From Urmitella timonensis (GTDB lineage Bacteria > Actinomycetota > Actinomycetes > Actinomycetales > Actinomycetaceae), in the NCBI GenBank assembly GCA_900120415.1, contig FQLW01000006.1, forward strand, positions 124,001-188,000: a stretch of 64,000 nt of DNA, in the 5' to 3' direction. The notes below the pieces were generated by a model, which had not been told where the DNA came from, searched no databases, and worked only from the letters and a program-made list of their open reading frames with translations. This document shows positions 1 to 64,000 of the stretch, piece after piece. The translations under genes were made by a program, and so were the position numbers. Each line of letters opens with the position of its first letter. The first letter of the stretch is position 1.

Positions 1-1
1 C

Positions 2-481
2 GGTTTTGGAGTAGTATCCACCACCAGTTGTGGCAGATTATTTGATGCCGCAGCCGCTATCCTTGGAATCTGCACATCCGTTAGCTATGAGGCGCAAGCC
101 GCCATGCAGCTAGAGTCCGCTGCCACTAACTGGGCGCATGCTAACCCGCTTCCCCGTCCTAAAACGTTCAAATCTTTTCGAGACCTGTTTGAAATTTTAG
201 GTGAGGGCGAACGAGAAATCGGGGAACGCGCCTGGTTTTTTCATGTGGGCTTGGCAGGATTACTGGCTAATAAAACCCAGGAACTAGCTGAAGAAAGCCA
301 GATATCTACGGTGGGACTAACTGGCGGGGTGGCTTTGAACCGCCTGTTTAGCACCCAGTTTACCCACCTGCTCCGCAAGGAAGGCTTCAAGGTATTAACC
401 CACCGCACCGTGCCCCCAAATGATGGGGGGCTGAGCCTAGGACAGGCGTGGGCAACGGTTTTAGGGGCAAGCGAGGGCTAA
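2..481 (+). CDS. hypF: HypF carbamoyltransferase, C-terminal part (5' end outside window)
   Basis: HypF makes the cyano ligands of the [NiFe]-hydrogenase centre: it turns carbamoyl phosphate and ATP into a carbamoyl group and loads it on the C-terminal Cys of HypE. Only the last ~160 residues are in the window. The open frame runs back to base 2, ahead of the first internal ATG at 104. Visible are the block TSCGRLFDAAAA, then VSYEAQAAMQLE, and near the C-terminus GGVALNRL and VPPNDGGLSLGQ, all typical of the Kae1/YrdC-associated C-terminal domain of HypF. It ends 44 bp before the convergent hypE. The rest of the protein (acylphosphatase, zinc fingers, YrdC domain) must lie upstream. Confidence 0.93.
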   Translation, partial: GFGVVSTTSCGRLFDAAAAILGICTSVSYEAQAAMQLESAATNWAHANPLPRPKTFKSFRDLFEILGEGEREIGERAWFFHVGLAGLLANKTQELAEESQISTVGLTGGVALNRLFSTQFTHLLRKEGFKVLTHRTVPPNDGGLSLGQAWATVLGASEG

Positions 482-525
482 TATCACTAGGTACCATCCG
501 GCCTTTAACGTACTCGCCTAGATTA

Positions 526-1668
526 TTAGCAGATTCGCGGCAGCGGATCGCCCACCAACATATCAATCATCCGAGTCCCCCCGAAAGCCGTCACCATCAC
601 CACCGATGACTCCGGTTTGGAAACTACCCGTCCGATATTAGCGGCTTCTTCTCCGCCCGGAAGCGCCCGCAGCGTCTCCAGCGCGGTATCTACCTGATCA
701 GCGGGAACTACCGCACAGAACATGCCTTCGTTCGCCACATAGATAGGGTCGATACCCAACATATCGCAGGCACCGCGGGTCATATCGTGTACCGGAATAG
801 ATTCGTCCTCGATAGCTATCCCTAAGCCGGTAGCTACCGCCAGCTCATTGAGCACTGTGCCTAGTCCGCCACGCGTAGCGTCCCGCATCCAGCGGGTCTG
901 CGGTACTGCCCCCAATAAGCCTTCAACCAGGCAATTAACCGCGCGAGTATCGGATTTAATCGGGGCTTCAATCGCCAGGTCCCCGCGTGCCATCATCACC
1001 GACATCCCGTGATCGGCAATCGCTCCCGAAACGATAATCCGGTCACCGCGCTGCACCTGGTCTGCTCCTAGTTGGCGCGAAGGCGGTACAATCCCGATTC
1101 CGGCAGTGTTAATAAATAATTTGTCGCCGCTACCTTTGGGAACCACTTTGGTATCGCCGGTAACGATTCTTACCCCAGCCTTCTCGGCGGCATCTCGCAT
1201 CGCCTGTACTTCCCGGCGCAAATCCGCAATCGGCAATCCCTCTTCCAAAATGAAACCGGCACTAATTACTTTGGGGATGGCACCAGATACCGCCAGGTCG
1301 TTGACGGTACCATTAACCGCGAGCTCTCCAATAGAGCCGCCGGGGAAGACAATCGGATTAACCACATAAGAATCAGTGGACATTGCCAACTTATACCCGG
1401 AAAAATCTGCTAGCGCGTCCTCGTCCTCGGCAAAAACGCCGAGAATTTCCGTTAAAGGAAGCACCCCTGCATCGGTCAGTTCCTCTAAAACCCGGTTACC
1501 ATAGCCGGACACAAAAACCTGTTCCACCAGGGCAGCCGACGCTTTCCCGCCCGCCCCATGCGATAGCGTCACGTATTCATCTTTGAGTTTCATGCCGCGA
1601 CTGCGTACCCGGGCAATATTGGAGTTTACTTTTGCTTCATCTTGATTAAGCCGGTTTTTCGGATCCAT
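526..1668 (-). CDS. hypE: HypE, carbamoyl dehydratase of hydrogenase maturation
   Basis: HypE takes the carbamoyl group from HypF on its C-terminal cysteine and dehydrates it to a thiocyanate that is passed to the HypC-HypD iron complex. The protein has the PurM/AIR-synthase-like fold: HGAGGK near the N-terminus, STDSYVV, GDTKVV and the glycine-rich GGLGTVLNELA. It ends in PRIC, the invariant C-terminal Cys. The frame stays open to an ATG at 1764. The ATG at 1668 is preferred because it gives about 24 residues before DEYVTLSHGAGG, as in actinobacterial homologues; 1593 is a shorter alternative, and no candidate has a strong ribosome site. The gene is inverted relative to hypF, hypC and hypD, which is unusual. 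Confidence 0.93.
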   Translation of the reverse strand: MDPKNRLNQDEAKVNSNIARVRSRGMKLKDEYVTLSHGAGGKASAALVEQVFVSGYGNRVLEELTDAGVLPLTEILGVFAEDEDALADFSGYKLAMSTDSYVVNPIVFPGGSIGELAVNGTVNDLAVSGAIPKVISAGFILEEGLPIADLRREVQAMRDAAEKAGVRIVTGDTKVVPKGSGDKLFINTAGIGIVPPSRQLGADQVQRGDRIIVSGAIADHGMSVMMARGDLAIEAPIKSDTRAVNCLVEGLLGAVPQTRWMRDATRGGLGTVLNELAVATGLGIAIEDESIPVHDMTRGACDMLGIDPIYVANEGMFCAVVPADQVDTALETLRALPGGEEAANIGRVVSKPESSVVMVTAFGGTRMIDMLVGDPLPRIC

Positions 1669-1764
1669 ATATCGATAATTGCACAACGAGGTGTCATTTT
1701 CATCTTTTGATAGCTCAACTAAATGACAGTAATCTGGAAAAGAAGCTTGCTGAAGGAGATTCAT

Positions 1765-2034
1765 ATGTGTTTGGGAGTACCAGCCGAAATCGTAGCATTC
1801 GACGAAACCGAGAGTGGCCGCGCCAAAGTTTCACTATCGGGAGTCGAACGCATGATTTCCACCGATTTACTGGCAGACGAAGGTTTAAAAGTTGGAGACT
1901 GGGTGCTGGTACACGTGGGATTTGCAATGTCTCAGATTGATGCCGATGAGGCGGCCACCACATTGGAGCAGATAAAAAAGTTAGGACAGTTCGAGGACGA
2001 ACTAGAACAGTTCAAGACCACCTCCGCCGATTAG
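1765..2034 (+). CDS. hypC: HypC/HybG-type hydrogenase maturation chaperone
   Basis: This 89-residue protein starts MCLGVPAEIV. The N-terminal Met is removed in HypC and the exposed Cys binds the Fe(CN)2CO unit held with HypD and later the hydrogenase large subunit. The start at 1765 is set by this motif and by AAGGAG at 1753-1758, 6 nt upstream; the same frame opens further upstream but would bury the essential Cys. The ATG touches the longest possible hypE start (a CATATG palindrome at 1762-1767), so the 96 bp between 1668 and 1765 probably hold divergent promoters. hypD follows after 41 bp. Confidence 0.96.
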   Translation: MCLGVPAEIVAFDETESGRAKVSLSGVERMISTDLLADEGLKVGDWVLVHVGFAMSQIDADEAATTLEQIKKLGQFEDELEQFKTTSAD

Positions 2035-2075
2035 CCCCTAATTAAGCCTGCACGTGGAAAAAGAAGAGTGAACCA

Positions 2076-3224
2076 ATGAAATATGTAGACGAATTCCGTG
2101 ACCCCGAGTTTGCGCGCAAACTGGTAAAACGTATCAATGCGGAGGCTTGTCATTTTGAGCGCCCATTAGCATTTATGGAGATTTGTGGCGGACACACCCA
2201 CACTATTTACCGGCACGGCCTTGAGCATTTATTGCCCGAAAACGTACAGTTCATTCACGGCCCGGGCTGCCCGGTGTGCGTAATCCCCATGGGAAGGGTC
2301 GATGACGCCCTCTGGCTGGCTAACCAACCGGACGTCATATTGACGACTTTCGGGGACATGATGCGGGTACCGGGCTCGCAAGAATCCCTGCTCCAGGCGA
2401 GGGCGCGCGGGCGCGATATCCGTTTCGTTTACTCTCCCCTAGATGCTTTAAAGATTGCGAAAGAAAACCCGGATAAAAAGGTTATTTTCTTTGCCATCGG
2501 GTTTGAAACTACCGCGCCCTCGACTGCCGTTACCCTGCTAGCAGCCAAGAAACAGCAGGTAAAGAACTTTTCCGTGTTCTCTAACCACGTTAAAATTGAG
2601 CCACCGCTGAGGGCAATCGTAGGCGCAGATGAAACCCGGATTGATGGTTTTATCGGCCCCGGTCACGTAGCCACCGTCGTGGGCTCGGACGCCTTCAAAT
2701 TCTTGCCCACAGAATACAACAAACCGGTGGTAGTAACCGGTTTTGAGCCGCTCGATATTCTACAGTCGGTAGCCATGCTAATCGACCAATACCTATCGGG
2801 AGCAGTCGAACGCGGTGAATCGCGAGTAGAAAACCAGTATTCGCGAGTAGTACGTCCCGAAGGTAACTTGGCTGCCCTAAAACTTCTTGACCGGGTATTT
2901 TCCACCCGCGACACTTTCGAGTGGCGCGGTCTCGGCTGGATGCCCTATTCCGGGATGGGGATTTCTGAGGAATTCGCCGCCTGGGACGCGGAGCGACTGT
3001 ACAACGTGCCGGGGGTGCGGGTTCCCGATCCCCCCGCTTGCGAATGCGGATCGGTGCTCACTGGGCGGATTAAACCTTGGGAATGTAAAGTGTTCGGCAC
3101 TGCCTGTTCGCCCGAAAAACCCATCGGTACCTGTATGGTTTCCCCCGAGGGAGCCTGCGCCGCGTTCTATAACTTTGGGCGCATTGACCGGGAAACCGCC
3201 CACGCCATCGTGATTGAGGATTAG
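2076..3224 (+). CDS. hypD: HypD, iron-sulfur scaffold for the Fe(CN)2CO centre
   Basis: HypD (382 aa, usual length) carries the 4Fe-4S cluster and redox thiols on which the Fe(CN)2CO cofactor is built together with HypC. Visible motifs are CGGHTH (C37), GPGCPVC (C65 and C68) and FAIGFETTAPSTA. The Cys-rich C-terminus contains CECGS, WECKVFGTACSPEKPIGTC and EGACAAFYNFG, which supplies the cluster ligands. It lies 41 bp after hypC and is probably co-transcribed. The start ATG follows AAGAAGAG. No hydrogenase structural gene is in the window; hypA/hypB and the enzyme should be sought upstream of base 1. Confidence 0.97.
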   Translation: MKYVDEFRDPEFARKLVKRINAEACHFERPLAFMEICGGHTHTIYRHGLEHLLPENVQFIHGPGCPVCVIPMGRVDDALWLANQPDVILTTFGDMMRVPGSQESLLQARARGRDIRFVYSPLDALKIAKENPDKKVIFFAIGFETTAPSTAVTLLAAKKQQVKNFSVFSNHVKIEPPLRAIVGADETRIDGFIGPGHVATVVGSDAFKFLPTEYNKPVVVTGFEPLDILQSVAMLIDQYLSGAVERGESRVENQYSRVVRPEGNLAALKLLDRVFSTRDTFEWRGLGWMPYSGMGISEEFAAWDAERLYNVPGVRVPDPPACECGSVLTGRIKPWECKVFGTACSPEKPIGTCMVSPEGACAAFYNFGRIDRETAHAIVIED

Positions 3225-3288
3225 CCAAGCCTGCTTTCTGGTCTGTTCTCGGGTCTGGCTCGGTAAAAGCGCTCCGGGGACCCCGATT

Positions 3289-3306
3289 TTCTCGCTTCAG
3301 CGAGAA
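3289..3306. terminator. Hairpin downstream of hypD, possible terminator
   Basis: TTCTCGCT and AGCGAGAA form a perfect 8-bp stem with a 2-nt gap, 64 bp after the hypD stop. There is no T run after it, so an intrinsic terminator is only possible. Confidence 0.3.
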
Positions 3307-3335
3307 TAGGAAGTTATACCAGGAGGCTAAAAAGC

Positions 3336-3506
3336 GTGTTTCCGACTAAAAAAGATAGTGACAGCATACCTGTCCCTCTCGCATCTTTTACCGGCCGCGA
3401 CCCTTTTGCTCGCAAACTCTTCCTTGCACAATTTGTCTTCTACCTCCCCAAAGCAAAAAACACGCCTATGCCTCCGACGTTACAAATGAGCCAAACGTGC
3501 GGGTAA
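3336..3506 (+). CDS. Possible small ORF with strong ribosome site, no known family
   Basis: A GTG-initiated frame of 56 codons is preceded by AGGAGG at 3321-3326, 9 nt upstream. The product would begin MFPTKKDSDS and is not recognised. Part of the frame overlaps a ~33-bp repeat that recurs near 4101 without a matching frame, which argues against a gene. It is listed because the Shine-Dalgarno sequence is good. Confidence 0.13.
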   Translation: MFPTKKDSDSIPVPLASFTGRDPFARKLFLAQFVFYLPKAKNTPMPPTLQMSQTCG

Positions 3507-3699
3507 TAGTTATTCCGCCTACCAATAAACAATTCTGATAATTAACCGCGTATCCGAAAGCCAATAATATGATGTCAAGTGGGTGAAGCCTGCTCGGATA
3601 AAACTATCCCCCGCATGCAAGGCTCGCAGCTACTTACCACTGTCTGTTCCTCGAAAACTCCAATTTCCCGGCCTGTCGCGATTCAAGATCCTTAAACGA

Positions 3700-3803
3700 G
3701 GGGGCGAGGTTTTATCCGAGTGGGCGCGGTGGGCATAAGAATTCGGAAAACGTCGCCACGTTTTTCGAATTCTTGGGCGGGAGGAAAAACCTCGCCCCCG
3801 CGC
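3700..3803. repeat. Nested palindromic element, copy A
   Basis: The outer arms are GGGGGCGAGGTTTT (3700-3713) and its perfect complement (3786-3799). The inner arms are AAGAATTCGGAAAACGT (3737-3753) and ACGTTTTTCGAATTCTT (3758-3774), 17 bp with one G-T wobble and a 4-nt loop CGCC. Two asymmetric spacers sit between the arms: one starts ATCCGAGTGGGCG, the other is TGGGCGGGAGGA. Copy B is the same element inverted. Confidence 0.85.
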
Positions 3804-3909
3804 ACGATTTTGGGCAGGAGGAAAAAAGTTTTCCGCGCTCAGCCACTAGGCTGTTTCTTCGTTGCGAGAAAAGCAATACAACTAATTCATTCTGCATGTT
3901 GGCGGGGTT

Positions 3910-4006
3910 TTGTCTGTGGAGGGTGAAAACGTTACTTAGGTGGTTCTACTTGCCTGCACATATGCCTGAAAAATGTCGATGCGGGGCAAGATTTTCCTCG
4001 CGCCCC
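3910..4006. repeat. 97-bp direct repeat, copy 1
   Basis: This matches 4231-4327 at a constant offset of 321 bp with no gap. Shared blocks include TTGTCTGTGGAGGGTGAAAA and TGCCTGCACATATGCCTG. Copy 1 ends in the first few bases of a palindromic element (GCGGGGCAAGATTTTCC) that is not completed, whereas copy 2 runs into the full copy B. Copy 1 may therefore mark a truncated element. Confidence 0.75.
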
Positions 4007-4230
4007 GAAATCCGTAAAAATACTCTGGCATCTTCACGGGTTTAACACCCGAAGCCTTCCCCTCGACATAAAACCGCTCCCCGTTCTCCCTAAGTAGTCT
4101 GTCCCTCTCATATCTTTTACCGGTCGCACCCAATTTCGAGACATTATCGCCCTCCCGATACAGTTTCACCCTCCCGAGATGGGAAACGTGGTCGCTTTGG
4201 GGGTGGTTTGGCGATATTGGGAGGGTGTTT

Positions 4231-4327
4231 TTGTCTGTGGAGGGTGAAAACGTTGCTTATATAGTTCTTGCTGCCTGCACATATGCCTGGAAATTGTCGG
4301 TGCGGGGCGAGGTTTTTCCTCTCGCCC
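4231..4327. repeat. 97-bp direct repeat, copy 2
   Basis: Partner of 3910-4006. Its right end overlaps the outer arm of palindrome copy B, so the repeated unit includes part of the palindromic element. Confidence 0.75.
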
Positions 4328-4405
4328 AAGAATTCGGAAAACGTGGCGACATTTTCCGAATTCTTATGCCCACCGCACCCACTCGGATAAAATCTCGCCC
4401 CCGCG
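4302..4405. repeat. Nested palindromic element, copy B (inverted relative to A)
   Basis: The outer arms GGGGCGAGGTTTT (4304-4316) and AAAATCTCGCCCC (4389-4401) pair with one wobble. The inner arms at 4328-4344 and 4349-4365 (AAGAATTCGGAAAACGT / ACATTTTCCGAATTCTT) have one mismatch and the loop GGCG. Spacers match those of copy A on the other strand. Confidence 0.85.
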
Positions 4406-4482
4406 TTAGACACACCGTTCCACCGTCACTAGAAAAGCAATACAACTAATCTCATACGGTTTGGCAAAAGCGTTTCAATGAA

Positions 4483-4650
4483 CGCGGAAAAGTTTTTATC
4501 CGAGCAGGCTAGACACCCTTGTCATCATATTTTTCGACCTTCGGATACCCGGTTATAAATCAGAATTGTTTGTCGGGCTTTATGTCCATTATTTGTATTT
4601 GTCACAGGCAAATACGGATTTTGGGCAGGAGGAAAAAGTTTTCCGCGCTC
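4483..4650. repeat. Diverged member of the palindromic element family
   Basis: The left end CGCGGAAAAGTTTTT is followed by ATCCGAGCAGGCT. The right end is TTGGGCAGGAGG followed by AAAAAGTTTTCCGCG. The end modules are those of the family, with arms of a different sequence that still match each other except at one base. The central part (about 4511-4616) shows no long stem. A detached right end of the same type lies at 3808-3838. Confidence 0.5.
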
Positions 4651-4693
4651 TTTCTGACAAGAATAAAACTAGACAGGATTTTCGGACAGATTA

Positions 4694-5635
4694 TTACTCG
4701 TTTTGGATTTCGAGGAGGGTTAAGGCTTGTTCCAGGTTGGCGGCGGCGCCGGCTTCACCGTCTAACCAATGGATTCTGGGGTCTTTGCGAAACCATTTAC
4801 GCTGTTTACGGGCAAGCTGCCGGGTTTGCAGCGCGATTTGTTCCACCGCCTCTTCACGGGTGATTTTTCCGGCTAGCAAATCCATAACCGCTTGGTAACC
4901 GGTGGCGCGACAAGCGGTAGGAGTGTCCGCCAAACCTAGCTTTTGCAACTCCTCGACTTCCGCGATAAATCCTTGCGCCAGCATTTGGGTGGTGCGTTGG
5001 GCTATGCGCTCATCAAGTACGGGAAGTGACCAGGAGATTCCCAATTGCAAAGCAGGTTGGAAGTATTCCCGCCGTGGCATAGTGGCAGAGAATTTCCTGC
5101 CGGTTAGCTCATAGACCTCCAGGGCGCGAATGACCCGGCGTTCATTAGCCGGCACGATTCGGGCTGCGGACTGCGGATCAACTTCGGCGAGGCGTTGATG
5201 CATTTTCTCTATCCCCAGCTGCGCCGCCTGTGCTTCCAGCCGAGCTCTAATAGCGCTATCAGTTCCGGGAAACTCAATTTTGTCAAGGACAGCGCGTACA
5301 TATAGTCCGCTCCCCCCTACCAGTATCGGTAGCGCTTTGCGTGCGCGAATTCGCTCAATAATTTGGCGACAACTGCGCTGATAGTCTGCTACTGACGCTT
5401 TTTCGTCTAGCTGTAAAACATCTAACAAGTGATGTGGGATTCCCCGGCGTTCATCTACCGGAATCTTCGCGGTTCCGATATCCATACCGCGATATAGCTG
5501 GAAGGCATCAGCCGAAATAATCTCGCAAGTGATTCCTTTCTCCCCCAACGCCGCAGCTAATTGCAGGGAAAAACCAGATTTACCGCTGGCAGTTAGCCCG
5601 ACTACCGCTAGGAGAGGAAGCTTGGAGGAATCCAT
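4694..5635 (-). CDS. miaA: tRNA dimethylallyltransferase
   Basis: MiaA transfers the dimethylallyl group of DMAPP to N6 of A37 in tRNAs that read UNN codons. The 313-aa protein has the P-loop GLTASGKS at residues 13-20, then ISADAFQLYRGMDIGTAKI, GGSGLYVRA and the C-terminal QTRQLARKQRKWFR tRNA-contact block. The usual DSxQ motif reads DAFQ here. It starts 8 bp after the miaB stop, so miaB-miaA form one transcription unit whose products act in sequence on the same base. Confidence 0.97.
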   Translation of the reverse strand: MDSSKLPLLAVVGLTASGKSGFSLQLAAALGEKGITCEIISADAFQLYRGMDIGTAKIPVDERRGIPHHLLDVLQLDEKASVADYQRSCRQIIERIRARKALPILVGGSGLYVRAVLDKIEFPGTDSAIRARLEAQAAQLGIEKMHQRLAEVDPQSAARIVPANERRVIRALEVYELTGRKFSATMPRREYFQPALQLGISWSLPVLDERIAQRTTQMLAQGFIAEVEELQKLGLADTPTACRATGYQAVMDLLAGKITREEAVEQIALQTRQLARKQRKWFRKDPRIHWLDGEAGAAANLEQALTLLEIQNE

Positions 5636-5643
5636 TAGGCTAC

Positions 5644-7158
5644 CTATCCGCGAGGACGAATGGTGGGAAGTCCCAGTGAAACCTGCTGGGAGTATTCTTC
5701 CTGTTTACTCTGACGCGCCTGCCAAGCATCCCCGGCTCTGGTGGGGCGCACCGAGAATAATCCTCCCTCCAAGGCAGAATCTGCAAGTAAGTTATGGGGA
5801 GCGCCATGAGTGACAGTAGCCGTCACCATATCTCCTGGTCGCGGCATTTCCTGTCCGGCAGGTAATGCTACGTGGACTAGGCGTCCATCTCGGGCGCGAC
5901 CAGATACCCGGTGAGTTTCTTGATCTTTTCGCCCCTCGCCCTCGGAAACTAATACCTCTACTTGGCTGCCTACAAGTTTCTGGTTTTCTTCCAAACAAAT
6001 CTGGTCTTGCAGCGCAATCAACCGGTTGTAACGCTCTAGCTTGACCTCGTGGGGAATCTGATCCTCGCGGTCAGCCGCCGGTGTGCCAGGACGCGGCGAA
6101 TACAAGAAAGTGAAGGCAGAGGCAAAACGAGCCTGCGCTACTACCTCCAGAGTCTGCTGGAAATCTTCCTCGGTTTCTCCAGGGAATCCTACGATAATAT
6201 CGGTGGAAATCGCAGCCTCGGGCATAGCTTCCCGCACTTTATCCAGTATCCCCAGGAAACGTTTTTGCCGGTAGGAGCGGCGCATCGCGCGCAAAATAGT
6301 ATCAGAGCCCGATTGGAGTGGCATATGCAAAGTGGGCATTACGTTTTCAGTTTCCGCCATTGCCCAAATCACGTCGTCACTAAAAGCTGCCGGATGAGGG
6401 GAGGTGAAGCGTACCCGCTCTAAATCTTCGACATTTCCGCAGGCACGCAGCAGCTTGGCGAATGCTCCGCGATCTCCAAATCCCGCGCCATAAGAATTTA
6501 CGTTCTGCCCGAGCAAAGTCACTTCAATCGCGCCTTGCGAAACCACGGCCTCTACTTCCGCGAGCACCTCCCCAGGGCGGCGATCGCGTTCGCGTCCCCG
6601 CAGGGAGGGCACTATACAAAACGTACAGGTGTTATTACAGCCAACCGCGATTGACACCCAAGCGGAATAGGAGGATTCTCGCCTGGTGGGCAAAGTGGAC
6701 GGGAAAACTTGCAGGGACTCTGCGATTTCTACTTCAGCGCGGTGATTGTGCCGTGCCCGCCGAAGCAATGCGGGGAGCACATCTATATTGTGGGTGCCGA
6801 ATACTGCGTCCACATAGGGAGCTTTTTCAATGATTTTTTCGCGCATCTGCTGCGCTAAGCAACCTCCCACCGCAATTTGCATTCCGGGGCGTTCCCGCTT
6901 CACACTGGCCAGTTGCCCGAGGTTTCCAAAGAGGCGGTTAGCTGCAGCTTCGCGTACCGAGCAGGTGTTGATTACTACCACATCAGCGCCGCCGTCCCCG
7001 GCATTGGTAGCGCGCTGGGCTGCTTGCGGAACCAGTTCTACCGGTATCAAGCCGTCAGCTTCTAGCAGCCCCGCCATCCGTTCGGAGTCATGCTCATTCA
7101 TCTGGCAGCCAAGAGTTCGCACATGATAGGTGCGAGGCATTTTATCGTTGCTTGTCAT
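5644..7158 (-). CDS. miaB: tRNA-2-methylthio-N6-dimethylallyladenosine synthase
   Basis: This radical-SAM methylthiotransferase adds the 2-methylthio group to i6A37, the product of MiaA. The N-terminal UPF0004 domain has cluster cysteines C18, C66 and C100. The radical-SAM triad is C174, C178 and C181 in CNNTCTFC, and a TRAM domain with the block ending [12 protein letters not shown] follows. At 504 aa it is at the long end of the family. An alternative start at MPRTYHV lies six codons in. On the minus strand TATACT lies about 8 nt ahead of the ATG, so a leaderless or nearly leaderless transcript is possible. Confidence 0.97.
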
Positions 7159-7301
7159 CGCGCTTAAGTATAATAGTCAGTTGCGTCTTAGGAGAAAACT
7201 ATTGTGAAATAATGCAAGATTCTAATAGGCGGCGTTTCCGTTAGGAGTTCCAGCAGAGCCGCTAGGGTGAAGATAGAGATAATAGCTTTAAGGAGATTAT
7301 G

Positions 7302-8522
7302 ATGCCGAAGTTGCGTCCTTTCCGTGCGCTGCGTCCCACTAGCGAGGCTGCCCCGCAGGTAGTGGCACTGCCCTATGACGTTATGAACCGTGAGGAAGCT
7401 GCCGCGCAGGGCAAAGACCCGAACTCTTATCTGCATATCACGCGCGCGGAAATTGATTTGCCCCTAAGCGTGGATCAACACGCTGATCAAGTGCATGAGC
7501 AAGCTGCCGCCAATCTAGCGGATTTCATTGACCGGGGCGTGCTGGTTCGCGAAGACCGCCCTTGCCTATATCTTTACCGGGAGACTTGGCGAGGAAGAGC
7601 CCAGGTAGGAATCGTAGGATGTGCCCAGGTTGGCGATTATCAAGACGGCACTATTAAACGGCACGAGAAGACTTTAGCGATTAAGGAAGCCGACCGGATT
7701 AAACATTTTGACCGGGTGAATGCCCATACTGAACCGGTATTTCTCACCTATCGCGCCCGTGAAGAAATAGACGCCCTCACCGCGCGGGTAACTCAAGACC
7801 AGCCACTGCTCAAAGGAGAAACTTTGGAGGGCACTGTCCATGAACTATGGCCGCTCTCGCTGGAAGACACTTCTTTAGCTAGCGGCATCTTTGAATCATT
7901 GGACTATTTTTATATTGCCGATGGACATCACCGCTCGGCTTCCGCGGCCAAAGTGGGACTTTCTCGCCCCCGGCGCGCAGATGCCCCCTGGAATGAATTC
8001 CTAGCGGTCGCGGTTCCCGACCACGACCTGCGGTGTCTGCCCTATAACCGGCTGGTGCTTGATTGGGGAGATACCACCCCCGAACAGTTTTTGAAAGACT
8101 TATCGCAGGTAGTAGCGCTAAGTGAACTAGGCGAGTTTGCTGCCCCGGAAAATGCTGGTGCTTTCAGTATGTATCTCGGCGGCAAATGGTATGCCTGCCG
8201 CTTCCGTCCCCAGGTTTTAGCCGGTAAAGAGCTGCCTGATTCTTTAGATGTGTCTTTGCTGCAGGAACAGGTACTTGCTCCCCTGCTGGGAATTACCAAT
8301 CCGCGCACCAGTGAACGTATCGAGTTCGTAGGCGGGATTCGCGGGGACAGCGAACTTAAATCAGCGGTAGATAAGGGCGCTGCCTGCGCGTTCTACATGT
8401 ACCCTACCCAGATTAACCAGGTAATGGAGGTGGCTGACGCGGGGCAAATCATGCCCCCTAAATCCACTTGGTTTGAACCGAAACTGGGCAGCGGCCTGTT
8501 TGCCCATCCCCTCTGGGATTAG
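7302..8522 (+). CDS. DUF1015 family protein
   Basis: This ~406-aa soluble protein belongs to the DUF1015 family: it begins PKLRPFRALRP, followed by VVALPYDVM and the motif YIADGHHRSASA (DGHHR near residues 207-211). That box recalls the ParB/Srx-fold GHHR motif, but the reaction is not established from sequence here. Two ATGs lie in tandem at 7299 and 7302; AGGAG at 7291-7295 is 6 nt from the second, so 7302 is preferred. It is divergent from miaB and convergent with uppS, with no obvious functional partner. Confidence 0.88.
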   Translation: MPKLRPFRALRPTSEAAPQVVALPYDVMNREEAAAQGKDPNSYLHITRAEIDLPLSVDQHADQVHEQAAANLADFIDRGVLVREDRPCLYLYRETWRGRAQVGIVGCAQVGDYQDGTIKRHEKTLAIKEADRIKHFDRVNAHTEPVFLTYRAREEIDALTARVTQDQPLLKGETLEGTVHELWPLSLEDTSLASGIFESLDYFYIADGHHRSASAAKVGLSRPRRADAPWNEFLAVAVPDHDLRCLPYNRLVLDWGDTTPEQFLKDLSQVVALSELGEFAAPENAGAFSMYLGGKWYACRFRPQVLAGKELPDSLDVSLLQEQVLAPLLGITNPRTSERIEFVGGIRGDSELKSAVDKGAACAFYMYPTQINQVMEVADAGQIMPPKSTWFEPKLGSGLFAHPLWD

Positions 8523-8622
8523 GCGGCGGGCTGCATTTTCTACTTTCTCGGCCCCGAACTGCGAACCGGTTTAGGATTTACCGGGGTTTAGCGCCTTTGT
8601 TATTACGAGGACGCAGGCAGAC

Positions 8623-9405
8623 TTAAGCCGGGCGAGGTTGGTCTTTCGCGCCCCCAAAACGCCGATTGCGTCCTCCAAATGCGGCTAGTTCCCGCCAGAG
8701 TTGTTCGCGTTTAAACTCTGGCCACATCTCGGGAACGAAGCTCAGCTCCGCATAGGCGCATTGCCACAGTAAAAAGTTAGAAAGGCGTTGTTCCCCGGAG
8801 GTGCGAATCAGTAAATCCACATCCGGCATTCCCCCCAGATACATTTCCCGCGCCAAGGTGTCCTCGCGGACATGGTTTTCACTGATTTCCCCGGACGCCA
8901 CCCGGCGGGCAACCGAGCGAGCCGCATCAACCAGTTCCGCGCGCCCTCCATAGTTAATACACATGTTAAACACCAGGCCGGTGTTATTTTGGGTCAGTTC
9001 GGCGGCCGCTTCCAGCTCCTTGATAACCGATTTCCATAGCCGACCGCGCCGCCCCGACCAGACTATACGCACGTTCCAGTCGTTTAGTTCGTGGGAGCGC
9101 CGGCGAATCACATCCCGTGAATACCCCATCAGGAAACGTACTTCCGCGGGAGAACGTTTCCAGTTTTCGGTGGAAAAAGCATATACGCTCACCATTTTTA
9201 CCCCGGCCTCTACTGCCCCGGCCAGGGTGTCCATGAGCGACAATTCCCCGGCCTGGTGTCCTGCCGTGCGCGGTAATCCCTGCTGGTTAGCCCAACGCCC
9301 GTTGCCGTCCATGATTAGCGCCACGTGGGAGGGAACTGACGATAATGGGGGCATTGGGCTACCTTGCCCGGGGGGAACGGTGGCTACGAAGTCTTTATCG
9401 CTCAT
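8623..9405 (-). CDS. uppS: Isoprenyl transferase (cis-prenyl diphosphate synthase)
   Basis: UppS condenses isopentenyl diphosphate onto an allylic primer in the cis configuration to make the C50-C55 carrier lipid for cell wall synthesis. The 260-aa protein carries HVALIMDGNGRWA with catalytic D33, then SVYAFSTENWKRS, FNMCINYGGRAE and LLIRTSGEQRLSNF followed by QCAYAEL, the five conserved regions of the family. Actinobacteria often have two such enzymes (short Z-FPP and long chain), and the chain length made here cannot be read from sequence. It lies 7 bp downstream of recO and is probably co-transcribed with it. Confidence 0.95.
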   Translation of the reverse strand: MSDKDFVATVPPGQGSPMPPLSSVPSHVALIMDGNGRWANQQGLPRTAGHQAGELSLMDTLAGAVEAGVKMVSVYAFSTENWKRSPAEVRFLMGYSRDVIRRRSHELNDWNVRIVWSGRRGRLWKSVIKELEAAAELTQNNTGLVFNMCINYGGRAELVDAARSVARRVASGEISENHVREDTLAREMYLGGMPDVDLLIRTSGEQRLSNFLLWQCAYAELSFVPEMWPEFKREQLWRELAAFGGRNRRFGGAKDQPRPA

Positions 9406-9412
9406 ATTCTTA

Positions 9413-10144
9413 TTATGCCTTGCGTGCCATCACGGACAGGGATTTTAGCTTTCGCTCTAACACCCATTCGGTATAGGCAGTGACCACTTCTTCTGCTATC
9501 CCCTGAGTTAGCGGATCCGCCTGGTAGACCTGTGGCCACTGTCCCGCCAACAGCGCGGCGAGCAGGTCGGTTACTGGCTTAGAAATGCGGATACCTCCGC
9601 TTAACTGACAGTTTTCGCAAACTACCCCACCTGCAGGTGCGGAAAAAACTTTAAAGGGACCCGCAGTACCACAGAGGGCGCACTGGTCTAAAGCCGGCGC
9701 CCATCCGGCAATGGTTAGGGTACGCAATAGGTAGGAGGATAGAACCATGCCGGGGCGGTGCGCCCGATTTGCTAAAGCGGGTATTGCGCCAGCTAGCAAA
9801 CGATATTGACTGCGCGAAGCCTCGCCCTCGGAAAGCTTCTCGGCAGTTTCTAGCATTACCTGCCCCGAGAGGTACCGTTCATAGTCGCAAGCGATTTTCG
9901 GAGCATTGAGACTGAGCGAAGTGGCGTGAGTAACCGTGTCCAGGTTACGCCCGGAGTGTAGCTGCAGCTTTACCCGGTTGAAGGGGCTCAGGCGCGCCCC
10001 AAATTTTGAGGAGGTGCGGCGCAGTCCTTTAGCTACCGCCCGCACCTGCCCATGCTCGAGGGTGAGCAGGGTCAAGATCATGTCTGCTTCCCCTAGCTTG
10101 GTGGTTCTCAGGACTATCGCCTGGTCGATATAGGTTCGCAGCAC
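9413..10144 (-). CDS. recO: DNA repair protein RecO
   Basis: RecO anneals single strands and loads RecA with RecR in gap repair. The 243-aa protein has the N-terminal OB-fold (DQAIVLRTTKLGEADMILTL) and a helical C-terminal part with a zinc-binding CALCG / CENC pair. The recO-uppS pair is a known actinobacterial arrangement. The start is the first ATG, within MLRTYIDQAIVLR. The 200 bp upstream hold a 23-bp tandem repeat. Confidence 0.95.
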   Translation of the reverse strand: MLRTYIDQAIVLRTTKLGEADMILTLLTLEHGQVRAVAKGLRRTSSKFGARLSPFNRVKLQLHSGRNLDTVTHATSLSLNAPKIACDYERYLSGQVMLETAEKLSEGEASRSQYRLLAGAIPALANRAHRPGMVLSSYLLRTLTIAGWAPALDQCALCGTAGPFKVFSAPAGGVVCENCQLSGGIRISKPVTDLLAALLAGQWPQVYQADPLTQGIAEEVVTAYTEWVLERKLKSLSVMARKA

Positions 10145-10255
10145 CCGCTCATTATCTCATATCTAGTTGCTAGGTCAGCTCATATAGTTCACAGGGGCTT
10201 GGGGTGACTACTAGCGCTCTCCTCCGCAAATGCGAATATCCGCAGCCACCCAAAT

Positions 10256-10323
10256 CCTGCAAAACGATTGCTAGAACCCCTGCAAAACGATTGCTAGAAC
10301 CCCTGCAAAACGATTGCTAGAGC
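10256..10323. repeat. Iteron array 1: three 23-bp tandem repeats
   Basis: CCTGCAAAACGATTGCTAG recurs with a 23-bp period starting at 10256, 10279 and 10302. The copies are essentially identical. Read on the minus strand the unit is TAGCAATCGTTTTGCAGG plus a 5-nt linker, which shares TAGC-N5-TTTTGCAG and the 23-bp period with arrays 2 and 3. It lies 24 bp past the stop of the DUF4143 ATPase gene. Confidence 0.9.
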
Positions 10324-10347
10324 ATTATAAATGCACTTCAGCAAGTT

Positions 10348-11673
10348 TTAAACGCCCAAAGCTTGAATTGGAAATGTAAAGGTAGGAACGTCATTTTCCA
10401 GCTTCGTGAGCTTAGCTATCGGTCCAGCCAGAGTAACTACTGCCAGGAACGAAGGTTTCTTCATCACCTCTAAATCGAGCGTATTCACGATTTCTTGCAG
10501 TTTTTGCCCTGCTTGAGAGATTTTGGCGGTTCCTAGTTTGACTTCGATACCTGCCCAGCGCCCATCAGGAAGAGTAACAATTCCATCGATTTCCCGACCG
10601 GAGCTATCGCGGTAGTGATAGAGCCTACCTCCTAAAAAGCTAATCAGGGTATGTAGATCATGGAGAACGGCGCTTTCTAATATCAAGCCGAGAGTTTTCG
10701 GGTCATAGGCTAGCTGAGTAGGCGTAGTTCCCAGAAGATTAACCGCCATAGCTGGATCAGCTAGATGATATTTACTGGCCGTACGCAGCCTTGCTCTCGT
10801 ACGTAGCTGCGGCAACCAGGCAGGAATCTCTTGAACTACAAAAATCCTCCCTAGTAGTTCCAGATAGTTAGAAATGGTTCTATTTTGGATTTCTGCTGCT
10901 AGTCGCATGATGTCGCGGCGAATCGTGTCTATCGTTAACTCACTAATCACGCTGCGCGCTACCGACTGTAGGACTGCCTTGATCACTTGCGGAGAATGCC
11001 GAATCTCGGCGAGGCGAGACAAATCTAGGCGGGTTACCTCATCAATATATGCACTGATACGGCGGGAAGAAAGCGAAAAGTCATCATAGAGCATATCGGG
11101 GAATCCCGGGCGGCATAGCAGATTGATTGCCGAGGTGGGGTCATCTTGACCAGGGAAAAGGTCAGGGAATTCCCCCGCAAATAAGTTGCGTAGGGATATA
11201 GATGGCATTGAGCTACCCTTGCCCAGAACTTGGTCTTTTTCACAGGTAGTCATGGTTTGCTGGGTAAGACGCAAGAAGCGTCCCGCCCCAGTATGTCTGG
11301 TAATGTCATCAGCTGGGAGGGCGGATCCGGTCAAAATGAAACGTCCGCGCTCCGCCCTGCCGTCTACCTCGCGGCGAACTAGATTCCAGCTTTCGGGGAT
11401 AACCTGCCATTCATCTAACAGTCGGGGGGTATCACCACGAAGAAGTAATTCAGGTTGAAAATCAAAGATTTCTTTTGCGTGGGGAGTATCTAAAAAGATA
11501 TAAGAGTTAGCCGCATTTAGGGCGCTCATAGTTTTTCCGCACCCACGAGGACCCTCGATTATAACGGCGCCTACCCCGTGCAGGATTTCTTGCAAGGCGC
11601 TATCAATCATTCGGGGTAGATAGGGTCTACCCACTATTGCTTCGGTATCCACATGCTTATTATAGCAGTTCAA
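10348..11673 (-). CDS. AAA ATPase with DUF4143 domain
   Basis: This 441-aa protein is of the AAA_14/DUF4143 type. Walker A is GPRGCGKT (residues 41-48), Walker B is RLLDEWQ (D87 E88), sensor region FILTGSA. The C-terminal half contains GREIDGIV and GIEVKLG, a D-E-K pattern of the PD-(D/E)XK nuclease fold. The family is widespread, patchily distributed and of uncertain function; membership in defence or toxin-antitoxin-like modules has been suggested, not shown here. The gene stands alone and is flanked by 23-bp repeat arrays in inverted orientation, which suggests a mobile or exchangeable cassette. Confidence 0.88.
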   Translation of the reverse strand: MNCYNKHVDTEAIVGRPYLPRMIDSALQEILHGVGAVIIEGPRGCGKTMSALNAANSYIFLDTPHAKEIFDFQPELLLRGDTPRLLDEWQVIPESWNLVRREVDGRAERGRFILTGSALPADDITRHTGAGRFLRLTQQTMTTCEKDQVLGKGSSMPSISLRNLFAGEFPDLFPGQDDPTSAINLLCRPGFPDMLYDDFSLSSRRISAYIDEVTRLDLSRLAEIRHSPQVIKAVLQSVARSVISELTIDTIRRDIMRLAAEIQNRTISNYLELLGRIFVVQEIPAWLPQLRTRARLRTASKYHLADPAMAVNLLGTTPTQLAYDPKTLGLILESAVLHDLHTLISFLGGRLYHYRDSSGREIDGIVTLPDGRWAGIEVKLGTAKISQAGQKLQEIVNTLDLEVMKKPSFLAVVTLAGPIAKLTKLENDVPTFTFPIQALGV

Positions 11674-11679
11674 AAGCTC

Positions 11680-11748
11680 TAGCGCACTTTTTGCAGACGC
11701 CCTAGCGCACTTTTTGCAGACGTTCTAGCGCAGGTTTTGCAGACATCC
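11680..11748. repeat. Iteron array 2: three 23-bp tandem repeats
   Basis: Units start TAGCGCACTTTTTGCAGACG at 11680 and 11703, and TAGCGCAGGTTTTGCAGAC at 11726. They abut a copy of the leuA 3' end at 11749. The array faces the opposite way to array 1, so the two bracket the ATPase gene as inverted repeats, and it is a direct copy of array 3. Confidence 0.9.
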
Positions 11749-11826
11749 TAGCGTTCCGCGCGGTTGAGGGCGCTAATAACCGCCTTATACGTAGCGCGAG
11801 TAATCGAAGGATCGATACCTACTCCC
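11749..11826 (-). pseudogene. Detached, diverged copy of the leuA 3' end
   Basis: These 78 bp match the last codons and stop of leuA (12728-12805) without gaps and with about six substitutions. Together with iteron array 2 they form a 147-bp direct repeat (11680-11826 and 12659-12805, constant offset 979). The sequence is not part of a functional gene. It looks like an attachment-type duplication, or the scar of an insertion at the end of leuA. Confidence 0.85.
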
Positions 11827-11887
11827 TCACCTCGAATACGTAGCTACTAGCAGTGAAACTCTGATTGGCAACTGATAGCATGATTTT

Positions 11888-12223
11888 GTGTTCGTTGATA
11901 CCCCAGGTAGCTTAACTCCGGAAACGATGCAGTTGCGCGCCCTATTAGCCGCAAATATCAACGAGTTTCGATCTTTACTGGAAAAATACGGAGCCTCTAA
12001 TCCGCTGCTTTTTGGCTCGGTAGCCCGTGGCGATGCCAACGCTAAAAGCGACATCGACATCTTGGTTGAGATGAGCCCCGAGGACGGAAACCTGTTGATG
12101 CGGGCGAGCGGGCTATTGGCGGAAACCCGGGAGCTTTTAGGGAAAAATATAGATATTTTCCCTGTTCAACTAGTAAAATCAGAGGTTAATCAGCAAGCAC
12201 TCGATGAGGCAGTACCGCTATGA
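11888..12223 (+). CDS. mntA: MNT-family minimal nucleotidyltransferase, antitoxin of HEPN pair
   Basis: This small protein (111 aa from the GTG, 98 aa from the ATG at 11927) has the nucleotidyltransferase signature GSVARGDANAKSDIDI: G43 S44 and metal ligands D55 and D57. In characterised MntA-HepT pairs this enzyme neutralises the HEPN RNase by adding AMP units to a tyrosine. The ATG at 11927 gives an N-terminus closer to the usual family length, and neither start has a clear ribosome site. It overlaps the following gene by 4 bp (ATGA), so the two are translationally coupled. The pair lies between direct repeats that copy the leuA end. Confidence 0.9.
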   Translation: MFVDTPGSLTPETMQLRALLAANINEFRSLLEKYGASNPLLFGSVARGDANAKSDIDILVEMSPEDGNLLMRASGLLAETRELLGKNIDIFPVQLVKSEVNQQALDEAVPL

Positions 12224-12567
12224 TTCGAGACGATAAATCACGCTGCCAAGACATTTTACGAGCAATTAACAAATGTGAATGCTATCTGAAACAACTAACC
12301 CCTGATAGCTCTGCCGAGTTTACTGAGATGGTAGAGGATGCTATAGAACGGAACCTACAAATAATAGGGGAAGCCGCCAGCCGTTTGTCTTGTAAGGTCA
12401 CCGACTCAAATCCAGATATTCCCTGGACGCAAATCAGAGGATTTCGCAATATTCTAGTTCACGAATATTTCGGAGTTGATATCCAGATAATCAGGGACGT
12501 AGTCGAAAACCACTTACCAGCATTAAAGAGCGCGTTAGAGAATCACCTTAAACGGACACAGCCTTAA
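12220..12567 (+). CDS. hepT: HEPN-domain RNase toxin (HepT-like, DUF86)
   Basis: This 115-aa helical protein belongs to the DUF86/HEPN family. The catalytic motif R-x4-H-x-Y is intact as R76, H81 and Y83 in RNILVHEY. In studied relatives R and H cut RNA, and the Tyr is the site that MntA modifies. It overlaps the MNT antitoxin by 4 bp. The gene looks complete, with no frameshift, so a working toxin-antitoxin pair is likely. Base composition is slightly more A+T-rich than neighbouring core genes, consistent with transfer. Confidence 0.9.
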   Translation: MIRDDKSRCQDILRAINKCECYLKQLTPDSSAEFTEMVEDAIERNLQIIGEAASRLSCKVTDSNPDIPWTQIRGFRNILVHEYFGVDIQIIRDVVENHLPALKSALENHLKRTQP

Positions 12568-12658
12568 AAACACCTGGTTGTTCAAGCGATGATCTCTACA
12601 AAGACGGAGTAGCAGTGATTCCTCTGTCGCTCCTAGGTTAATGCAGCTCAGAAAGTGC

Positions 12659-12727
12659 TAGCGGACTATTTGCAGACACCCTAGCGCACTATTTGCAGAT
12701 GTTCTAACGCAGGTTTTGCAGACGCCC
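12659..12727. repeat. Iteron array 3: three 23-bp tandem repeats next to the leuA stop
   Basis: Units begin at 12659 (TAGCGGACTATTTGCAGAC), 12682 (TAGCGCACTATTTGCAGAT) and 12705 (TAACGCAGGTTTTGCAGAC). A fourth start, TAGCGC at 12728, falls on the leuA stop codon. The array is a direct copy of array 2. Confidence 0.9.
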
Positions 12728-14478
12728 TAGCGCTCGGCGCGGTTGAGGGCGCTAATAACCGCCTTATAGGTAGCGCGAGTAATCGAAGAATCAATACCTA
12801 CTCCCCACAGCACCTGACCGGCAATCTCGGCCTCCACATAGGCAGCTGCCCGCGAACTCTCACCGGTTTCCATCGCGTGCTCGACATAGTCCAGCACCTT
12901 AATATCCAGACCCAGCCCTTGGAAAGCAGAAATAAACGCCTCAATAGGGCCGGGCGCCACCGCCTCTAAAGTGCGCAAAGTACCGTTATCTATAACCCGT
13001 GCCCGCAAGGACACTTCCCCAGTTTCATGATTGTTATCTGCGCGCGAATCACGCAGTTTAAAGCGCCCCCAAGGCGAAAGGTTATGTTCCTCTCCGGGCA
13101 AATACTCGTCAGCGAAAATCTTCCACAAATGCTGTGAATCGACCTCGCCCCCAAACTTTTCCGTATAGTCCTGGACATGGCGATAGAACTCTATCTGCAA
13201 GCGGCGCGGCAAATCCAAAGAGTAGTCACGTTTCATCAGGAACGCGATACCGCCCTTGCCAGACTGGGAGTTCACCCGCACCACAGCCTGGTAGTCGCGT
13301 CCTACATCACCGGGATCAATCGGCAGGTACGGAACCGCCCAAATTACCTGGTTCTGATTACCGCCACCAGCCGCAACTTCCCGGGCACGCTTATCAAAGC
13401 CCTTCTTAATGGCATCCTGGTGAGAGCCAGAGAAGGAAGTGTAAACCAGATCGCCAGTATAGGGCTGGCGGGGATTAGTTTCCATCCGGGTGCAATACTC
13501 TACGGTTTCACGCACCCGATCCAGGTTGGACAAATCCAACATGGGGTCGATTCCTTGGGAATAAAGATTCATTGCCAAAGTAATCAAATCTACGTTGCCA
13601 GTGCGCTCCCCCTGCCCCAATAGGCAGCCTTCTACCCGGTCAGCACCGGCTTTCATAGATAGTTCTGCCGCAGCAATCCCCGTTCCCCGGTCATTATGGT
13701 TATGTACCGACAAACAGACGTGTTCACGGCGACTCAGGTTCCGGCTCATCCATTCGATTTGATCCGCATAAGAGTCCGGGGTGTAACGCTCCACAGTTGC
13801 CGGCAGGTTCAAAATAATTTCGCGATCCTCATCAGGCTGCCAAATATCCATGACCGCTTCACAGATTTCCAGGGCGAACTCGGCTTCGGTATCCACGAAG
13901 ATTTCTGGAGAATATTGCAGCCCGAAAACCGTGGAATCATCTAATTGCTTTTCAGCTTGCGCGATTACCTCGCGCACCCCGTTTACTGCCAGTTCCACGG
14001 TAGCGGCTTTATCGTTATGGAATACTACTTCCCGAAAAGTCGGTGAGGTGGCGTTATAGATATGAACATTGGCGCGCGGCACCCCCACTAGGGACTCTAC
14101 GGTGCGTCCGATTAAATCTTCACGCGCCTGAGTAAGTACCGAAACGCACACGTCCTCGGGAATCGCGTTATCTTCAACCAGCGAGCGCACGAAATCAAAA
14201 TCTATCTGCGAGGCAGCCGGAAACCCAATCTCGATTTCTTTCAAGCCAATCTGCACTAACAAATCAAACAATTTGCGTTTACGCCTCGAATCCATCGGCT
14301 CAATCAACGCCTGATTACCGTCCCGCAAATCCGTAGATAGCCAACGGGGAGCCTGGGTAACATTTCTATCTGGCCAGGTACGATTTGGTAGTTTCAGGGA
14401 ACTATCCCAAAAATGAGCATATTTTTGAAACGGCATTCCAGAAGGCTGCTGCCGGGGAGCTTTACCAGTAGTTCGCAT
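12727..14478 (-). CDS. leuA: 2-isopropylmalate synthase
   Basis: LeuA condenses acetyl-CoA with 2-ketoisovalerate, the first committed step of leucine synthesis. At 583 aa it is of the long actinobacterial type: a TIM-barrel catalytic domain (STDLRDGNQAL; metal-binding HNHNDRG) followed by a C-terminal regulatory domain that binds leucine. The start in MRTTGKAPRQQPSG has a plausible upstream GGGAAGA. A leader peptide and hairpin lie just ahead of the gene. Its 3' end is duplicated about 1 kb downstream, next to 23-bp repeats. Confidence 0.97.
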   Translation of the reverse strand: MRTTGKAPRQQPSGMPFQKYAHFWDSSLKLPNRTWPDRNVTQAPRWLSTDLRDGNQALIEPMDSRRKRKLFDLLVQIGLKEIEIGFPAASQIDFDFVRSLVEDNAIPEDVCVSVLTQAREDLIGRTVESLVGVPRANVHIYNATSPTFREVVFHNDKAATVELAVNGVREVIAQAEKQLDDSTVFGLQYSPEIFVDTEAEFALEICEAVMDIWQPDEDREIILNLPATVERYTPDSYADQIEWMSRNLSRREHVCLSVHNHNDRGTGIAAAELSMKAGADRVEGCLLGQGERTGNVDLITLAMNLYSQGIDPMLDLSNLDRVRETVEYCTRMETNPRQPYTGDLVYTSFSGSHQDAIKKGFDKRAREVAAGGGNQNQVIWAVPYLPIDPGDVGRDYQAVVRVNSQSGKGGIAFLMKRDYSLDLPRRLQIEFYRHVQDYTEKFGGEVDSQHLWKIFADEYLPGEEHNLSPWGRFKLRDSRADNNHETGEVSLRARVIDNGTLRTLEAVAPGPIEAFISAFQGLGLDIKVLDYVEHAMETGESSRAAAYVEAEIAGQVLWGVGIDSSITRATYKAVISALNRAER

Positions 14479-14530
14479 GGGAAGATTTCTTTCTGCTCAG
14501 TTAGATGGCTGGCCGAAATGGCAAATAAAC

Positions 14531-14571
14531 CCGCGACGAGCCTCGACCACTTTTACTGGACTTCGTCGCGG
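14531..14571 (-). promoter_or_regulatory. Attenuator hairpin of leuA
   Basis: CCGCGACGA (14571 down to 14563) pairs perfectly with TCGTCGCGG (14539 down to 14531), followed by GTTTATTT. The 5' arm overlaps the end of the leader peptide frame, so ribosome position on the Leu codons would decide whether the hairpin forms. Confidence 0.6.
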
Positions 14572-14600
14572 CAATCTAGTAGCAGAATGAATGTGCGCAT
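14553..14600 (-). CDS. leuL: leuA leader peptide
   Basis: This 15-codon frame reads MRTFILLLDCRDEVQ and has three consecutive Leu codons (CTG CTA CTA), 74 nt upstream of leuA. A 9-bp hairpin begins inside it. Ribosome-mediated attenuation with leucine leader peptides has been predicted for leuA in several actinobacteria, and this fits that pattern. The ribosome site is weak (GTAGAG). Confidence 0.65.
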   Translation of the reverse strand: MRTFILLLDCRDEVQ

Positions 14601-14627
14601 GGCTCTACTTTAAGCAGATTGCCTATG

Positions 14628-15668
14628 CTACGGTAACCAACGTCCCGCATATTGAGCTGAGGGCTGCGGTTCCTTAGTTGATTCCCGAGGGATAAACGCG
14701 GCCTCTCCAGCTATCAGACAATCTCCTGGTTTAGGGGTATAGGACGCACCAAAAATCTGTTTCATCAGCACCGTCACCCCCAGGTTAGCGAGTTTATCGA
14801 CCGGCTGGTCAATCACGGTAATCGCCGGAGATATTACCGAAAACCAGGGAACATCATCGATGGCTACCAGTCCCAAATCTGCTCCCAAGTGTATTCCCAA
14901 ACTTTTCGCAATCATCAACACCCCTAGAGCTATCTGGTTAGAAGCGCAGATAATAATATCTGGACGGTATAGCGACAGAATACAGCGAGCGGCACTAGCT
15001 GCCGACACTGCCTCGTGTAGACAATACTCAATCTCTAAATGGCTAAACCCGCTGCGGGCTAATTTTTCTTGCAGCTTTTCAGCTCGTCTTTTACCCGCGA
15101 TACAAAACTCTGGACCTGCCAGATAGGCAGGACGTCTATATCCTAAGGAGCACAAATGCTCAGCCATGTCTTGCATAGCATTGGCAGAATCAATCACTAT
15201 CGAGGGTATCGCTGCTCCCGGTGCTTCACGGTCTAAAGCCACCATGGGTAAACCATCGGGGGCCTCGGGATGTATCCACCCGGGAGCTATCCGTGATGGG
15301 GGTACTACTAACAGTCCATCCACCCCTTGTTTTGCCAACGCCCTAATCCCGTTTTCATAGCTTTTTTCATCTTCATGGGCGTTAGACAGCAGCAGCGAAG
15401 TGGCATGGGAATGGACGGCTCGTTCTACACAGTGAGCCAGCATCGCATAAAACGGGTTCATTATATCCCCAACTACCAGCCCAATCGTTCCGCTACGACC
15501 AGTACGCATAGCTGCCGCTAAGCGATCTTTTTGATACCCTAGCTCTTCGGCTGCGGCTAGGACTTTACGTTGGGTCTGTCCGCTCAGATGGGTACTGCCG
15601 TTGAGGGCGCGCGATACGGTAGCAATCGAAACCCCAGCGGCTTTTGCCACGTCACGGATGGTTGCCAT
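14628..15668 (-). CDS. LacI-family transcriptional regulator
   Basis: This 346-aa repressor has an N-terminal HTH (TIRDVAKAAGVSIATVSRALNG, with hinge helix to follow) and a periplasmic-binding-protein-like effector domain (GTIGLVVGDIMNPFYAML). The start at 15668 is chosen because AGGAGG lies 10 nt upstream and the family starts M-x-TI-x-DVA; an upstream ATG at 15716 would add 16 unrelated residues. The effector cannot be read from sequence. It is not followed by sugar genes; leuA lies downstream on the same strand, with only the leader region between. Two palindromic operators sit upstream, so it probably represses itself. Confidence 0.92.
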   Translation of the reverse strand: MATIRDVAKAAGVSIATVSRALNGSTHLSGQTQRKVLAAAEELGYQKDRLAAAMRTGRSGTIGLVVGDIMNPFYAMLAHCVERAVHSHATSLLLSNAHEDEKSYENGIRALAKQGVDGLLVVPPSRIAPGWIHPEAPDGLPMVALDREAPGAAIPSIVIDSANAMQDMAEHLCSLGYRRPAYLAGPEFCIAGKRRAEKLQEKLARSGFSHLEIEYCLHEAVSAASAARCILSLYRPDIIICASNQIALGVLMIAKSLGIHLGADLGLVAIDDVPWFSVISPAITVIDQPVDKLANLGVTVLMKQIFGASYTPKPGDCLIAGEAAFIPRESTKEPQPSAQYAGRWLP

Positions 15669-15694
15669 TAGAAATCGCCTCCTCGCGCAAAAAC

Positions 15695-15704
15695 TTAACG
15701 TTAA
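15695..15704. promoter_or_regulatory. Palindrome TTAACGTTAA, candidate LacI-type operator
   Basis: A perfect 10-bp palindrome with the central CG typical of LacI-family operators, 27 bp upstream of the regulator's start. Confidence 0.45.
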
Positions 15705-15732
15705 AAATCCTAGCAAGAAAACTCACCTTTGA

Positions 15733-15746
15733 GGAAACGTTTACAA
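15733..15746. promoter_or_regulatory. Palindrome GGAAACGTTTAC, candidate LacI-type operator
   Basis: On the minus strand it reads TGTAAACGTTTCCT, close to the LacI-family consensus TG-N-AA-N-CG-N-TT-N-CA. Its centre is 39 bp from that of the palindrome at 15695-15704, so the two could act together. Confidence 0.5.
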
Positions 15747-15825
15747 GAAAGCTAAAAATAAAACATTGCCCCTAGTGCCGTAACCAAACGCGCCCTCAAT
15801 CCTAAAACAGTGGAGCTAGCGAAAA

Positions 15826-16884
15826 CTAAAACCCTAAACGCCCTAACATTTTCGTGTCAGATTGCCAGTTCTTCGCTACCCGGACATGCAGGTGGAGCTG
15901 CACTGGCCGCCCCAGTAACTTTTGAATCTGCCGTTTAGCTTTAATCCGAACTCGGCGAATATGGCTGCCACCTTTACCTATCAAAATTCCTTTTTGGGAA
16001 TCGCGTTCCACATACACATTCACGTGCACATCTAAGGGCTTAACTTCCTCTTGAGAAGTTCCGGCAATATCCTCCCCGTCATAGGAGGACGAGGGGGCAC
16101 TTTCAGCCTCGCCAGCGCCCCTACCTTCCTTGCTAGTAGGCATCTGTTCTTTAGGGAGGCGGTGACTGCCGTATCCAAGTTGCGGCCCAGTATCCTCACC
16201 CTGATAAAGAATCTCCTCTACCTGCACCGCTATTGAGTGCGGTAGTTCTTCACGCACCCCCTCCAATGCGGCTTCCCGCACAAACTCGGCAATAGTTTTT
16301 TCTACCGATTCGTCACTAGCCTGGTCACGGGGATAAAGAGGGGGTGAAGATGGCAGATATTTCGCAATCTGATCAGCAAGAACGGTTACTTCTCCGGTTA
16401 AAGCACTCAATGGAACAATATCGTTCCACTCCCCCAGCTCTTCAGCTGCCACTAGCGCTGCCACCATTCGCTCTTTAGAAACCAAATCGGCTTTGGTAAC
16501 TGCTAGAATTACCGGGATATTCAGCTCTTTAAGTTCGGCAGCAATATAGCGATCACCGGGGCCAATCTTTTGATCGGCAGGTACACAAAACACCACCGCA
16601 TCCACGTCTACTAAGGCTTCCCGCACCATATCGTTTAGCCGTTTACCCAGCAGCGTGCGGGGGCGGTGTAGACCGGGAGTATCGACCAACACAATCTGAT
16701 AATCCTCACCTTGAACCACACCGCGCACATTATGTCGGGTAGTTTCGGGACGGGAGGAGGTAATCGCGACTTTCTGCCCAACCAAGGCATTAGTTAAAGT
16801 AGACTTTCCTACGTTAGGGCGTCCCACTATGGAAACGAAACCTGCACGGTGAGAAAGTGACCAGGAGGAATGCGGTACGCTCAT
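15826..16884 (-). CDS. era: GTPase Era
   Basis: Era binds 16S rRNA near the 3' end and helps assemble the 30S subunit. The GTPase domain shows GRPNVGKST, the DTPGLHRPRT switch, TKAD and SAL. The C-terminal KH domain has GILIGKGGSHIRRV. At 352 aa it is ~50 residues longer than usual. The extra is a low-complexity, Ser/Gly/Glu-rich insertion (around residues 225-275) within the KH part, between EILYQGEDTG and PLDVHVNVYVE. It ends the run of genes that starts at hrcA, 2 bp after corC. Confidence 0.96.
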   Translation of the reverse strand: MSVPHSSWSLSHRAGFVSIVGRPNVGKSTLTNALVGQKVAITSSRPETTRHNVRGVVQGEDYQIVLVDTPGLHRPRTLLGKRLNDMVREALVDVDAVVFCVPADQKIGPGDRYIAAELKELNIPVILAVTKADLVSKERMVAALVAAEELGEWNDIVPLSALTGEVTVLADQIAKYLPSSPPLYPRDQASDESVEKTIAEFVREAALEGVREELPHSIAVQVEEILYQGEDTGPQLGYGSHRLPKEQMPTSKEGRGAGEAESAPSSSYDGEDIAGTSQEEVKPLDVHVNVYVERDSQKGILIGKGGSHIRRVRIKAKRQIQKLLGRPVQLHLHVRVAKNWQSDTKMLGRLGF

Positions 16885-16886
16885 TG

Positions 16887-18176
16887 CTAATCCATTTCTG
16901 TTTCTAGACGTTTTACCAATAGGGTATCCATTTGCCGACGCCTACCGGAAACGCTTTTTACCCTTAGTTCCATTCCAACTACTTTCACTTTCGACCCTAC
17001 CAGTGGTACTTTCCCCAAAGCCTTGGCCAGTAGCCCACCCACGGTGTCCACTTCATCATCATCTACTTCTAGATTCACCAGCTCCGCTAAGTCATCTAAC
17101 CCCAAACGTGCAGGCACTACCCAAGTATCTGCTGCAATTTGTTGAGGTTCTTCTTCGGCACGGTCATGCTCATCGGTTACTTCTCCTACCAGTTCTTCTA
17201 AAATATCTTCGATGGTTACCAGACCGACCGTGCCACCCCATTCATCAACCACTACCGCAATATGGGGTGCGTCTGCCTGCATTTGACGCATCAAATCATC
17301 GGCAAGCATCACTTCGGGGACAAAAAAAGCTGCTCGCATCATTTCTGGAACCGGATGATCCATCAGTTCGGGGCGGGAAAAACAGCGGGAAATCAAATCT
17401 TTTAGATAAAGCATTCCCCGGACATCGTCTGCGTCATCTCCCAGAACCGGAATTCTAGAAAACCCGGATTGGATAAAAACCTCGAAAGCCTCTCGAGCTA
17501 AAGTTGTGGTTTCTACCGCCACCATATCGGTACGCGGAACGATAATTTCCCGAACCAGAGTAGTCCCCAGTTCCAGAGCCGAGCGCACAATCTGGCGATC
17601 TTCGTCCTCGAAAGCTAGATTTTCTTCCTGCCCCATTTCATCGACCATTTCCCGGAAATCTTCCGCGATTTCCGCGCGGGAAGCAGCTTCCTCAACTGGG
17701 GAAAGTGGCGCTATCCTTTGCACTATCCATCCTACCGGGCGGGACAGAACCGATATTATTCGCCCGAAACTCACCATTTTACTCAGCCATAAAGCGGTAG
17801 CTTCGGGGCGATACTGCCCCACACGCATTCCCGCAAAAGTAGCAAAAATAAGCAGCAACACCCCCAATACCAGCACTGTCATCAACAGGGAGGCCCACCA
17901 GGGAAACCCTAACCCCAACATTGCGATACTCATGCAGGTAGCCGCTAATATCTGCACAAACAAACGCCAGGATTGGCAAATAGCCAAGGTGTTTTCCTTT
18001 TGGTCTAGCAGGGAGCGCACTAGCGGAGCGCGACGATGTCCCTCTTCTACCAGGTCTTGAGCCCGCGCATGAGAAAGGGTTTGAAAAGCTCCCAATGCCG
18101 CTGCCCAAGCGGCATCTACTGCCACCAAAATAATAGCTAAAGCCAGTAGAGCCGCCGCTGGTATTTGAGATAACAA
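16887..18176 (-). CDS. Hemolysin/CorC family protein (DUF21-CBS-CorC)
   Basis: This 429-aa membrane protein has an N-terminal DUF21 domain with about three membrane segments (LLALAIILVAVDAAWAAALG; a second pair near residues 70-115), a CBS pair (LVREIIVPRTDMVAVET; GTVGLVTIEDILEELVGE) and a C-terminal CorC_HlyC domain. The family (CNNM/CorC) is linked to Mg2+/Co2+ transport or homeostasis; the older hemolysin name is not informative. It sits 2 bp after ybeY and 2 bp before era, a common actinobacterial order (phoH-ybeY-corC-era). Confidence 0.93.
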   Translation of the reverse strand: MLSQIPAAALLALAIILVAVDAAWAAALGAFQTLSHARAQDLVEEGHRRAPLVRSLLDQKENTLAICQSWRLFVQILAATCMSIAMLGLGFPWWASLLMTVLVLGVLLLIFATFAGMRVGQYRPEATALWLSKMVSFGRIISVLSRPVGWIVQRIAPLSPVEEAASRAEIAEDFREMVDEMGQEENLAFEDEDRQIVRSALELGTTLVREIIVPRTDMVAVETTTLAREAFEVFIQSGFSRIPVLGDDADDVRGMLYLKDLISRCFSRPELMDHPVPEMMRAAFFVPEVMLADDLMRQMQADAPHIAVVVDEWGGTVGLVTIEDILEELVGEVTDEHDRAEEEPQQIAADTWVVPARLGLDDLAELVNLEVDDDEVDTVGGLLAKALGKVPLVGSKVKVVGMELRVKSVSGRRRQMDTLLVKRLETEMD

Positions 18177-18178
18177 AT

Positions 18179-18634
18179 CTAGCTCCGCTCTGCTAAGAAA
18201 GTCAGTAATAATTTGCGCTGCAAAGCAAACATTTCCTTTTCTTCTTCTTTTTCGGCGTGGTCATAGCCAAGTAGATGCAACATACCGTGCACCGTAAGCA
18301 GCAGCATTTCCTCGGTGGAAGAGTGTCCCGCGTTGACGGCTTGCGCCTGAGCTACCTCGGGGCAAATCACAATATCCCCTAAGATACCTGCCTCGGTGGG
18401 AGAATCTGCGCTTCCGGGACGCAGTTCGTCTAGAGGAAAACTCATCACATCGGTCGGGCCTTCTAAATCTAACCACCGCTCATGCAAGGCGGCTATTACG
18501 TCTGGTTCCACGAATATCAGCGACATTTCTGCTTCGGGCGACACGTGCATAGCGCTAAGAACATAGTCAGCTAATTCTTGGAACTCAAGTCCATCGATTT
18601 GATAGTCGGTTTCATTTAAGACTTCCACACTCAC
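18179..18634 (-). CDS. ybeY: Endoribonuclease YbeY
   Basis: YbeY is a zinc-dependent RNase that takes part in 16S rRNA 3' maturation and ribosome quality control. The 151-aa protein has the metal site [11 protein letters not shown] and the block [11 protein letters not shown]. It overlaps the phoH stop by 4 bp, so translation of phoH and ybeY is coupled. Confidence 0.96.
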
Positions 18635-19590
18635 CGCTTTTCCTCCCTCTGGTCTCGACTGGCAAAAGCGCGCTCATAAGCATCAATAATCATTCCCACC
18701 AGCTTATCGCGCACCACGTCCTCGCTGGTCAAATAACAAAATTCTATATCTTTAATTCCGGTGAGGACGCCTTTAGCGTCTTTGAGTCCCGACAGTTTCC
18801 CCCTAGGCAGGTCAATTTGGGTAATATCCCCGGTCACTACCATAGTTGACCCCTCCCCCAGGCGGGTAAGGAACATTTTCATCTGTTGCGGGGTGGTATT
18901 TTGGGCTTCATCTAGCACAATAAATGCATGGGAAATGGTGCGCCCGCGCATATAGGCAAGCGGAGCGACCTCGATGGTTCCCGATTCTAGGAGCTGGGCA
19001 AGTTCTGCTGGTTCCAGCATATCCCGTAAGGCATCATAAAGAGGACGCAGATAGGGGTCAATTTTCTCGGTCAGATTTCCGGGAAGAAAGCCAAGGGATT
19101 CACCAGCTTCTACTGCCGGACGGGTCAGAACAATTCTGGAAACCGCTCCGGATTCTAGGGCTTCTACCGCTTTAGCCATTGCCAGATAAGTTTTACCGGT
19201 ACCGGCAGGTCCTATTCCGAATACAATCCGATTATTAGAAATTGCTTCTAAATAGGTTTCTTGACCGGAAGTTTTTGCTCTTATCTGCTTGCGCTTGGTG
19301 TGCAATACCGGTAAGGCTTCCTGCGATGACATCAACTTCAAGGCTTGCGTAACTGCCGAAGCAGATAGCGGATTGCCGTGACGAGCCGCTGTAATAAGCT
19401 CGCTAAGTAAATCCGCCCCCATCCGCGCCTCGCCTGGATTGCCCAGGAAGGTTACGATTCCTCCGCGAGTAGTTATCCGCACCCCTGGCAGGTTATCTTG
19501 CATTGCCCGCAGCACTTGGTCGCCCGGTCCGAATACTAAAACCGGATCGAGATCTTCGGGCAAAAGTACCTGGGCTTGGTTAGCAACCAT
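18631..19590 (-). CDS. phoH: PhoH-like ATPase
   Basis: This 319-aa P-loop protein has Walker [12 protein letters not shown], Walker [10 protein letters not shown] and the downstream [17 protein letters not shown] of the PhoH/YbeZ family, which resembles the helicase RecA fold. It is thought to work with YbeY on RNA. It starts immediately after the rsmE stop and overlaps ybeY. Confidence 0.95.
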
Positions 19591-20373
19591 TTAGAGCGAT
19601 TCCTCCCGATTCCATAGCCCGCTAGTAAGTCCTAAAGCTGCTATTGCGGCAGGTCCAGCGCTAGAGGAACGTAAAACAGTTGGACCCAGCCTAGCTGTGA
19701 TTGCCCCGACCGCTATAAATTGGGCGGTTTCCTCCGGGCTCACCCCGCCCTCCGGACCTACTATCAGGTGTATCATTTTCGCTTGACTTACCGATTCCCA
19801 GGCTTTAGCCAGGGGCAGAGAAGCATCGGGGTCAAGGAGTATAAATCGCTGTTCCCTGCCACCAGTAGCGATTATTTCAGTCAAGCTAGCCGAATCAGTT
19901 AGTGGCTCTAAGTGTGGCCAATTTGCACGGCGAGATTGTTTAGCCGCAGCTTTAAGCAGCGCTTCCCATTTCTTTTCCCCCCGTTGAAGTTTCGCACCTT
20001 TCCACTGCACTATTGAACGTTTAGCTGCCCAGGGACGCACGATACTGACCCCCAGTTCGACTGCCGATTCTACTGCCTGCTCGTCACGTCCTCCTTTGGA
20101 AAGCGCCTGGATCAGCCCGAATTGGGTTTGTGGGAGGGGAAGGTGCAGCCTTTGCTGAACCTGAAAGTCAAAACAGTCTTTGCCACTAGCAGTAATTTTA
20201 CAGCGCAGACGCAACCCTTTGCCATCAACTAGGTCGAGGATGTCCCCTGAGCCTAGGCGTTGCGAACTGATTGCGTGTCGGGCTTCTGCCCCGTTTAGAC
20301 AGCCAACCGCGCCTACCTCAAGTTCGTTTAACGGCGGGCAGGAACTGTCTCCAAGAAAGACCGGAAGAATCAT
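19591..20373 (-). CDS. rsmE: 16S rRNA (uracil-1498-N3)-methyltransferase
   Basis: RsmE methylates N3 of U1498 in 16S rRNA. The 260-aa SPOUT-fold protein shows an N-terminal PUA-like part (VFLGDSSC; EARHAISSQRLGSGD) and the SAM-binding knot with HLIVGPEGGVSPEE and LGPTVLRSSSAGPAAIAAL. It overlaps the dnaJ stop by 4 bp, in the usual hrcA-dnaJ-rsmE order of actinobacteria. Confidence 0.96.
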   Translation of the reverse strand: MILPVFLGDSSCPPLNELEVGAVGCLNGAEARHAISSQRLGSGDILDLVDGKGLRLRCKITASGKDCFDFQVQQRLHLPLPQTQFGLIQALSKGGRDEQAVESAVELGVSIVRPWAAKRSIVQWKGAKLQRGEKKWEALLKAAAKQSRRANWPHLEPLTDSASLTEIIATGGREQRFILLDPDASLPLAKAWESVSQAKMIHLIVGPEGGVSPEETAQFIAVGAITARLGPTVLRSSSAGPAAIAALGLTSGLWNREESL

Positions 20374-21479
20374 GCTTTACCTGCGAATCGTTCCCGAAGA
20401 CGAGAGAAAACACCGCTATCTGCAAGCGGTTCGGGTTCTACCCTATCTTCCTGGCGTAGTTGCGCTAACTGTTCGATTAGGTCGCGCTGGGCACTGTCAA
20501 GGTTGGTCGGTACTTGCACCATAATGTTTACAATCAAGTCTCCGCGTCCTTGTCGCTGTAAGCGTCCTACTCCCAGACCGGGCAGACGAATCTGCTGCCC
20601 AGGTTGAGTACCAGCAGAAATAGCGATTTCCTGAGTCCCGTCGAAGGTTTCTAAATCGACTTTAGTACCCAAAATGGCGGCAGTCATTGGCACTCGCAGG
20701 GTGGTTTCCAGGTTATCTCCCTGCCGGGAAAATACCCGATGAGCACTCACTTGGATTTCTAAATATAAATCCCCACTAGGACCGCCTCCCGGTCCTACTG
20801 CGCCTTTGCCGCGCAGCTGTACTTTATGTCCGGTTTGCACTCCCGCCGGGATTTCTACCTGCATAGTGGCTGTAGTTCGCACCCTTCCCTCCCCGGAGCA
20901 CTCGGGGCAAGGGTCTGGGATAGTAGTACCGTGAGCGGCACAGGCGCTACAGGGAACTGTAGATTGCATTTGCCCCAGGAAAGTGCGGGTAGAGCGGGTT
21001 ACCGAGCCACGACCATTACAAACCTGACAGGTACGCGGAGAAGTTCCCGGCGCACAACAGCTTCCCTCACAGGTGGGACAGGTAACGGCGGTGCGTACTC
21101 TTATCTGCTTCTTTACCCCAAAAACGGTTTCTTCTAAAGAGATTTCTAGGCGCTGACGTAAATCTTCACCGCGTCTGCCTCTGGGGGTTGGGCCCGCGCC
21201 GGTGTCCCCTCCGAAAAAGCTCTCGAAAATATCGGAGAACATGGAAAAGTCGCCCATTCCGGAGCTGGCAAACCCGGATTCGCCTCCCATATCGTAGCGG
21301 CGGCGTTTTTCCGGATCAGAGAGGACTTCGTGTGCCATTGATACTTCTTTGAAAGCCTCTTCTGACTGTGGCCCGGCAACATCGGGATGCAATTTGCGGG
21401 CTTTGCGGCGATAGGCGCGCCGAATTTCTGCCTCTGTAGCGTCCCGGGATACCCCTAAAATCTCGTAGTAATCAGCCAC
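20370..21479 (-). CDS. dnaJ: Chaperone DnaJ (DnaJ2 type)
   Basis: This DnaK co-chaperone (369 aa) has a J domain with HPD (KARKLHPDVAG), a Gly/Phe-rich linker and a zinc-finger domain. The four zinc motifs read CPTCEGSC, CQVCNGRG, CSACAAHG and CPECSGEG; the first and third depart from CxxCxGxG at their glycines although all cysteine pairs are kept. The position behind hrcA identifies it as the actinobacterial DnaJ2 copy. The start follows AAAGAGG. Confidence 0.95.
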   Translation of the reverse strand: MADYYEILGVSRDATEAEIRRAYRRKARKLHPDVAGPQSEEAFKEVSMAHEVLSDPEKRRRYDMGGESGFASSGMGDFSMFSDIFESFFGGDTGAGPTPRGRRGEDLRQRLEISLEETVFGVKKQIRVRTAVTCPTCEGSCCAPGTSPRTCQVCNGRGSVTRSTRTFLGQMQSTVPCSACAAHGTTIPDPCPECSGEGRVRTTATMQVEIPAGVQTGHKVQLRGKGAVGPGGGPSGDLYLEIQVSAHRVFSRQGDNLETTLRVPMTAAILGTKVDLETFDGTQEIAISAGTQPGQQIRLPGLGVGRLQRQGRGDLIVNIMVQVPTNLDSAQRDLIEQLAQLRQEDRVEPEPLADSGVFSRLRERFAGKA

Positions 21480-21503
21480 CGATACTTATTCCTCTTTCCT
21501 AAC

Positions 21504-22529
21504 CTACCTGGTCATCATCCGCGATAAATACCGCGAAACCGCACGCACGATACTCATTGCCTGCGGATAGTCCATTCTTTGCGGGCCTACTATCCCCACA
21601 TGGGCGACCCCGCTGTCTTTATCTCCGTAAGCCCCTGCCACAATAGAGGTTTCCGACAGGGAATGCTCCCCCGATTCTGAGCCAATGGTTACCGTTACTG
21701 GTGAATCTTGTTGATCGATTTCTGAGAATAGCCGCAGCAAAGTAACCTGTTCTTCCAAAGCATCTAGAATCGGACCGATAGAGCGAGAAAATTCGGGGCT
21801 AGAGCGCACCAAATTTCCCGCTCCCGCCATTACAATCCGTTCGGTTTGTTCCCCGGTGAGAGCCTCGCGAATAATCGGCAATATCTGGGAAATAAGCTCT
21901 AGCTGTTCCGGGGAGGCTCCCGCCATTAAAACCGGCTCTAACTGGGCTATTTGACTATCTTCCATTCCCTGTAAGGTAGAATTTAGCAAGAGGGCGAGGC
22001 TGCGGCTGGCAGCACTATCGACCTCGTAACGCGTGTCAATGGTTGTTTGTTGCACCCGAGCGCTGTTGGTAATCACGATTACTAACAGCTTGAATTCTGC
22101 GACTGGAATTAGTTCAAGGTGTCGTAATCCGCTGCGTTCATAGTGGGGGTATTGCACAATCGCTAACTGCCTAGTTAGCTGGGCTAAGGCGCGCACGGTA
22201 CGCTCAACTATGTCATCAAAATCGGCGGCTCCAAAAACAAAAGCCTCAATCGCGCGGCGTTGAGCAGAGGTAATAGGACGAAGTTTAGAGATTTGATTAA
22301 CGAACGCCCGGTACCCTTTTTCCGTGGGGATTCTACCGGCAGAAGTATGCGGTTGATAAAGGTAGCCTTTTTCCTCTAAAACCGACATATCGTTACGTAC
22401 GGTTGCGGGAGAAACTCGCAAATCATGCCGATCCACCAACGCTTTAGAGCCTACGGGTTCACCGGTTTCTACATAATCGGTGACGATAGCTCGCAAAACG
22501 TCGTCGCGCCGGATGCTTGCCTGGCTCAT
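21504..22529 (-). CDS. hrcA: Heat-inducible transcription repressor HrcA
   Basis: HrcA represses groEL/groES-class chaperone genes by binding CIRCE. The 341-aa protein has a winged-helix N-terminus (RRDDVLRAIVTDYVETGEP; SPATVRNDMSVLEEKGYL, with HTSAGRIPTEKGYR) and a GAF-like and inserted domain. The ATG is followed by SQASIRRDDVLRA and preceded by GAGGAGAT. It begins the hrcA-dnaJ-rsmE-phoH-ybeY-corC-era run. No canonical CIRCE (TTAGCACTC-N9-GAGTGCTAA) is present upstream. Confidence 0.96.
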   Translation of the reverse strand: MSQASIRRDDVLRAIVTDYVETGEPVGSKALVDRHDLRVSPATVRNDMSVLEEKGYLYQPHTSAGRIPTEKGYRAFVNQISKLRPITSAQRRAIEAFVFGAADFDDIVERTVRALAQLTRQLAIVQYPHYERSGLRHLELIPVAEFKLLVIVITNSARVQQTTIDTRYEVDSAASRSLALLLNSTLQGMEDSQIAQLEPVLMAGASPEQLELISQILPIIREALTGEQTERIVMAGAGNLVRSSPEFSRSIGPILDALEEQVTLLRLFSEIDQQDSPVTVTIGSESGEHSLSETSIVAGAYGDKDSGVAHVGIVGPQRMDYPQAMSIVRAVSRYLSRMMTR

Positions 22530-22677
22530 ATCTCCTCGCTGTCCTCAAATAAACGATAGGGTGCTCAATATCCTTAAAACTAAGCACTCTACCGCCCCGA
22601 CTGCTAACTCTACCCTGATTGCCAGCTAGTTATTAACCCCAAATCGCAGATTCGCGCACAGCTAAAGGTAACTGCCC

Positions 22678-23151
22678 TCAGCTGTGAGCCTCGTTCAGCA
22701 CCTGCACCATCGATAAAGCTGCCTGCACCGCCTCGTAACCTTTATCTTCGTGAGAGGATTCCAGGCCCGCCCTATCTAGAGCTTGTTCTAGGTTATCGCA
22801 GGTGAGCAGCCCAAACCCTAAGGGAATCTGAGACTCAACTGACACTTTAGTCAGCCCATAGGTGGCCGCGTCACACACATAATCGAAATGAGGAGTGCCC
22901 CCGCGAATAACTACTCCCAGACAAACTAGGGCATCTGCTTTCCCGCTTTCAGCATAGGCTTTAGCCGCTAAGGGAAGCTCAAAGGAGCCCGGAACCCGCA
23001 CCACTTCATAGTCTGTCTTCGCGTCCTGGCAGGCACGTTTAGCACCTGCTATCAACCCCTCCATAACCTGTTCATGCCAGCGGGTAGCTATAATTACTAT
23101 TTTTTTACCCTCGCCACCGATATGTAAATCGGGAACTCCCCCTCTAGCCAT
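22678..23151 (-). CDS. ribH: 6,7-dimethyl-8-ribityllumazine synthase
   Basis: RibH condenses the ribityl-pyrimidine from RibD with dihydroxybutanone phosphate from RibBA, the penultimate step of riboflavin synthesis. The 157-aa protein shows ATRWHEQVMEGLIAGA, VPGSFELPLAAK and GVVIRGGTPHFDYV. The start at 23151 is fixed by AAGGAG 6 nt upstream; an earlier in-frame start at 23178 lies before this ribosome site. It is the last gene of the rib operon. Confidence 0.97.
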   Translation of the reverse strand: MARGGVPDLHIGGEGKKIVIIATRWHEQVMEGLIAGAKRACQDAKTDYEVVRVPGSFELPLAAKAYAESGKADALVCLGVVIRGGTPHFDYVCDAATYGLTKVSVESQIPLGFGLLTCDNLEQALDRAGLESSHEDKGYEAVQAALSMVQVLNEAHS

Positions 23152-23192
23152 TTCTATCTCCTTAGGTCTGTTATTCAATAGGACGCGCGAAG

Positions 23193-24437
23193 CTATTTTT
23201 CTTCGGCTAACTTATCAAGGTTATGGAAAGTATGCCCTAAACGCTGTTTGGTGCGTAAATACTCGATATTATGCGGGTCGATACCTACTTCCAAGGGAAC
23301 GATTTCTGCCACCGTAATCCCATCTTCGTCTAGCAATGCTTTTTGGGGATTATTGGTTAGCAACCGAATGTTAGTTATTTTTAGTTCCCTAAGAATTGCC
23401 GAGGCAGCCCCGTATTCGCGCAGGTCTACCGGCCATCCTAGGTCAAGGTTAGCCTGTGCGGTATCGCGACCCTTATCTTGCAGAGCATAGGCTTTTACTT
23501 TTTCCCCAAGTCCAATGCCACGTCCTTCTTGCCCACGCAGATAAATAATCGCGCCGCCCTCGTCCGCTACCTGTCTCATCGCTTGCTGTAACTGCGGCTC
23601 GCAATCACAACGCAGTGAACCGAAAGCTTCCCCGGTTAGGCATTCGGAATGAATCCGCACCAGCGGGGTATCCTCTAGGGTCTTTTCCGAGATTAAAGCG
23701 ATATGGACTGCGCCTAGCTCCGCGTCTCGATAGGCGCGCACTGTGAAGTCCCCAAACTTGGTGGGCATTTTGGCGCTGGCTATCTCTTTTACCCGAGCAT
23801 CTGCAAGCGCTTCTGTTCGCGGTTGTAGCCGGGATAGATAATCTTTTAATTCCGCGACTGTTATTAGTTCTAAACCAAACTTTTCCGCAATCGCCGGGCA
23901 ATCATGGTAACGAATCATTGAACCGTCATCGTGAACCATTTCCCCGATAGCTGCTACCGGCATCAGCTCTGCCAGTTTCATTAAATCAACTGCTGCCTCG
24001 GTGTGTCCTGCCCGGGTAAATACCCCGCCGCTGCGCGCCCTCAGCGGCAAAATATGCCCCGGACGTACCAAATCTTCACTGCTAGAGAGGGGATTGGCTA
24101 AAGCTCGCAAAGTAGTACGGCGATCCGCAGCTGAAATCCCGGTGGTCACTCCCCTCGCGGCATCACAAGAAACGGTGTAACAGGTACGCAACTGGTCTTG
24201 GTTGGCGGTCCACTGGATTGGTAAACCAAGCAGTTCTGCCCGTTCAGCGGGCATGGGGGCGCAAATATAACCGGAGGTATAACGCACCATCCACCCCATC
24301 CACTCGGGGGTAACTTCTTGAGCACTAACAATTGCATCTACTTCATTTTCCCGGTCTTTGGAATCTGCTACCAAAACGGGTTTTCCTGCCCGTAGCGCCG
24401 CGCTGACCCGCTCAAATAACTTTACCAAGTCACTCAT
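23193..24437 (-). CDS. ribBA: Bifunctional 3,4-dihydroxy-2-butanone-4-phosphate synthase / GTP cyclohydrolase II
   Basis: This 414-aa fusion supplies both branches of riboflavin synthesis. The N-terminal RibB domain acts on ribulose 5-phosphate ([33 protein letters not shown]). The C-terminal RibA domain opens GTP ([19 protein letters not shown] with zinc cysteines; [10 protein letters not shown]). The RibB region lacks one usual match, since the typical DDEDREN reads DSKDREN, which could affect metal binding. It shares one base with the ribE stop region and is 42 bp from ribH. Confidence 0.96.
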
Positions 24438-25030
24438 TAGTTTTTACTCCCCTCAAGTAGACGTTCCACATATTTCGCTATCTGGTCAGTCTCCAAATTG
24501 ACTAAAGATCCGACTGAAAGCGTTCCTAAAGTAGTGTTATCTCGGGTGACGGGGATGATTGCAACCCGGAAATAGTCCTCACCCACCGCGGTTACGGTTA
24601 GAGATACCCCGTCGATCGCAATCGAGCCTTTCCGGGCAATCTGGGGCATTAATGAGGGCGGAGCCGAAATCTGTAGCTCCCGCCAACGCTCCCCTTCCTC
24701 TAGGGAAGTTACCGTGCCGGTGCCGTCAATATGCCCGGCAACCAGGTGTCCCCCTAAGCGATCCGTAGGCAGGAGGGCGCGCTCCAGGTTAACCCCCTCG
24801 CCAACCTGCTTTTGCCCCAAAGTGGTAAGCCTGACGGTTTCCGGCATGGCGTAAGCATAGAAAGTATCGCCTTCTACCCGGGTTACGGTCAGGCAAATCC
24901 CGGAGGTAGCCACCGATTCTCCGGGGGACAGCTCGGAGGCGAAAGTGCAAGAAATCCCAATTTCGAGGTCTGCTTCTCGCTTATTTAACGAGCTAATTGT
25001 CCCGACCTCTGCGATTAGTCCGGTAAACAT
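24437..25030 (-). CDS. ribE: Riboflavin synthase, alpha chain
   Basis: This enzyme dismutates two molecules of 6,7-dimethyl-8-ribityllumazine into riboflavin and the pyrimidine. The 197-aa protein begins MFTGLIAEVGTI and has the two lumazine-binding repeats, with VATSGICLTV in the first and IAIDGVSLTV in the second. It overlaps the ribD end by 16 bp, so the two genes are translationally coupled. Confidence 0.97.
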   Translation of the reverse strand: MFTGLIAEVGTISSLNKREADLEIGISCTFASELSPGESVATSGICLTVTRVEGDTFYAYAMPETVRLTTLGQKQVGEGVNLERALLPTDRLGGHLVAGHIDGTGTVTSLEEGERWRELQISAPPSLMPQIARKGSIAIDGVSLTVTAVGEDYFRVAIIPVTRDNTTLGTLSVGSLVNLETDQIAKYVERLLEGSKN

Positions 25031-26079
25031 GCTGTCCCTTCCTTTTCTAACGCCAAGAAAACATCTCCGCCTAACTCTTTAACCTGTTGCAATTGGAAAT
25101 CTCGGGAACTTGTCAAAGCGGTAATCCCCAAGTCGCCTATTCCTTTGTGCCCCGCGCCCAACAGGCGAGACGCTTGGTAAATATGTAGTTCATCTACGAG
25201 ATTCGCCTTCAACGCTGCGGTCACCAAGGTCGGCCCGCCCTCCAGGAGCGCGAAAATCTCTCCGCGCTGATAGCAGCTTTCTAGTACCGTCTTAAGGTCG
25301 TGGGTGCGAGCCTGTTCTGCTTTGCCCGCAAGGTAATAATCTGCGGGAAGGTTGCGCTTGCCCACCACGAGGGGACGCGGCTGGTGCGGGAGCTCGCGTC
25401 CATCGGCTAGACGCGCCGACAGTTGCGGGTTATCAGCGAGGACGGTACCGGTACCGGCAATAATCACATCCACGTTGGAACGAATCCGGTGCGCATAGGC
25501 ACGCGAGAGCCGATTGGTAATCCACTGGCTAGAACCATCCTTAGCGGCGCAATACCCATCCAGGGTTTGCGCCACTTTCGCAATCGTCCAGGGACGGCCG
25601 CGCCGGGTGGCCTGCACCCAGTGGGCACTAACTTCCCGCGCCTTCGCGAGGACGTTTTCGTCAATCCTCGCTTCACTAGCGGGAATCGCGTTAATCCCCT
25701 GGCTTCGTAGATACTCTCCGCCACCACTAGCCCTAGGATTAGGGTCTGGGACTGCCCAGATTACGTTTTTAATCCCCGCTTCAAGCAGGGCGCGGCTACA
25801 GGGAGGCGTTTTACCACTATGGTTGCACGGCTCCAGGGTGACTACTGCCGTCAGCGGAGCAGAGCCAGTATCCTCTTTTAGGTTAGAGAGCGCATCTACT
25901 TCCGCGTGAGCGCTGCCCGCTCCCCGGTGATACCCCATTGACAATATCCTGCCGGCAGGAGAAAGAATAGCGCAGCCTACCTGGGGATTTCCTCCGATTC
26001 TAGGACCTTGCAATGCGGCTTTAGCGGCGGCAGCAAGGGCGTGAGTTAGGGCAGATTTAGGGGGAATAGACAGCGCCAA
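25015..26079 (-). CDS. ribD: Bifunctional diaminohydroxyphosphoribosylaminopyrimidine deaminase / reductase
   Basis: RibD deaminates and then reduces the pyrimidine from RibA. The deaminase domain (to ~150) has the zinc ligands HAEVDAL and EPCNHSGKTPPC; the reductase domain has RPWTIAKVAQTLDG and LLEGGPTLVTA. The start is non-ATG: two tandem TTG codons at 26082 and 26079 follow AGGAGG by 3 and 6 nt, and the second is better spaced. The ribosome site is the 3' arm of a hairpin and is thus under riboswitch control. Confidence 0.95.
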   Translation of the reverse strand: MALSIPPKSALTHALAAAAKAALQGPRIGGNPQVGCAILSPAGRILSMGYHRGAGSAHAEVDALSNLKEDTGSAPLTAVVTLEPCNHSGKTPPCSRALLEAGIKNVIWAVPDPNPRASGGGEYLRSQGINAIPASEARIDENVLAKAREVSAHWVQATRRGRPWTIAKVAQTLDGYCAAKDGSSQWITNRLSRAYAHRIRSNVDVIIAGTGTVLADNPQLSARLADGRELPHQPRPLVVGKRNLPADYYLAGKAEQARTHDLKTVLESCYQRGEIFALLEGGPTLVTAALKANLVDELHIYQASRLLGAGHKGIGDLGITALTSSRDFQLQQVKELGGDVFLALEKEGTACLPD

Positions 26080-26085
26080 CAAAAA

Positions 26086-26116
26086 CCTCCTCGCAAAGCT
26101 AGGTGTTCCGAGGAGG
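26086..26116 (-). promoter_or_regulatory. Ribosome-site sequestering hairpin of ribD
   Basis: In the RNA, CCTCCTCG (26116 to 26109) pairs perfectly with CGAGGAGG (26093 to 26086), covering the ribD Shine-Dalgarno. An upstream hairpin GGCGTT/AACGCC (between 26136 and 26115) shares two bases with it, so the two exclude each other and could act as anti-sequestor and sequestor. The run TTTTTG after the stem could also make it a terminator. Confidence 0.65.
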
Positions 26117-26150
26117 CGTTGGCGCGCGAAAACGCCACGCGAGCCTGACT

Positions 26151-26274
26151 GCCCGTGCTACCTCTCATCCGGACTATAACCGTCGGTACCGGAATTTCAC
26201 CGGTTCAGCCGCCCATATAGGCGGGTCGCGGACTTTACCGCCGGTTCGGATTTTCACCGACCCCGGAGCACCCG
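26151..26274 (-). ncRNA. FMN riboswitch (RFN element)
   Basis: Read on the minus strand it has the RFN signature: GGGGTCGGTGAAAATCC, AACCGGCGGTAAAGTCCGCG, a variable hairpin (CCCGCCTATATGGGCGG), CCGGTGAAATTCCGGTACCG, ACGGTTATAGTCCGGATG and AGAGGTAGCAC, closed by a GTGCT/AGCAC stem. It lies about 70 nt ahead of ribD and controls the whole ribD-ribE-ribBA-ribH operon: FMN binding should favour the hairpin at 26086-26116 and switch expression off. Confidence 0.95.
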
Positions 26275-26426
26275 TTTATTATACCACATTTTCTCTCGGT
26301 TTGCTTGAGTTACGAGCTACCGCTGTCCAGCCTTGCGCCTTGCCAGCGGAGATAGCGCCCCGTTTAACGCGCGAGGAGAACACCCATTTGCCATAATGAG
26401 AATGAATCCAAGAATAGGAGTTGTCC

Positions 26427-27230
26427 ATGATTCCGAATTATCGTTTTGGTAGCGAAGAGTTACCGGTACAGGTCGGTCGCTTCCTGCTAGTTGTTTCTCC
26501 CACCTGCCCTTATTGTCGCCGGGTTACAATTGCGCGGCGGCTTTTAGGTTTAGAGGGCGCAATCGGGGTTCGTTACGCTACCGGATCGGGCCCGGATGGT
26601 TTCGAGTTTATTCGGGATGGCTATTCCTATGATCCGCTGCTGATGGTGCGTTCAGCGCGCGAGCTGTATCGCCGCCAACCCAATTTTGAGCCTGATGACC
26701 CGCAAACCGTACCGGTGATACTAGATTCCCAGCGGGGTAACCAGATTGTGGCCACCGAGTCCGCCGATATGCTGCTCGATTTTTGCACCGCCTGGAAACC
26801 TTTTAGTCATTTTGAAGCCCCGGATTTGTACCCGGCAGCGGAGCGAGCAAAACTAGATACCCTCGACGCTTGGCTAAATAAGCAGCTAGTTGGCCCGTCT
26901 TGGTCGGTTTCTCACGGTGAAGCTACGCTGCAAGCTCGCCAGGATTTCTCGCTGACTTTGGAGCGCCTGGAAGATATGTTGCGGGAAAATCCGTTCCTTA
27001 CTGGTGAGCAGCCCACCGAAAGCGATATTCGCGCCTTTGTGGTTTTCCAAGTGCTTTCTTCGTCCGCTCCCGAAATGTTGCGTGATTTCGAGGCCATTAG
27101 CGAATATCTTTCTCGCTTGAGCAAGTTGCCGGCTTGGGTCAGTCCCGAAGAGGCGGCGGCTTTGGATCCTAACTATTCCGGCAGTGGCGAATCTGAAGAC
27201 TCTGCCGGGGCGATCGCCTGTAGCGCTTAA
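26427..27230 (+). CDS. Thioredoxin-fold transferase, glutathionyl-hydroquinone-reductase (GST Xi/Omega) like
   Basis: This 267-aa cytosolic protein has a thioredoxin-fold N-terminus with SPTCPYCRR (C27, C30), a large middle insertion (ATGSGPDGF to YDPLLMVRSARELY), a cis-Pro segment VPVILDSQ, the ATESADMLL motif, and a helical C-terminal domain. This layout is that of Xi-class transferases (YqjG/ECM4), where the first Cys attacks glutathionyl quinones. Actinobacteria use mycothiol, so the thiol partner here is probably mycothiol (inference). Classical Xi enzymes have CPWA; the CPYC here adds a second Cys. ATG at 26427 is 6 nt after AGGAG; the upstream TTG at 26421 is less likely. Confidence 0.82.
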   Translation: MIPNYRFGSEELPVQVGRFLLVVSPTCPYCRRVTIARRLLGLEGAIGVRYATGSGPDGFEFIRDGYSYDPLLMVRSARELYRRQPNFEPDDPQTVPVILDSQRGNQIVATESADMLLDFCTAWKPFSHFEAPDLYPAAERAKLDTLDAWLNKQLVGPSWSVSHGEATLQARQDFSLTLERLEDMLRENPFLTGEQPTESDIRAFVVFQVLSSSAPEMLRDFEAISEYLSRLSKLPAWVSPEEAAALDPNYSGSGESEDSAGAIACSA

Positions 27231-27251
27231 AGTTTCCCCTATAGTTAGGGC

Positions 27252-28139
27252 GTGTTAGATCGCTACGGAAAAGACGTCCTCGCTAACGACAATTGGCGCA
27301 AGCTCCCTGCTTCCCGCCCGGTGGCTGCTACCCGCGGCCTGGTAGTTGAGGACGTGATGACCGGTTTTGTAGGCGCGGTCTTGCGCTGTTATAAATCCGG
27401 GGGAATGTATCTGGTGGAGCTGGAGGATCGGCGTGGCATAGTGCGGGCTTTCCCACTAGGAGCCGGTTTTTGGATTGACGGGAAACCGGTAGAACTACGG
27501 GCTCCCGCACCTAAAGTGAAAAACGAAAACTCTCCTAAATTGGCAACTGGTCGCGCTGCCACTAATTCGGGTTCACGCCGCGACCCTCGCCAGGACAAGC
27601 GCCGAGCGCGGGTGGCGCGGGCTTCCCGGATTTGGGTAGAAGGACGCCACGACGCGGAGCTAGTAGAACACGTTTGGGGCGATGACCTGCGCGAGTTAGG
27701 AGTGGTAGTAGAAATCCTGGACGGGGTGGATCATCTTCGAGAGCGGCTAGCCGAGTTCGCTCCGACCCCGCGGACAAGAATCGGTGCTTTAGTGGATCAC
27801 CTGGTAGCCGGCTCTAAAGAGTCGCGTATCGCCCAGCAGTGTATCGAAACTTTTGGCGAGGACGCAGTCGCGATTGCGGGGCACCCCTTTGTGGACGTGT
27901 GGCAAGCAGTAAAACCGCAGCGAGTGGGGTTATCCACTTGGCCGCAGGTGCCGCGCGGCACCGATATTAAAGTGGGCAGCCTGCAAGCGCTAGGCTTGCC
28001 GGCTGCAACCCAAGCGGATATTGCTCAGGGTTGGAAACATATTTTGCGGCAAGTGCGCGACTGGCGCGACCTAGAACCCGGTCTTTTAGGGCCGGTAGAG
28101 TCCCTAATTGATTTCGTTACCGCCGCCGACACCCGCTAG
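27252..28139 (+). CDS. DUF3097 family protein
   Basis: This 295-aa actinobacterial protein of unknown function belongs to DUF3097. It begins with a GTG start (MLDRYGKDVLA), then an N-terminal beta-rich block (VVEDVMTGFVGAVLR) and a central RIWVEGRHDAELVEHVWGDDL, followed by VVEILDGVDHL and DHLVAGSKESRIA. The WVEGRHDAELVE / DHLVAGSKE pattern is reminiscent of TOPRIM-like domains (conserved Glu, then DxD-like acidic sites), which is only a suggestion. It lies 21 bp after the transferase gene and ends exactly against the convergent hemW. Confidence 0.85.
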   Translation: MLDRYGKDVLANDNWRKLPASRPVAATRGLVVEDVMTGFVGAVLRCYKSGGMYLVELEDRRGIVRAFPLGAGFWIDGKPVELRAPAPKVKNENSPKLATGRAATNSGSRRDPRQDKRRARVARASRIWVEGRHDAELVEHVWGDDLRELGVVVEILDGVDHLRERLAEFAPTPRTRIGALVDHLVAGSKESRIAQQCIETFGEDAVAIAGHPFVDVWQAVKPQRVGLSTWPQVPRGTDIKVGSLQALGLPAATQADIAQGWKHILRQVRDWRDLEPGLLGPVESLIDFVTAADTR

Positions 28140-29453
28140 CTACCAGCCCAGTAGCTGACCAGTAACATAGTCAGCCATTAAACGTCCGCGCAAAGTTAAT
28201 ATCGCCTCACCGCGAGCGGCTGCTTCTTCCTGTAAATAGCCGCTAGCTACTAGCCCTGCTAGCCGAGTTTTTTCCGCTGCGGTCAGGGATTTTACTCCCG
28301 CTGCGGTTCGCAGTCCCAGCATAATCCGCTCTAACTCGCGTCCGGATTTATCAAGCACTTCCCCATCTTCAACTGGGAGCTGACCGGCGTTTACCTGCTG
28401 CGCATAGGCACGTGGATGCTTTTGATTCCACCAACGCACGTTTGCGAGATGAGAATGCGCGCCCGGTCCAATCCCCCACCAGTTCCAGTCCCGCCAATAC
28501 GCCAGGTTATGACGGGAAACGTTAGTCAAATAGGTAGCATCCGGAATAGCGGGGCTGGGAAGATTCTCCCCTTCTTTAAGCCTTGCCCAATTGGAAATCT
28601 CGTACCAAACAAAACCCGCTTCCGCAAGAAGCGCATCTGCCATTTCATATTTTTCCGCCTGACTATCGGGGTTAATCGGAGGAAGTTTTCCCCTTTTCAC
28701 TAGGGCGTGCATTTTGGTTCCCGGCTCAATCACCAAAGAATAGGCGCTAATATGGTCAGCCTCCAGCCTCAAAGCCTCCTGTAAGGACGTTTCCCAATCC
28801 GCTAGAGATTCCCCCGGAGTTCCATAAATTAAATCCAAGGAAACCGCTAGACCTGCCCTACGCAGCGCTGCCACCGCGTTTGGAAGGTTCTTAGGGCTAT
28901 GCGTGCGATCTAAAGTTGCCAATACTTTAGGAACCGCTGATTGCATTCCCAAAGAGACTCGCGTAAACCCACTCGCCGCTAAATCCTGCGCTACCTGCTC
29001 GGTTATAGTGTCCGGGTTCGCTTCAATTGAGACCTCCGCCCCCGAAGCTATCCCCCAGGCGCTCCTTACCTCCTCTAAAATCGTCCTCAACGCCTTTGAG
29101 GGAAGCAAAGTAGGAGTACCTCCTCCGAAATAAACCGAGGAAAGCGGGGGTATGGTCAGGTTTCGCTCCCGCAAAAAACTGGCCGCTAACCTGAGTTCTT
29201 TAAGCGCGGATTGATGATAGCTTTCCCGGTTTGCCCCAGAACCAAAATCATTCACATAGGTGTTAAAGTCACAATATCCACAGCGCACCCGGCAAAAAGG
29301 AACATGAATATATAGGGCAAAACCCGGCTTTAAGGCAGATAGCGAAACCGGAGAATCGCGGCGGGAAGAACCCGGTGAAGCCCCAATTTTATCCGGAAAT
29401 CGTCCTTTATCAGCAGTTGAAAACAGCTGCTCTAATCTGAGCGTACCCCCCAC
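28140..29453 (-). CDS. hemW: Radical SAM heme chaperone HemW
   Basis: HemW binds heme and is thought to insert it into target proteins; it was formerly annotated as oxygen-independent coproporphyrinogen oxidase. The cluster motif is CRVRCGYC in YIHVPFCRVRCGYC (C-x3-C-x2-C), which lacks the extra Cys of HemN (CxxxCxxCxC) and so supports HemW. Also visible are YFGGGTPTLLP and ANPDT. The 437-aa protein has ~45 N-terminal residues before the core. Its start shares one base with the trmB stop. Confidence 0.93.
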   Translation of the reverse strand: MGGTLRLEQLFSTADKGRFPDKIGASPGSSRRDSPVSLSALKPGFALYIHVPFCRVRCGYCDFNTYVNDFGSGANRESYHQSALKELRLAASFLRERNLTIPPLSSVYFGGGTPTLLPSKALRTILEEVRSAWGIASGAEVSIEANPDTITEQVAQDLAASGFTRVSLGMQSAVPKVLATLDRTHSPKNLPNAVAALRRAGLAVSLDLIYGTPGESLADWETSLQEALRLEADHISAYSLVIEPGTKMHALVKRGKLPPINPDSQAEKYEMADALLAEAGFVWYEISNWARLKEGENLPSPAIPDATYLTNVSRHNLAYWRDWNWWGIGPGAHSHLANVRWWNQKHPRAYAQQVNAGQLPVEDGEVLDKSGRELERIMLGLRTAAGVKSLTAAEKTRLAGLVASGYLQEEAAARGEAILTLRGRLMADYVTGQLLGW

Positions 29454-30319
29454 TAGAGCCGCTGTGCCACCAAATCGAACACTTCCCGTCCCGCATCTAG
29501 GGCGCGACGCTCAAATTTGGTCATTACTCGTCCCTCCCAGCGGGTAGCAAACCCGCCGCGCCCTGGGTCGGGGTCGTCCTCATGAGGATTAACCCCGGCA
29601 TAGGGATTCTCGAAGTAGGGGGAATCCTCTATCACGTCTCGCATCTGGAAAGCATAATCCGACCAGTCGGTGGCTAGCCGCCATACTCCCCCAGGACGCA
29701 ATACCCTAGCCACCGCCTGGGCAAAGCCCGCCTGCACTAAGCGTCGCTTATGATGTTTAGTTTTACGCCACGGATCTGGGAAGAAAGTCCAAACCTCGTC
29801 CAGGCACGCTTCCGGGAACAAAATCGGCAACGCTTGCGCCGCATCAGCCTCGATAATCCGCAAGTTACCCACCCGGGCTTTAACCGCTTTCGAGACGCTT
29901 TGTGCTACCCCCGGACGATAAACTTCGAACCCGATATAGTCACGATCCGGATGCGATACCGCTGCAGACACAATCTGTTCCCCATTGCCGGTACCAATCT
30001 CTAAACGCACCACACTGTCGCGGTTAAATAACCGTTTAAACGAAAGGGGCTTCGCGTCCTCAGCAACCGCTGTATAACCGGCTCCCATCGGGACTTCGAC
30101 TACAAATTCTTTTGCATGAGCATCCCAAGTGTGTTGCAGGGAATCGCTAAGCTGGCGTGCCCTGGAGACAAAAGACTTAGACCTGGCCATATAACGTCCT
30201 TCTGGTGATGAAAGGTCAAAGCCTTGAACACTGTCGCTACTTTCATCAACAGCCAAAACGTCCTCTTCCACTTCAATCCCGTCTGCTGCGTCCTCATTAG
30301 CCATCATTTGCTCACTCAT
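29453..30319 (-). CDS. trmB: tRNA (guanine-N7-)-methyltransferase
   Basis: TrmB makes m7G46 in the tRNA variable loop. The 288-aa protein has an acidic ~65-residue N-terminal extension, then the Rossmann core: RLEIGTGNGEQIV, IGFEVYRPGV, and the signature VWTFFPDPWRKTKHHKRR. It sits 3 bp after lepA and overlaps hemW by one base, so lepA-trmB-hemW form one unit. Confidence 0.95.
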   Translation of the reverse strand: MSEQMMANEDAADGIEVEEDVLAVDESSDSVQGFDLSSPEGRYMARSKSFVSRARQLSDSLQHTWDAHAKEFVVEVPMGAGYTAVAEDAKPLSFKRLFNRDSVVRLEIGTGNGEQIVSAAVSHPDRDYIGFEVYRPGVAQSVSKAVKARVGNLRIIEADAAQALPILFPEACLDEVWTFFPDPWRKTKHHKRRLVQAGFAQAVARVLRPGGVWRLATDWSDYAFQMRDVIEDSPYFENPYAGVNPHEDDPDPGRGGFATRWEGRVMTKFERRALDAGREVFDLVAQRL

Positions 30320-30322
30320 GAT

Positions 30323-32170
30323 TTACCCCTTTCCCTTGGGACTATCCTGGGTTATTGCCTCAATAAAAGCAGAATTCGGGATTTCCACCGAGCCTACTGC
30401 TTTCATTCGTTTCTTCCCCGCCTTTTGTTTTTCTAAAAGTTTGCGTTTGCGAGAAATATCCCCGCCGTAACATTTCGCCAACATATCTTTTCGCAGCGCC
30501 CTAATCGTTTGCCTAGCAATAATGCGCGATCCAATTGCTGCCTGCACCGGAATCTCGAACTGCTGGCGGGGAATCAGTTCTTTCAAACGGCGCGTCATCT
30601 TGTCTCCGTAGGCGTAGGCGCTATCGCGATGCACGATAGCGCTAAACGCATCCACGCCTTCGCCATTTAGCAAAATATCTACTTTCACCAAATCAGCTGA
30701 CTGCGTACCCGATTCGTGATAATCCAAAGAAGCAAAGCCCCGCGTCCGGGATTTAAGCTGGTCAAAGAAGTCAAAAACGATTTCCGCTAGGGGCAAACGG
30801 TAATGCATCTCTACCCTATCGGAAGACAAATACTCCATTTTGCCTAGAATCCCGCGTCTACCCTGGCAAAGCTCCATTATTCGCCCCACATAATCGTTCG
30901 GGGTAAGCACCGTGGCTTCAACCACTGGTTCCTGGACATCAAAAATCTTGCCATCTGGGTATTCGGAAGGGTTAGTAACCTCTAGTTCTGTCCCGTCCTC
31001 TTGGGTAACCCGATAGATTACCGAGGGCGCAGTAGCGATAATCGACAGTCCCGCTTCTCTTTCTAAACGTTCCTTTACGATTTCTAAATGCAGCAGCCCC
31101 AAGAACCCGCAACGGAAACCAAACCCCAAGGCGACGGAGGTTTCAGGCTCGAAAGTAATCGCGGCATCATTTAGCTGCAAACGGTCAAGAGCTTCGCGTA
31201 AATCTGGGAAATCATCCCCATCTACCGGGTAAATCCCGGAATAAACCATGGGTTTTGCTTCTTTATAGCCGGGTAGGCTCTCGATAGCAGCATCTTTCGC
31301 GCTAGTTACCGTATCCCCGACTTTAGATAGTCGCACGTCTTTGGCACCGGTAATCAAATAGCCTACTTCGCCCGGACCTAGCCCAGCAGCTGGGGTTGGC
31401 TCTGGAGAGATGACCCCAATCTCTAAAAGCTCATGTTCAGAGCTAGTAGACATCATTTTGACCCGCTGCCCTTTATTTAGATGCCCATCCATCATGCGCA
31501 CATAGGTAACTACCCCTCGGTAGGTGTCATATACGGAATCAAAAATCAGGGCACGTGCCTGCTGCCCCGTCGAGTGCGGCGGGGGAACCTCCGCTACTAT
31601 CCGGTCTAGTAGTTCGCGTACTCCCTCGCCGGTTTTTGCCGAAACCCGTAGGCAGTCCTGAGGAGCACCCCCTAAAAGACCAGCAATTTCTTCCGCGCAG
31701 CGGTCAGGTTGGGCAGCTGGAAGATCGATTTTATTTAGCACGGGAATGATAGTTAAATCATGTTCCATCGCCATGTAAAGGTTGGCAAGAGTTTGAGCCT
31801 CAATTCCTTGAGAAGAGTCGATTAGCAAAATCGCCCCCTCGCAAGCAGCCAGAGAACGCGACACCTCATAGGAAAAATCCACGTGACCGGGGGTATCAAT
31901 CATGTTAAGTACATAGTTGGTATCGGACACTTGCCAGGGCATCCGCACTGCCTGTGATTTAATAGTGATTCCCCGTTCGCGTTCAATATCCATCCGGTCT
32001 AGATATTGTTCGCGCATTTCTCGCTCGGAAACTACCCCAGTCTCCTGCAACATACGATCAGCGAGAGTAGATTTTCCGTGGTCAATATGGGCAATAATGC
32101 AGAAATTACGAATCCGCTGAGTATCGGTGTTAGCGGGGGCAATCCCTAAATCGCGGTCGCTTGTAGCCAA
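30323..32170 (-). CDS. lepA: Elongation factor 4 (LepA)
   Basis: LepA is a ribosome-dependent GTPase that affects initiation and back-translocation. It is 615 aa, close to the usual ~600. G1 [13 protein letters not shown]2/G3 [10 protein letters not shown] and [17 protein letters not shown]4 NKIDLP. The LepA-specific C-terminus ([20 protein letters not shown], ending [17 protein letters not shown]) is complete. Confidence 0.97.
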
Positions 32171-32237
32171 TCGTATATTCTTCCTGTTAATCTGGGTTAT
32201 CTCTCTGCGCTATCGTATAGCCACAGGACGCTCAAGC

Positions 32238-33800
32238 CTAACTGTGAGGACGTGGTTTACGCCGAGTACGGGTACGGGTAGCAGATTTTGCGGGGGTTTC
32301 TTCTGGGCTGACATCTGAGCTATCGCTTTGAGCTACCTTGGCAGCTATCTCGGTTTTAGTCGCTGTTTTCGCGGTAGTTTTCTTAGTAGCGGTCGGTTTC
32401 CTGACCGCTGTTTTCTTGCGGGTAGCGGTTTTCTTTGCCGGAGTTTTCTGCTCGCTGGTCTGCTCAGCATTATCAGCGGTAGAGGCAGCTGATTTATCTT
32501 TGAGAGCCGGTTTCTTCCGTTCGCTACGATGGATTGGACCATAGACGGCGGAACGGTTGCGAGGCGCGGGCGATTTGGGCTTTTCGTTATCGCGTTCAAC
32601 CTCGGATTCTTTAATCTTTATTACTTCCACCTCTTTTGCCTGAGAAGTAGAATCAGCTGCGGTTTCTTCCTCGGTAGATTCGGGTAAAATCGGCAGTCCC
32701 CATTCTTTGGCAACCAGTTCCAAAGAGTGAATACGAACCTGAGGGTCATAGGCATGAGTTACCGTAATAATCTCATCTACCATGTATTTACGTGACACCC
32801 AATCGAGTTTTTCCGCTACTTGCTCGGGGGTACCTACCGCATGGATAGATTGCAAAGCCCGCACCCGGTCAGCTAGCTTCTCGCCTAAGGTAGCATCTAA
32901 ATCGTCAGTAGGGGGCGTTAAAGTCCCGGGGCGACCTGAAAGTACGTTACCTTGCACCTGTTGAGTAGTGGTGAACTGGTATTTAGCTTCCGCCTCGTCC
33001 TCGTTACACATAACGTTCACCCCCATCATTACCACCGGTTCGTCCACCATGGCAGTAGGGGCGTTAGCGTTAAACTCGCGCCGGTAAATCTCTATGGCTT
33101 CATCAACGTTATGGGGGGCGAAATGACCCCCAAAAGAATAGGGCATCCCCAAATCAGCCGCTACTTTCGCGCCAGCTGCCGAGGAAGAAAGCATCCACAT
33201 GGGAATCGCTGTCCCCTCGCCTGGTATGGCACGCACCCGAGTGAAAGGACGATCGACACTAATAACTTCAATCCCCAAAATAGAGGCTTCTGCCCCAGAC
33301 ACCATTCCGGAATGGACAACCGATTTTTGATCTGAAAGATAGGACGCTAATTCCTCTAAATCTTCCTCGAAATAGGCAGGTTCACTAGATCCGCGATGTA
33401 GCGCCCTAGCCGTTGCAGGGTCAGTTCCCGGAGCTCGCCCTAACCCCAAATCCACACGACCATCGTAAATAGTGTGGAGCGTTCCATAGGTTTCTGCCAC
33501 TGTCAAGGGGGACCAGTTAGGTAGCATCACCCCGCCCGCGCCTACCCGCAGCCTGGTAGTGTTCTCAAGGGCGCGAGTGATTATTACCGAAGAGGCAGAA
33601 CACATGAACACTTGCGAACCATGATGTTCTGCCACCCATAGGCGGTTATACCCTAAACGGTCAGCGTTCTTCGCCAGATTTAGCGAAGTGTCCAGGGCTT
33701 CTTTCCGGGTCATCCCGGTAGAAAGCGGCGCCAACTCCAATATATTTAAAGGAACCCGCCCATTTGGTAACTTGGCAGCGGGAACTGGGTTAGATACCAA
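32238..33800 (-). CDS. LLM-class flavin-dependent oxidoreductase with basic, low-complexity C-terminal tail
   Basis: The first ~345 residues are a luciferase-like TIM barrel: LNILELAPLSTGMT, LGYNRLWVAEHHG, VGAGGVMLPNWSPL and GRAPGTDP. This is the group of LLM enzymes that match Rv-type/YwcH-like proteins, usually 330-350 aa; the flavin and substrate are not deducible. The remaining ~170 residues are disordered: a Glu/Lys-rich linker, then Lys/Thr/Ala-rich repeats such as KKTATRKKTAVRKPT and a final RTRTRRKPRPHS, resembling histone-H1-like DNA-binding tails. The frame runs without a break from the barrel into the tail, so this is a real fusion or extension. Confidence 0.88.
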   Translation of the reverse strand: MVSNPVPAAKLPNGRVPLNILELAPLSTGMTRKEALDTSLNLAKNADRLGYNRLWVAEHHGSQVFMCSASSVIITRALENTTRLRVGAGGVMLPNWSPLTVAETYGTLHTIYDGRVDLGLGRAPGTDPATARALHRGSSEPAYFEEDLEELASYLSDQKSVVHSGMVSGAEASILGIEVISVDRPFTRVRAIPGEGTAIPMWMLSSSAAGAKVAADLGMPYSFGGHFAPHNVDEAIEIYRREFNANAPTAMVDEPVVMMGVNVMCNEDEAEAKYQFTTTQQVQGNVLSGRPGTLTPPTDDLDATLGEKLADRVRALQSIHAVGTPEQVAEKLDWVSRKYMVDEIITVTHAYDPQVRIHSLELVAKEWGLPILPESTEEETAADSTSQAKEVEVIKIKESEVERDNEKPKSPAPRNRSAVYGPIHRSERKKPALKDKSAASTADNAEQTSEQKTPAKKTATRKKTAVRKPTATKKTTAKTATKTEIAAKVAQSDSSDVSPEETPAKSATRTRTRRKPRPHS

Positions 33801-33967
33801 TTTATTCCTTTCCTCAACGCCCCTTGCGGGGAAAAATCCTCTAGTACCAAGATTACGCTAATTGTGGCGCGCGCGGGGGCTAGAAACTAGGCAGTAGAAT
33901 GAAAAATAGAGTTTTTGGTAAAAACCGGGACTCTTGCCGGGATTAAAACAGCGATAAAGGCACTATA

Positions 33968-34396
33968 TTGAGCGCATCAGATAAAGAGGACGCAGCCCTT
34001 AACCTCGATAAGGTCAGCTTTGTTCGCGCCGACATTTGGGTGTGGGCTGTTCGCAAATATAAGACCCGCTCTGCAGCAGCTAAAGCCTGTAAAGCTGGAC
34101 ACGTAAAAGTTAATGGCAAGAGCGCTAAAGCCTCCTCACCGGTACGTATCGGCGATAATGTGGTGGTACGTATCGGCGGTTTTGACCATATTTTGACAGT
34201 TAAACAGTTATTGTCACGGCGCGTTAGTTACCCTCAGGCACGCTTAGCTTACGAGGATTTAACTCCCGAAAGGTTACCGAAATTGTCTTTACCGACTTTG
34301 CCTCTCCGCGAGGTCGGAAGCGGCAGACCCACGAAAAAAGAGCGTCGTCAGCTCGATCAGTTACGCGGACGTAACCCCAACCAGGGGCGCAGATAA
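33968..34396 (+). CDS. S4-domain RNA-binding protein (Hsp15/RlbA-like)
   Basis: This 142-aa basic protein has an S4 domain early on: VRADIWVWAVRKYKTRSAA, then AGHVKVNGKSAKASSPVRIGD. It resembles Hsp15, which recycles stalled 50S subunits carrying peptidyl-tRNA, and similar ~130-aa actinobacterial proteins. The C-terminal third is Lys/Arg-rich (RPTKKERRQLDQLRGR). It starts with TTG at 33968, with AAAGG about 8 nt upstream. Confidence 0.85.
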   Translation: MSASDKEDAALNLDKVSFVRADIWVWAVRKYKTRSAAAKACKAGHVKVNGKSAKASSPVRIGDNVVVRIGGFDHILTVKQLLSRRVSYPQARLAYEDLTPERLPKLSLPTLPLREVGSGRPTKKERRQLDQLRGRNPNQGRR

Positions 34397-34733
34397 ATCT
34401 TTTTTATTGCTGACTGTTCCACTTTTTGCAGATATTTTGCGCTGCGAGCTGCTCTTTGGGGCTAGCTAAATCGGCTACCTTTCACCTTTCCCTTTCAACT
34501 ATGATTCCCACTTACTAGGATTATTCCCCTGCAATTCCTCCTAGGAAGTGAGCTTGCTTACCTACCGGGATTCTTTTTCGTCTCCGACTAAGGTAACTGT
34601 TAAAGTAGTAGCCGGACTTTAGCCCCGGTCGGCTTTAGTCTTGCCGGTTTCTTGCCAGCGTGCCCCACACGCCAGTCCGATTCCGGCTCAGCCCTCTGGA
34701 CCGAATATTGGATAACTCATAGGCAGTGAAACA
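34397..34733. other. Spacer with rpsT promoter region and structured leader
   Basis: 337 bp without a gene. One stretch near 34408-34427 (CCACTTTTTGCAGAT) resembles a single unit of the 23-bp repeats at 10-12 kb. A possible -10 (TTAAAGT) lies near 34600, followed by a G+C-rich segment with long-range pairing (34610-34688). Confidence 0.5.
34610..34688 (+). promoter_or_regulatory. Probable structured 5' leader of rpsT
   Basis: AGCCGG (34610-34615) can pair with CCGGCT (34683-34688), enclosing a hairpin GCGTG/CACGC with loop CCCCA (34658-34672) and further G+C-rich segments. It ends 45 nt ahead of the TTG start of rpsT. S20 represses its own translation in E. coli; whether this leader is the target is inference. 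Confidence 0.4.
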
Positions 34734-35000
34734 TTGGCAAATATTAAGTCTCAGAAAAAACGTATTCGTACGAACGAAAAGCGCCGTTTGCGTAACCGCT
34801 CGGTAAAATCCGAGCTAAAGACGCTGGTACGGCGTACCCGCGAAGCGGTGGCAGCTGGGGATGCTCAGCTAGCACAATCGGAATTGCAGCTGGCCAGTCG
34901 AAAGCTGGATCGCGCCGCGCAAAAGAAGATTATTCACCGCAACCAGGCGGCTAACCGCAAGTCAAAACTGGCGAAACTGGTTAATACCCTAGAAAAGTAG
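34734..35000 (+). CDS. rpsT: 30S ribosomal protein S20
   Basis: An 88-aa basic helical protein that binds the 16S rRNA 5' domain; it begins [20 protein letters not shown], the standard S20 N-terminus. The start codon is TTG with only weak Shine-Dalgarno complementarity (AGGCAGTG). E. coli rpsT also starts with UUG, and the weak start is part of its autoregulation, so the same may hold here. A strong terminator follows 47 bp after the stop. Confidence 0.97.
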
Positions 35001-35047
35001 TTTTCTAGCATATCCAGTGGTCAGTTATTCTGATGGCTGCGTATTAC

Positions 35048-35083
35048 AAAAAATATCTCACTGCTCGCAGTGGGATATTTTTT
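35048..35083 (+). terminator. Intrinsic terminator of rpsT
   Basis: AAAAAATATCTCACTG and CAGTGGGATATTTTTT form a 16-bp stem with one wobble around the loop CTCG, ending in a T run. The A run on the other side would make it work in both directions. Confidence 0.9.
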
Positions 35084-35157
35084 ATTTCCCCCCTGCCTAT
35101 CCCCCTAAATCCGGTAATACCTTTGCCCTTATCTCGGCTTTTGTTTAGGGTAGAGCC

Positions 35158-35988
35158 GTGGCTAGTGATAGTAAAACAGCGCAGATACCTCCTGTCCCCT
35201 GGGATAGTTTTGTAGCTATCGGTGATTCTTTCACCGAGGGTATGACCGATACCTTAGACGAAAGCAGCAATGACCCTATCTATATTGGTTGGGCAGACCG
35301 TCTAGCCTTCGAGCTGTCCCAGCGCCGGATTAGCGACGGTAAACAACCTCTCAAATATGCCAATTTAGCTATTCGAGGACGTTTAATAAAACAGATTTAC
35401 CGGGAACAGTTCGCTGCTGCATTAGCTATGAAACCGGATTTAATCTCTATTATTGCCGGGGGAAATGATTTAATAAGACCCGGATGCTCCCCGGATCAGA
35501 TTACGAGTCTGCTAGAGAAAATGGTGATGCAAGCCCGTGCGCAAGGAGTAGAGGTTTTGCTTTGCGCCAACTACGACCCTAAACATTCTCCCCTTCTTGG
35601 GTTATCTCGGATGGCGATTGCCGTTTTTAACTCGAATCTTTGGGCTATAGCTCGGCGTTATAACTGCTACGTAATGGATTTGTGGGGATTGCGCTCGCTT
35701 AGAGATACTTCTCTTTGGGCTCCAGATCATCTACATTTAACCAATCAGGGACACAAAATAGTCATGAATGCAGCGCTGCAAGGACTGGGACAGCCAGTAG
35801 TGGACTCTGACTATCAAAAACCGGCTCTAGCAAATAAAGACCGTTACCGGGCAGCTGAGAATCTTGTTTGGGCTAGGGAGCACCTGTGGCCGTGGGTGAA
35901 ACGACATTCTCAAGGACGCTCTTCCGGAGACGGTCGCACCCCTAAATACCCGCAGCTTATTGCGGTAACCGAAAACTTTTTACCCTAG
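35158..35988 (+). CDS. SGNH/GDSL-family hydrolase
   Basis: This 276-aa protein of the SGNH fold has the nucleophile block AIGDSFTEGM (S24), block II Gly in NLAIRGR, block III GGNDLIRP (Asn) and the catalytic pair in APDHLHLT (Asp, His). No signal peptide or membrane segment is visible, so it is probably a cytosolic esterase or lipase; the substrate is unknown. The start is GTG at 35158, 75 bp past the rpsT terminator. A CTTCCG/CGGAAG hairpin at 36023-36038 follows its stop. Confidence 0.9.
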   Translation: MASDSKTAQIPPVPWDSFVAIGDSFTEGMTDTLDESSNDPIYIGWADRLAFELSQRRISDGKQPLKYANLAIRGRLIKQIYREQFAAALAMKPDLISIIAGGNDLIRPGCSPDQITSLLEKMVMQARAQGVEVLLCANYDPKHSPLLGLSRMAIAVFNSNLWAIARRYNCYVMDLWGLRSLRDTSLWAPDHLHLTNQGHKIVMNAALQGLGQPVVDSDYQKPALANKDRYRAAENLVWAREHLWPWVKRHSQGRSSGDGRTPKYPQLIAVTENFLP

Positions 35989-36051
35989 TTCGCTCCGTCT
36001 CCTCTTCACCTAGAGGACGTAGCTTCCGTGAGCGGAAGTGGCGATGCCTCC

Positions 36052-36057
36052 TATAAT
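36052..36057 (+). promoter_or_regulatory. Consensus -10 box of msrA (leaderless promoter)
   Basis: A perfect TATAAT ends 7 nt before the msrA ATG at 36065. With the usual -10 to start distance, transcription would begin at or one base from the ATG, giving a leaderless mRNA. No good -35 is visible. Confidence 0.6.
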
Positions 36058-36064
36058 TGGCGGT

Positions 36065-36586
36065 ATGGAAACTATCGAAACCACTTATTTTGCTATGGGA
36101 TGCTTTTGGGGAGCCGAGCGCCTTTTTGCCCAGATTTCCGGGGTTACCCGCACCGAAGTTGGCTATATGGGGGGACATACTGACAATCCCAGTTATCAGC
36201 AGGTTTGCACCGATACTACCGGTCATGCCGAAACAGTTCGGGTTGATTTTGACCCGCAGCAAATCAGTTACCGTCAGCTACTGGAAACATTTTTCTCCCA
36301 CCATAATCCCACTACTCTAAATCGCCAGGGAGCAGATATTGGTTCACAATACCGCTCTCAGATTTTCCCGACTACGGTGGATCAAGAAAAGACAGCACAA
36401 GCAGTTATTTTGGAGCTTTCACCGCAAATCCAGAGTCTTTACGGAGCGGCTCCGGTTACCGAGATTTCTTCTGCCGCCCATCTTCCCCCGTTTTATCCCG
36501 CTGAGGACTATCATCAACGTTACCTTGAGAAAAATCCTCAAGGCTACTGCTCCATTAGAGATAATGGGCTAATGAAATGCAACTAA
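36065..36586 (+). CDS. msrA: Peptide-methionine (S)-S-oxide reductase
   Basis: MsrA repairs the S form of methionine sulfoxide. The 173-aa protein has the catalytic AMGCFWGAE (C13), then GYMGGHTDNPSY, HAETVRVDFDP and FFSHHNPTT. The ATG at 36065 is preferred over GTG 36038 and ATG 36044 because of the family N-terminus and the TATAAT just upstream. It overlaps the next gene by 10 bp. Confidence 0.95.
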   Translation: METIETTYFAMGCFWGAERLFAQISGVTRTEVGYMGGHTDNPSYQQVCTDTTGHAETVRVDFDPQQISYRQLLETFFSHHNPTTLNRQGADIGSQYRSQIFPTTVDQEKTAQAVILELSPQIQSLYGAAPVTEISSAAHLPPFYPAEDYHQRYLEKNPQGYCSIRDNGLMKCN

Positions 36587-37104
36587 ACTCCTTGCAGGTA
36601 GAGGTAATTTTAGGAGATATTACTACCCTAGAGGTAGACGTTATCGTGAATGCGGCTAATACTTCTCTTTTAGGAGGAGGGGGCGTTGATGGCGCTATTC
36701 ACCGCGCCGCGGGCTCTGATTTGCTCCAAGAATGCCGCACTTTGGGCGGGGCACGCACCGGCCAAGCCAAGATTACCGGGGGATATAACCTGCCCGCCAA
36801 GCACGTTATTCACACCCCAGGTCCCATCTGGCGAGGAGGGAGAAGCGGTGAAACTGCACTTTTAGCTGCTTCTTGGCGAAATAGTCTACATCTGGCAGCT
36901 GAAAATAATTGTCACTCGATTGCGTTTCCCTCTATTTCCACCGGCGTTTTCCGTTTCCCTATCGCCGAAGCTGCCCAGATAGCTCTGGGTGAAATAAAAG
37001 AATTCGCCGCCTCTCCCTCTGCCTTAAAATCGGTAATTATCTGTTGCTTTAGCTCCAAAGACCAGCAAGTCTACCAGCACGCCTTAAAAGCCATCGCCAA
37101 CTAG
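36577..37104 (+). CDS. Macrodomain protein, O-acetyl-ADP-ribose deacetylase (YmdB/MacroD type)
   Basis: This 175-aa single macrodomain has DIIVNAAN-like VDVIVNAANTSLLGGGGVDG, with the MacroD-specific GGVDGAIH, GQAKITGGYNLP and SISTGVFRFP. MacroD-type enzymes remove ADP-ribose from acidic residues and hydrolyse O-acetyl-ADP-ribose. Its start lies inside msrA (10-bp overlap), so translation is coupled to the repair enzyme. This suggests a shared stress role, though the link is only by position. Confidence 0.94.
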   Translation: MQLNSLQVEVILGDITTLEVDVIVNAANTSLLGGGGVDGAIHRAAGSDLLQECRTLGGARTGQAKITGGYNLPAKHVIHTPGPIWRGGRSGETALLAASWRNSLHLAAENNCHSIAFPSISTGVFRFPIAEAAQIALGEIKEFAASPSALKSVIICCFSSKDQQVYQHALKAIAN

Positions 37105-37174
37105 CAGCAGACTTATTTGCGGTAAAGGTAAAAGTCCCCCGCGAAGGCGAGTTTATGCGCGGGAAGGAACATAT

Positions 37175-37282
37175 GCGCGGAGAAGAGATTTTTCCTCCCG
37201 CCCAAGAATTTGGAAAACGTAGCGACGTTTTCCAAATTCTTATGCCCACCGCACCCACTCGGATAAAATCTCTCCCCCGCGC
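37175..37282. repeat. Nested palindromic element, copy C
   Basis: Same orientation as copy B. The inner arms AAGAATTTGGAAAACGT (37204-37220) and ACGTTTTCCAAATTCTT (37225-37241) match perfectly with loop AGCG. Relative to copies A and B, a C-to-T change in one arm is matched by G-to-A in the other, so pairing is kept. The outer arms carry GAGATTTT/AAAATCTC (37185-37192, 37265-37272). Confidence 0.85.
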
Positions 37283-37474
37283 GCTTCCAGTAAGCGTTCT
37301 CGCAGCCTCAATGCCCGCAGACTTACAGATTTCATCATCTGAATACTGAATGTCCTAAAACGACAGTAGAGATGCAGAGTCTGTCTAGTCGAAGTCAAGC
37401 TCCTCCCAGGAGTAAAGAATGACGCCGGTCGACTTGAGGGGAATCTGACTAAAAATCCTAAATTCGCATACCAG

Positions 37475-37580
37475 GTGCGGGGGCGGATTTATGCCGAGCA
37501 GGTTAGGCGGGCGTAAAACTCGTAAAAGACCAGGGTCTTTTACGAGTTTTTGGGCAGGAGGCGAAATCCGCCCCCGCGCC
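37475..37580. repeat. Nested palindromic element, copy D (same layout, different stems)
   Basis: The outer arms GCGGGGGCGGATTT (37477-37490) and AAATCCGCCCCCGC (37564-37577) are perfect, 14 bp. The inner arms AAAACTCGTAAAAGACC (37515-37531) and its complement (37534-37550) are perfect, 17 bp. Spacers ATGCCGAGCAGG and TGGGCAGGAGG match those of the other copies, but the inner stem sequence is unrelated to theirs. Confidence 0.85.
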
Positions 37581-37738
37581 TAACCACGTACCCAATTCCG
37601 CGGGCTTGGGCGGGAGGAAAAATCTCTTCCCCGCGTATCCCCGGAAATTCCGGGAGTTAAGGTAGCACTCCGTTCAGTTTTCAAACGGTGACCCGAACAT
37701 AAAAAGTAATAACCCTTAGGAGGGCATCAGCCAAAGTA

Positions 37739-37775
37739 ATAGGGCTTGGACGAGATTTTCTCGTCCAAGCCCTAT
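37739..37775 (-). terminator. Perfect 17-bp palindrome, probable terminator of the surface protein gene
   Basis: ATAGGGCTTGGACGAGA pairs perfectly with TCTCGTCCAAGCCCTAT around a 3-nt loop, 58 bp past the surface protein stop. A short ATTACTTT follows on the minus strand, so the T run is imperfect. It may serve both convergent genes. Confidence 0.6.
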
Positions 37776-37832
37776 GGATTGCCAGATGATTACAAGGTCA
37801 ATAAATCATCGAAAATCGCTTAAGCGCAGCCC

Positions 37833-38585
37833 TTACGCTTTGTGACGGCGCCAGGCAACTACACCAGTACCGCCGGCAACGGAGGCTACTGCTAGTCCAG
37901 CTAGAGAAGCAGCAACCGCACCGGTGCTAGCCAGGTTTCCTTTGCTCTGCTTAGCCGGTTTAGCGACTGGCTTATTTGCAGATTTCTTGGTGTCGGCGAC
38001 AGCAACCGCAGTCCCTTTTTCGGATTTACCGGGCTTTACCTGAGGTTTCGCGGGTTTCTCTGCCGGTTTGGAGGGGGTAGCTTTGCAGCCGTGAGCCTTG
38101 TTATAGGCGGCAGGATCAGCGTCCTGAATCTTCTTTAGAGCCGGATAGACATAGTTTTTAACAGTGCCTTCCTGAATATCAGAGTATCCTTTCGCTTCCT
38201 TGTATTTCGCAGTGGCACTCTTCAAAGTGGCAGCTGCTTTAGTTAAATCGGCGTTAGCATCATCGAGAGCTTTCTTCTTAGTAGCATCTCCTTCGGGAGC
38301 AGCTTGGGTCTTGCTCTCGTCGAAAGCTTTCTTAGCGGCAGCAACCTTAGCTTTAGCGGCTTTTACATCAGCTTCGGCTTTTTTCATAGCATCATCAGCC
38401 TGGTTGGTTGTCAGCTGCAGTTCAGTGAGCTTACCGTTTTCATTGGCATAGTGAATCTCTGCCTGTTCGAGAGCATCTACCCAGCAAGCGGGGGTTGTGT
38501 CAGCTGCGAAGGCAGCCGGGGCGAACCCGAAAGTCAGACCGGCTACGAAAACGCCAGCTGCAGTTTTTTTGACAAGATTTTTCAT
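37833..38585 (-). CDS. Sortase-anchored helical surface protein (LAxTG)
   Basis: This 250-aa secreted wall protein has a signal peptide at residues 1-27 (MKNLVKKTAAGVFVAGLTFG, then APAAFA-A), an all-helical, Lys/Ala-rich coiled-coil region (about 36-165) bracketed by two cysteines (C34, C167) that could form a disulfide, and a Pro/Lys-rich wall-spanning linker. The C-terminal sorting signal is LASTG (218-222), a hydrophobic stretch and RRHKA. No known adhesin family is recognised. The ATG has AGGAG 7 nt upstream. The promoter has a perfect TTGACA followed by a run of nine G, which suggests phase-variable expression. Confidence 0.88.
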   Translation of the reverse strand: MKNLVKKTAAGVFVAGLTFGFAPAAFAADTTPACWVDALEQAEIHYANENGKLTELQLTTNQADDAMKKAEADVKAAKAKVAAAKKAFDESKTQAAPEGDATKKKALDDANADLTKAAATLKSATAKYKEAKGYSDIQEGTVKNYVYPALKKIQDADPAAYNKAHGCKATPSKPAEKPAKPQVKPGKSEKGTAVAVADTKKSANKPVAKPAKQSKGNLASTGAVAASLAGLAVASVAGGTGVVAWRRHKA

Positions 38586-38621
38586 TTTAATACTCCTACA
38601 AGTACTTCTGACAGGAACAAT

Positions 38622-38651
38622 GCAAAATTATTACCCCCCCCCGCTTGTCAA
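38622..38651 (-). promoter_or_regulatory. Promoter of the surface protein gene with G9 tract in the spacer
   Basis: On the minus strand: TTGACA (38651-38646), AGC, nine G (38642-38634), then TAATAATTTTG. The gap from TTGACA to TAATAA is 12 bp, and to the shifted hexamer TAATTT it is 15 bp, both shorter than the optimal 16-18. Gain of a few G would bring the boxes to a normal distance. Confidence 0.65.
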
Positions 38652-38728
38652 GCTCAGTTCAAGAAATGAACTTTTTCAGCATCCAGATTTTTTTATTAAT
38701 TCGACTTAAAAGGGCAAAAATAGTATTT

Positions 38729-38780
38729 GTAAAAATAAAAAAAGTGGCTCTGCCAGCAAAAACTTCTGACAGAGCCACTT
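38729..38780 (-). terminator. Intrinsic terminator of gatCAB
   Basis: On the minus strand AAGTGGCTCTGTCAG pairs with CTGGCAGAGCCACTT (15 bp, one wobble; + strand 38742-38756 and 38766-38780) around a 9-nt loop. It is followed by TTTTTTTATTTTT, 69 bp after the gatB stop. Confidence 0.92.
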
Positions 38781-38848
38781 GATAGCACTTGCAGCAACTA
38801 TTAAATATAGAACAAGAGGTAATTAGTCACATTAGTAACATTGTCTGA

Positions 38849-40345
38849 TTAGCCGTTGATTTGCTTGAGGATCATCTCGCGGGTTTCCCCGGCATCTGCC
38901 TGCCCCTTGGTGGCACGCATGACCCCACCCATGAGGGCGCCAATCGCCTTGACTTTCCCGGCTTTTATTTGTTCCACAACTTTCGGATTATCCGCAATTA
39001 CCTGGGCGACTGCCGCTTGCAGCGCGGCCGTATCTCGCACGATTTCCAATCCCCGAGCGTGCATTACCTCTGCGGGAGTGCCTTCACCATCGAGAACCCC
39101 GGCAATCACTTTCCGAGCCACCTTATCGTTAAGTTTGCCCTGGTCTACCAGGTCTTGTAGCTGCGCCACATCGGAGGGAGTAGCCGAAACCTCAGTTAAA
39201 TCCAGATTCTTTTCTTTAGCGATTCGGGAAATCTCCCCCATCCACCATTTACGTGCCGCCTGGGGCGCGGCTCCTGCCGCGACCGTGGCCTCGATAATAT
39301 CCAAAGCGTCCGCATTTACCACGTCCCGCATTTCCATATCAGAAAACCCGTATTCTTTACGTAGTCGGCGGCGCCGGGCTACCGGCAGTTCCGGCAGGTT
39401 AGCGCGCAGCTGTTCCACCCATTCTTTCGCGGGAGCTACCGGCACTAAATCCGGTTCCGGGAAATAGCGGTAATCTTCGGCGTCAGATTTTTCCCGCCCC
39501 GAAGAAGTGGTAGCAGTATCTTCATGCCAGTGACGAGTTTCTTGGATAACTTTGCCACCTTCAGAAAGAATCTTGGCTTGGCGGCGAATCTCAAAAGTAA
39601 CCGTCTTTTCAATGGCTTTAAACGAGTTCACATTCTTAGTTTCAGTGCGGGTTCCCAAGGGCGCATCCGGATTAGCACGCAAAGATACGTTCACATCAGC
39701 GCGCACGTTCCCTCGTTCCATCCGTGCCTCGGAAACCTCCAGAGCTCGGAAAATATCGCGCAAAGTACGCACATAGGCGGCGGCTACCTCGGGAGCGCGA
39801 GCCCCCGCGCCCTCAATAGGGCGAGTAACGATTTCAACTAGAGGAACCCCAGCGCGGTTGTAGTCCACCAGGGAATAAGCAGCCCCTTGAATGCGACCAG
39901 CGTCTCCCCCGATATGGGTGTTCTTACCGGCGTCCTCTTCCATATGGGCGCGTTCAATATTTACCCGGAAGATTTCCCCATCGTCTAGCTCTACATCTAC
40001 ATAGCCATCATGGGCGATAGGTTCATCATATTGGGAAATCTGGTAGGCCTTTGCCAGGTCGGGATAGAAATAATTCTTGCGAGAAAACCGGCAGTAAGGA
40101 GCTATTTCACAATTAAGGGCAAGTCCGATTTTGATTGCATATTCAACTGCGCGCTGGTTGGTTACCGGCAAAGATCCAGGCAATCCCACTGAAACTGGGG
40201 TTACCCGAGTGTTGGGTTCTCCCAGTGAAGAGTTCGGGGCGCTATCAAACATTTTGGTTTCAGTACCCAGCTCGACGTGGACTTCCATGCCCAAGACCGG
40301 ATCGAATTTAGATACCGCATCTTCGTATTTCATTAAATCGCTCAT
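38849..40345 (-). CDS. gatB: Asp-tRNA(Asn)/Glu-tRNA(Gln) amidotransferase subunit B
   Basis: GatB binds the mischarged tRNA and phosphorylates its acyl group before GatA-derived ammonia is added. The 498-aa protein shows [35 protein letters not shown], the zinc-less central part, and the C-terminal YqeY/helical domain ([15 protein letters not shown]). The operon gatC-gatA-gatB has 2- and 10-bp gaps. A strong terminator follows. Confidence 0.97.
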
Positions 40346-40355
40346 TGCTTCTCCT

Positions 40356-41849
40356 CTATTTCACCGGGCAAGCAGCCGGAACATCGGTGCCGCAAGCCTC
40401 AACTGCTGCCTGGGCTACCTGATACATGAGGGCATCGGCGCGTTGGGGCGCCATTACCTGGAAACCAATCGGCAGTCCTTGATGGTCAAGCCCAATCGGA
40501 ACACTGATTGCGGGGATTCCTGCCAGATTCGCCGGAATAGTTGCGATATCACAATTGTACATAGTTAAGGGGTCAGAAATCTTTTCCCCCAGCTTAAAAG
40601 CAACAGTGGGCGAAGTAGGCAAAACCAAGGCATCTACCTTAGAAAACGCCCGGTTATAGTCTTCTTGTACCAAGGTTCGAACCTTTTGGGCACTGCCATA
40701 ATAAGCGTCAAAATATCCGGCAGATAAAACGTGGGTACCCAAAATAATTCGACGTTTCACCTCTGCCCCAAAACCGGCTTCCCGGGTAGCGGCCATAACG
40801 GTTTCCGCAGTCACCGGCCCGGTGGTTGGCTCCACCCGAATCCCAAAACGAATCCCGTCAAAACGTGCCAAGTTTGAAGAAACCTCTGCGGGCATAATCA
40901 AGTAATAGGCGGCTAAGGCATATTTGAAAGAAGGCATATCGATTTCGGTAACGCTAGCTCCGCGCTGTTCGAGAGCCGAAACAGTCGTCTGAAAAGCCGC
41001 AGTCACGTCCTCTTCATAGCCATCGCCACTGCCCTGTTTAACTACCCCCAGGCGCAGACCGGATAAATCTGTTTTCCCTTGATACTCTTTCACGGCATCT
41101 AGCAAAGCCGGAACTGGTTCATCTAAAGAAGTAGAGTCAAAGGGGTCATGACCACCCACCAGTTCCTGCAAGGCCGCCGCATCTGCAACCGTGCGGGTAA
41201 CCGGACCGATTTGATCTAACGAGGACGCCATTGCCACCAGACCGTAACGGGAAACCGCACCATAGGTGGGTTTCGCCCCCACTGTGCCAGTTACTGAACC
41301 GGGCTGGCGAATCGAGCCGCCAGTATCGGAACCTAAAGCTAAGGGAACCATAAACGAGGCAACCGCCGCGGCCGAGCCACCGCCGGAACCTCCCGGAATC
41401 CGAGAAGAATCCCAAGGGTTACGGGTAGGGCCGAAGGCAGAATGTTCGGTAGATGAGCCCATGGCAAACTCGTCCATATTGGTTTTACCAATAATCGGTA
41501 GAGCCGCCTCCTTGATTTTGGTAACTACCGTCGCATCATAGGGAGGCTTCCAACCAGCCAAAATCTTTGACGAACAGGTGGTTTCTTGTCCGCGGGTAAC
41601 CATATTGTCTTTCAAAGCAATCGGGACTCCCGCCAGGGGATGCAGTTCTTCCCCGTTCTGGCGAGCCTTGTCCACGCGGCGAGCAGTCTCCAGCGCACCC
41701 TCGGGATCTAAATGCACAAACACGTTTAGCTTCGGGTTTAACTGTTCAATCCGATTCAAGCAAGCCTGGGTTAGCTGCTCGGAGGTCAGCTCCCCAGCGC
41801 GCAGCTTCTCCGCTAGTTGCAGGGCTGAAAGTTTCAAGAAATCTTCCAC
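40356..41849 (-). CDS. gatA: Asp-tRNA(Asn)/Glu-tRNA(Gln) amidotransferase subunit A
   Basis: GatA is the amidase that releases ammonia from glutamine for transamidation. The 497-aa protein has the amidase signature with the Lys-Ser-Ser triad: ALKDNMV (Lys), [10 protein letters not shown] (cis-Ser and Ser nucleophile), and the Gly/Ser-rich [15 protein letters not shown]. It starts 2 bp after the gatC stop. Confidence 0.97.
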
Positions 41850-41851
41850 GG

Positions 41852-42148
41852 TTACTCCTCCCCAATGATTTGCGGTACGCGGAACTGTCCGTCTTCTGCC
41901 AGAGGAGCTCCTGCCAATAATTCATCCCGATTCAGGCAATCGACCACTACATCAGGGCGTAATACGTTGGTCATTTCAATCGGGTGGGAGGTGGCTTTAG
42001 TATCTGGACCTACTGCCTGAGATACGGTGGCTACCGCGCTAGCTATCTGTTCTAGCTGTCCCGCGAACTGGTCTATTTCTTCTTCAGTGAGTGCGATCCG
42101 AGCCAAAGCGGCTACCCGCACTACCTCATCCCTATCAATCGTAGACAT
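41852..42148 (-). CDS. gatC: Asp-tRNA(Asn)/Glu-tRNA(Gln) amidotransferase subunit C
   Basis: GatC is a small belt protein (98 aa) that wraps GatA and GatB. It has the typical [21 protein letters not shown]-terminus and the [18 protein letters not shown]-terminus. It is the first gene of the gatCAB operon. Confidence 0.95.
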
Positions 42149-42210
42149 ATTCCCAGTCTAATGCCCAAGACTGTTCCGGTCATATTAGCGCAACGTGCGG
42201 GGCGTTGCGC

Positions 42211-43452
42211 TTAAACCAGGAAAGCGAAAGGACGTAAAAGTTTCTCTGCTATTTGAAACACTATGGGACGTTGATTCCATTCATGGCGGGTAATCTGACG
42301 CGCATTTAACAGGTCGGTAAAGAAAATATTCTCCATATGCGCAGATAGTTGTCGTGAAGTAATCGACATATTAATCTCATGGTTTCCGGTCATCGACAGC
42401 CGGTCGATATTAGCAGTGCCGATAGTGCACCAGGTACCGTCAATAACGGCGGTTTTTGCATGAATCATTACATTCTCATAAAGCCAGAGCTCGACTTGGT
42501 TATCTAACAGGTCGGTTAGATAAGAACGAGAAATCCAGTCGGCAATAATATGGTTAGATTTTGCCGGTACCAGTACTTTTACGTCTACTCCTCGGCGAGC
42601 CGCGTCAATCAGAGAACGTTGAATTACTCGATCGGGTACGAAATATGCCGAAGTAATATAGGCGGATTCTTGCGCTTTATCGAGGGCGTTTACATACATT
42701 CCCCGCACCGGGAATAGCAGTCGTTTCGGGTCATTTACGCAGCCCTGAATCTTCGAGTTCCATGACCTGCCCCGTGGATCGCGCACTTTCTTTAAACGCA
42801 AATGCCACTTTTGGGCATAGTTCCAAAAATCAAGAAAAGCACTCTCCAGCTCCCAAACATTGGACCCTTTAATTCTTAGGTGAGTGTCTCGCCACTGGTT
42901 ATCGACATAATAGGAACCAATGTTGTATCCCCCAACAAAACCAATCCGCGAGTCTACTACCAAAATTTTGCGATGGTCACGTGCCGTGTGTTTGAGAGAA
43001 TATCTCAGGACGTGCAGATTTTTTAGCCGGGGGAAGCGGAAAAAGCGCGGATCTACCACCAGGTTTCCGAAGCGATCCCAAATTATATAGACCTCAGCGC
43101 CACGCTCTGCTGCCCGAATCAGGGCATCTTTGAATTCTTGTCCGATTTCATCTGATTTCCAGATAAAAGTTTCAAAGAATACCCGCTCTTTCGCGCCCTC
43201 GATAGCCGCAAGCATATCGCGATAAAGAGTTTCTCCATCCATATAGATGTTTAGACGAGAGCGATCAACTCGCATTGGGGGGGCGCTAATCCGGGGGTAG
43301 CCATCCGGTTTACCGGTTTGCCGTAGTTTTCGTAACTGGTCGATTGCGACAATAACGCTAACTGTAATCGCCTCTAAGGTCGCGATTAGCGCACCCAAGA
43401 TTTTCAAGCCCCTGATTAGGCGCGGAACGGTCTTTTTCGGGATCTTGAACAT
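42211..43452 (-). CDS. Phospholipase D-family cardiolipin synthase
   Basis: This 413-aa membrane protein has an N-terminal hydrophobic segment (ILGALIATLEAITVSVIVAI) and two HKD motifs, HTARDHRKILVVDSRIGF (H-x-K-x4-D with HRK) and MIHAKTAVIDGTWCTIGTAN. Bacterial Cls enzymes join two phosphatidylglycerols into cardiolipin. Standard enzymes have two N-terminal membrane helices and only one is clear here. A G7 run lies near 43277-43283 within the coding region. It is separated from ligA by 45 bp and may be in the same transcript. Confidence 0.88.
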   Translation of the reverse strand: MFKIPKKTVPRLIRGLKILGALIATLEAITVSVIVAIDQLRKLRQTGKPDGYPRISAPPMRVDRSRLNIYMDGETLYRDMLAAIEGAKERVFFETFIWKSDEIGQEFKDALIRAAERGAEVYIIWDRFGNLVVDPRFFRFPRLKNLHVLRYSLKHTARDHRKILVVDSRIGFVGGYNIGSYYVDNQWRDTHLRIKGSNVWELESAFLDFWNYAQKWHLRLKKVRDPRGRSWNSKIQGCVNDPKRLLFPVRGMYVNALDKAQESAYITSAYFVPDRVIQRSLIDAARRGVDVKVLVPAKSNHIIADWISRSYLTDLLDNQVELWLYENVMIHAKTAVIDGTWCTIGTANIDRLSMTGNHEINMSITSRQLSAHMENIFFTDLLNARQITRHEWNQRPIVFQIAEKLLRPFAFLV

Positions 43453-43497
43453 AACAATTAGCCTATCTCTTCACCGAGGATTTTCTATAAGGGACGC

Positions 43498-46101
<2,604 letters not shown>

Positions 46102-46141
46102 TTATCTAGAAACTAAAAAGTTTCCCTCCTTTAGAATCAAG

Positions 46142-46150
46142 TTATCCACA
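46142..46150. promoter_or_regulatory. Single perfect DnaA box
   Basis: TTATCCACA lies in the 118-bp divergent gap between ligA and the FHA-FtsK gene. A single box is not an origin; it may be a DnaA regulatory or titration site, or chance. Confidence 0.3.
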
Positions 46151-46201
46151 GGGATACAGAAAAGGTGGCAAGCAAAGCACTCTGGTAGCTAGATTGACAA
46201 A

Positions 46202-49200
46202 GTGGCAACCAAATCAGTGCAAGATGCCTTGGCAGCTCCCTGTCATTTACAGGTAGAGCGCGGCCCGGCTGCCGGGATAGTGCTGCCCTTAAACCATTCC
46301 TACTGCCGCCTAGGACGAGCCCAGTTAGCCGATGAAACCGTTTCGCGCGAGCACGTCCTCTTTATTAACAAATCAGGGAAGATTTGGGTGCGTGATTTGG
46401 GCTCTAGTAATGGCACTTTTCGCGGCCGCGTAGTTTCTCCGTTCACTAGGTTGCGTTTTCAACAAGAACTGGGAGCTTCCTCGCGGATTAGAGCAGGAAA
46501 CACGGTGTTAAAAGTTGCCAAACGTCCTCGTGTGCTCACTGTTGCGCGTCCGCGACCCCAGCTTAATACTGCCTCTTGGCGACAGTGGTTGTTTCTACCG
46601 ATGCTCTTGTTCCTACCATTGTCATTAGCCTCGGTGCTACAGATTCCCCGCACCTGGGCTGGCATTATCTTAGGGGTTTGCCTGCTGATTGCCCTCGGGG
46701 TCTGGTTTTATCGTCGTCCGCGTCCAGTGAGTCCCGCGCAACTATTACTGACCGCTACTCAAAGTAGCTGCCCTAATGCGCGTCCCTTTGCTTCTAATCC
46801 AAATCAGCAAGTGGGCGCGTGGGTAAGTCCCCACCAGGTAGTTCGTGCCCATAGTGGAGATAAACTCTGTTTTACTGGTAGATATGCCCGTGAACGCGCC
46901 TTTTGGTGGGCGGGGCAAATCGCTTGGCAAGAAGAATCTAAATATCGCTTGGGTTTCCTTAATTCCCCTGCTCCCCACAGACCTCCTGAGAGGATTGATT
47001 CTGAGGATGCCTCCGCTAAATATGACCGGGTACTTGTGGTTTCACCTGATAGAGTGCCTTTATCTTCAGCTGGGGACATTTGCGTAACTTGGGCAAATTC
47101 ACCCGGCGAAGCTCCCGTATGGACAAACAGAATAGTGTCGGTATCTAAGGGGTCACGTGCAACCTTTAATGCAGATTTACCCAGTTCTATTTGGTGGCAG
47201 TTCCTGGTGAGCACCACAAACACAGCTGCTAGCCCACAGTTACCGCAGCAAGTTCCCTTTAGTTGTTTGTGGCAAGAGGTACTGGAAGCCGAAAATCCGA
47301 TAGCCAAAATCAAAAACACTTGGAATCGTTCCGACTCTTTGCGCGCTCCAGTGGCTAAAGATGCTAGTGAGATTGTTTACCTGGATTTGATAAAAGACGG
47401 TCCGCATGCACTACTGGCGGGTACTACCGGTTCCGGCAAGTCGGCAGCCTTAACTACCTGGTTAATTTCGATGGCGCTGGCACATCCTCCCAGCAAACTG
47501 CAATATGTGTTGATTGACTACAAGGGCGGGGACGCTTTTAAGAAGCTGCAAGCTCTTCCCCACGTCCTAGGGATTTTAACTGATTTAGAGCCTTCCCTTA
47601 CCAGACGTGCCCTATTGTCATTAAACGCAGAAATCAAGTATCGGGAGCAACACAAAACTCTCTCTCACCCTCGGATTGTGGTGGTAGTCGATGAGTTTAG
47701 AGTATTAGCTACCGATCACCCTGATTTATTGGATTCCTTGATTAGGCTGGCAACTTTAGGACGCAGCTTAGGGATTCATTTAGTTTTAGCTACTCAGCGC
47801 CCGGCAGGAATAGTTGATGGTCAGATTAAATCTAATATGGCGTTGAGAGTTTGTTTGCGGGTACTAGAAACGGCAGATTCTTGCGACATTCTAGGAGATG
47901 GGCGCAGCGCGCAACTGCCGGCAATTGCTGGACGTGCCTGGATAAAATCTGCGAGGGAAGCCGCGGGAAAACTCCTACAATTTGCTTGGATTTCTGAGGC
48001 TACCCAGATTGAAACTATCACGCATTTATGCCGCCTGAGCTGGAAACCTACCTACCCGCCTCGTATTCCTTGGGCTCCACCTCTTCCCCAAAAAATCTCC
48101 CTTTCTGAACTACCCCCTGTCTCTAAGGGCGCAACCTTAGGCTTAGGGGATTATCCCAGCCTTCAAAGCACTGCCCCTTTAACGGTTTCACTGCCTTTTT
48201 CTCTTCACCTGGTGGGTTCAAAGGGTTCAGGTCGGACTTCTTTAGCTTTAATGCTGACACTACAGCTGGCTAATGCGGGAGAGGAAGTTCATGTTATTTG
48301 TCCTTCTATTCGCGAGTTTTTCGGTTCTTCCTTTCGCACTATTAGCCGCGCTTCCTGGCCGGGAACTATCGCTACCAGCCCCCAGGTAAGCTTGGAAACC
48401 TTACAAAGGGCTTGCCGGGGACAACTATCGGGGACACTGATTATTGATGATTGCGAGGACGTACTGGATAGTTTAGAGCGAACCTACGGGGTGCTTTCGG
48501 GAAACGATTTATTATCAAGATTATGCCGTCAAAGCGAAGCCCTGGGAATTTCTTTACTGGTGGTCAGCGAGGCGTCTCAGGCTTCCTCACGTCTATTTGG
48601 GGGTTTGAAAACTCAGATAGTTGGGAGAATACGCGACCATATCCAAGTTGCACAGGCTGGTTTTACTCCCCAAGTTTTAGAGCATATAGGTGGTGCGGGA
48701 GTTTTCGTATTTTCTCCCAGTGCTCAATGCACGCCTTTTAGGGCTGCGTCTCCTCCACCGGCGCAGCCTGCTCATTTCTTACCATCCCCAAGAGCGTCTC
48801 TTTGTGCTCTGCCTAAGCATTTCACTATTCCGACCTCTAATGATGATTCCTCTTCTCCTGCAGTGTTCGCCACTGGATTATCTGGGGATTTGCAGCTAGA
48901 ACCGGCTGACCTTGAACGTGACTGGCTAATTATTGGGGAGGCTAAAAGTGGAAAAACTAATGCTGCCAGGTTGCTGTCACATTTTATGCCACACCATCTG
49001 GTTTTAGAGGGGTTAAGCAGTAATGATTCGCGTCTTGACCAGCTACCCGCGGAACAGAGAGTAGAAGAAACCTATTTTGCCCAAACAGGGCAGCCTCTCT
49101 CTGGGGAGGATGCCCCTAGCGACGAAAGGATAGGGCGAAGACACCTAATTGCCACTGTCAGCCCCCAGATTGTTCAGACATCTTTCTCAACGTCACTCGC

Positions 49201-49372
49201 CGACCTGCGCCAACGGTCAATTCTACTGATATTAGGGGACGGAAGGGTATGCAGACCGTTTGTTAAAGACCTGGATTCTCAGGCACTTCCCGATAGTTTG
49301 AGTCCCATTCCGGGACGAGGAATTTTAGTAAAGAACGGTAAAGGAATAGCCATTCAAATGGCAATTTTTTAA
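46202..49372 (+). CDS. FHA-FtsK/SpoIIIE ATPase, EssC/EccC-like
   Basis: This 1056-aa membrane ATPase has an N-terminal FHA domain (~13-105: CRLGRAQLADETVSREHVLF, DLGSSNGTFRG), two membrane segments (about 128-170), a periplasm- or cytosol-facing region, then three P-loop ATPase domains. Walker A motifs are GTTGSGKS (~406), GSKGSGRT (~672) and GEAKSGKT (~911); Walker B of the first is VVVVDEF (~495). This is the build of the motor of type VII secretion (EssC/EccC), but no WXG100 substrate or other T7 gene is in the window. The second Walker A has Arg in place of Lys (GRT), and the third domain is short. The start is GTG with no clear ribosome site, so the exact N-terminus is uncertain. Confidence 0.9.
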   Translation: MATKSVQDALAAPCHLQVERGPAAGIVLPLNHSYCRLGRAQLADETVSREHVLFINKSGKIWVRDLGSSNGTFRGRVVSPFTRLRFQQELGASSRIRAGNTVLKVAKRPRVLTVARPRPQLNTASWRQWLFLPMLLFLPLSLASVLQIPRTWAGIILGVCLLIALGVWFYRRPRPVSPAQLLLTATQSSCPNARPFASNPNQQVGAWVSPHQVVRAHSGDKLCFTGRYARERAFWWAGQIAWQEESKYRLGFLNSPAPHRPPERIDSEDASAKYDRVLVVSPDRVPLSSAGDICVTWANSPGEAPVWTNRIVSVSKGSRATFNADLPSSIWWQFLVSTTNTAASPQLPQQVPFSCLWQEVLEAENPIAKIKNTWNRSDSLRAPVAKDASEIVYLDLIKDGPHALLAGTTGSGKSAALTTWLISMALAHPPSKLQYVLIDYKGGDAFKKLQALPHVLGILTDLEPSLTRRALLSLNAEIKYREQHKTLSHPRIVVVVDEFRVLATDHPDLLDSLIRLATLGRSLGIHLVLATQRPAGIVDGQIKSNMALRVCLRVLETADSCDILGDGRSAQLPAIAGRAWIKSAREAAGKLLQFAWISEATQIETITHLCRLSWKPTYPPRIPWAPPLPQKISLSELPPVSKGATLGLGDYPSLQSTAPLTVSLPFSLHLVGSKGSGRTSLALMLTLQLANAGEEVHVICPSIREFFGSSFRTISRASWPGTIATSPQVSLETLQRACRGQLSGTLIIDDCEDVLDSLERTYGVLSGNDLLSRLCRQSEALGISLLVVSEASQASSRLFGGLKTQIVGRIRDHIQVAQAGFTPQVLEHIGGAGVFVFSPSAQCTPFRAASPPPAQPAHFLPSPRASLCALPKHFTIPTSNDDSSSPAVFATGLSGDLQLEPADLERDWLIIGEAKSGKTNAARLLSHFMPHHLVLEGLSSNDSRLDQLPAEQRVEETYFAQTGQPLSGEDAPSDERIGRRHLIATVSPQIVQTSFSTSLADLRQRSILLILGDGRVCRPFVKDLDSQALPDSLSPIPGRGILVKNGKGIAIQMAIF

Positions 49373-49565
49373 ATAAATTGACAAGTTTTTTCTATTTGTG
49401 ACACGTTACACCGCAAATAATCATATCTAAGTTGTTTTACCTCTTGATTTATCCCCTCGTAAACAAAAAAATAGTAACTGTTAAAGGAGTTGTCCTACGA
49501 CTTGGTTGCTACGGACAGCTAACCCCAAATCGTAACTTACAGTTAGTCATTAAAAGGAGACGTAA

Positions 49566-49814
49566 ATGGATTGGCGTTCCCGCGCTGCTTGCCTAGAAGA
49601 AGACCCTGAACTATTCTTCCCAATCGGAAACACCGGTCCGGCAATCGCACAGGCTGAACGGGCAAAAATGGTTTGCGCACGCTGCGAAGTGGAATCCATT
49701 TGCTTAAGCTGGGCGCTGGATAACAACCAAGATGCCGGCGTATGGGGTGGCAAGAGCGAAGATGAACGTCGCAGTATGCGTCGCCGGAAAGCTCGCGCTC
49801 GCCGCGTCTGCTAG
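49566..49814 (+). CDS. whiB1: WhiB-family transcription factor (WhiB1/WblE type)
   Basis: This 82-aa iron-sulfur regulator is found only in actinobacteria and their phages. It has the four cluster cysteines C9, C37, C40 and C46, then AGVWGGKSEDERR and a basic C-terminus (RRRKARARR). MDWRSRAACLEEDPELFFP is the WhiB1 N-terminus; in mycobacteria WhiB1 is essential, NO-sensitive and binds sigma factor A. The ATG has AAAAGGAG upstream. A quasi-palindrome TGTGACACGTTACA lies at 49397-49410; mycobacterial whiB1 is CRP-regulated, but the spacing here is 2 bp shorter than a CRP site. Confidence 0.96.
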   Translation: MDWRSRAACLEEDPELFFPIGNTGPAIAQAERAKMVCARCEVESICLSWALDNNQDAGVWGGKSEDERRSMRRRKARARRVC

Positions 49815-49843
49815 CCAGAGACCTAGCTTATCTCAGCCGGTAA

Positions 49844-50347
49844 TTAGCCGCGGCGATTCCAATCTTTCATAACCCGCTGCGCTTCCCGCTTATCTTGCTG
49901 TTCCCTCAGGCTTTGGCGTTTATCCCATTCTTGCTTGCCGCGAGCTAATGCGATTTTGGTTTTGACTCGTCCTTTAGAAAAATACAGTTCCAAAGGGACG
50001 ATTGTGTATCCCTTAGCCTGGGATTGAGAATCTAATTTTTCAATTTCGCGTCTATGCAACAAAAGCTTTCTTTTCCGCAAAGGCGTATGGTTTGTCCAAG
50101 TGCCATTAATATACATGGGGATATGGGCATGTTGCAGCCAGGCTTCCCCGCGATTAATTTCAACCCAAGCTTCACTAAGAGAGGCTCTGCCCATCCGCAA
50201 AGATTTAACCTCGGTACCGGTTAGTACCAGCCCAGCCTCATAGGTATCCTCGACGAAAAAATCGTGCAAAGCTTTCTTATTGCGGGCAATCATCTGTATA
50301 GAGTTCTTCCCACCCGTGGCAACCTGATTCTTAGCTTTCTTACTCAT
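49844..50347 (-). CDS. smpB: SsrA-binding protein SmpB
   Basis: SmpB delivers tmRNA to stalled ribosomes. The 167-aa protein has IARNKKALHDFFVEDTYEAG, LTGTEVKSLRMGRASL and the C-terminal WDKRQSLREQQDKREAQRVM helix that sits in the mRNA channel. It is last in the prfB-ftsE-ftsX-M23-smpB run. No tmRNA gene is seen in the short gap to whiB1. Confidence 0.97.
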   Translation of the reverse strand: MSKKAKNQVATGGKNSIQMIARNKKALHDFFVEDTYEAGLVLTGTEVKSLRMGRASLSEAWVEINRGEAWLQHAHIPMYINGTWTNHTPLRKRKLLLHRREIEKLDSQSQAKGYTIVPLELYFSKGRVKTKIALARGKQEWDKRQSLREQQDKREAQRVMKDWNRRG

Positions 50348-50372
50348 AGCGTCTCTACGCTACCTCATATTC

Positions 50373-51659
50373 CTAGGGTAAGGGTATCGGGTTAATTACC
50401 GAGCCATTCTTCCACAACTCAAAGTGCACGTGACAGCCGGTAACCCTGCCTGTAGCCCCGGTATAGCCGATGAGCTGACCTTTGGACACTCTTTGCCCTG
50501 GACTGGAAGCAAAATGCGTCATGTGTCGATAAACACTCACCCAAGAACTGCCCGCAATCATGCCGTGATTAATAGTGACAGTGTTTCCGCCAGTCCCCTC
50601 ATAGCGGGTAGACACTACCGTCCCATTAGCTGCTGCGTATTGCGGTAAACCACAGGCCGCATGAATATCGGCTCCCATATGCAGACGGCGCTGTCCAGTT
50701 ACCGGGTGAATGCGATACCCATAAGGAGAAGTCAGCGCCAATTGCCCTTTAATCGGACCTTGGAAAATCGAGCCGGTAGTAAAACCAGCGGTGCTGGTGC
50801 CAGCGCTACCGGCAGCCTTAGTTTCACGGTTATTAGCGTCAATTTCACTGATTCGTTTTTGAGCGTCCTGTTTATCTTTTTCAGCCTGCTCTAACTGCTT
50901 AGCAATCTCGCCTTTCTTGGAATTTAAATCCTGCTCTTGCTTTTCCTTGGCTGCAACCGTTTTATTCAGCTCGTCAAGTTTGTCTGCTTTTTCCGATTTA
51001 GCGGCATCGGCACTTTTCAAAGCCGCATCCGCCTGCTCTTTTAATTTGCGCACCTGCAAAGTAAGCTCACGCTGTTCGGCCTGAGAATTTCTTTGTCCCA
51101 CGATTTGGTCTTGTACCAGCTTTAAAGTATCGGATTGAATCTGAGTAGCCAAGGAAGCGTTACGAGCATAGGTACTAAGGTCAGTGCTGTTTTTACCGGA
51201 GATAAAAAACTCAAAAGAGCCTTTTAGAGAAGGATTAGTGTAGGTTTGCCGCGCAATTTTCCCGATATTAATCAGGTTATCGTTCTCTTTCTTTTGCGAT
51301 AGCGCTAAAGCTTTTTCCACCCTTTTAAGCTGGGCGCTAGCTACCTCTAAGTTGTCTTGCGCCTGGGCTTGCTCTCGCGCGACACTCGCCTGTACACGAG
51401 CTGCCTCATCATAGCGACTTTGTGCTTTTGTTTGCGCATCTTTCGCTTCCTCAAGGGCAATCACCGAGTCGGCTAAATCTGCACTCACGTCCTCTAAAGA
51501 GGCGCGCAGCTTCGCAGCCCTATCGGATGCGGCTTTCTGCTTATCAACCTGATTGCTGCGATCAGATGCCAAGGTAGTGGCACTGTTCCCGACTAAGACC
51601 ATGGCCAGTGCCAGCCCGACACTGGCCGCAAAAGTCCCTATCCGTTTCCTTTTCAACAT
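50373..51659 (-). CDS. Coiled-coil M23 peptidase, probable FtsEX-controlled cell wall hydrolase
   Basis: This 428-aa exported protein has an N-terminal signal or anchor (FAASVGLALAMVLVGNSATT), long coiled coils (~35-270) and a C-terminal LytM/M23 domain. Zinc ligands are in RRLHMGADIHAACG (His, Asp) and CHVHFEL (H-x-H). The build is that of EnvC, PcsB or RipC, peptidoglycan hydrolases or their activators that are switched on by FtsEX through the coiled coil. It starts 2 bp after ftsX, which supports that role. Unlike EnvC, which is degenerate, all four expected metal-site residues appear present, so direct endopeptidase activity is plausible. Confidence 0.93.
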   Translation of the reverse strand: MLKRKRIGTFAASVGLALAMVLVGNSATTLASDRSNQVDKQKAASDRAAKLRASLEDVSADLADSVIALEEAKDAQTKAQSRYDEAARVQASVAREQAQAQDNLEVASAQLKRVEKALALSQKKENDNLINIGKIARQTYTNPSLKGSFEFFISGKNSTDLSTYARNASLATQIQSDTLKLVQDQIVGQRNSQAEQRELTLQVRKLKEQADAALKSADAAKSEKADKLDELNKTVAAKEKQEQDLNSKKGEIAKQLEQAEKDKQDAQKRISEIDANNRETKAAGSAGTSTAGFTTGSIFQGPIKGQLALTSPYGYRIHPVTGQRRLHMGADIHAACGLPQYAAANGTVVSTRYEGTGGNTVTINHGMIAGSSWVSVYRHMTHFASSPGQRVSKGQLIGYTGATGRVTGCHVHFELWKNGSVINPIPLP

Positions 51660-51661
51660 GG

Positions 51662-52576
51662 CTATACCTTTGCGTATTTAGCCAAAGAAGTCACGGAAGC
51701 AATTATTGATAACACCAGCGCGGCCCCCACAATCACGGCAGATAGAATCAGCACTTCCCGCACTCCCACAAATTGGATAAAGGGAATAGTTTTTTGTAAC
51801 CACCCTTGAACCAGATATTTCACCCCGGCGAACAAAGTTCCACAAGCTAAAAGCGCACCTAAAATTGCACAGAGCGCGCCTTCTATCATAAAGGGAAGCT
51901 GGATAAATAAAGCAGAAGCCCCCTCCATCCGCATAATCTCGGTTTCTTTTTGCCGCGACATAGCAGAAAGACGAATAGTAGTTGCAATCAACAAAATCGC
52001 GGCGAATGCCATTACCGCGGCTAGTCCCAGAGAAATCCGAGTTGCCTGGTTAAACAGATTCATTAAAGGTTGAACCAGTTGTGATTGATCTTGAACCTGC
52101 TCTACCCCAGGCTGCCCCTCTAACTGGGCAGACACAATTTCGTACTGAGAGGGATTTTTTAATTTAATCCGAAATGCTTCGGGGAGCATCTCCGGCTTCG
52201 TAGCCTGTCCTAAAGTGGTGTCGCCATATTGTTTTTGAAAATCCGCATATACCTGATCGTGATTTTGGAATTCAAAATGATCAACATAAGCCGCTAAAGT
52301 TCCACGTTCCAGCTCGTCGCGAACATCTTGAATCTGTTCCTTAGTGGCTTCCTGTCCGTTACAGTTAGCTACCTGGTCATCTTGAGCGCACATATAGACG
52401 CTCACTTCTACCTTTGCGTACCATTCCTTTTGCATAGCGGATACCTGCATCTGAGATAAACCGCCCACGCCCACAAATAACAGGGAAATGAAAGTTACTA
52501 GCACTACTGAAATGGTCATTGCCATATTGTGGCCTAGACCAGAAAACACCCGACCAAGAATAAATCGCAAACGCAT
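51662..52576 (-). CDS. ftsX: Cell division protein FtsX
   Basis: FtsX is the membrane half of the FtsEX ABC system, which relays ATP hydrolysis to a cell wall hydrolase. The 304-aa protein has four membrane segments: one near 20-42, then an extracellular loop of ~130 residues with Cys at CAQDDQVANC, then three near 175-300. The loop would contact the M23 hydrolase encoded next. It starts 8 bp after ftsE. Confidence 0.96.
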   Translation of the reverse strand: MRLRFILGRVFSGLGHNMAMTISVVLVTFISLLFVGVGGLSQMQVSAMQKEWYAKVEVSVYMCAQDDQVANCNGQEATKEQIQDVRDELERGTLAAYVDHFEFQNHDQVYADFQKQYGDTTLGQATKPEMLPEAFRIKLKNPSQYEIVSAQLEGQPGVEQVQDQSQLVQPLMNLFNQATRISLGLAAVMAFAAILLIATTIRLSAMSRQKETEIMRMEGASALFIQLPFMIEGALCAILGALLACGTLFAGVKYLVQGWLQKTIPFIQFVGVREVLILSAVIVGAALVLSIIASVTSLAKYAKV

Positions 52577-52584
52577 TGTTTCTC

Positions 52585-53277
52585 CTAGCTACGACTCGAA
52601 CCGTACACGCCGCGATCCTGGTCGCGAATAATTTCCCCATCGACCAATTCAATTACGCGTTTACGCATTTGATTAACAATTTCATCATCATGGGTTGCCA
52701 TTACCACCGTGGTTCCGGCGCGGTTAATCCGATCCAGCAGTCGCATAATCCCCAGTGAGGTTTTCGGATCTAAGTTTCCAGTGGGCTCATCTGCCAGCAA
52801 GATTTCTGGACGATTAACCATTGCGCGGGCAATCGCTACCCGCTGTTGCTCTCCCCCGGAAAGCTCATAAGGCATTCGTTTCTCTTTGCCCTCTAGCCCC
52901 ACCAGGGATAATACCTCGGGGACTTCGGTTTTAATCGCGTGGCGAGGACGTCCAATCACCTGCATAGCTAGGGCGACATTTGCCTGAACTGATTTGTTAT
53001 CAAGAAGTCTAAAGTCCTGGAAAACCGTTCCGATTTGCCTGCGCAATTTAGGGACTTTCCAGCGGGAAAGCCTGCCCACGTCCTTTCCCAGTACCGTAAC
53101 CGTGCCTTCGGACGGACAATTCTCGCGGTAAATCATAGTCATGAAAGTTGATTTCCCGGAACCGGATTTCCCAACCAGGAACACAAACTCTCCCCGCTCG
53201 ATATTGCAGCTCACATGATCTAAAGCAGGGCGAGCCCCACGTTTATACACCATCGAGACGTCATCAAAAGTAATCAT
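52585..53277 (-). CDS. ftsE: Cell division ATP-binding protein FtsE
   Basis: FtsE is the ABC ATPase partner of FtsX. The 230-aa protein has Walker [10 protein letters not shown], signature [14 protein letters not shown] and Walker [14 protein letters not shown] with the switch His in ATHD. The preceding gap to prfB is 108 bp. prfB-ftsE-ftsX-smpB is a long-known actinobacterial order; the M23 gene sits within it. Confidence 0.97.
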
Positions 53278-53385
53278 GCATCCCCTACTAAGTGTTGGCA
53301 GTTTCCAGCACTGACCAACATAACGCCTAGAGGCTTTCCTTTGGCGCTTACACGCCGGTTAGGCAGATATTAACGTCTTGACGTG

Positions 53386-54507
53386 CTAGTTTTCGCTTTC
53401 TTCATTGGCTTTGCGCCAGCGAATCCCGGCATCTAAAAATGCGTCAATATCACCATCCAACACCGCATCTACCTGCGAGGATTCCTGAGAAGTACGTAAG
53501 TCTTTCACCATTTTGTAGGGGTGTAACACATAGGAGCGCATCTGGTCACCCCAGGAGGCTTTAACTTCCCCGGCCAGCTCTTTTTTCTTTGCCTGTTCTT
53601 CCTCGTGACGCAACTGAAGCAGTCTGGATTGCAACACCCGCAAGGCGGCAGCCCGATTTTGAATCTGTGATTTCTCGTTTTGCATACTGACCACTATTCC
53701 GGTGGGAATATGGGTCATTCGCACCGCCGAGTCGGTGGTGTTTACCGATTGTCCACCCGGACCAGAAGAACGGAAAACATCAATTCGCAAATCTGATTCC
53801 GGAATCTCGATATGGTCAGTGGATTCAATTAGGGGAATGACCTCCACCGCGGCAAAAGAAGTTTGCCGGCGCGACTGGTTGTCAAAGGGACTTTGTCGCA
53901 CCAGACGGTGCGTTCCCGCCTCTACCGATAAAGTCCCATAGGCATAGGGCGCGTCCACTTGGAAAGTCGCCGACTTAATCCCGGCTTCTTCTGCATAGGA
54001 CGTATCCATCACCTGGGTGGGGTAATTGTGGCGTTCTGCCCAACGTAAATACATTCTAAGTAGCATTTGAGCGAAATCGGCAGCATCTACTCCCCCCACC
54101 CCGGAACGGATAGTGACCACCGCCCGGCGTTCATCATATTCACCGGAAAGTAAAGTATGCACCTCAAGATCAGCCAATTCTTTGTTCAGCTTGCGTAAAA
54201 GGGCGCGCAACTCGGCTAGGATTTCTTCGCGGTCACTGCCTATTTCTTCCCCGGCCATTGCTTTTAGGGTGAGGGCATCTTCTAGATTTTGACCGAGCCT
54301 ATCAACCTGCCCCAGGCGGGACTTCAAATGCGATAGCTTCGAGGTTATTTCCTGAGCTCGGTTAGGGTCGTCCCACAGATTAGGGTCTGTGCTGGCTTGC
54401 TCCAGGGTCTTTATCTGCGCCTGGAGCTTTTCGGGAACCGTAACTGCCTGAATTTTCTCTAAAGTAGTTTGCGCCCGCTCAAGTTCTTCATCATAGTCAT
54501 ATGCCAC
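53386..54507 (-). CDS. prfB: Peptide chain release factor 2
   Basis: RF2 reads UAA and UGA. The 373-aa protein has SPF (206-208) for stop-codon reading and GGQ (251-253) in [14 protein letters not shown] for peptide release. It is a single open frame, so the programmed +1 frameshift found in many other bacteria is absent, as usual in actinobacteria. Confidence 0.97.
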
Positions 54508-54548
54508 CTTTCCAGGTTACCTGAGGAAGTAGCCCGGTGGATAAATCC

Positions 54549-55028
54549 CTAACTCAAAGCCGCGATTGCTAGTTCTAAAACTGCTGCTACCGTTGCTAAA
54601 CGAATCTGTAAACGGCTTCCCGATAGCGAAAGCTCGGTGGTTGCTGCCCCGGCGGGAGTTATAACCGATATAAATACGGTTCCTGCCGAATGAGCATCTT
54701 GGCTGCCCGGACCGGCAACCCCGGTAGTTGCCAGCGCTACCTCAGCGCCAAATAGGCTGGCTACCCCTTGCGCCATCTGTTCAGCCACCACCGAATCTAC
54801 CGCGCCAGTTTCTTCTAGACGCGATGATGATACCCCCAGGATTTCCCGTTTGGTGCGAGTCTGGTAAGTCGTTACCCCGCCAGCTACTACCTGTGAGGCT
54901 CCGGCAATATCGCAAAGGGTGGCACAAACTAGCCCTGCAGTCAGGGATTCTGCACAGGCAATTGAGTAGTTATTATCTTTGAGTAGTTTCAGTAACCGAC
55001 GGGCAACTATATCTAGTTCTTCGTTCAT
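54549..55028 (-). CDS. pncC: CinA C-terminal-domain protein (nicotinamide-nucleotide amidohydrolase PncC)
   Basis: This 159-aa stand-alone CinA C-terminal domain hydrolyses NMN to nicotinate mononucleotide in NAD salvage. It shows IACAESLTAGLVCATLCDIAGAS (nucleophile Ser), VTTYQTRTKREILGV and TTGVAGPGSQDAHSAGTV. In many actinobacteria this gene lies between pgsA and clgR; here it follows recX, a local rearrangement. Confidence 0.94.
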   Translation of the reverse strand: MNEELDIVARRLLKLLKDNNYSIACAESLTAGLVCATLCDIAGASQVVAGGVTTYQTRTKREILGVSSSRLEETGAVDSVVAEQMAQGVASLFGAEVALATTGVAGPGSQDAHSAGTVFISVITPAGAATTELSLSGSRLQIRLATVAAVLELAIAALS

Positions 55029-55062
55029 ATCTTAATCATTGCACCTAACAAGCTGGAGGGGT

Positions 55063-55647
55063 TTAATCTTCGTCAAATTCCATAGCAGACAATACTTGGT
55101 GGGTAGCTTCACGACATTGAGCTGGCGAATAGCCTTTACGTGCCAAAAAGGAAGCAAGACGGCGCATCGCCTGTGGGTAGGTAACATTTCCCAGAGTGCG
55201 CGCCTTCTTTTCTGCCAGCTCTTTTACCCTTTCTTCTTGCTGCGTAGCATCAATTTGCGCCAATGCCTCCGGCTGTAACGCCGGCGGGATTCCTTTCCGG
55301 TTTAGCTCTTGCACTAGGGCGCGCCCTACTAATCCCCGTTCACTAAAGCGGGTTCGTACCAGCATGGCAGCATATTCCCGGTCGTTTAGTAACCCCACTT
55401 CAAGGAGGTGATTAACGATTTCCTCGCAAATGTGCGGTTGAAATCCCGCGACTGAGAGCTTTTTTTGAATCTGGGCACTAGAGCAAGCGTTGCGATCTAG
55501 CACTCGCAACGCTTGCTCTCGCGCTGCTTCTAGGGCTTGTTCGCGCGGAAGCTGCCCATTCTTTTGCCTACGGGAGGCTAAAGAGGAGGCTGTTTTCTTC
55601 CGGGCGGGTATCCCAAAATCAGTTTCCGGGTCTAAATATCTAACCAT
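55063..55647 (-). CDS. recX: Regulatory protein RecX
   Basis: RecX binds RecA filaments and limits recombination. The 194-aa protein has three-helix repeats: ALRVLDRNACSSAQIQKKL, EEIVNHLLEVGLLNDREYA and ARKGYSPAQCREATH. It lies 23 bp downstream of recA, in the usual recA-recX pair. Confidence 0.95.
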   Translation of the reverse strand: MVRYLDPETDFGIPARKKTASSLASRRQKNGQLPREQALEAAREQALRVLDRNACSSAQIQKKLSVAGFQPHICEEIVNHLLEVGLLNDREYAAMLVRTRFSERGLVGRALVQELNRKGIPPALQPEALAQIDATQQEERVKELAEKKARTLGNVTYPQAMRRLASFLARKGYSPAQCREATHQVLSAMEFDED

Positions 55648-55670
55648 AGGGACTTAGCTAAGAGCAGCCT

Positions 55671-56744
55671 TTAATCGGCAGCCTTCACCGTTTCCTCATT
55701 GGCACTATCGGCAGGCTCATCATTGATAATTCCCACTGCTTTTAGAATCTTCTGCTCTATTTCCCCAGCCAGTTCGGCATTATCCTTTAGGTATTGGCGC
55801 ACGTTTTCTTTACCTTGCCCCAGTTGATCGCCTTCGTAGGTGTACCAGGCCCCAGATTTGCGCACGATACCTAAATCGGTGGCCAGGTCGATAATCGAGG
55901 CTTCGCGAGAGATTCCCTCTCCGTACATCAGGTCGAACTCGGCAGTCTTGAAAGGCGGAGCCATCTTATTCTTTACCACTTTCGCGCGGGTACGCGAACC
56001 AATCGGCCCCGAAGAGTCCTTGAGGGTTTCAATCCGGCGCACATCAATGCGCACCGAGGCGTAGAACTTCAGGGCTTTGCCCCCGGTAGTGGTTTCCGGA
56101 GAGCCGAAGAAAACCCCGATTTTTTCGCGCAACTGGTTGATGAAAATGGCAGTAGTACCAGTAGCTGAAAGCGCACCCGTCATTTTACGTAGTGCCTGAC
56201 TCATTAGTCGCGCCTGCAAACCAACATGGGAATCCCCCATTTCCCCATCAATTTCCGCTTTGGGAACTAGCGCCGCTACCGAGTCGATTACTAAAATATC
56301 TATACCGCCCGAACGTACCAGCATATCGGCGATTTCTAGTGCCTGTTCCCCGGTGTCTGGTTGAGATACTAACAATTCATCAGTATTTACCCCCAGTTTT
56401 TTCGCATATTCAGGATCGAGGGCGTGCTCGGCATCAATAAAGGCGGCGTTACCGCCTGCCCTTTGGGCTGCTGCCACTGCGTGCAGGGCGACTGTGGTTT
56501 TACCGGAAGATTCTGGACCGTAAATCTCAATAATTCGCCCCCGGGGTAATCCTCCCACTCCTAGGGCAATATCTAAAGCTACTGAACCAGTAGAGATGAC
56601 CTCTACCTGACGATGGGTGTTCTCCCCTAGGCGCATCACTGAGCCTTTACCGAATTGTTTATCAATCGCTGCTAGAGCCATGTCTAGCGCCTGTTCCCGA
56701 TTGCCACCCGCATTTACCTGTCGTTTTACAGTTTTCTTTGCCAT
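55671..56744 (-). CDS. recA: Recombinase RecA
   Basis: RecA forms filaments on single-stranded DNA for strand exchange and triggers LexA self-cleavage. The 357-aa protein has Walker [18 protein letters not shown] and [15 protein letters not shown]. No intein is present. A LexA box lies ~185 bp upstream, so it is an SOS gene. The start is followed by [24 protein letters not shown] and AAAGGAC precede it. Confidence 0.98.
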
Positions 56745-56927
56745 GGTAGTTAGTCCTTTCTGGTTCTCTCCGAACTGTTAATAGGCTGGTCTGGGTTTCC
56801 CCTGCCTTGGTGTTCCCCTCACCGAGGTTCCAAGCTGACGCTACGCACGACCAGATACGTTTAACAGCCTGGCGATAATCCGACGAGGATAAATCGCTGG
56901 CTGCGCGCCTGGGTACAACTTTATCTA

Positions 56928-56943
56928 GCGAACAGATGTTCGA
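56928..56943. promoter_or_regulatory. LexA (SOS) box upstream of recA
   Basis: GCGAACAGATGTTCGA matches the Gram-positive consensus CGAAC-N4-GTTCG exactly, at 184 bp from the recA start. On the minus strand it overlaps a potential -35 (TTGTCG) with a possible -10 in TAGATAAAG, which fits repression. Confidence 0.8.
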
Positions 56944-56993
56944 CAAATTCGGCACGCCGACAAGAGCAATCCGAAAAATCGGTCTGCGTCCTT

Positions 56994-57023
56994 AAAAAAT
57001 AAAAGCCCCGGCTATTTCCGGGA
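56994..57023 (-). terminator. Intrinsic terminator at the end of the DUF3046 gene
   Basis: On the minus strand TCCCGG and CCGGGG form a 6-bp stem (one wobble) across the DUF3046 stop codon, followed by CTTTTATTTTTT. It separates the clgR-DUF3046 transcript from recA. Confidence 0.7.
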
Positions 57024-57278
57024 TTTTTTCCTTAAAACCCCTTTTGCACAAAGCTCATCTAAAGTTCGCTGGTCAGCGCGGTGAATAAAACGCAATTCGG
57101 GGTCGCTATCAGTCTCTACAAGTAATGAATCCCAAATCTGTTGTAAATCTTTTCCCGACGCTAAGGCCTGCGCGGGAGTAGCCCCCAACTGGGGTAAGTA
57201 CAAATCAGTCAATAAAGATGCCCCGAAAGCCTGTCCAAAAACGGCTTTCAGGGCATAATCAAATTCGGAGCGCTTCAC
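57012..57278 (-). CDS. DUF3046 family protein
   Basis: This 88-aa actinobacterial protein of unknown function contains FDYALKAVFGQAFGASLLTDLYLPQLG and a C-terminal FIHRADQRTLDELCAKGVLRK, a small helical fold. In most actinobacteria it lies just upstream of recA, as here. It overlaps nothing but sits 4 bp after clgR, so the two are co-transcribed. Confidence 0.9.
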   Translation of the reverse strand: MKRSEFDYALKAVFGQAFGASLLTDLYLPQLGATPAQALASGKDLQQIWDSLLVETDSDPELRFIHRADQRTLDELCAKGVLRKKSRK

Positions 57279-57282
57279 CTGG

Positions 57283-57603
57283 CTAGACTACCGAATGTAC
57301 CGGAACTTCGGGCATCTGACGACGCACCGAAAGCCCCTCGGCTACCGCAACCCGTAAAGAGACTTCCCGCAGTACCATTGCCATCGGCACTTCTAATGCT
57401 TTGCAGATTGAAGCCAAAAGCTCTGAAGATGCCTCTTTTTGTCCCCGCTCAACCTCGGAAAGATATCCCAAAGACACCTGGGCGCTGGTGGAAACCTCTC
57501 GTAAAGTACGCCCTTGAGAACGCCGCACCATTCTTAAGACTTGACCAATCTCTTCACGCAGCAACGGTGTTTTCTTCTCCGTATCTTTTTCCGTCATATC
57601 CAT
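57283..57603 (-). CDS. clgR: XRE/ClgR-family transcriptional regulator
   Basis: This 106-aa protein has a helix-turn-helix block [20 protein letters not shown] then [29 protein letters not shown], nearly identical in pattern to ClgR/PopR. In streptomycetes, corynebacteria and mycobacteria ClgR activates clpP1P2, clpC and other stress genes and is itself degraded by Clp. The C-terminus (VPVHSVV) ends in two Val, a plausible degron. It lies between pgsA and DUF3046, the conserved position. Confidence 0.92.
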
Positions 57604-57775
57604 AGCATATCCCCTTATCTGCGGATTGCCTCATCGGGCTTTGAGCTGGTCGTGGCAATCGCTAGTCACATATCCTCGTTTTGCTTTACATTAATTCCAA
57701 CACCGCTATTTACGTTCTCATTCCGTTATTCCCTAAAAGTGCGAGTGTTCACAGCTATGTGATTTAGCTGGCTGC

Positions 57776-59098
57776 TTATTTCTTTTTATGGTTGCGCCGC
57801 ATCTGGGAACGCGAAAGCGCAAATCGGCTCTTAGCCTCTTTAGCTGTCTCTTCACGGTCAGTTTCGGTAGAGCGATTCTTAGTTTCCGATTCATCGCTAC
57901 CGGTTTTACCGGGTTTATCGGCTAGTTTCTCAGATTCTGAGGACGACTCCTCGATTTCTATTGACCCGTGGTTCTTAGCAGCCTGAGCAGAGTTTTGCGA
58001 TAAATCCGGCACGTCGAAGCGGGAATGAGGAATAGAAGTAGCTTCGACCTTAGGGGAGTCAAGCCCAGTTACTTGTTCACTGTCCCCACGTTCTAAGCCA
58101 GCCTGGTCTGTGCCTGACGCCTTTTGTTTGGCTCGCCTTTGCCTACGGGAAGGGAAAGCGGCTTTATGCGAGGTGTTTTCTGCAGAATCCAGTTCACTAG
58201 AAGGAGATGAGTCTTTTTCTTTTTCCTCCCCCTTTTCTTTAGTATCTAACTTCGCCTCGTCCTCGCCCTTAGATACGGAATTCTTTACCAAATCCCGGGA
58301 GCTATCGCTAAGCGGTTTATCGCCCTTGGTCGGTAAATCTTTGGGGGAGTTGCAATCTCCGGAGGTAGAATCGCTAGCTTTTTCCTGCGGTTTTAGGGAT
58401 TCTTTATTCTTGTCCCCAGGCTGTTTATCGCTACTGTGAGCTGGTTTATCTTCCGGGTTGCTTTCAGTTTCTGGATGCTCAGCTTGTTTCTTCTGGTTAT
58501 CGTGAGCATCTAGGAAATACACCATTCCCGAAAGAACAGTAGCTACGAAGGCAGCAATCAAGGCAGCGATTGCTAAATACATAATGAAAATTCCCAATTG
58601 CGCATGGAGAGGATAACAAATCCCCGCCAGCATCCACAGGAACACCATTAAAATCTGCAGACTGGTCTTAATCTTGCCCCCCTTGGAGGCGGGAAGTACT
58701 TCCCCAGAACGCAGTAAATACATCCGCAACCCGGTGACTGCCAGCTCCCGCAAAATCACTACTGCGGTAAACCACCACCACAGGTTTTGAAACAGGGACA
58801 GTAAGACAAAAGCCGAAATCATCAGGGCTTTGTCAGCAATGGGGTCAAGGAGTTTTCCAAAGTTAGATACTACTTGCCAACGGCGCGCCAGTTTTCCATC
58901 CAGATGATCCGTGTAGGCAGCCACCATGAAAACTAGCAGCGAGAAGGCTAGTAGCACAGTAGAAGCGCGCAAATGATACAGAATCATCAGCACAATAAAA
59001 ACCGGAACCAGCACGATTCGCACGATTGTGAGGACGTTCGGGATTATCTGCTGCCAGCTGGTTGGGGAAGCCGTAGGCTTATCTTTACTTTCCATCAA
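57776..59098 (-). CDS. pgsA: CDP-diacylglycerol-glycerol-3-phosphate 3-phosphatidyltransferase with long charged tail
   Basis: PgsA makes phosphatidylglycerol phosphate at the membrane. Residues 1-205 are the enzyme, with several membrane helices and the CDP-alcohol phosphotransferase motif D-G-x2-A-R-x8-G-x3-D-x3-D in DGKLARRWQVVSNFGKLLD followed by PIADK. Residues ~206-440 are a low-complexity Ser/Glu/Lys-rich tail (for example KEKDSSPSSELDSAENTSHK, SSSESEKLADKPGKT) ending RSQMRRNHKKK. Family members are usually ~180-200 aa, so the tail more than doubles the protein. It follows ftsK by 47 bp. Confidence 0.94.
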   Translation of the reverse strand: MMESKDKPTASPTSWQQIIPNVLTIVRIVLVPVFIVLMILYHLRASTVLLAFSLLVFMVAAYTDHLDGKLARRWQVVSNFGKLLDPIADKALMISAFVLLSLFQNLWWWFTAVVILRELAVTGLRMYLLRSGEVLPASKGGKIKTSLQILMVFLWMLAGICYPLHAQLGIFIMYLAIAALIAAFVATVLSGMVYFLDAHDNQKKQAEHPETESNPEDKPAHSSDKQPGDKNKESLKPQEKASDSTSGDCNSPKDLPTKGDKPLSDSSRDLVKNSVSKGEDEAKLDTKEKGEEKEKDSSPSSELDSAENTSHKAAFPSRRQRRAKQKASGTDQAGLERGDSEQVTGLDSPKVEATSIPHSRFDVPDLSQNSAQAAKNHGSIEIEESSSESEKLADKPGKTGSDESETKNRSTETDREETAKEAKSRFALSRSQMRRNHKKK

Positions 59099-59145
59099 CT
59101 ACTACCCTAATAGATTTTTGTGCTCTTAAACCGCATTATAGGTGC

Positions 59146-61662
59146 TTAGCGCCCAGTAAGTTCCCAAGCGTCTTCCTCGCTTTCACCCTCAACTTCTTCC
59201 AAAAGTGAGACATCTTCGCTGGTTAGCGCATTTGGCGAGGGCGAATCGGCAACTTTCGCGGAGGGTTTCTCCCCTCGCAACATTGCTAATACTTCTGGTA
59301 ACTGTTCGGGAGAAACCAGCACTTCCCGGGCTTTAGACCCTCGAGATGGACCGACAATTTCCCTAGACTCCAGTAAATCCATTAGCCTGCCGGCACGCGC
59401 AAAACCTACCCGCAGTTTACGCTGCAACATAGAGGTAGAGCCCAGTTGAGTATTTACCACCAATTGCGCCGCTTCTAACAGGTCATCAAGATCATCCCCA
59501 ATATCTTCCGCAACCTTGGGTTTATCTTCCTCCTTGACAATCACATCTTCGCGATATTTCGGGCTCATCTGCTCTTTGACCGCATCAACTACTTTTTGAA
59601 TCTCGTCCTCGCCCACCCAGGCTCCTTGAATACGCAAGGGCTTAGAGGTACCGGCGGGAAGATACAAAGAGTCACCTTGCCCAATAAGAGCCTCCGCACC
59701 TCCCTGATCCAAAATAGTGCGGGAATCAGTAATCGAAGAGGTCGCAAAAGCCAGTCGGGAGGGAATATTGGCTTTAATAATACCGGTTACAACATCTACT
59801 GAAGGGCGCTGGGTAGCAACCACTAGGTGAATACCAGCGGCACGCCCTAACTGGGTAATCCGCTGAATAGAGGCCTCTACGTCCCGGGGAGCAATCATCA
59901 TCAAATCGGCTAACTCATCTACCACAATCAATAAATAGGGGTAGGTTGCGATTTCACGCTCAGACCCGGGCGGGGCGATGACGGTTCCTTCCCGAACCGC
60001 CTGATTGAAAGAAACAATATGTTTATGCCCGAAATTGGCCATATCGTTGTAGCGGTGATCCATTTCTTTGACCGCCCATTCCAAGGCTTCCGCCGCTTTC
60101 TTGGGATCGGTAATAATCGGGGTAATTAGATGCGGAATCCCCTCGTAAATAGTTAATTCCACCCGTTTAGGATCAACCAGGATTAAACGCACCTGTTCCG
60201 GAGTTGAACGCATCAATAAAGAGGTAATCATCGAGTTCACGAAAGATGATTTACCAGAACCGGTAGCTCCCGCTACCAAAAGGTGAGGGGTCTTAGCCAG
60301 GTTAGTAACTACATATCCGCCCTCGACATCTTTGCCCACCCCAACCAGCATCGGATGGCTCGACTGATGAGCGGCGGCAGAACGCAGCACATCACCCAGT
60401 ACCACAATTTCACGGTCGGTATTAGGAATCTCAATCCCGATAGCGCTCTTACCGGGAATCGGGGATAGAATGCGCACATCAGCACTGGCTACCGCGTAAG
60501 CGATATTATTTTTAAGGTTGGTAATTTTTTCTACCTTTACCCCTGGTCCCAGTTCAAGTTCATAACGGGTTACGGTCGGCCCGCGGGAAAAACCGGTTAC
60601 TGAAACGTCCACCCCGAACTCGGTAAACACTGCCTCTAGGGCGGATACTACCCGGTCATTAGCCTCCGACCGAACTTTATGTGGTTTTCCTTTTACCAGC
60701 AGTTCTTCACTGGGTAAGTCATAGGTTTGTCCATCTGCGAGTTCTATCCCCGCCTGACCGGCTCCCGGCAGTTGCAGCTGGGAGTCATCTTCCGCGGCTT
60801 GTTCAGCCGCAGCTGAATCGGTAGCCTGCGTGCTAGGGGTTGCCAGCACTTCGGTCTTTGCAGTTTCTTCCGGTAGCTTTAACCGGGTTGTACGCGCTGA
60901 TTTTTCGGTTTTCGCAGCTTGCTCCGGAGATTGAAGAATCGTGGGGGCAGATTCGGAGTTATCCTCATCGTCTGATGCTTGCGCTGCTAGACGTTCCCAA
61001 CGTTTAAGCCGCCTGGTCGTCTTAGAATCCGGCTCGTCCTGCCCGTCGGTCTGGTCGGTATCGTCTGTTTGATTCTCGTTGATACTGCCCGCTTGGTCTT
61101 TCTTTTCATTAACAGTGTCCTGGAAACGGTGAAACAGCTTACTGATTGCTCCAAAAGCCTGAGACAAAGAAGTATTAGTGGCGATTAGCAGGGAATATAA
61201 TCCCAGTAAAACCAGCAGAATTACCGCCCCTACCGCAGTAACAATAATTTTGAGCGGATGCCCAAATAACCACCCCAAAATACCGCCCGAGCTCTCAATT
61301 GCCGCAAAATTGCTGATATTGGGGCTAGAGCAAGCCACATGGGTGATGCCGTTTAGGGCGGCTGCCATTCCAATGGTGCCCACCAGAATGTGCAGCTGAG
61401 AACCCTCCGGGTCGCGGTGACGGAACAGGCTAATGGCTGCCCACACTAAAAGCAGCGGGGCAAAAATACTGTAGATACCTAGCAAACCGGCAGCTAGATG
61501 ATGGAGCATCCGGGTAGCGAGGGCGTCCATGGAGAACCATTCGGTTAAAGCCGACATTGCAGCCAGGGCAATTAGTAAAAAAGCTATCCCGTCTCGCAAG
61601 CGGGAATTACCGGTTTCCGGGCTATCTGAATTCTGATTCTTATTAGTTTTTCTCGCTACCAT
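59146..61662 (-). CDS. ftsK: DNA translocase FtsK
   Basis: FtsK pumps chromosomal DNA at the division septum. The 838-aa protein has four membrane helices in the first ~170 residues, an acidic/Gln-rich linker (to ~320), a motor with Walker A AGATGSGKSS and Walker B LLIVVDELADLMM, and a C-terminal gamma winged-helix (LLQRKLRVGFARAGRLMDLL) that reads KOPS-type polarity signals. The very end is acidic (EEVEGESEEDAWEL). Confidence 0.97.
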   Translation of the reverse strand: MVARKTNKNQNSDSPETGNSRLRDGIAFLLIALAAMSALTEWFSMDALATRMLHHLAAGLLGIYSIFAPLLLVWAAISLFRHRDPEGSQLHILVGTIGMAAALNGITHVACSSPNISNFAAIESSGGILGWLFGHPLKIIVTAVGAVILLVLLGLYSLLIATNTSLSQAFGAISKLFHRFQDTVNEKKDQAGSINENQTDDTDQTDGQDEPDSKTTRRLKRWERLAAQASDDEDNSESAPTILQSPEQAAKTEKSARTTRLKLPEETAKTEVLATPSTQATDSAAAEQAAEDDSQLQLPGAGQAGIELADGQTYDLPSEELLVKGKPHKVRSEANDRVVSALEAVFTEFGVDVSVTGFSRGPTVTRYELELGPGVKVEKITNLKNNIAYAVASADVRILSPIPGKSAIGIEIPNTDREIVVLGDVLRSAAAHQSSHPMLVGVGKDVEGGYVVTNLAKTPHLLVAGATGSGKSSFVNSMITSLLMRSTPEQVRLILVDPKRVELTIYEGIPHLITPIITDPKKAAEALEWAVKEMDHRYNDMANFGHKHIVSFNQAVREGTVIAPPGSEREIATYPYLLIVVDELADLMMIAPRDVEASIQRITQLGRAAGIHLVVATQRPSVDVVTGIIKANIPSRLAFATSSITDSRTILDQGGAEALIGQGDSLYLPAGTSKPLRIQGAWVGEDEIQKVVDAVKEQMSPKYREDVIVKEEDKPKVAEDIGDDLDDLLEAAQLVVNTQLGSTSMLQRKLRVGFARAGRLMDLLESREIVGPSRGSKAREVLVSPEQLPEVLAMLRGEKPSAKVADSPSPNALTSEDVSLLEEVEGESEEDAWELTGR

Positions 61663-61769
61663 AACAATGGCAATTTACCTTTCAAGGATTACTTCCCGAC
61701 GACTGCCACGCCGCAAATAAACAAATTAGCTGTTCAAAGGGATTTCTACGCCACAATCAGCCTTTAAGA

Positions 61770-62702
61770 CTAGAAAACGATTTTATCGAGATATCGACTA
61801 ATTTCGACTTCATCAGGGCAGGCATCATTTCCCTCCTTCGTAGCTGCTAAAGCCCCGGCGATATTCGCCCTGGCCAGAGCTTCCCGGCGCTTACGCCCTT
61901 TAACCAGTTCCGCCAGCAAAACCCCGGTATGAGCCGCCCCTACCCCCAAAGTATCGACAGCTTTCACATTCAGAGAGGGAATCATGGTTTCACGGTGAGC
62001 ATCAATAAGTTTCGCACCGTGAGAGCCCACCCGCTCTACCGCCCAGGCAGATTCTGGAAGCTTTTCCGCCACATATCCGCAGCTAAGATGCCCAACAGAG
62101 CCGGGTAAGAATCGAGACTCGTGCTCGTTACAGGTCAGGACATCAACGTAAGGTAGCACCTGGGAAACATAGTGCGGGTCAATTTGCGATATTCGAGGAG
62201 TAGCAGCCATCACTACCGTTACCTCAGCGGCTATGGTGGGTAACCATTGCCCCAGAGCGGAACGATACGAGGAATGTATGAGGTCGCCGGCGGAAATATA
62301 CACTAAGTCGCCCGGTTGCAAGGCAACTTTAGTTAGTTCCAGGGCAGAAATATCGACCTCCACCCCGGTAGTGAGCACCGAGGCATAGTAGCCTCCAGTC
62401 TCAATCATCTGGATTTTCATGCCAATATCGCCAACTACTTCGACCGCTTTGGTCTGGATATTGGCATTGCGCAGCACTTGGCGTGCCTGGGTAGAGTTAG
62501 GACCAGTTCCCAGGCAAGACAGGTTGATTACCGGTACTGCCTGGCGAGCGGCAGCTATCATTACCTCTGCTGCCTCCCCCACTCCCGGACGTTGCGCCTG
62601 CCCTAGAACGGTGGTTCCCCGCTCGGGCAGTTGCGGCATTTTTAGAGGTAAAGTCAGCACTACTGCTGCTACTGACACCAGCTTGTTCTTCTGATTATCC
62701 AT
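61770..62702 (-). CDS. PfkB-fold sugar kinase homologue with degenerate active site
   Basis: This 310-aa protein has the ribokinase/PfkB fold, but both family signatures are broken. At the N-terminus the usual GG-x-x-x-N reads RPGVGEAAEV. At the C-terminus the anion hole and catalytic base D-T-x-G-x-G-D-x-F reads DTLGVGAAH: the Asp is Ala (codon GCG at 61937-61935) and the Phe is His. The reading frame is intact over full length. It is probably a non-catalytic or re-purposed protein. The ATG at 62702 is favoured over an upstream TTG at 62711. It lies between ftsK and the LysRS gene. Confidence 0.85.
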   Translation of the reverse strand: MDNQKNKLVSVAAVVLTLPLKMPQLPERGTTVLGQAQRPGVGEAAEVMIAAARQAVPVINLSCLGTGPNSTQARQVLRNANIQTKAVEVVGDIGMKIQMIETGGYYASVLTTGVEVDISALELTKVALQPGDLVYISAGDLIHSSYRSALGQWLPTIAAEVTVVMAATPRISQIDPHYVSQVLPYVDVLTCNEHESRFLPGSVGHLSCGYVAEKLPESAWAVERVGSHGAKLIDAHRETMIPSLNVKAVDTLGVGAAHTGVLLAELVKGRKRREALARANIAGALAATKEGNDACPDEVEISRYLDKIVF

Positions 62703-62724
62703 TGATTCCAACCTATTTCGGATT

Positions 62725-64000
62725 TCAGCTTCGCGGTTTGACGAACGGGAATGCCAGCACTTGGCGAATATCGCAACCTAGCAGCATCATTACCATGCGA
62801 TCCATTCCTAATCCTAGCCCTCCCAAAGGCAATAATCCCAGTTCTAAACAGTTCAAGAAATCTTCATCTAGGCTCATTGCTTCCGGGTCACCCGCAGCGG
62901 CCGCCAGCGACTGCTGAGTAAAACGTTCACGCTGGTCACGCGGATCTGTAAGTTCGGTATAGGCGGTTCCTAGTTCCATACCAAAAGCCACCAAATCCCA
63001 GCGTTCTGCCAGGCGCGGATGGTCACGATGTTTTCGGGTCAGCGGGGAAGATGAAACCGGGAAATCCATATAGAAAGTGGGGCGAGTGGTTTTAGCCTCG
63101 ACCAGCTCATCATAGAGCGCCCCGATTAATCTTCCATGGTCAGCCCCGGGGGGAGTGTCGATACCGAACTTCTGGCAAGCCTGCCGGAGAATACTCTCAT
63201 CAGTATCTGCCGTAATTTCTTCCTCTAAAGCCTTAGAGATGGCTTGATAAACCGGAATCGCCGGCCAGTCTCCAGAAATATCGTAGGCATAATAATCTGT
63301 TCCCTTTACGCTACGCTCAATCTTTTGATTTCCTGGGCCTTTAAGGGGACGTAAAGCGATTTCTCGTCCATGAATCGCGCGCGCCGCCCTCTGGTAGAGT
63401 TTGCGGGTTAAAGTCATCATCTCCAGGTAGTCAGCGCCCGCCTTATAAACCTCTAGAGACGTAAACTCGGGGTTATGAGTTGCGTCAGCGCCCTCGTTAC
63501 GGAAAGAGCGTCCCATTTCAAAAATTGCCCCCATTCCCGCCACTGCCAGGCGTTTTAGATATAGCTCGGGGGCGATACGCAAAAACATATCGATAGAGTA
63601 AGCATTAGAGCGGGTTACAAACGGACGCGCATTAGCGCCGCCTTGCACGGCTTGCAGTATCGGGGTTTCTACTTCTAAAAATCCTGCCTGAGCAAGCTCC
63701 GCACGTACCGCTGTTAATGCCCGCGAGCGTTCTTCTAGCATTTGCAGAGCTACAGGGTCGTTACGCAGCGTTAGGGTGCGGTCGCGAGCGGAGGTTTTCT
63801 CGTCTAGGTTTTCTTTCGGGTGGGGTGAGGGGCGAAGCGCTTTTGCAGCTAGCACCCATTTTTGGGCAATTAGTGAGGGCGTGCCGTTGCGGGAAGTGCC
63901 GCAGGTTCCGCTGACGACTATTTGATCTCCCAGGTCAAGTAGGGGCAGATTAGCGAAGTCTCGGGAAGCTAGGTGTTGTTTTTCTAAAACTACTTGGAGG
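62725..64000 (-). CDS. Class II lysyl-tRNA synthetase domain, LysX/LysS type (5' end outside window)
   Basis: About 425 residues of a class II LysRS are present, and the frame is open through the window end. It includes the end of the OB-fold (GDQIVVSGTCG to LAAKALRPSP), motif 1 (GFLEVETPILQ), motif 2 (FEMGRSFRNEGADATHNPEF) and motif 3 (GLGLGMDRMVM). Two features favour the LysX type, where LysRS is fused to an MprF lysyltransferase: GGANARPF instead of GGATARPF, and the C-terminus DIRQVLAFPFVKPRS. Whether an MprF part lies upstream cannot be seen. The internal GTG at 63855 is not the true start. Confidence 0.9.
   Translation of the reverse strand, partial: LQVVLEKQHLASRDFANLPLLDLGDQIVVSGTCGTSRNGTPSLIAQKWVLAAKALRPSPHPKENLDEKTSARDRTLTLRNDPVALQMLEERSRALTAVRAELAQAGFLEVETPILQAVQGGANARPFVTRSNAYSIDMFLRIAPELYLKRLAVAGMGAIFEMGRSFRNEGADATHNPEFTSLEVYKAGADYLEMMTLTRKLYQRAARAIHGREIALRPLKGPGNQKIERSVKGTDYYAYDISGDWPAIPVYQAISKALEEEITADTDESILRQACQKFGIDTPPGADHGRLIGALYDELVEAKTTRPTFYMDFPVSSSPLTRKHRDHPRLAERWDLVAFGMELGTAYTELTDPRDQRERFTQQSLAAAAGDPEAMSLDEDFLNCLELGLLPLGGLGLGMDRMVMMLLGCDIRQVLAFPFVKPRS

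Follow-up and report, generated by a model that had tools for sequence, protein, structure and literature searches.

Families of palindromic repeats are usually known by one stem sequence; the family described here, found in Varibaculum, keeps its fold while its stems diverge. Variable but paired stems are also a property of integron attC sites, which are recognized specifically as single strands and often lie by stop codons. Among interspersed repeats, the REP, REPIN and BIME elements are described as occurring in many intergenic copies, mostly downstream of genes and between unidirectional or convergent genes, with inverted neighbours and in mosaics, all of which are traits shared with the Varibaculum repeats (PMC3733652, PMC3116915, PMC2817692). 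The ERIC/IRU and Correia/NEMIS families are described in PMC2229807 as small repeats (107-155 bp) that fold as RNA, again like the Varibaculum element, and orientation-dependent effects on mRNA are reported there for ERIC. In this study we analyzed nested palindromes in a 64-kb window (the whole stretch of DNA under analysis) of a Varibaculum genome, and followed them through six genomes of the genus, a small sampling of species that includes two V. cambriense and V. vaginae.

Architecture of the element and its copies in the window

The element is about 110 nt long (about 111 model positions) and consists of two nested helices, P1 and P2, joined by an asymmetric, G-rich and conserved internal loop. 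P1 comprises 14 bp plus about 3-4 outer pairs, followed by a bulged A and 3 pairs (UCC/GGA); the 14-bp outer stem reported in an earlier, sequence-only reading of this DNA is therefore present but is not the full length, the stem being longer by these further pairs. P2 has 16-17 bp and is usually closed by a 4-nt loop, as that reading had it. The 5' loop is 23 nt long (ATCCGAGYRGGYGCGGTGGGCAT) and the 3' loop 11 nt (GGGCRGGAGGA). We refer to the conserved strand of the element as the sense strand, which reads + in copy A and - in copies B and C.

The three copies A, B and C on which the sequence-only reading was built are real (family D5; repeat pair I1 with 94% complementarity across 104 nt, and I2 with 89% across 108 nt) and share one layout. 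Copy A (type I, 3697-3804, + strand; covariance model match 3695-3805, 128 bits) has an outer stem pairing 3697-3713 with 3786-3802 and, across the bulged A, 3715-3717 with 3783-3785. Its 5' loop (3714-3736, ATCCGAGTGGGCGCGGTGGGCAT), in which TCC is also paired, is followed by the inner stem (3737-3753 with 3758-3774, 4-nt loop CGCC) and the 3' loop (3775-3785, GGGCGGGAGGA). Copy B (type I, 4301-4408, - strand; match 4298-4407, 112 bits) is inverted with respect to A, and the two lie between the convergent genes hypD and miaA. Copy C (type I, 37174-37281, - strand; match 37173-37283, 128 bits) and copy D (type II, 37476-37582, + strand; match 37473-37582, 99 bits) lie between a Macro-domain gene and a minus-strand gene (37833-38585), which are also convergent. 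Copy D has the architecture of A-C but differs from them in the inner stem (AAAACTCGTAAAAGAC ... GTCTTTTACGAGTTTT) and the 5' loop. RNA folding z-scores of copies A-D, taken on both strands, range from -4.1 to -9.2.

The window also holds less regular relatives. A long-type copy (4478-4650, + strand, delimited by eye) has the kind of outer stem and the 3' loop of the main family and an extended 5' loop (GCTAGACA...TTCGGATACC...GGTTATAAATCAGAA); it has relatives at L226:1908-2076 and L020:1714-1883, and in all three the 5' loop contains about 60-80 extra conserved nt (TTCGGATACC...GGTTATAAATC). The long-type elements may represent the element in an older or more complete form. An inverted and decayed long-type copy (3496-3612, - strand, ends set by eye; inverted repeats I3 and I4) matches 4531-4576 with its arm 3522-3567 and 4494-4534 with its arm 3563-3603. 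Orphan 3' halves are found on the + strand at 3807-3842 (TTTTGGGCAGGAGGAAAAAAGTTTTCCGCGCTC; family D3; pattern match C5:127811) and at 37605-37638 (complementary to 37173-37206, inverted repeat I5; pattern match C5:161607), and a partly decayed type III-like copy (GATTTTCCTCGCGCCCCGAAATCCG ... CCCCTCGACATAAAACCGC; compare L212:2121 and L226:2119) was delimited by eye at 3977-4085 on the - strand.

Other repeats and a riboswitch were noted along the way. A second, unrelated family of nested palindromes, beta, with an outer stem GGTAAAAG...CTTTTACC and a GTGACC-type inner hairpin, often adjoins or harbours members of the first. Its ends lie in the window at 3251-3285 and 3379-3405 (span 3251-3405, about 90 bp apart, strand unassigned), where positions 1-34 and 62-88 of the beta query match C5:127251-127285 and 127379-127405; other copies are at L138:2095-2190 and L178:3592-3672, and beta is confined to Varibaculum (6/59 genomes). 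At L143:1378-3409 (G000:C5:1215.4-1217.4 kb), 19-nt GGAGGGTGAAAATGTCACC repeats, direct and inverted, are densely arrayed, with larger periods of 71, 126, 145 and 216 nt, and related units occur at window positions 3908-3995 and 4229-4316. A 23-nt repeat (CCTGCAAAACGATTGCTAGAACC) stands three times in tandem at 10256-10324, and an FMN riboswitch (Rfam match) lies on the minus strand at 26153-26273.

Copy number, distribution and turnover

A covariance model (R1) built from 31 copies gave 65 matches in the genome of the window, some of which are the opposite strand of the same copy. For the count of unique copies we combined 63 sources (33 from this genome, 30 from G004) with 46 from other genomes of the genus, and the resulting 223 matches reduced to 184 unique copies: 54 in the genome of the window, 62 in G001, 46 in G004 and 22 in G002, G003 and G005 together. 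The family thus numbers at least about 50 copies in its own genome and is found in 6/6 Varibaculum genomes searched; the covariance search that the sequence-only reading had proposed as its check recovered dozens of further covarying copies. After setting aside 23 of the 184 copies that could not be anchored and 11 of the remaining 161 with too short a parsed outer stem, 150 well-parsed copies were left, among which the 5' arm has 127 distinct sequences in P1 and 75 in P2; despite this diversity, the outer arms show a shared GCGCGGGG tendency. Copy A was mis-parsed and is absent from the pair counts made on parsed copies (mismatch contexts, T-runs, counterparts).

By blastn, 6/59 relatives were positive, all of them Varibaculum. 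The covariance model was positive in 3/61 genomes of the family (all Varibaculum, 1/36 genera) and in 1/248 genomes of the order (that of the window, 1/86 genera), and the element was found in none of the other genera covered, although the stricter filters of these large searches could miss very distant forms. At gathering score the element had no Rfam match, only weak chance matches (E 2.7 and 4). Spread via a phage, plasmid or virus was rejected, since neither plasmids nor phages (112-nt query, distant mode) nor viral_contigs (one exact pattern only) gave a match. Among the papers listed by literature searches on palindromes, repeats or intergenic regions of Varibaculum, and on nested intergenic inverted repeats and Actinomyces, none dealt with these repeats, judging by titles or the start of abstracts. 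A new, RAYT-less, non-autonomous interspersed hairpin family, with its G-rich strand as the probable working form, is the best reading overall.

A copy like A stands between hypD and miaA in four other genomes of the genus (L212, L011, L019, L177), and the same site in V. vaginae (L040) has half-copies only. Depending on the identity demanded of P1, counterparts elsewhere were found for 8/41 (0.8) or 13/41 (0.5) copies of the window's genome, which is a lower bound because counterparts could be found only at the loci covered. This suggests that many copies have been gained or lost since the species split. Parts of the element are also exchanged: the 5' loop and P2 have been swapped between types I and II with P1 retained (L178:3683 versus L207:8450; L184 versus L222), and identical P1 blocks occur with both types. 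Moreover, copies are nested in one another and in beta. In L136, the inner hairpin of a beta element is split by a type II copy, whereas beta is uninterrupted at the syntenic site in L198; in L215, a type III copy splits beta likewise (L081 is without the copy); and in L231 a copy lies inside the remnants of a type I element, of which L023 has the intact form. Together with beta, these nested copies make the intergenic regions of Varibaculum mosaics of several palindromic families. A junction search with 183 copies gave 43 junction-spanning matches, and among the matches listed (the best 40 of 43), those that were read held no target duplication at a precise empty site. Two further comparisons may be recorded. 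Between L093:1501-1612 and L228:1929-2039, one half is identical between species and the other strongly diverged, as if an arm had been overwritten; and at L133 (about 1590-1625) the genome of the window has a short hairpin where G004 has a full element (L189:1987-2096), which looks like an internal deletion that left part of the outer stem.

Covariation and strand bias of the stems

Covariation was assessed on 41 of the 54 copies in the genome of the window (E at most 5e-13), against 500 shuffles and slid registers; the alignment was fitted to the model and leans towards the structure, and both helices are nearly ungapped. Of 1493 cells, 94.4% are paired (76.8% in shuffles); 34 of 37 base pairs are changed on both sides (20.4), doubly changed cells number 270 (77.6) and further pair types 83 (62.3). 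On all five measures none of the 500 shuffles reached the observed value, and the true register exceeded all slides. The stems have diverged into well over a hundred distinct versions while the fold was kept. The change from C-G to T-A between copies B and C, from which selection for pairing had originally been argued, is real. It is a recurrent subfamily variant, with CG in 22 and UA in 15 of the 41 copies and no U.G intermediate, and taken alone it could stem from a single event that copying then spread. Pairing is proved instead by the 33 other pairs with changes on both sides.

A second line of evidence comes from mismatches. If both arms were simply mutating, G.T and A.C mismatches would be expected to be equally common. 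On the sense strand of 161 copies, the ratio of G.T to A.C was 130:45 in P1 and 52:21 in P2; with each sequence context counted once it was 134:53 (2.5-fold, p 3e-9), whereas random pairing at the given arm composition would give 1.09:1. The sense RNA fold was also more stable than the antisense fold in 138/150 copies, but the G-rich loops add to this stability and we therefore base the strand argument on the mismatch counts instead. The excess is seen in convergent (68:25), tandem sense (21:2), tandem antisense (34:18) and divergent (20:5) gene arrangements, and is absent from copies at locus edges (5:7). Replication strand was rejected as the cause: in G004, with the terminus assumed opposite dnaA, the sense strand is leading in 24 copies and lagging in 22, and the bias is present in both orientations (28:8 and 24:11). 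Read-through was rejected as well, the difference being not significant (86:26 where the sense strand is read, 51:22 where only the antisense strand is; Fisher p 0.31).

Positional counterparts in other genomes behave similarly. One pair of the hypD-miaA copy, G-C in the window, appears as G.U in L212, L011 and L019 and as A-U in L177. Single changes went to G.U in 25 cases and to A.C in 13 for P1 (41 counterpart pairs), and to G.U in 8 and to A.C in 1 for P2 (23 counterpart pairs), or 33 versus 14 overall (p 0.008). Since the G.T excess is unattainable by arm-to-arm copying alone, we infer that the sense strand is under selection for pairing, as RNA or as ssDNA. The selection for pairing claimed at the outset is thus supported by the double changes and by this bias.

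Genomic position, explanations and comparison with known systems

Using a simple ORF caller and keeping orthologous copies in the counts, we classified the gene context of 178 copies (6/184 could not be classified): the flanking genes are convergent for 87 of them, tandem for 76 and divergent for 15. The statement that all copies lie between convergent genes thus holds in the window and fails for the family overall. We consider it somewhat better than an even bet (about 0.55) that these are Varibaculum-specific, non-autonomous interspersed elements of about 110 nt whose folded sense strand is the working form and which lie mainly downstream of genes, as REPs likewise do (PMC3733652). The observed part of this explanation is the copy number, genus limit, covariation, strand bias, positions that differ between species, module exchange and nesting. 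The working strand would be GCGCGGGG..TTTT-A-TCC-GAG..GGGC/P2/GGGCRGGAGGA..CCCCGCGC, folding as RNA or, during spread, as ssDNA. A putative enzyme or host factor would recognize the loops on the two-stem scaffold; the loops are the likely recognized part because they are conserved while the stems vary freely, and such recognition would leave the stem sequence free to drift. Pairing would be kept during this drift via G.U intermediates plus gene conversion or template switching, and copies would settle mainly downstream of genes, where they would do least harm. A folded target of a nuclease or transposase, as was first suggested, is a possible role. No mobilizing enzyme was identified when IS200/RAYT-type proteins (PF01797) were sought in the 6 genomes of the genus. 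A retro-element with a resident reverse transcriptase was rejected: 3/6 genomes of the genus carry PF00078, and that of the window has none. As an alternative to mobility, the elements could have spread by recombination or duplication of larger mosaic blocks.

The elements may instead be cis-acting RNAs at transcript ends, the folded sense RNA stopping, stabilizing or processing read-through and the copies being kept for the host. The paired strand is indeed the sense strand, copies are scarce in divergent promoter regions, and the G.U compensation at the hypD-miaA site took place with the copy in position. Copies also mostly adjoin the stop codon of an opposed gene: for 77/99 copies (G000, G004) the neighbour on the sense-3' side is oriented towards the element, and in 41/77 its stop codon is no more than 94 nt away. 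Against this, a U-tract is absent, few copies of the window's genome are conserved in position, and between tandem genes the sense strand is opposed to both genes in 52 copies and runs along them in 24, so that most of these would not be reached by read-through from the upstream gene. We regard a role at transcript ends as possible, if unlikely. About as unlikely, and offered tentatively, is that the family represents a folded RNA or ssDNA of a new class, mobile or regulatory and particular to Varibaculum, with hypervariable stems as a scaffold, a recognized G-rich loop (possibly a G-quadruplex or a protein site), an outer stem that stays, an exchangeable inner cassette, and a mode of spread that depends on neither RAYT nor RT and can put one copy into the hairpin tip of another.

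Compensatory changes can also be imagined as DNA-level upkeep only, in which template switching between the arms, a process that PMC8794818 proposes to create and maintain RNA hairpins, makes the covariation a product of mutation and not of selection. Double changes do far outnumber one-sided ones in the 41 copies (270 cells versus 28/1493), and it is because one-sided changes are so few that template switching may well contribute, as helper or main cause. In the P2 counterparts, 11 double changes stand against 12 single-sided ones; doubles without an intermediate are above the two-step prediction, which points to sequence being copied from arm to arm or from one copy of the element to another. 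Arm copying is strand-blind, yet the G.T excess appears whatever the gene context and in either replication orientation, and copying between arms alone leaves the conserved unpaired loops unexplained. As the whole explanation, it seems doubtful.

REP or REPIN elements mobilized by a RAYT (TnpA-REP), an idea akin to the REP/BIME-like elements suggested in the sequence-only reading, fit the abundance, the intergenic placement, the inverted neighbours and the mosaics with other repeats. The transposase for which that reading recommended a search tells otherwise: Y1_Tnp was found in 0/6 genomes of the genus and in 5/14 named genomes serving as positive controls, which largely refutes the idea, and an element of about 110 nt with two helices differs from REPs of 20-40 bp as described in PMC3733652. 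Mobilization by a RAYT is accordingly most improbable. Canonical intrinsic (bidirectional) terminators, suggested by hairpins of which many lie between convergent genes, are refuted to a similar degree by missing U-tracts (runs of at least 4 T in the following 12 nt are seen for 9/150 copies on the sense side and 3/150 on the antisense) and by window scans in which the terminator-like sites of these intergenic regions fall outside A-D.

The Varibaculum repeats provide a natural test of whether compensatory changes arise through two-step selection via G.U or one-step template switching, and of how small palindromic repeats spread in RAYT-less genomes. As with REP and REPIN elements, there are many intergenic palindromes, and A/B and C/D form pairs in opposite orientation. 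Unlike REP, REPIN and BIME, the element has two nested helices over about 110 nt, a conserved internal loop and variable, compensated stems, and an unpaired GTAG or CGTC tag, which REP/REPIN palindromes carry at one of their ends, was not seen by eye at the ends of the listed copies. PMC2229807 tabulates ERIC/IRU and Correia/NEMIS with inverted repeats at their ends, duplications of the target and terminal TA; in the Varibaculum element the terminal arms are not conserved in sequence, 150 copies having 127 different P1 5' arms, and a TA duplication was not seen. The same diversity of arms sets it apart from MITEs, with their conserved terminal inverted repeats. The core-site motifs of attC sites are not evident at the ends of the element, and its copies adjoin syntenic chromosomal genes, with no cassette array seen. 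By their general description in PMC2267715, the 92 stem-loop sequence (SLS) families of bacterial genomes resemble it in being repeats defined by a common secondary structure and mostly intergenic. Taken together, the family probably behaves as a REP- or ERIC-type interspersed hairpin repeat, yet one that falls outside REP/REPIN by the enzyme that defines them.

Follow-up and report, generated by a model that had tools for sequence, protein, structure and literature searches.

Private repeat arrays upstream of DUF4143 (PDC-S01) ATPase-nuclease genes are probable operators read by the genes' own winged helices

Many genes for DUF4143 proteins, which join an ATPase to a nuclease of the PD-(D/E)XK kind, are preceded by a tandem array of short repeats, and these arrays are upstream elements that are private to each gene, fall into fixed period classes and lie next to the promoter. 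We consider it likely, with a probability of roughly two in three, that each array is the operator of its own DUF4143 (PDC-S01) gene, that the winged helix of the encoded protein binds the core of the repeat unit, and that the gene's own promoter is held low as a result. A full-text search of published papers returned no description of such arrays upstream of DUF4143 genes. Our point of departure was a stretch of 64,000 nucleotides from Urmitella timonensis (contig FQLW01000006.1, positions 124,001 to 188,000; hereafter the window), in which a first-pass annotation had noted a DUF4143 gene bracketed by repeats with a period of 23 bp.

Table 1. Repeat arrays, genes and gene remnants between recO and leuA in the window
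Feature	Coordinates	Strand	Description	Basis	Assignment
recO	9413..10144	-	left-hand flank	Pfam; in 6/6 genus members	
Array 1	10257..10325	-	three 23-bp units, CTAGCAATCGTTTTGCAG type	TRF 10256-10321, 2.9 copies, 100%	probable upstream array of lost gene B
DUF4143 gene A	10348..11652	-	AAA_14 ATPase, predicted winged helix, PD-(D/E)XK nuclease	Pfam AAA_14 + DUF4143	
Gene A -10 box, TATAAT	11659..11664	-	6 bp before GTG, 14 bp from array	sequence	
Array 2	11674..11742	+	three 23-bp units, CTAGCGCACTTTTTGCAG type	TRF 11679-11753, 3.3 copies, 88%	promoter array of gene A
leuA 3' end, second copy	11748..11830	-	beside array 2	direct repeat with 12643-12808	
MNT nucleotidyltransferase, MntA-like antitoxin	11888..12223	+		Pfam NTP_transf_2	
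HEPN / HepT-like toxin	12220..12567	+		Pfam HepT-like	
Gene B 3' end remnant	12597..12641	+	15 codons including stop, beside array 3		
Array 3	12653..12721	+	A type, at leuA end	TRF 12658-12733, 3.3 copies, 75%	
leuA	12727..14478	-	right-hand flank	Pfam; in 6/6 genus members	

The window contains exactly three tandem arrays, and Tandem Repeats Finder (TRF) assigned all three a period of 23 bp, just as the annotation had described them (Table 1). Arrays 1 and 2 are indeed mutually inverted on either side of the DUF4143 gene, and array 3 is oriented like array 2. The window holds six mismatch-free copies of the core TAGC-N5-TTTTGCAG, as compared to a mean of 0.005 in 200 mononucleotide shuffles. 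A search of the 2.14-Mb genome for this core, which the annotation had proposed, returned six perfect matches, all of them in arrays 1 and 2, whereas each of the three units of array 3 departs from it by one mismatch. Arrays 2 and 3 lie within a longer direct repeat (154 bp at 90% in one comparison, 167 bp at 89% in another) that contains the 3' end of leuA and surrounds a toxin-antitoxin pair. The likely start codon of gene A is the GTG at 11652, and the open frame extends to a TTG at 11673. As for the pair, it is of the type VII kind, and its proteins carry the expected Pfam domains; against the curated NCBIfam models, MNT scored 38.7 bits (MntA) and HEPN 52.2 bits (HepT), both under the 60-bit cut-off. 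The MNT protein is also a match to PADLOC PDC-S09.

The pattern TTTGCAG-N16-TTTGCAG occurs 54 times, in 25 of the 213 genomes of the family, as compared to a single match for the reversed pattern, and the unit is thus neither dispersed at random nor confined to the window, the two outcomes that the annotation had named as counting against it. Neighboring genes were tabulated, likewise at its suggestion: of the 24 other genomes in which the pattern occurs, 17 have a DUF4143 gene inside the fetched locus, and as a rule its start codon adjoins the array. Meanwhile, the best-scoring DUF4143 genes of the family have arrays with quite different units. A GTDB-wide scan revealed upstream periodicity at 52 of 80 loci, with a period of 23 or 46 in 50 of the 52; the corresponding figures were 4 of 80 on the downstream side and 0 of 80 for shuffles. 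A second class, with a period of 32-34, emerged from 104 scored loci, which comprised nearly all the long-frame matches of six multi-copy genomes and the best of ten other genomes. Finally, 60 further family genes, picked among the matches listed, together with the four DUF4143 genes of the window's own genome, yielded arrays in 49 of 64 cases (one of them a run of N). All four of the genome's own genes have arrays, with four different units and ends 19-32 bp before the start.

Altogether, an upstream tandem array was detected at 146 of 248 unique DUF4143 genes that had not been chosen for repeats and at none of 248 shuffles. Other genes of the same loci had such an array in 7 of 119 cases, a figure that is if anything high because the 119 include some genes tied to DUF4143 loci. 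The period was 22-24 bp or its double in 122 of the arrays, 32-34 bp in 22 and other in 2, and 135 of the 146 end no more than 100 bp from the start codon. By source, arrays were present at 50 of 77 genes from the GTDB scan, 34 of 75 from multi-copy genomes, 4 of 7 from viral contigs, and, within the family, 11 of 27 in the best set and 47 of 62 in the second set. Left out of the 248 were 18 genes ascertained by their array (17 of them scored), the window gene (L276) and the gene with the run of N (L327); genes with less than 200 bp upstream were unscored. For the control set, 23 divergent DUF4143 genes were reassigned to the family, and 35 loci offered no further candidate. The other 102 of the 248 genes had no array at our threshold, and two genomes (G223 and G227) had few; the array is therefore best regarded as a property of subfamilies. 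A comparison with ATPase_2 (PF01637) genes in six genomes gave 15 genes in three of them. Four of the ten in genome G222 (L281, L284, L289 and L290) have arrays of 51-54 bp just upstream, at least two of these with internal inverted repeats, and the other 11 of the 15 fell below the threshold of 14. The ATPase_2 set is neither a clean control nor an instance of the same kind of array, and it may be that private operators of a different sort serve these related ATPases.

Across 112 arrays, the median number of units is three, and the median distance from array to start codon is 34 bp. For the 23-bp class, a unit profile built from 86 arrays and written in the direction of the gene has a common anchor, (G/C)CAAA, at positions 1-5. 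Positions 6-13 hold 0.02-0.14 bit across arrays, and neighboring units differ there at 7-21% of sites; positions 14-17 lean toward T-A-R-A, and in the linker (positions 15-21) neighboring units differ at 15-35%. The units are private to each gene, with a shared anchor and an array-specific core. Hexamers that resemble TATAAT are most frequent 4-7 and 24-31 bp beyond the array edge, and in 52 of 96 genes the stretch from array edge to start contains one that scores at least 5. The array, being upstream of the likely -10 box, would lie outside the gene's own transcript, and the transcript of gene A is probably leaderless, since its TATAAT is six bases before the GTG. The period classes of 22-24 and 32-34 bp are roughly one helical turn apart, which fits a protein on double-stranded DNA. 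A structured RNA was also considered and set aside, as Rfam gave no match in positions 8500-14500 and the array would not be transcribed with the gene.

Protein A matches the PADLOC PDC-S01 profile PDLC04790 over residues 17-400 (E 2e-58) and carries Pfam domains AAA_14 and DUF4143, which places it in the PDC-S01 / DUF4143 group; we take this DUF4143 / AAA_14 group to be COG1373. In the AlphaFold model (pLDDT 93.7), residues 11-315 match the solved AAA+ ATPases 2qen (Z 15.3, rmsd 4.5, 251 residues) and 2fna (Z 14.3, rmsd 3.5, 241 residues), followed by CED-4 and plant NLRs, and the top Foldseek match, at a low TM-score, is Orc1/Cdc6 on origin DNA (2qby). Consistent with an AAA+ / STAND ATPase, the protein has this fold along with Walker A (G46, K47, T48) and Walker B (D87, E88) residues that are invariant in 62 sequences. 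The predicted order of elements further on (helices at 228-240, 248-255 and 264-276, strands at 280-283 and 301-304) suggests that residues 228-304 form a winged helix. The C-terminal domain, modeled alone (pLDDT 92.1), best matches McrC (6hz4_N; Z 10.6, rmsd 2.4, 111 residues) and also matches Can2 (Z 8.6, rmsd 4.3, 131 residues) and FokI (Z 8.4, rmsd 4.1, 122 residues), with a best Foldseek E of 2.7e-3. Its predicted restriction-endonuclease-like fold and its E, D and ExK residues are those of the PD-(D/E)XK superfamily, and the candidate catalytic residues (E333, D363, E377 and K379) are likewise invariant in the 62 sequences.

If a DUF4143 protein recognizes its own array, then protein and core should vary together. 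From 150 arrays, 139 had a clear phase, and 98 of these had a phase score of at least 2 with a margin of at least 0.8. With overall identity controlled for, the similarity of cores tracked residues 260-277 (mean partial r 0.05, p 0.003) and residues 196-227 (mean partial r 0.06, p 0.003), small effects at the minimum p attainable with 300 permutations. Under the same control, core similarity had no link to the AAA part (p 0.21) or to the nuclease part (p 0.53), and bases 14-18 had none to the winged helix (p 0.66). An earlier run with 79 genes, from which 7 arrays of doubtful phase had been dropped, gave a borderline top window at residues 34-45. We also counted co-changes on a protein tree built without residues 205-304. 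The top pair was residue 265 with base 9 (16 co-changes, 6.2 expected), with a p of 8.8e-6 that is borderline after correction for about 6,300 pairs; residue 265 with base 11 was fourth and residue 264 with base 10 fifth of all pairs. For base 10, residues 264 and 265 ranked 1 and 2 of 351, and when columns were ranked for the whole core with 98 genes, 265 and 264 came first and second. With these 98 genes, the tree test did not place the winged helix, taken as one, above other columns (p 0.24), and the recognition helix had a p of 0.055; in the 139-gene test, the winged helix was above them (p 0.0023) and the recognition helix more so (p 0.0006), whereas linker bases were not (p 0.54).

Raw counts, in which relatives are not independent, pair Lys265 with G at base 10 in 11 of 11 cases; Asp265 goes with C at base 10 in 11 of 12 cases and with C at base 9 likewise in 11 of 12. 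Pairing of lysine with G and of aspartate with C follows known chemistry. Arg295, a wing residue, goes with G1 in 40 of 41 raw cases, but this link fades after tree correction to only 16th of 351. When clusters were left out in turn, residue 265 predicted base 10 correctly in 38 of 68 cases, as compared to 14 of 68 for the nearest relative; there was no gain for residue 265 with base 9 (27 versus 26 of 72) or for residue 295 with base 1 (48 versus 48 of 64 for the majority base). This prediction is weak because single linkage put 80 of the 98 proteins into one cluster. From these comparisons we infer, with moderate support, that a gene's own winged helix reads the core of its array, and the covariation lends support to the annotation's suggestion of a DUF4143 protein that binds the repeat.

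Most likely, then, each protein controls the promoter of its own gene by binding the array there. The covariation suggests that the winged helix would sit on the array with core bases 9-11 recognized by residues 262-265, at the N-terminus of the recognition helix. From the anatomy, a row of several protein copies would adjoin or cover the -35 region and keep the promoter low, such that a potentially self-harming ATPase-nuclease stays scarce until a trigger releases it. A repeat array is found at the gene's own promoter, as self-regulation calls for, and the regulator-binding array that the annotation had named as its second possibility is supported. That the regulation would be negative is suggested by the placement of the array and by the precedent of RptR, which represses a restriction-modification defense island through three direct repeats (PMC12255303). 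RptR is a small protein of its own that acts at a palindrome of 6 bp (PMC12255303), whereas no separate regulator was seen at the DUF4143 loci, and the array unit there is 22-34 bp long, asymmetric and different for each gene. Within the window, array 2 would drive gene A, array 1 would have belonged to a lost gene B, and array 3 would be a leftover of the A type.

The history of the locus bears on these assignments. A comparison of the interval between leuA and recO in six members of the genus revealed two DUF4143 genes with two types of array: gene A, with CTAGCGCAC-type units, and gene B, with CTAGCAATCG-type units. In G205, gene B is present together with its own array, and one decayed A unit remains; G206 combines an ABC-transporter cassette with an A array and a gene B whose array counts seven units; in both, the array upstream of intact gene B is of the array 1 type. 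G204 retains two B units, and G207 and G208, which are gene-less here, retain two and one decayed B units, respectively. The remnant in the window has the same C-terminal motif as the end of intact gene B in G205. Array 3 is accompanied by the strip that follows the array in the gene A promoter (the strip between array 3 and the remnant resembles that from array 2 to the gene A -10 box), and the same junction is present in G205 and G206. Array 1 would thus be the old array of gene B, a second DUF4143 gene lost in the window, and array 3 a leftover A-type array beside 15 codons of that gene. On the simplest reading, A was lost first, leaving array 3, and later returned together with array 2, the MNT/HEPN pair and the copy of the leuA end, displacing most of B. 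As array 1 belongs with B and arrays 2 and 3 are of the A type, the inverted bracketing would be an accident of gene turnover rather than a functional unit. The cassette in G206 (L047, 3885-9445) is a set of sugar ABC-transporter, glycosidase-like and LacI-type genes, named by eye from their translations.

The annotation's first possibility was a gene-capture or insertion system, in which the arrays would serve DUF4143 genes and other cargo as ends or as sites of attachment. The presence of the genes is patchy: at a third locus the DUF4143 gene is found in G000 alone, and four relatives share a similar gene-less junction, which may reflect gain in G000 or replacement by recombination. Moreover, the cassette of G206 occupies the same place, and arrays 2 and 3 stand in direct repeat around the toxin-antitoxin pair. 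We nevertheless consider gene capture quite unlikely. A scan of five proteins between recO and leuA, these two included, found no recombinase; the arrays are one-sided, at the promoter of the gene; and the bracketing in the window comes from arrays that stand upstream of two different DUF4143 genes, of which one survives and the other has gone. When insertion boundaries were sought at three loci in six species, the leuA junction proved to retain a gene remnant, which points to a deletion there. Gene-less sites also bear on a docking proposal, in which the ATPase-nuclease would be held inactive on the array, or the array would label DNA as self. A cell that lost the array would then have its nuclease set free, as in single-gene addiction or in a sensor of DNA loss, and orphan arrays would shield cells from which the gene has gone. 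At the gene B locus and two other DUF4143 loci in the six species, there are 12 combinations of species and locus that lack a gene present in another species; 11 of the 12 keep at least one unit, and the invariance of both active sites would suit such a role. Several of these orphans are decayed, however (one unit in G208 at the first locus, one in G204 at the third), and they may be recent leftovers; the placement at the promoter, moreover, is explained without docking, which we regard as improbable. No likelier is its extension to the whole group, in which DUF4143/PDC-S01 proteins would be a large family of self-addressed ATPase-nucleases, each with a DNA word of its own and parked inactive on a private array, with loss, replacement or takeover of that DNA freeing the nuclease and leftover arrays protecting gene-less relatives.

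Two further explanations concern the reader of the arrays and their origin. Direct-repeat operators with small dedicated repressors are known in defense islands, RptR being the example at hand (PMC12255303), and a host regulator other than the DUF4143 protein could bind the arrays in like manner; this seems very unlikely to us, as the units differ from gene to gene (four of four in this genome), which would call for many dedicated regulators, and as their cores covary with the DUF4143 protein's own winged helix. Neutral tandem expansion would account for the variable copy numbers, and the doubled periods of 44-48 bp suggest slippage, but it is contradicted by the counts: with fixed period classes, a fixed place, a core conserved within arrays and enrichment over both shuffles and other genes, we give it almost no credence.

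Several known systems have similar parts. Iteron-bound replication initiators and Orc1/Cdc6 are AAA+ or winged-helix proteins on direct repeats, which in iteron plasmids lie near the initiator's own gene. DUF4143 proteins resemble them in combining such a protein with direct repeats, but the genes are chromosomal, with several per genome, the protein has a nuclease domain, and there is no sign of an origin. McrBC likewise couples an AAA+ motor to a PD-(D/E)XK nuclease, McrC, the best match of the C-terminal domain of protein A, but it consists of two proteins and DUF4143 of one. PDC-S01 has been described as an ATPase fused to PD-(D/E)XK, counted 29,494 times in Bacteria and 9,986 times in Archaea and ranked the fourth most common defense across prokaryotes, with validation pending for most such candidates (PMC12988326). 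The available part of that account makes no mention of upstream repeats or self-regulation (PMC12988326), whereas arrays are found at these genes here. In Thermus thermophilus, a DUF4143 gene is listed with a 6.6-fold change among expression changes caused by plasmid DNA (PMC4406477); this would fit an inducible gene, in one distant member of the group. If each protein reads its own repeat, then DUF4143 genes would control themselves, and the proposal covers the DNA to which a PDC-S01 protein would bind, a way in which its synthesis could be kept low and the residues that would determine specificity. For genes reported to be among the most common putative defense genes in prokaryotes, a gene-specific DNA target for many members is a direct handle. 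A recognition code might also be learned from the family, whose winged helices would have diversified naturally, each along with a matching DNA word.

Finally, we note several loci of unusual arrangement. Orphan arrays that lack their gene, at gene-less junctions common to several species, are seen at L313, L314, L317, L318, L319, L321 and L322; at the second of the three loci compared above, one such junction is common to three species. L145, on a contig that is labeled Nitrososphaerota and may be misbinned, has a bacterial-looking TTGACA/TATAAT promoter after its array. In L019, two arrays in the same direction (87-178 and 1455-1546) surround a single DUF4143 gene, the second placed as it would be for a tandem gene.

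Follow-up and report, generated by a model that had tools for sequence, protein, structure and literature searches.

A putative phase-variable promoter of the kind known from meningococcal porA, fetA and opc, in which a homopolymer fills the promoter spacer and acts as a contingency locus, probably drives the gene for a small surface protein in the window (the whole 64-kb stretch of DNA analysed here). On the minus strand, TTGACA (38651-38646) is followed by AGC (38645-38643), nine G (38642-38634) and TAATAATTTTGCATTG from 38633. This reading bears out the coordinates and the strand of the initial annotation, which had described a perfect TTGACA, AGC, nine G and an A/T-rich -10 candidate. The arrangement TTGACA-AGC-G9-TAATAATTTTGC lies 48 bp upstream of a gene for a 250-residue protein, and the homopolymer sits between the -35 and the candidate -10 in a conserved A/T block. 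On the same strand, the intergenic region from gatB to the gene reads ...GAGC TTGACA AGC GGGGGGGGG TAATAATTTTGCATTGTTCCTGTCAGAAGTACTTGT AGGAG TATTAAA ATG. The G9 tract is the sole G/C run of at least 8 in the 64-kb window and has the slip-prone length of about 8 or more; in meningococcus, homopolymers of at least 8 are mostly variable (PMC5084427). Anatomy, product class and tract length match the porA/fetA/opc type, the -10 being a candidate. The consensus -35, G-run spacer, sub-optimal spacing, conserved footprint, surface product and many sister tracts all fit phase variation, and the claim of a phase-variable promoter is partly supported and likely.

Table 1. Features of the gatB-surface protein gene interval, in window coordinates
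Feature	Position	Strand	Basis or remark
250-aa secreted protein gene	37833..38585	-	signal peptide, helical hairpin, stalk, LASTG sorting signal
Shine-Dalgarno AGGAG	38593..38597	-	direct reading, V. cambriense alignment
Block common with V. cambriense: TTGACAArCGGGGGGGGG(T)AATAATTTTGCATTGTTCCTGTCAG, flanks diverged	38608..38651	-	intergenic alignment
Alternative -10 TAATTT (TAnnnT), spacer 15 at G9, 17 at G11	38625..38630	-	conserved; inferred
Candidate -10 AATAAT (5/6), spacer 13 at G9, 17 at G13	38627..38632	-	conserved; inferred
G9 tract in promoter spacer, proposed slippage site	38634..38642	-	sequence; also G9 in V. cambriense
-35 element TTGACA, perfect consensus	38646..38651	-	sequence; kept in V. 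cambriense
Terminator-like hairpin of gatB (AAGTGGCTCTG...CAGAGCCACTTTTTTT), conserved	38738..38780	-	direct reading
gatB, upstream neighbour	38849..40345	-	context

At G9, the spacers counted from TTGACA are 12 bp to TAATAA, 13 bp to AATAAT and 15 bp to TAATTT, in agreement with the sub-optimal 12-15 bp spacer proposed earlier, and a standard promoter scan of 38550-38850 found no sigma-70-like promoter with a 16-18 bp spacer. In V. cambriense, the spacers at G9 are 12 bp to AATAAT and 14 bp to TAATTT. Because the spacers to the candidate -10 elements are short (13/15 and 12/14), both assemblies look weak or OFF at G9, as a prediction. Two to four extra G (about G11-G13) would bring the spacer to about 16-18 bp. 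A sigma-70 score computed with an approximate matrix climbs as the tract lengthens and peaks at G13 in the window and at G14 in V. cambriense. Which A/T element is the -10 is not certain, the candidates having been chosen by sequence.

In the proposed mechanism, the housekeeping sigma factor would direct RNA polymerase to TTGACA plus the A/T block beyond the tract, with G9 filling the spacer. Slipped-strand replication would gain or lose G, and NucS mismatch repair is expected to be blind to such small indels. Transcription is predicted to be low or off at G9, since the spacer is 13 or 15 bp, and the gene would be on at about G11-G13, where the spacer would reach about 16-17 bp. Tract-length switching would therefore make one clone a mix of cells with and without the helical-hairpin wall protein. 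The sequence, the footprint, the genome-wide excess of tracts, the length differences of sister tracts and the set of repair genes are observed; the -10 assignment, the variation of this tract, its effect on transcription and any benefit to the cell are predictions.

In the structure prediction, the 250-aa protein has two antiparallel helices of ~58 residues (35-93 and 98-155) between Cys34 and Cys167, followed by a disordered Lys/Pro stalk and then LASTG, a hydrophobic stretch and RRHKA. The hairpin helices have pLDDT values mostly above 90, within a model that is modest as a whole (mean pLDDT 64, from two sequences). The protein matched no Pfam family, and a PDB fold search returned generic helical hairpins only, with no match at E<=0.001. 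Wall anchoring, as initially proposed, is likely: the LASTG motif, hydrophobic stretch and RRHKA tail speak for it, as do three sortase genes over the Pfam cut-off in the genome, and the NCBIfam LPXTG model speaks against it, with 12.6 bits under a cut-off of 15.9. The product is best described as a small surface protein of the sortase type. An orthologue 82% identical occupies the same place after gatB in V. cambriense, and the gene is missing at this site in the other 4/6 Varibaculum genomes. Judged from this distribution the gene is accessory, and few tracts can be compared because these four genomes lack it there. A family-wide protein search retrieved the Varibaculum pair only, plus weak C-terminal matches. 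A terminator-like hairpin, whose loop is too long for the standard scan, separates gatB from the gene. An 11-bp repeat (CTGTCAGAAGT), found in this hairpin and in the 5' UTR, was dropped as a candidate element; it is absent from the V. cambriense UTR.

The promoter region was compared with that of V. cambriense DFI.7.46, the nearest named relative of the window genome (G000, 2.14 Mb, grouped with Varibaculum), in which the window spans C5:124001-188000. From a conserved stretch close to gatB, which includes the terminator-like hairpin, the intergenic alignment passes through divergence into a near-unbroken conserved block, which begins exactly at TTGACA and finishes at CTGTCAG; beyond it the two sequences differ once more as far as the ribosome-binding site AGGAG. 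The -35, AxC, G9 and AATAATTTTGCATTGTTCCTGTCAG are kept, that is, the -35, the tract and the next 25 bp, and the rest of the intergenic region has diverged on both sides. Two positions differ within the block: AGC/AAC ahead of the tract, and a T after the tract, whose presence or absence shifts the spacer by one and is the sole spacer change between both species. Because the block is kept while its flanks diverged, we read it as a promoter footprint, as selection on a promoter core would leave, and the conservation strengthens the positional claim for the tract. The tract is G9 in both carrier species, two species only, and therefore no length change is seen at the locus.

This constancy bears on a first alternative, to which we give a small but real chance. 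The promoter would be real and its tract effectively fixed, working as a weak constitutive or activator-dependent promoter with a short G-rich spacer that drifts slowly between lineages without any switch. In its favour, activator-dependent promoters can tolerate poor spacers. Tract lengths in C. acnes follow clades, suggesting slow change over rapid switching (PMC4746626). Against a fixed tract stand sister tracts of the same genome and genus, which differ in length between otherwise matching flanks, as well as the tenfold excess of runs of at least 10 G in a background where indel repair is expected to be absent.

The sister tracts include L037:3839-3847 (G9) and L041:4237-4244 (G8), which lie in the window genome within sequences otherwise 100% identical over 308 aligned bp. 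Orthologous tracts also differ between Varibaculum species (G8/G9, G9/G10, G9/G13). A G9/G10 tract in a conserved ORF of ~900 aa (L058/L084/L122) was rejected as evidence of switching because the frame is the same in all three. Likewise, the V. cambriense assembly (G002) has contigs that break off at G runs, but these breaks were rejected as signs of tract heterogeneity, since several contig-end runs are 23-54 G long and look like a sequencing artefact; those of 30-54 G (L056, L119, L120, L121, L123, L127) inflate the tract counts of this assembly.

The 2.14-Mb window genome contains 24 runs of at least 8 and 14 of at least 9, and, from length 7 up to length 12, the exact G-run counts are 39, 10, 4, 6, 3 and 1. 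Ten runs of at least 10 were observed (nine if a single duplicated locus is counted once) versus 0.9 expected by extrapolating the decay from the 7-mer and 8-mer counts (39, 10), P about 4e-8. The excess has P about 5e-4 even under a slower assumed decay of 0.4. A perfect TTGACA lies within 8 nt of 2/24 tracts, the window locus and C5:513875 (C-strand reading), with a chance P of about 0.001-0.005 under a crude model. Descriptively, several long G tracts precede genes for large secreted proteins or lie within them. As for repair, the gene for the MutS N-terminal domain (MutS_I) is absent from 6/6 Varibaculum genomes and NucS is present in 6/6. M. smegmatis NucS leaves 1-2 bp indels unrepaired, which its authors tie to phase variation (PMC11551767). 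By this analogy, small-indel correction is expected to be absent in the Varibaculum lineage.

A further possibility, which we consider improbable, is that the tract exerts its effect apart from, or later than, the spacing read by RNA polymerase: it could bind a protein, form a G-rich structural element, or belong to the 5' UTR of an mRNA initiated further upstream. Past the -10 candidates, the conserved block continues for about 16 bp as far as CTGTCAG, further than a bare promoter requires. Moreover, a G11 tract in the ribosome-binding region of another gene (L053), 13 bp before its start codon, suggests that Varibaculum tracts may act at more than one level. Conversely, the conserved perfect TTGACA three bases ahead of the tract and the terminator-like hairpin upstream together would place the transcript start downstream of the tract, and a search for an Rfam element found none. 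That the G run adjoins TTGACA by mere chance and plays no part in expression is very unlikely: one TTGACA match at 24 tracts would be found in 5-10% of genomes, but the footprint is conserved across species and the arrangement recurs at orthologous promoters in the family.

Several other tracts are of interest in their own right. The tract of L053 (4340-4350; G000:C5:1211339) precedes a gene whose 723-aa LGNTG product contains an atypical Rib domain; this tract could be a translational switch. A large repeat-containing surface gene in L041 (G000:C1:595653, 598817) has G10 tracts at 11654-11663 and 14818-14827: the coding one splits frames of 1035 aa and 1978 aa and the second lies ~93 bp before the start, which may provide double control. 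At L046:4887-4895 (G000:C5:513886), a 9-bp G/C tract between divergent genes lies in a TTGACA-(16 bp)-GAGAAT spacer toward a DUF4190-like gene and, on the other strand, in a TTGATT-(14 bp)-TACTAT spacer toward an ABC-transporter-like gene; the DUF4190-like gene in G001 has C13 (L115). At L066:1502 (G005:C5:269854), an LPVTG helical protein has G11 among its signal-peptide codons, out of frame as assembled; for a similar protein from a different genus (L099), the tract is in the promoter instead. TetR-like regulator orthologues of two Varibaculum species have G12 (L042:4417) and G9 (L055:1501) upstream of or near the start. Finally, G19 directly follows the lipobox region of a solute-binding lipoprotein at L140:2048 (G003:C4:2132246) and would encode a poly-Gly linker if in frame.

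Recurrence of the arrangement was surveyed in 213 genomes of the Actinomycetaceae, a family associated with humans and so far little studied. TTGAC followed by G8 within 8 nt was found in 28 genomes versus about 12 for the reversed pattern, and TTGAC with C8 in 26 versus about 23. The G8 enrichment was rejected as decisive evidence, as TTGAC with C8 gave similar numbers, and the motif count alone is weak because the C8 counts barely differ. The motif alone is thus modestly enriched, and gene context and orthologues give the stronger support. At 17/34 G sites and 9/31 C sites, a ribosome-binding site is present and an ORF follows at 15-130 nt, as judged by simple heuristics, the association with surface genes being descriptive. 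The same arrangement recurs ahead of secreted, lipoprotein and sortase-anchored genes. Actinomyces lipoprotein promoters have tracts of G8, G8, G12 and G8, and an Actinomyces lipoprotein promoter, TTGACA-AGC-G8, has the same first nine bases as the window promoter, plus G8. In a promoter pair of genus g7, the displayed flanks match and the tract is G8 versus G10. Genes sharing an 'FQLAPGE' N-terminus, a family without a Pfam match that occurs in several genera (L112, L184, L094, L095, L160), have spacers of G8, G10, G9, G13 and C9. DUF4190-like genes, including one from the window genome, have C9, C8, C9 and C13, other lipoprotein promoters have C12, C9 and C10, and promoters of LPxTG proteins have G9, G8 and G10. 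A scan of viral contigs for the promoter core gave no match. We regard as evenly balanced the wider proposal that Actinomycetaceae phase-vary secreted, lipoprotein and sortase-anchored proteins through a class of promoter found across the family, with a homopolymer as spacer (TTGACA-N1-6-Gn/Cn-AT block), with the tract itself retained in several unrelated gene families and the switch placed, in related LPxTG families, in the promoter (L099) or in signal-peptide codons (L066).

In meningococcal porA, fetA and opc, a homopolymer between the -10 and the -35 controls expression, in line with the parallel drawn initially with neisserial porA (PMC2791445). The window locus shares with them the homopolymer promoter spacer and the surface-exposed product, as well as graded or on/off expression by spacer length, here predicted. 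Unlike the Neisseria loci, it belongs to a different phylum, encodes a Gram-positive wall protein, has an assembled spacer below the optimum and lies in a NucS rather than a MutS/MutL repair background, and its switching is predicted from sequence. That such promoters are rarely described in actinobacteria, as the initial annotation stated, is fair, although two precedents temper it. The C. acnes tract HPT_37, five or seven C in length, lies between the -10 and the -35 of PPA1943, and C5 and C7 strains differ twofold in expression (PMC4746626). It is likewise an actinobacterial homopolymer in a spacer, but its gene is metabolic and leaderless, its tract is shorter and C rather than G is on the coding strand. 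In B. breve, another actinobacterium whose poly-G tracts are tied to sortase-type surface proteins, poly-G slippage governs sortase-dependent pili, with measured G11/G12 mixtures; the demonstrated switches differ in being translational frameshifts in coding sequence, and promoter-spacer G-tracts are mentioned in passing (PMC9187656). The window genome shares with the slippage loci of both species a genome-wide excess of long G/C tracts, some near surface genes. For H. influenzae hif, as cited from van Ham 1993 in PMC9187656, a change in repeat length between the -35 and -10 controls the fimbrial genes; by that account hif differs from the window locus in its dinucleotide repeat and divergent genes, and the local tract that resembles hif more closely is C9/G9 at L046. 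By these comparisons, the window locus likely works like the known promoter-spacer kind, with actinobacterial precedents in C. acnes and B. breve.

Samples from the human urogenital tract and from abscesses commonly contain Varibaculum and its relatives. A literature search linking them with phase variation or homopolymeric tracts retrieved nothing on point, and next to nothing has been described of how their surfaces vary. With about two dozen long G tracts, several of which lie in promoter spacers, the genome is predicted to yield clonal mixtures of surface types which, if real, would affect serology, typing and adhesion studies. Such a genome could also be used to ask if slippage switches are favoured in bacteria whose NucS repair is blind to indels. 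The wider pattern, homopolymer-spacer promoters repeated across Actinomycetaceae together with indel-blind repair, outweighs the single locus in interest.
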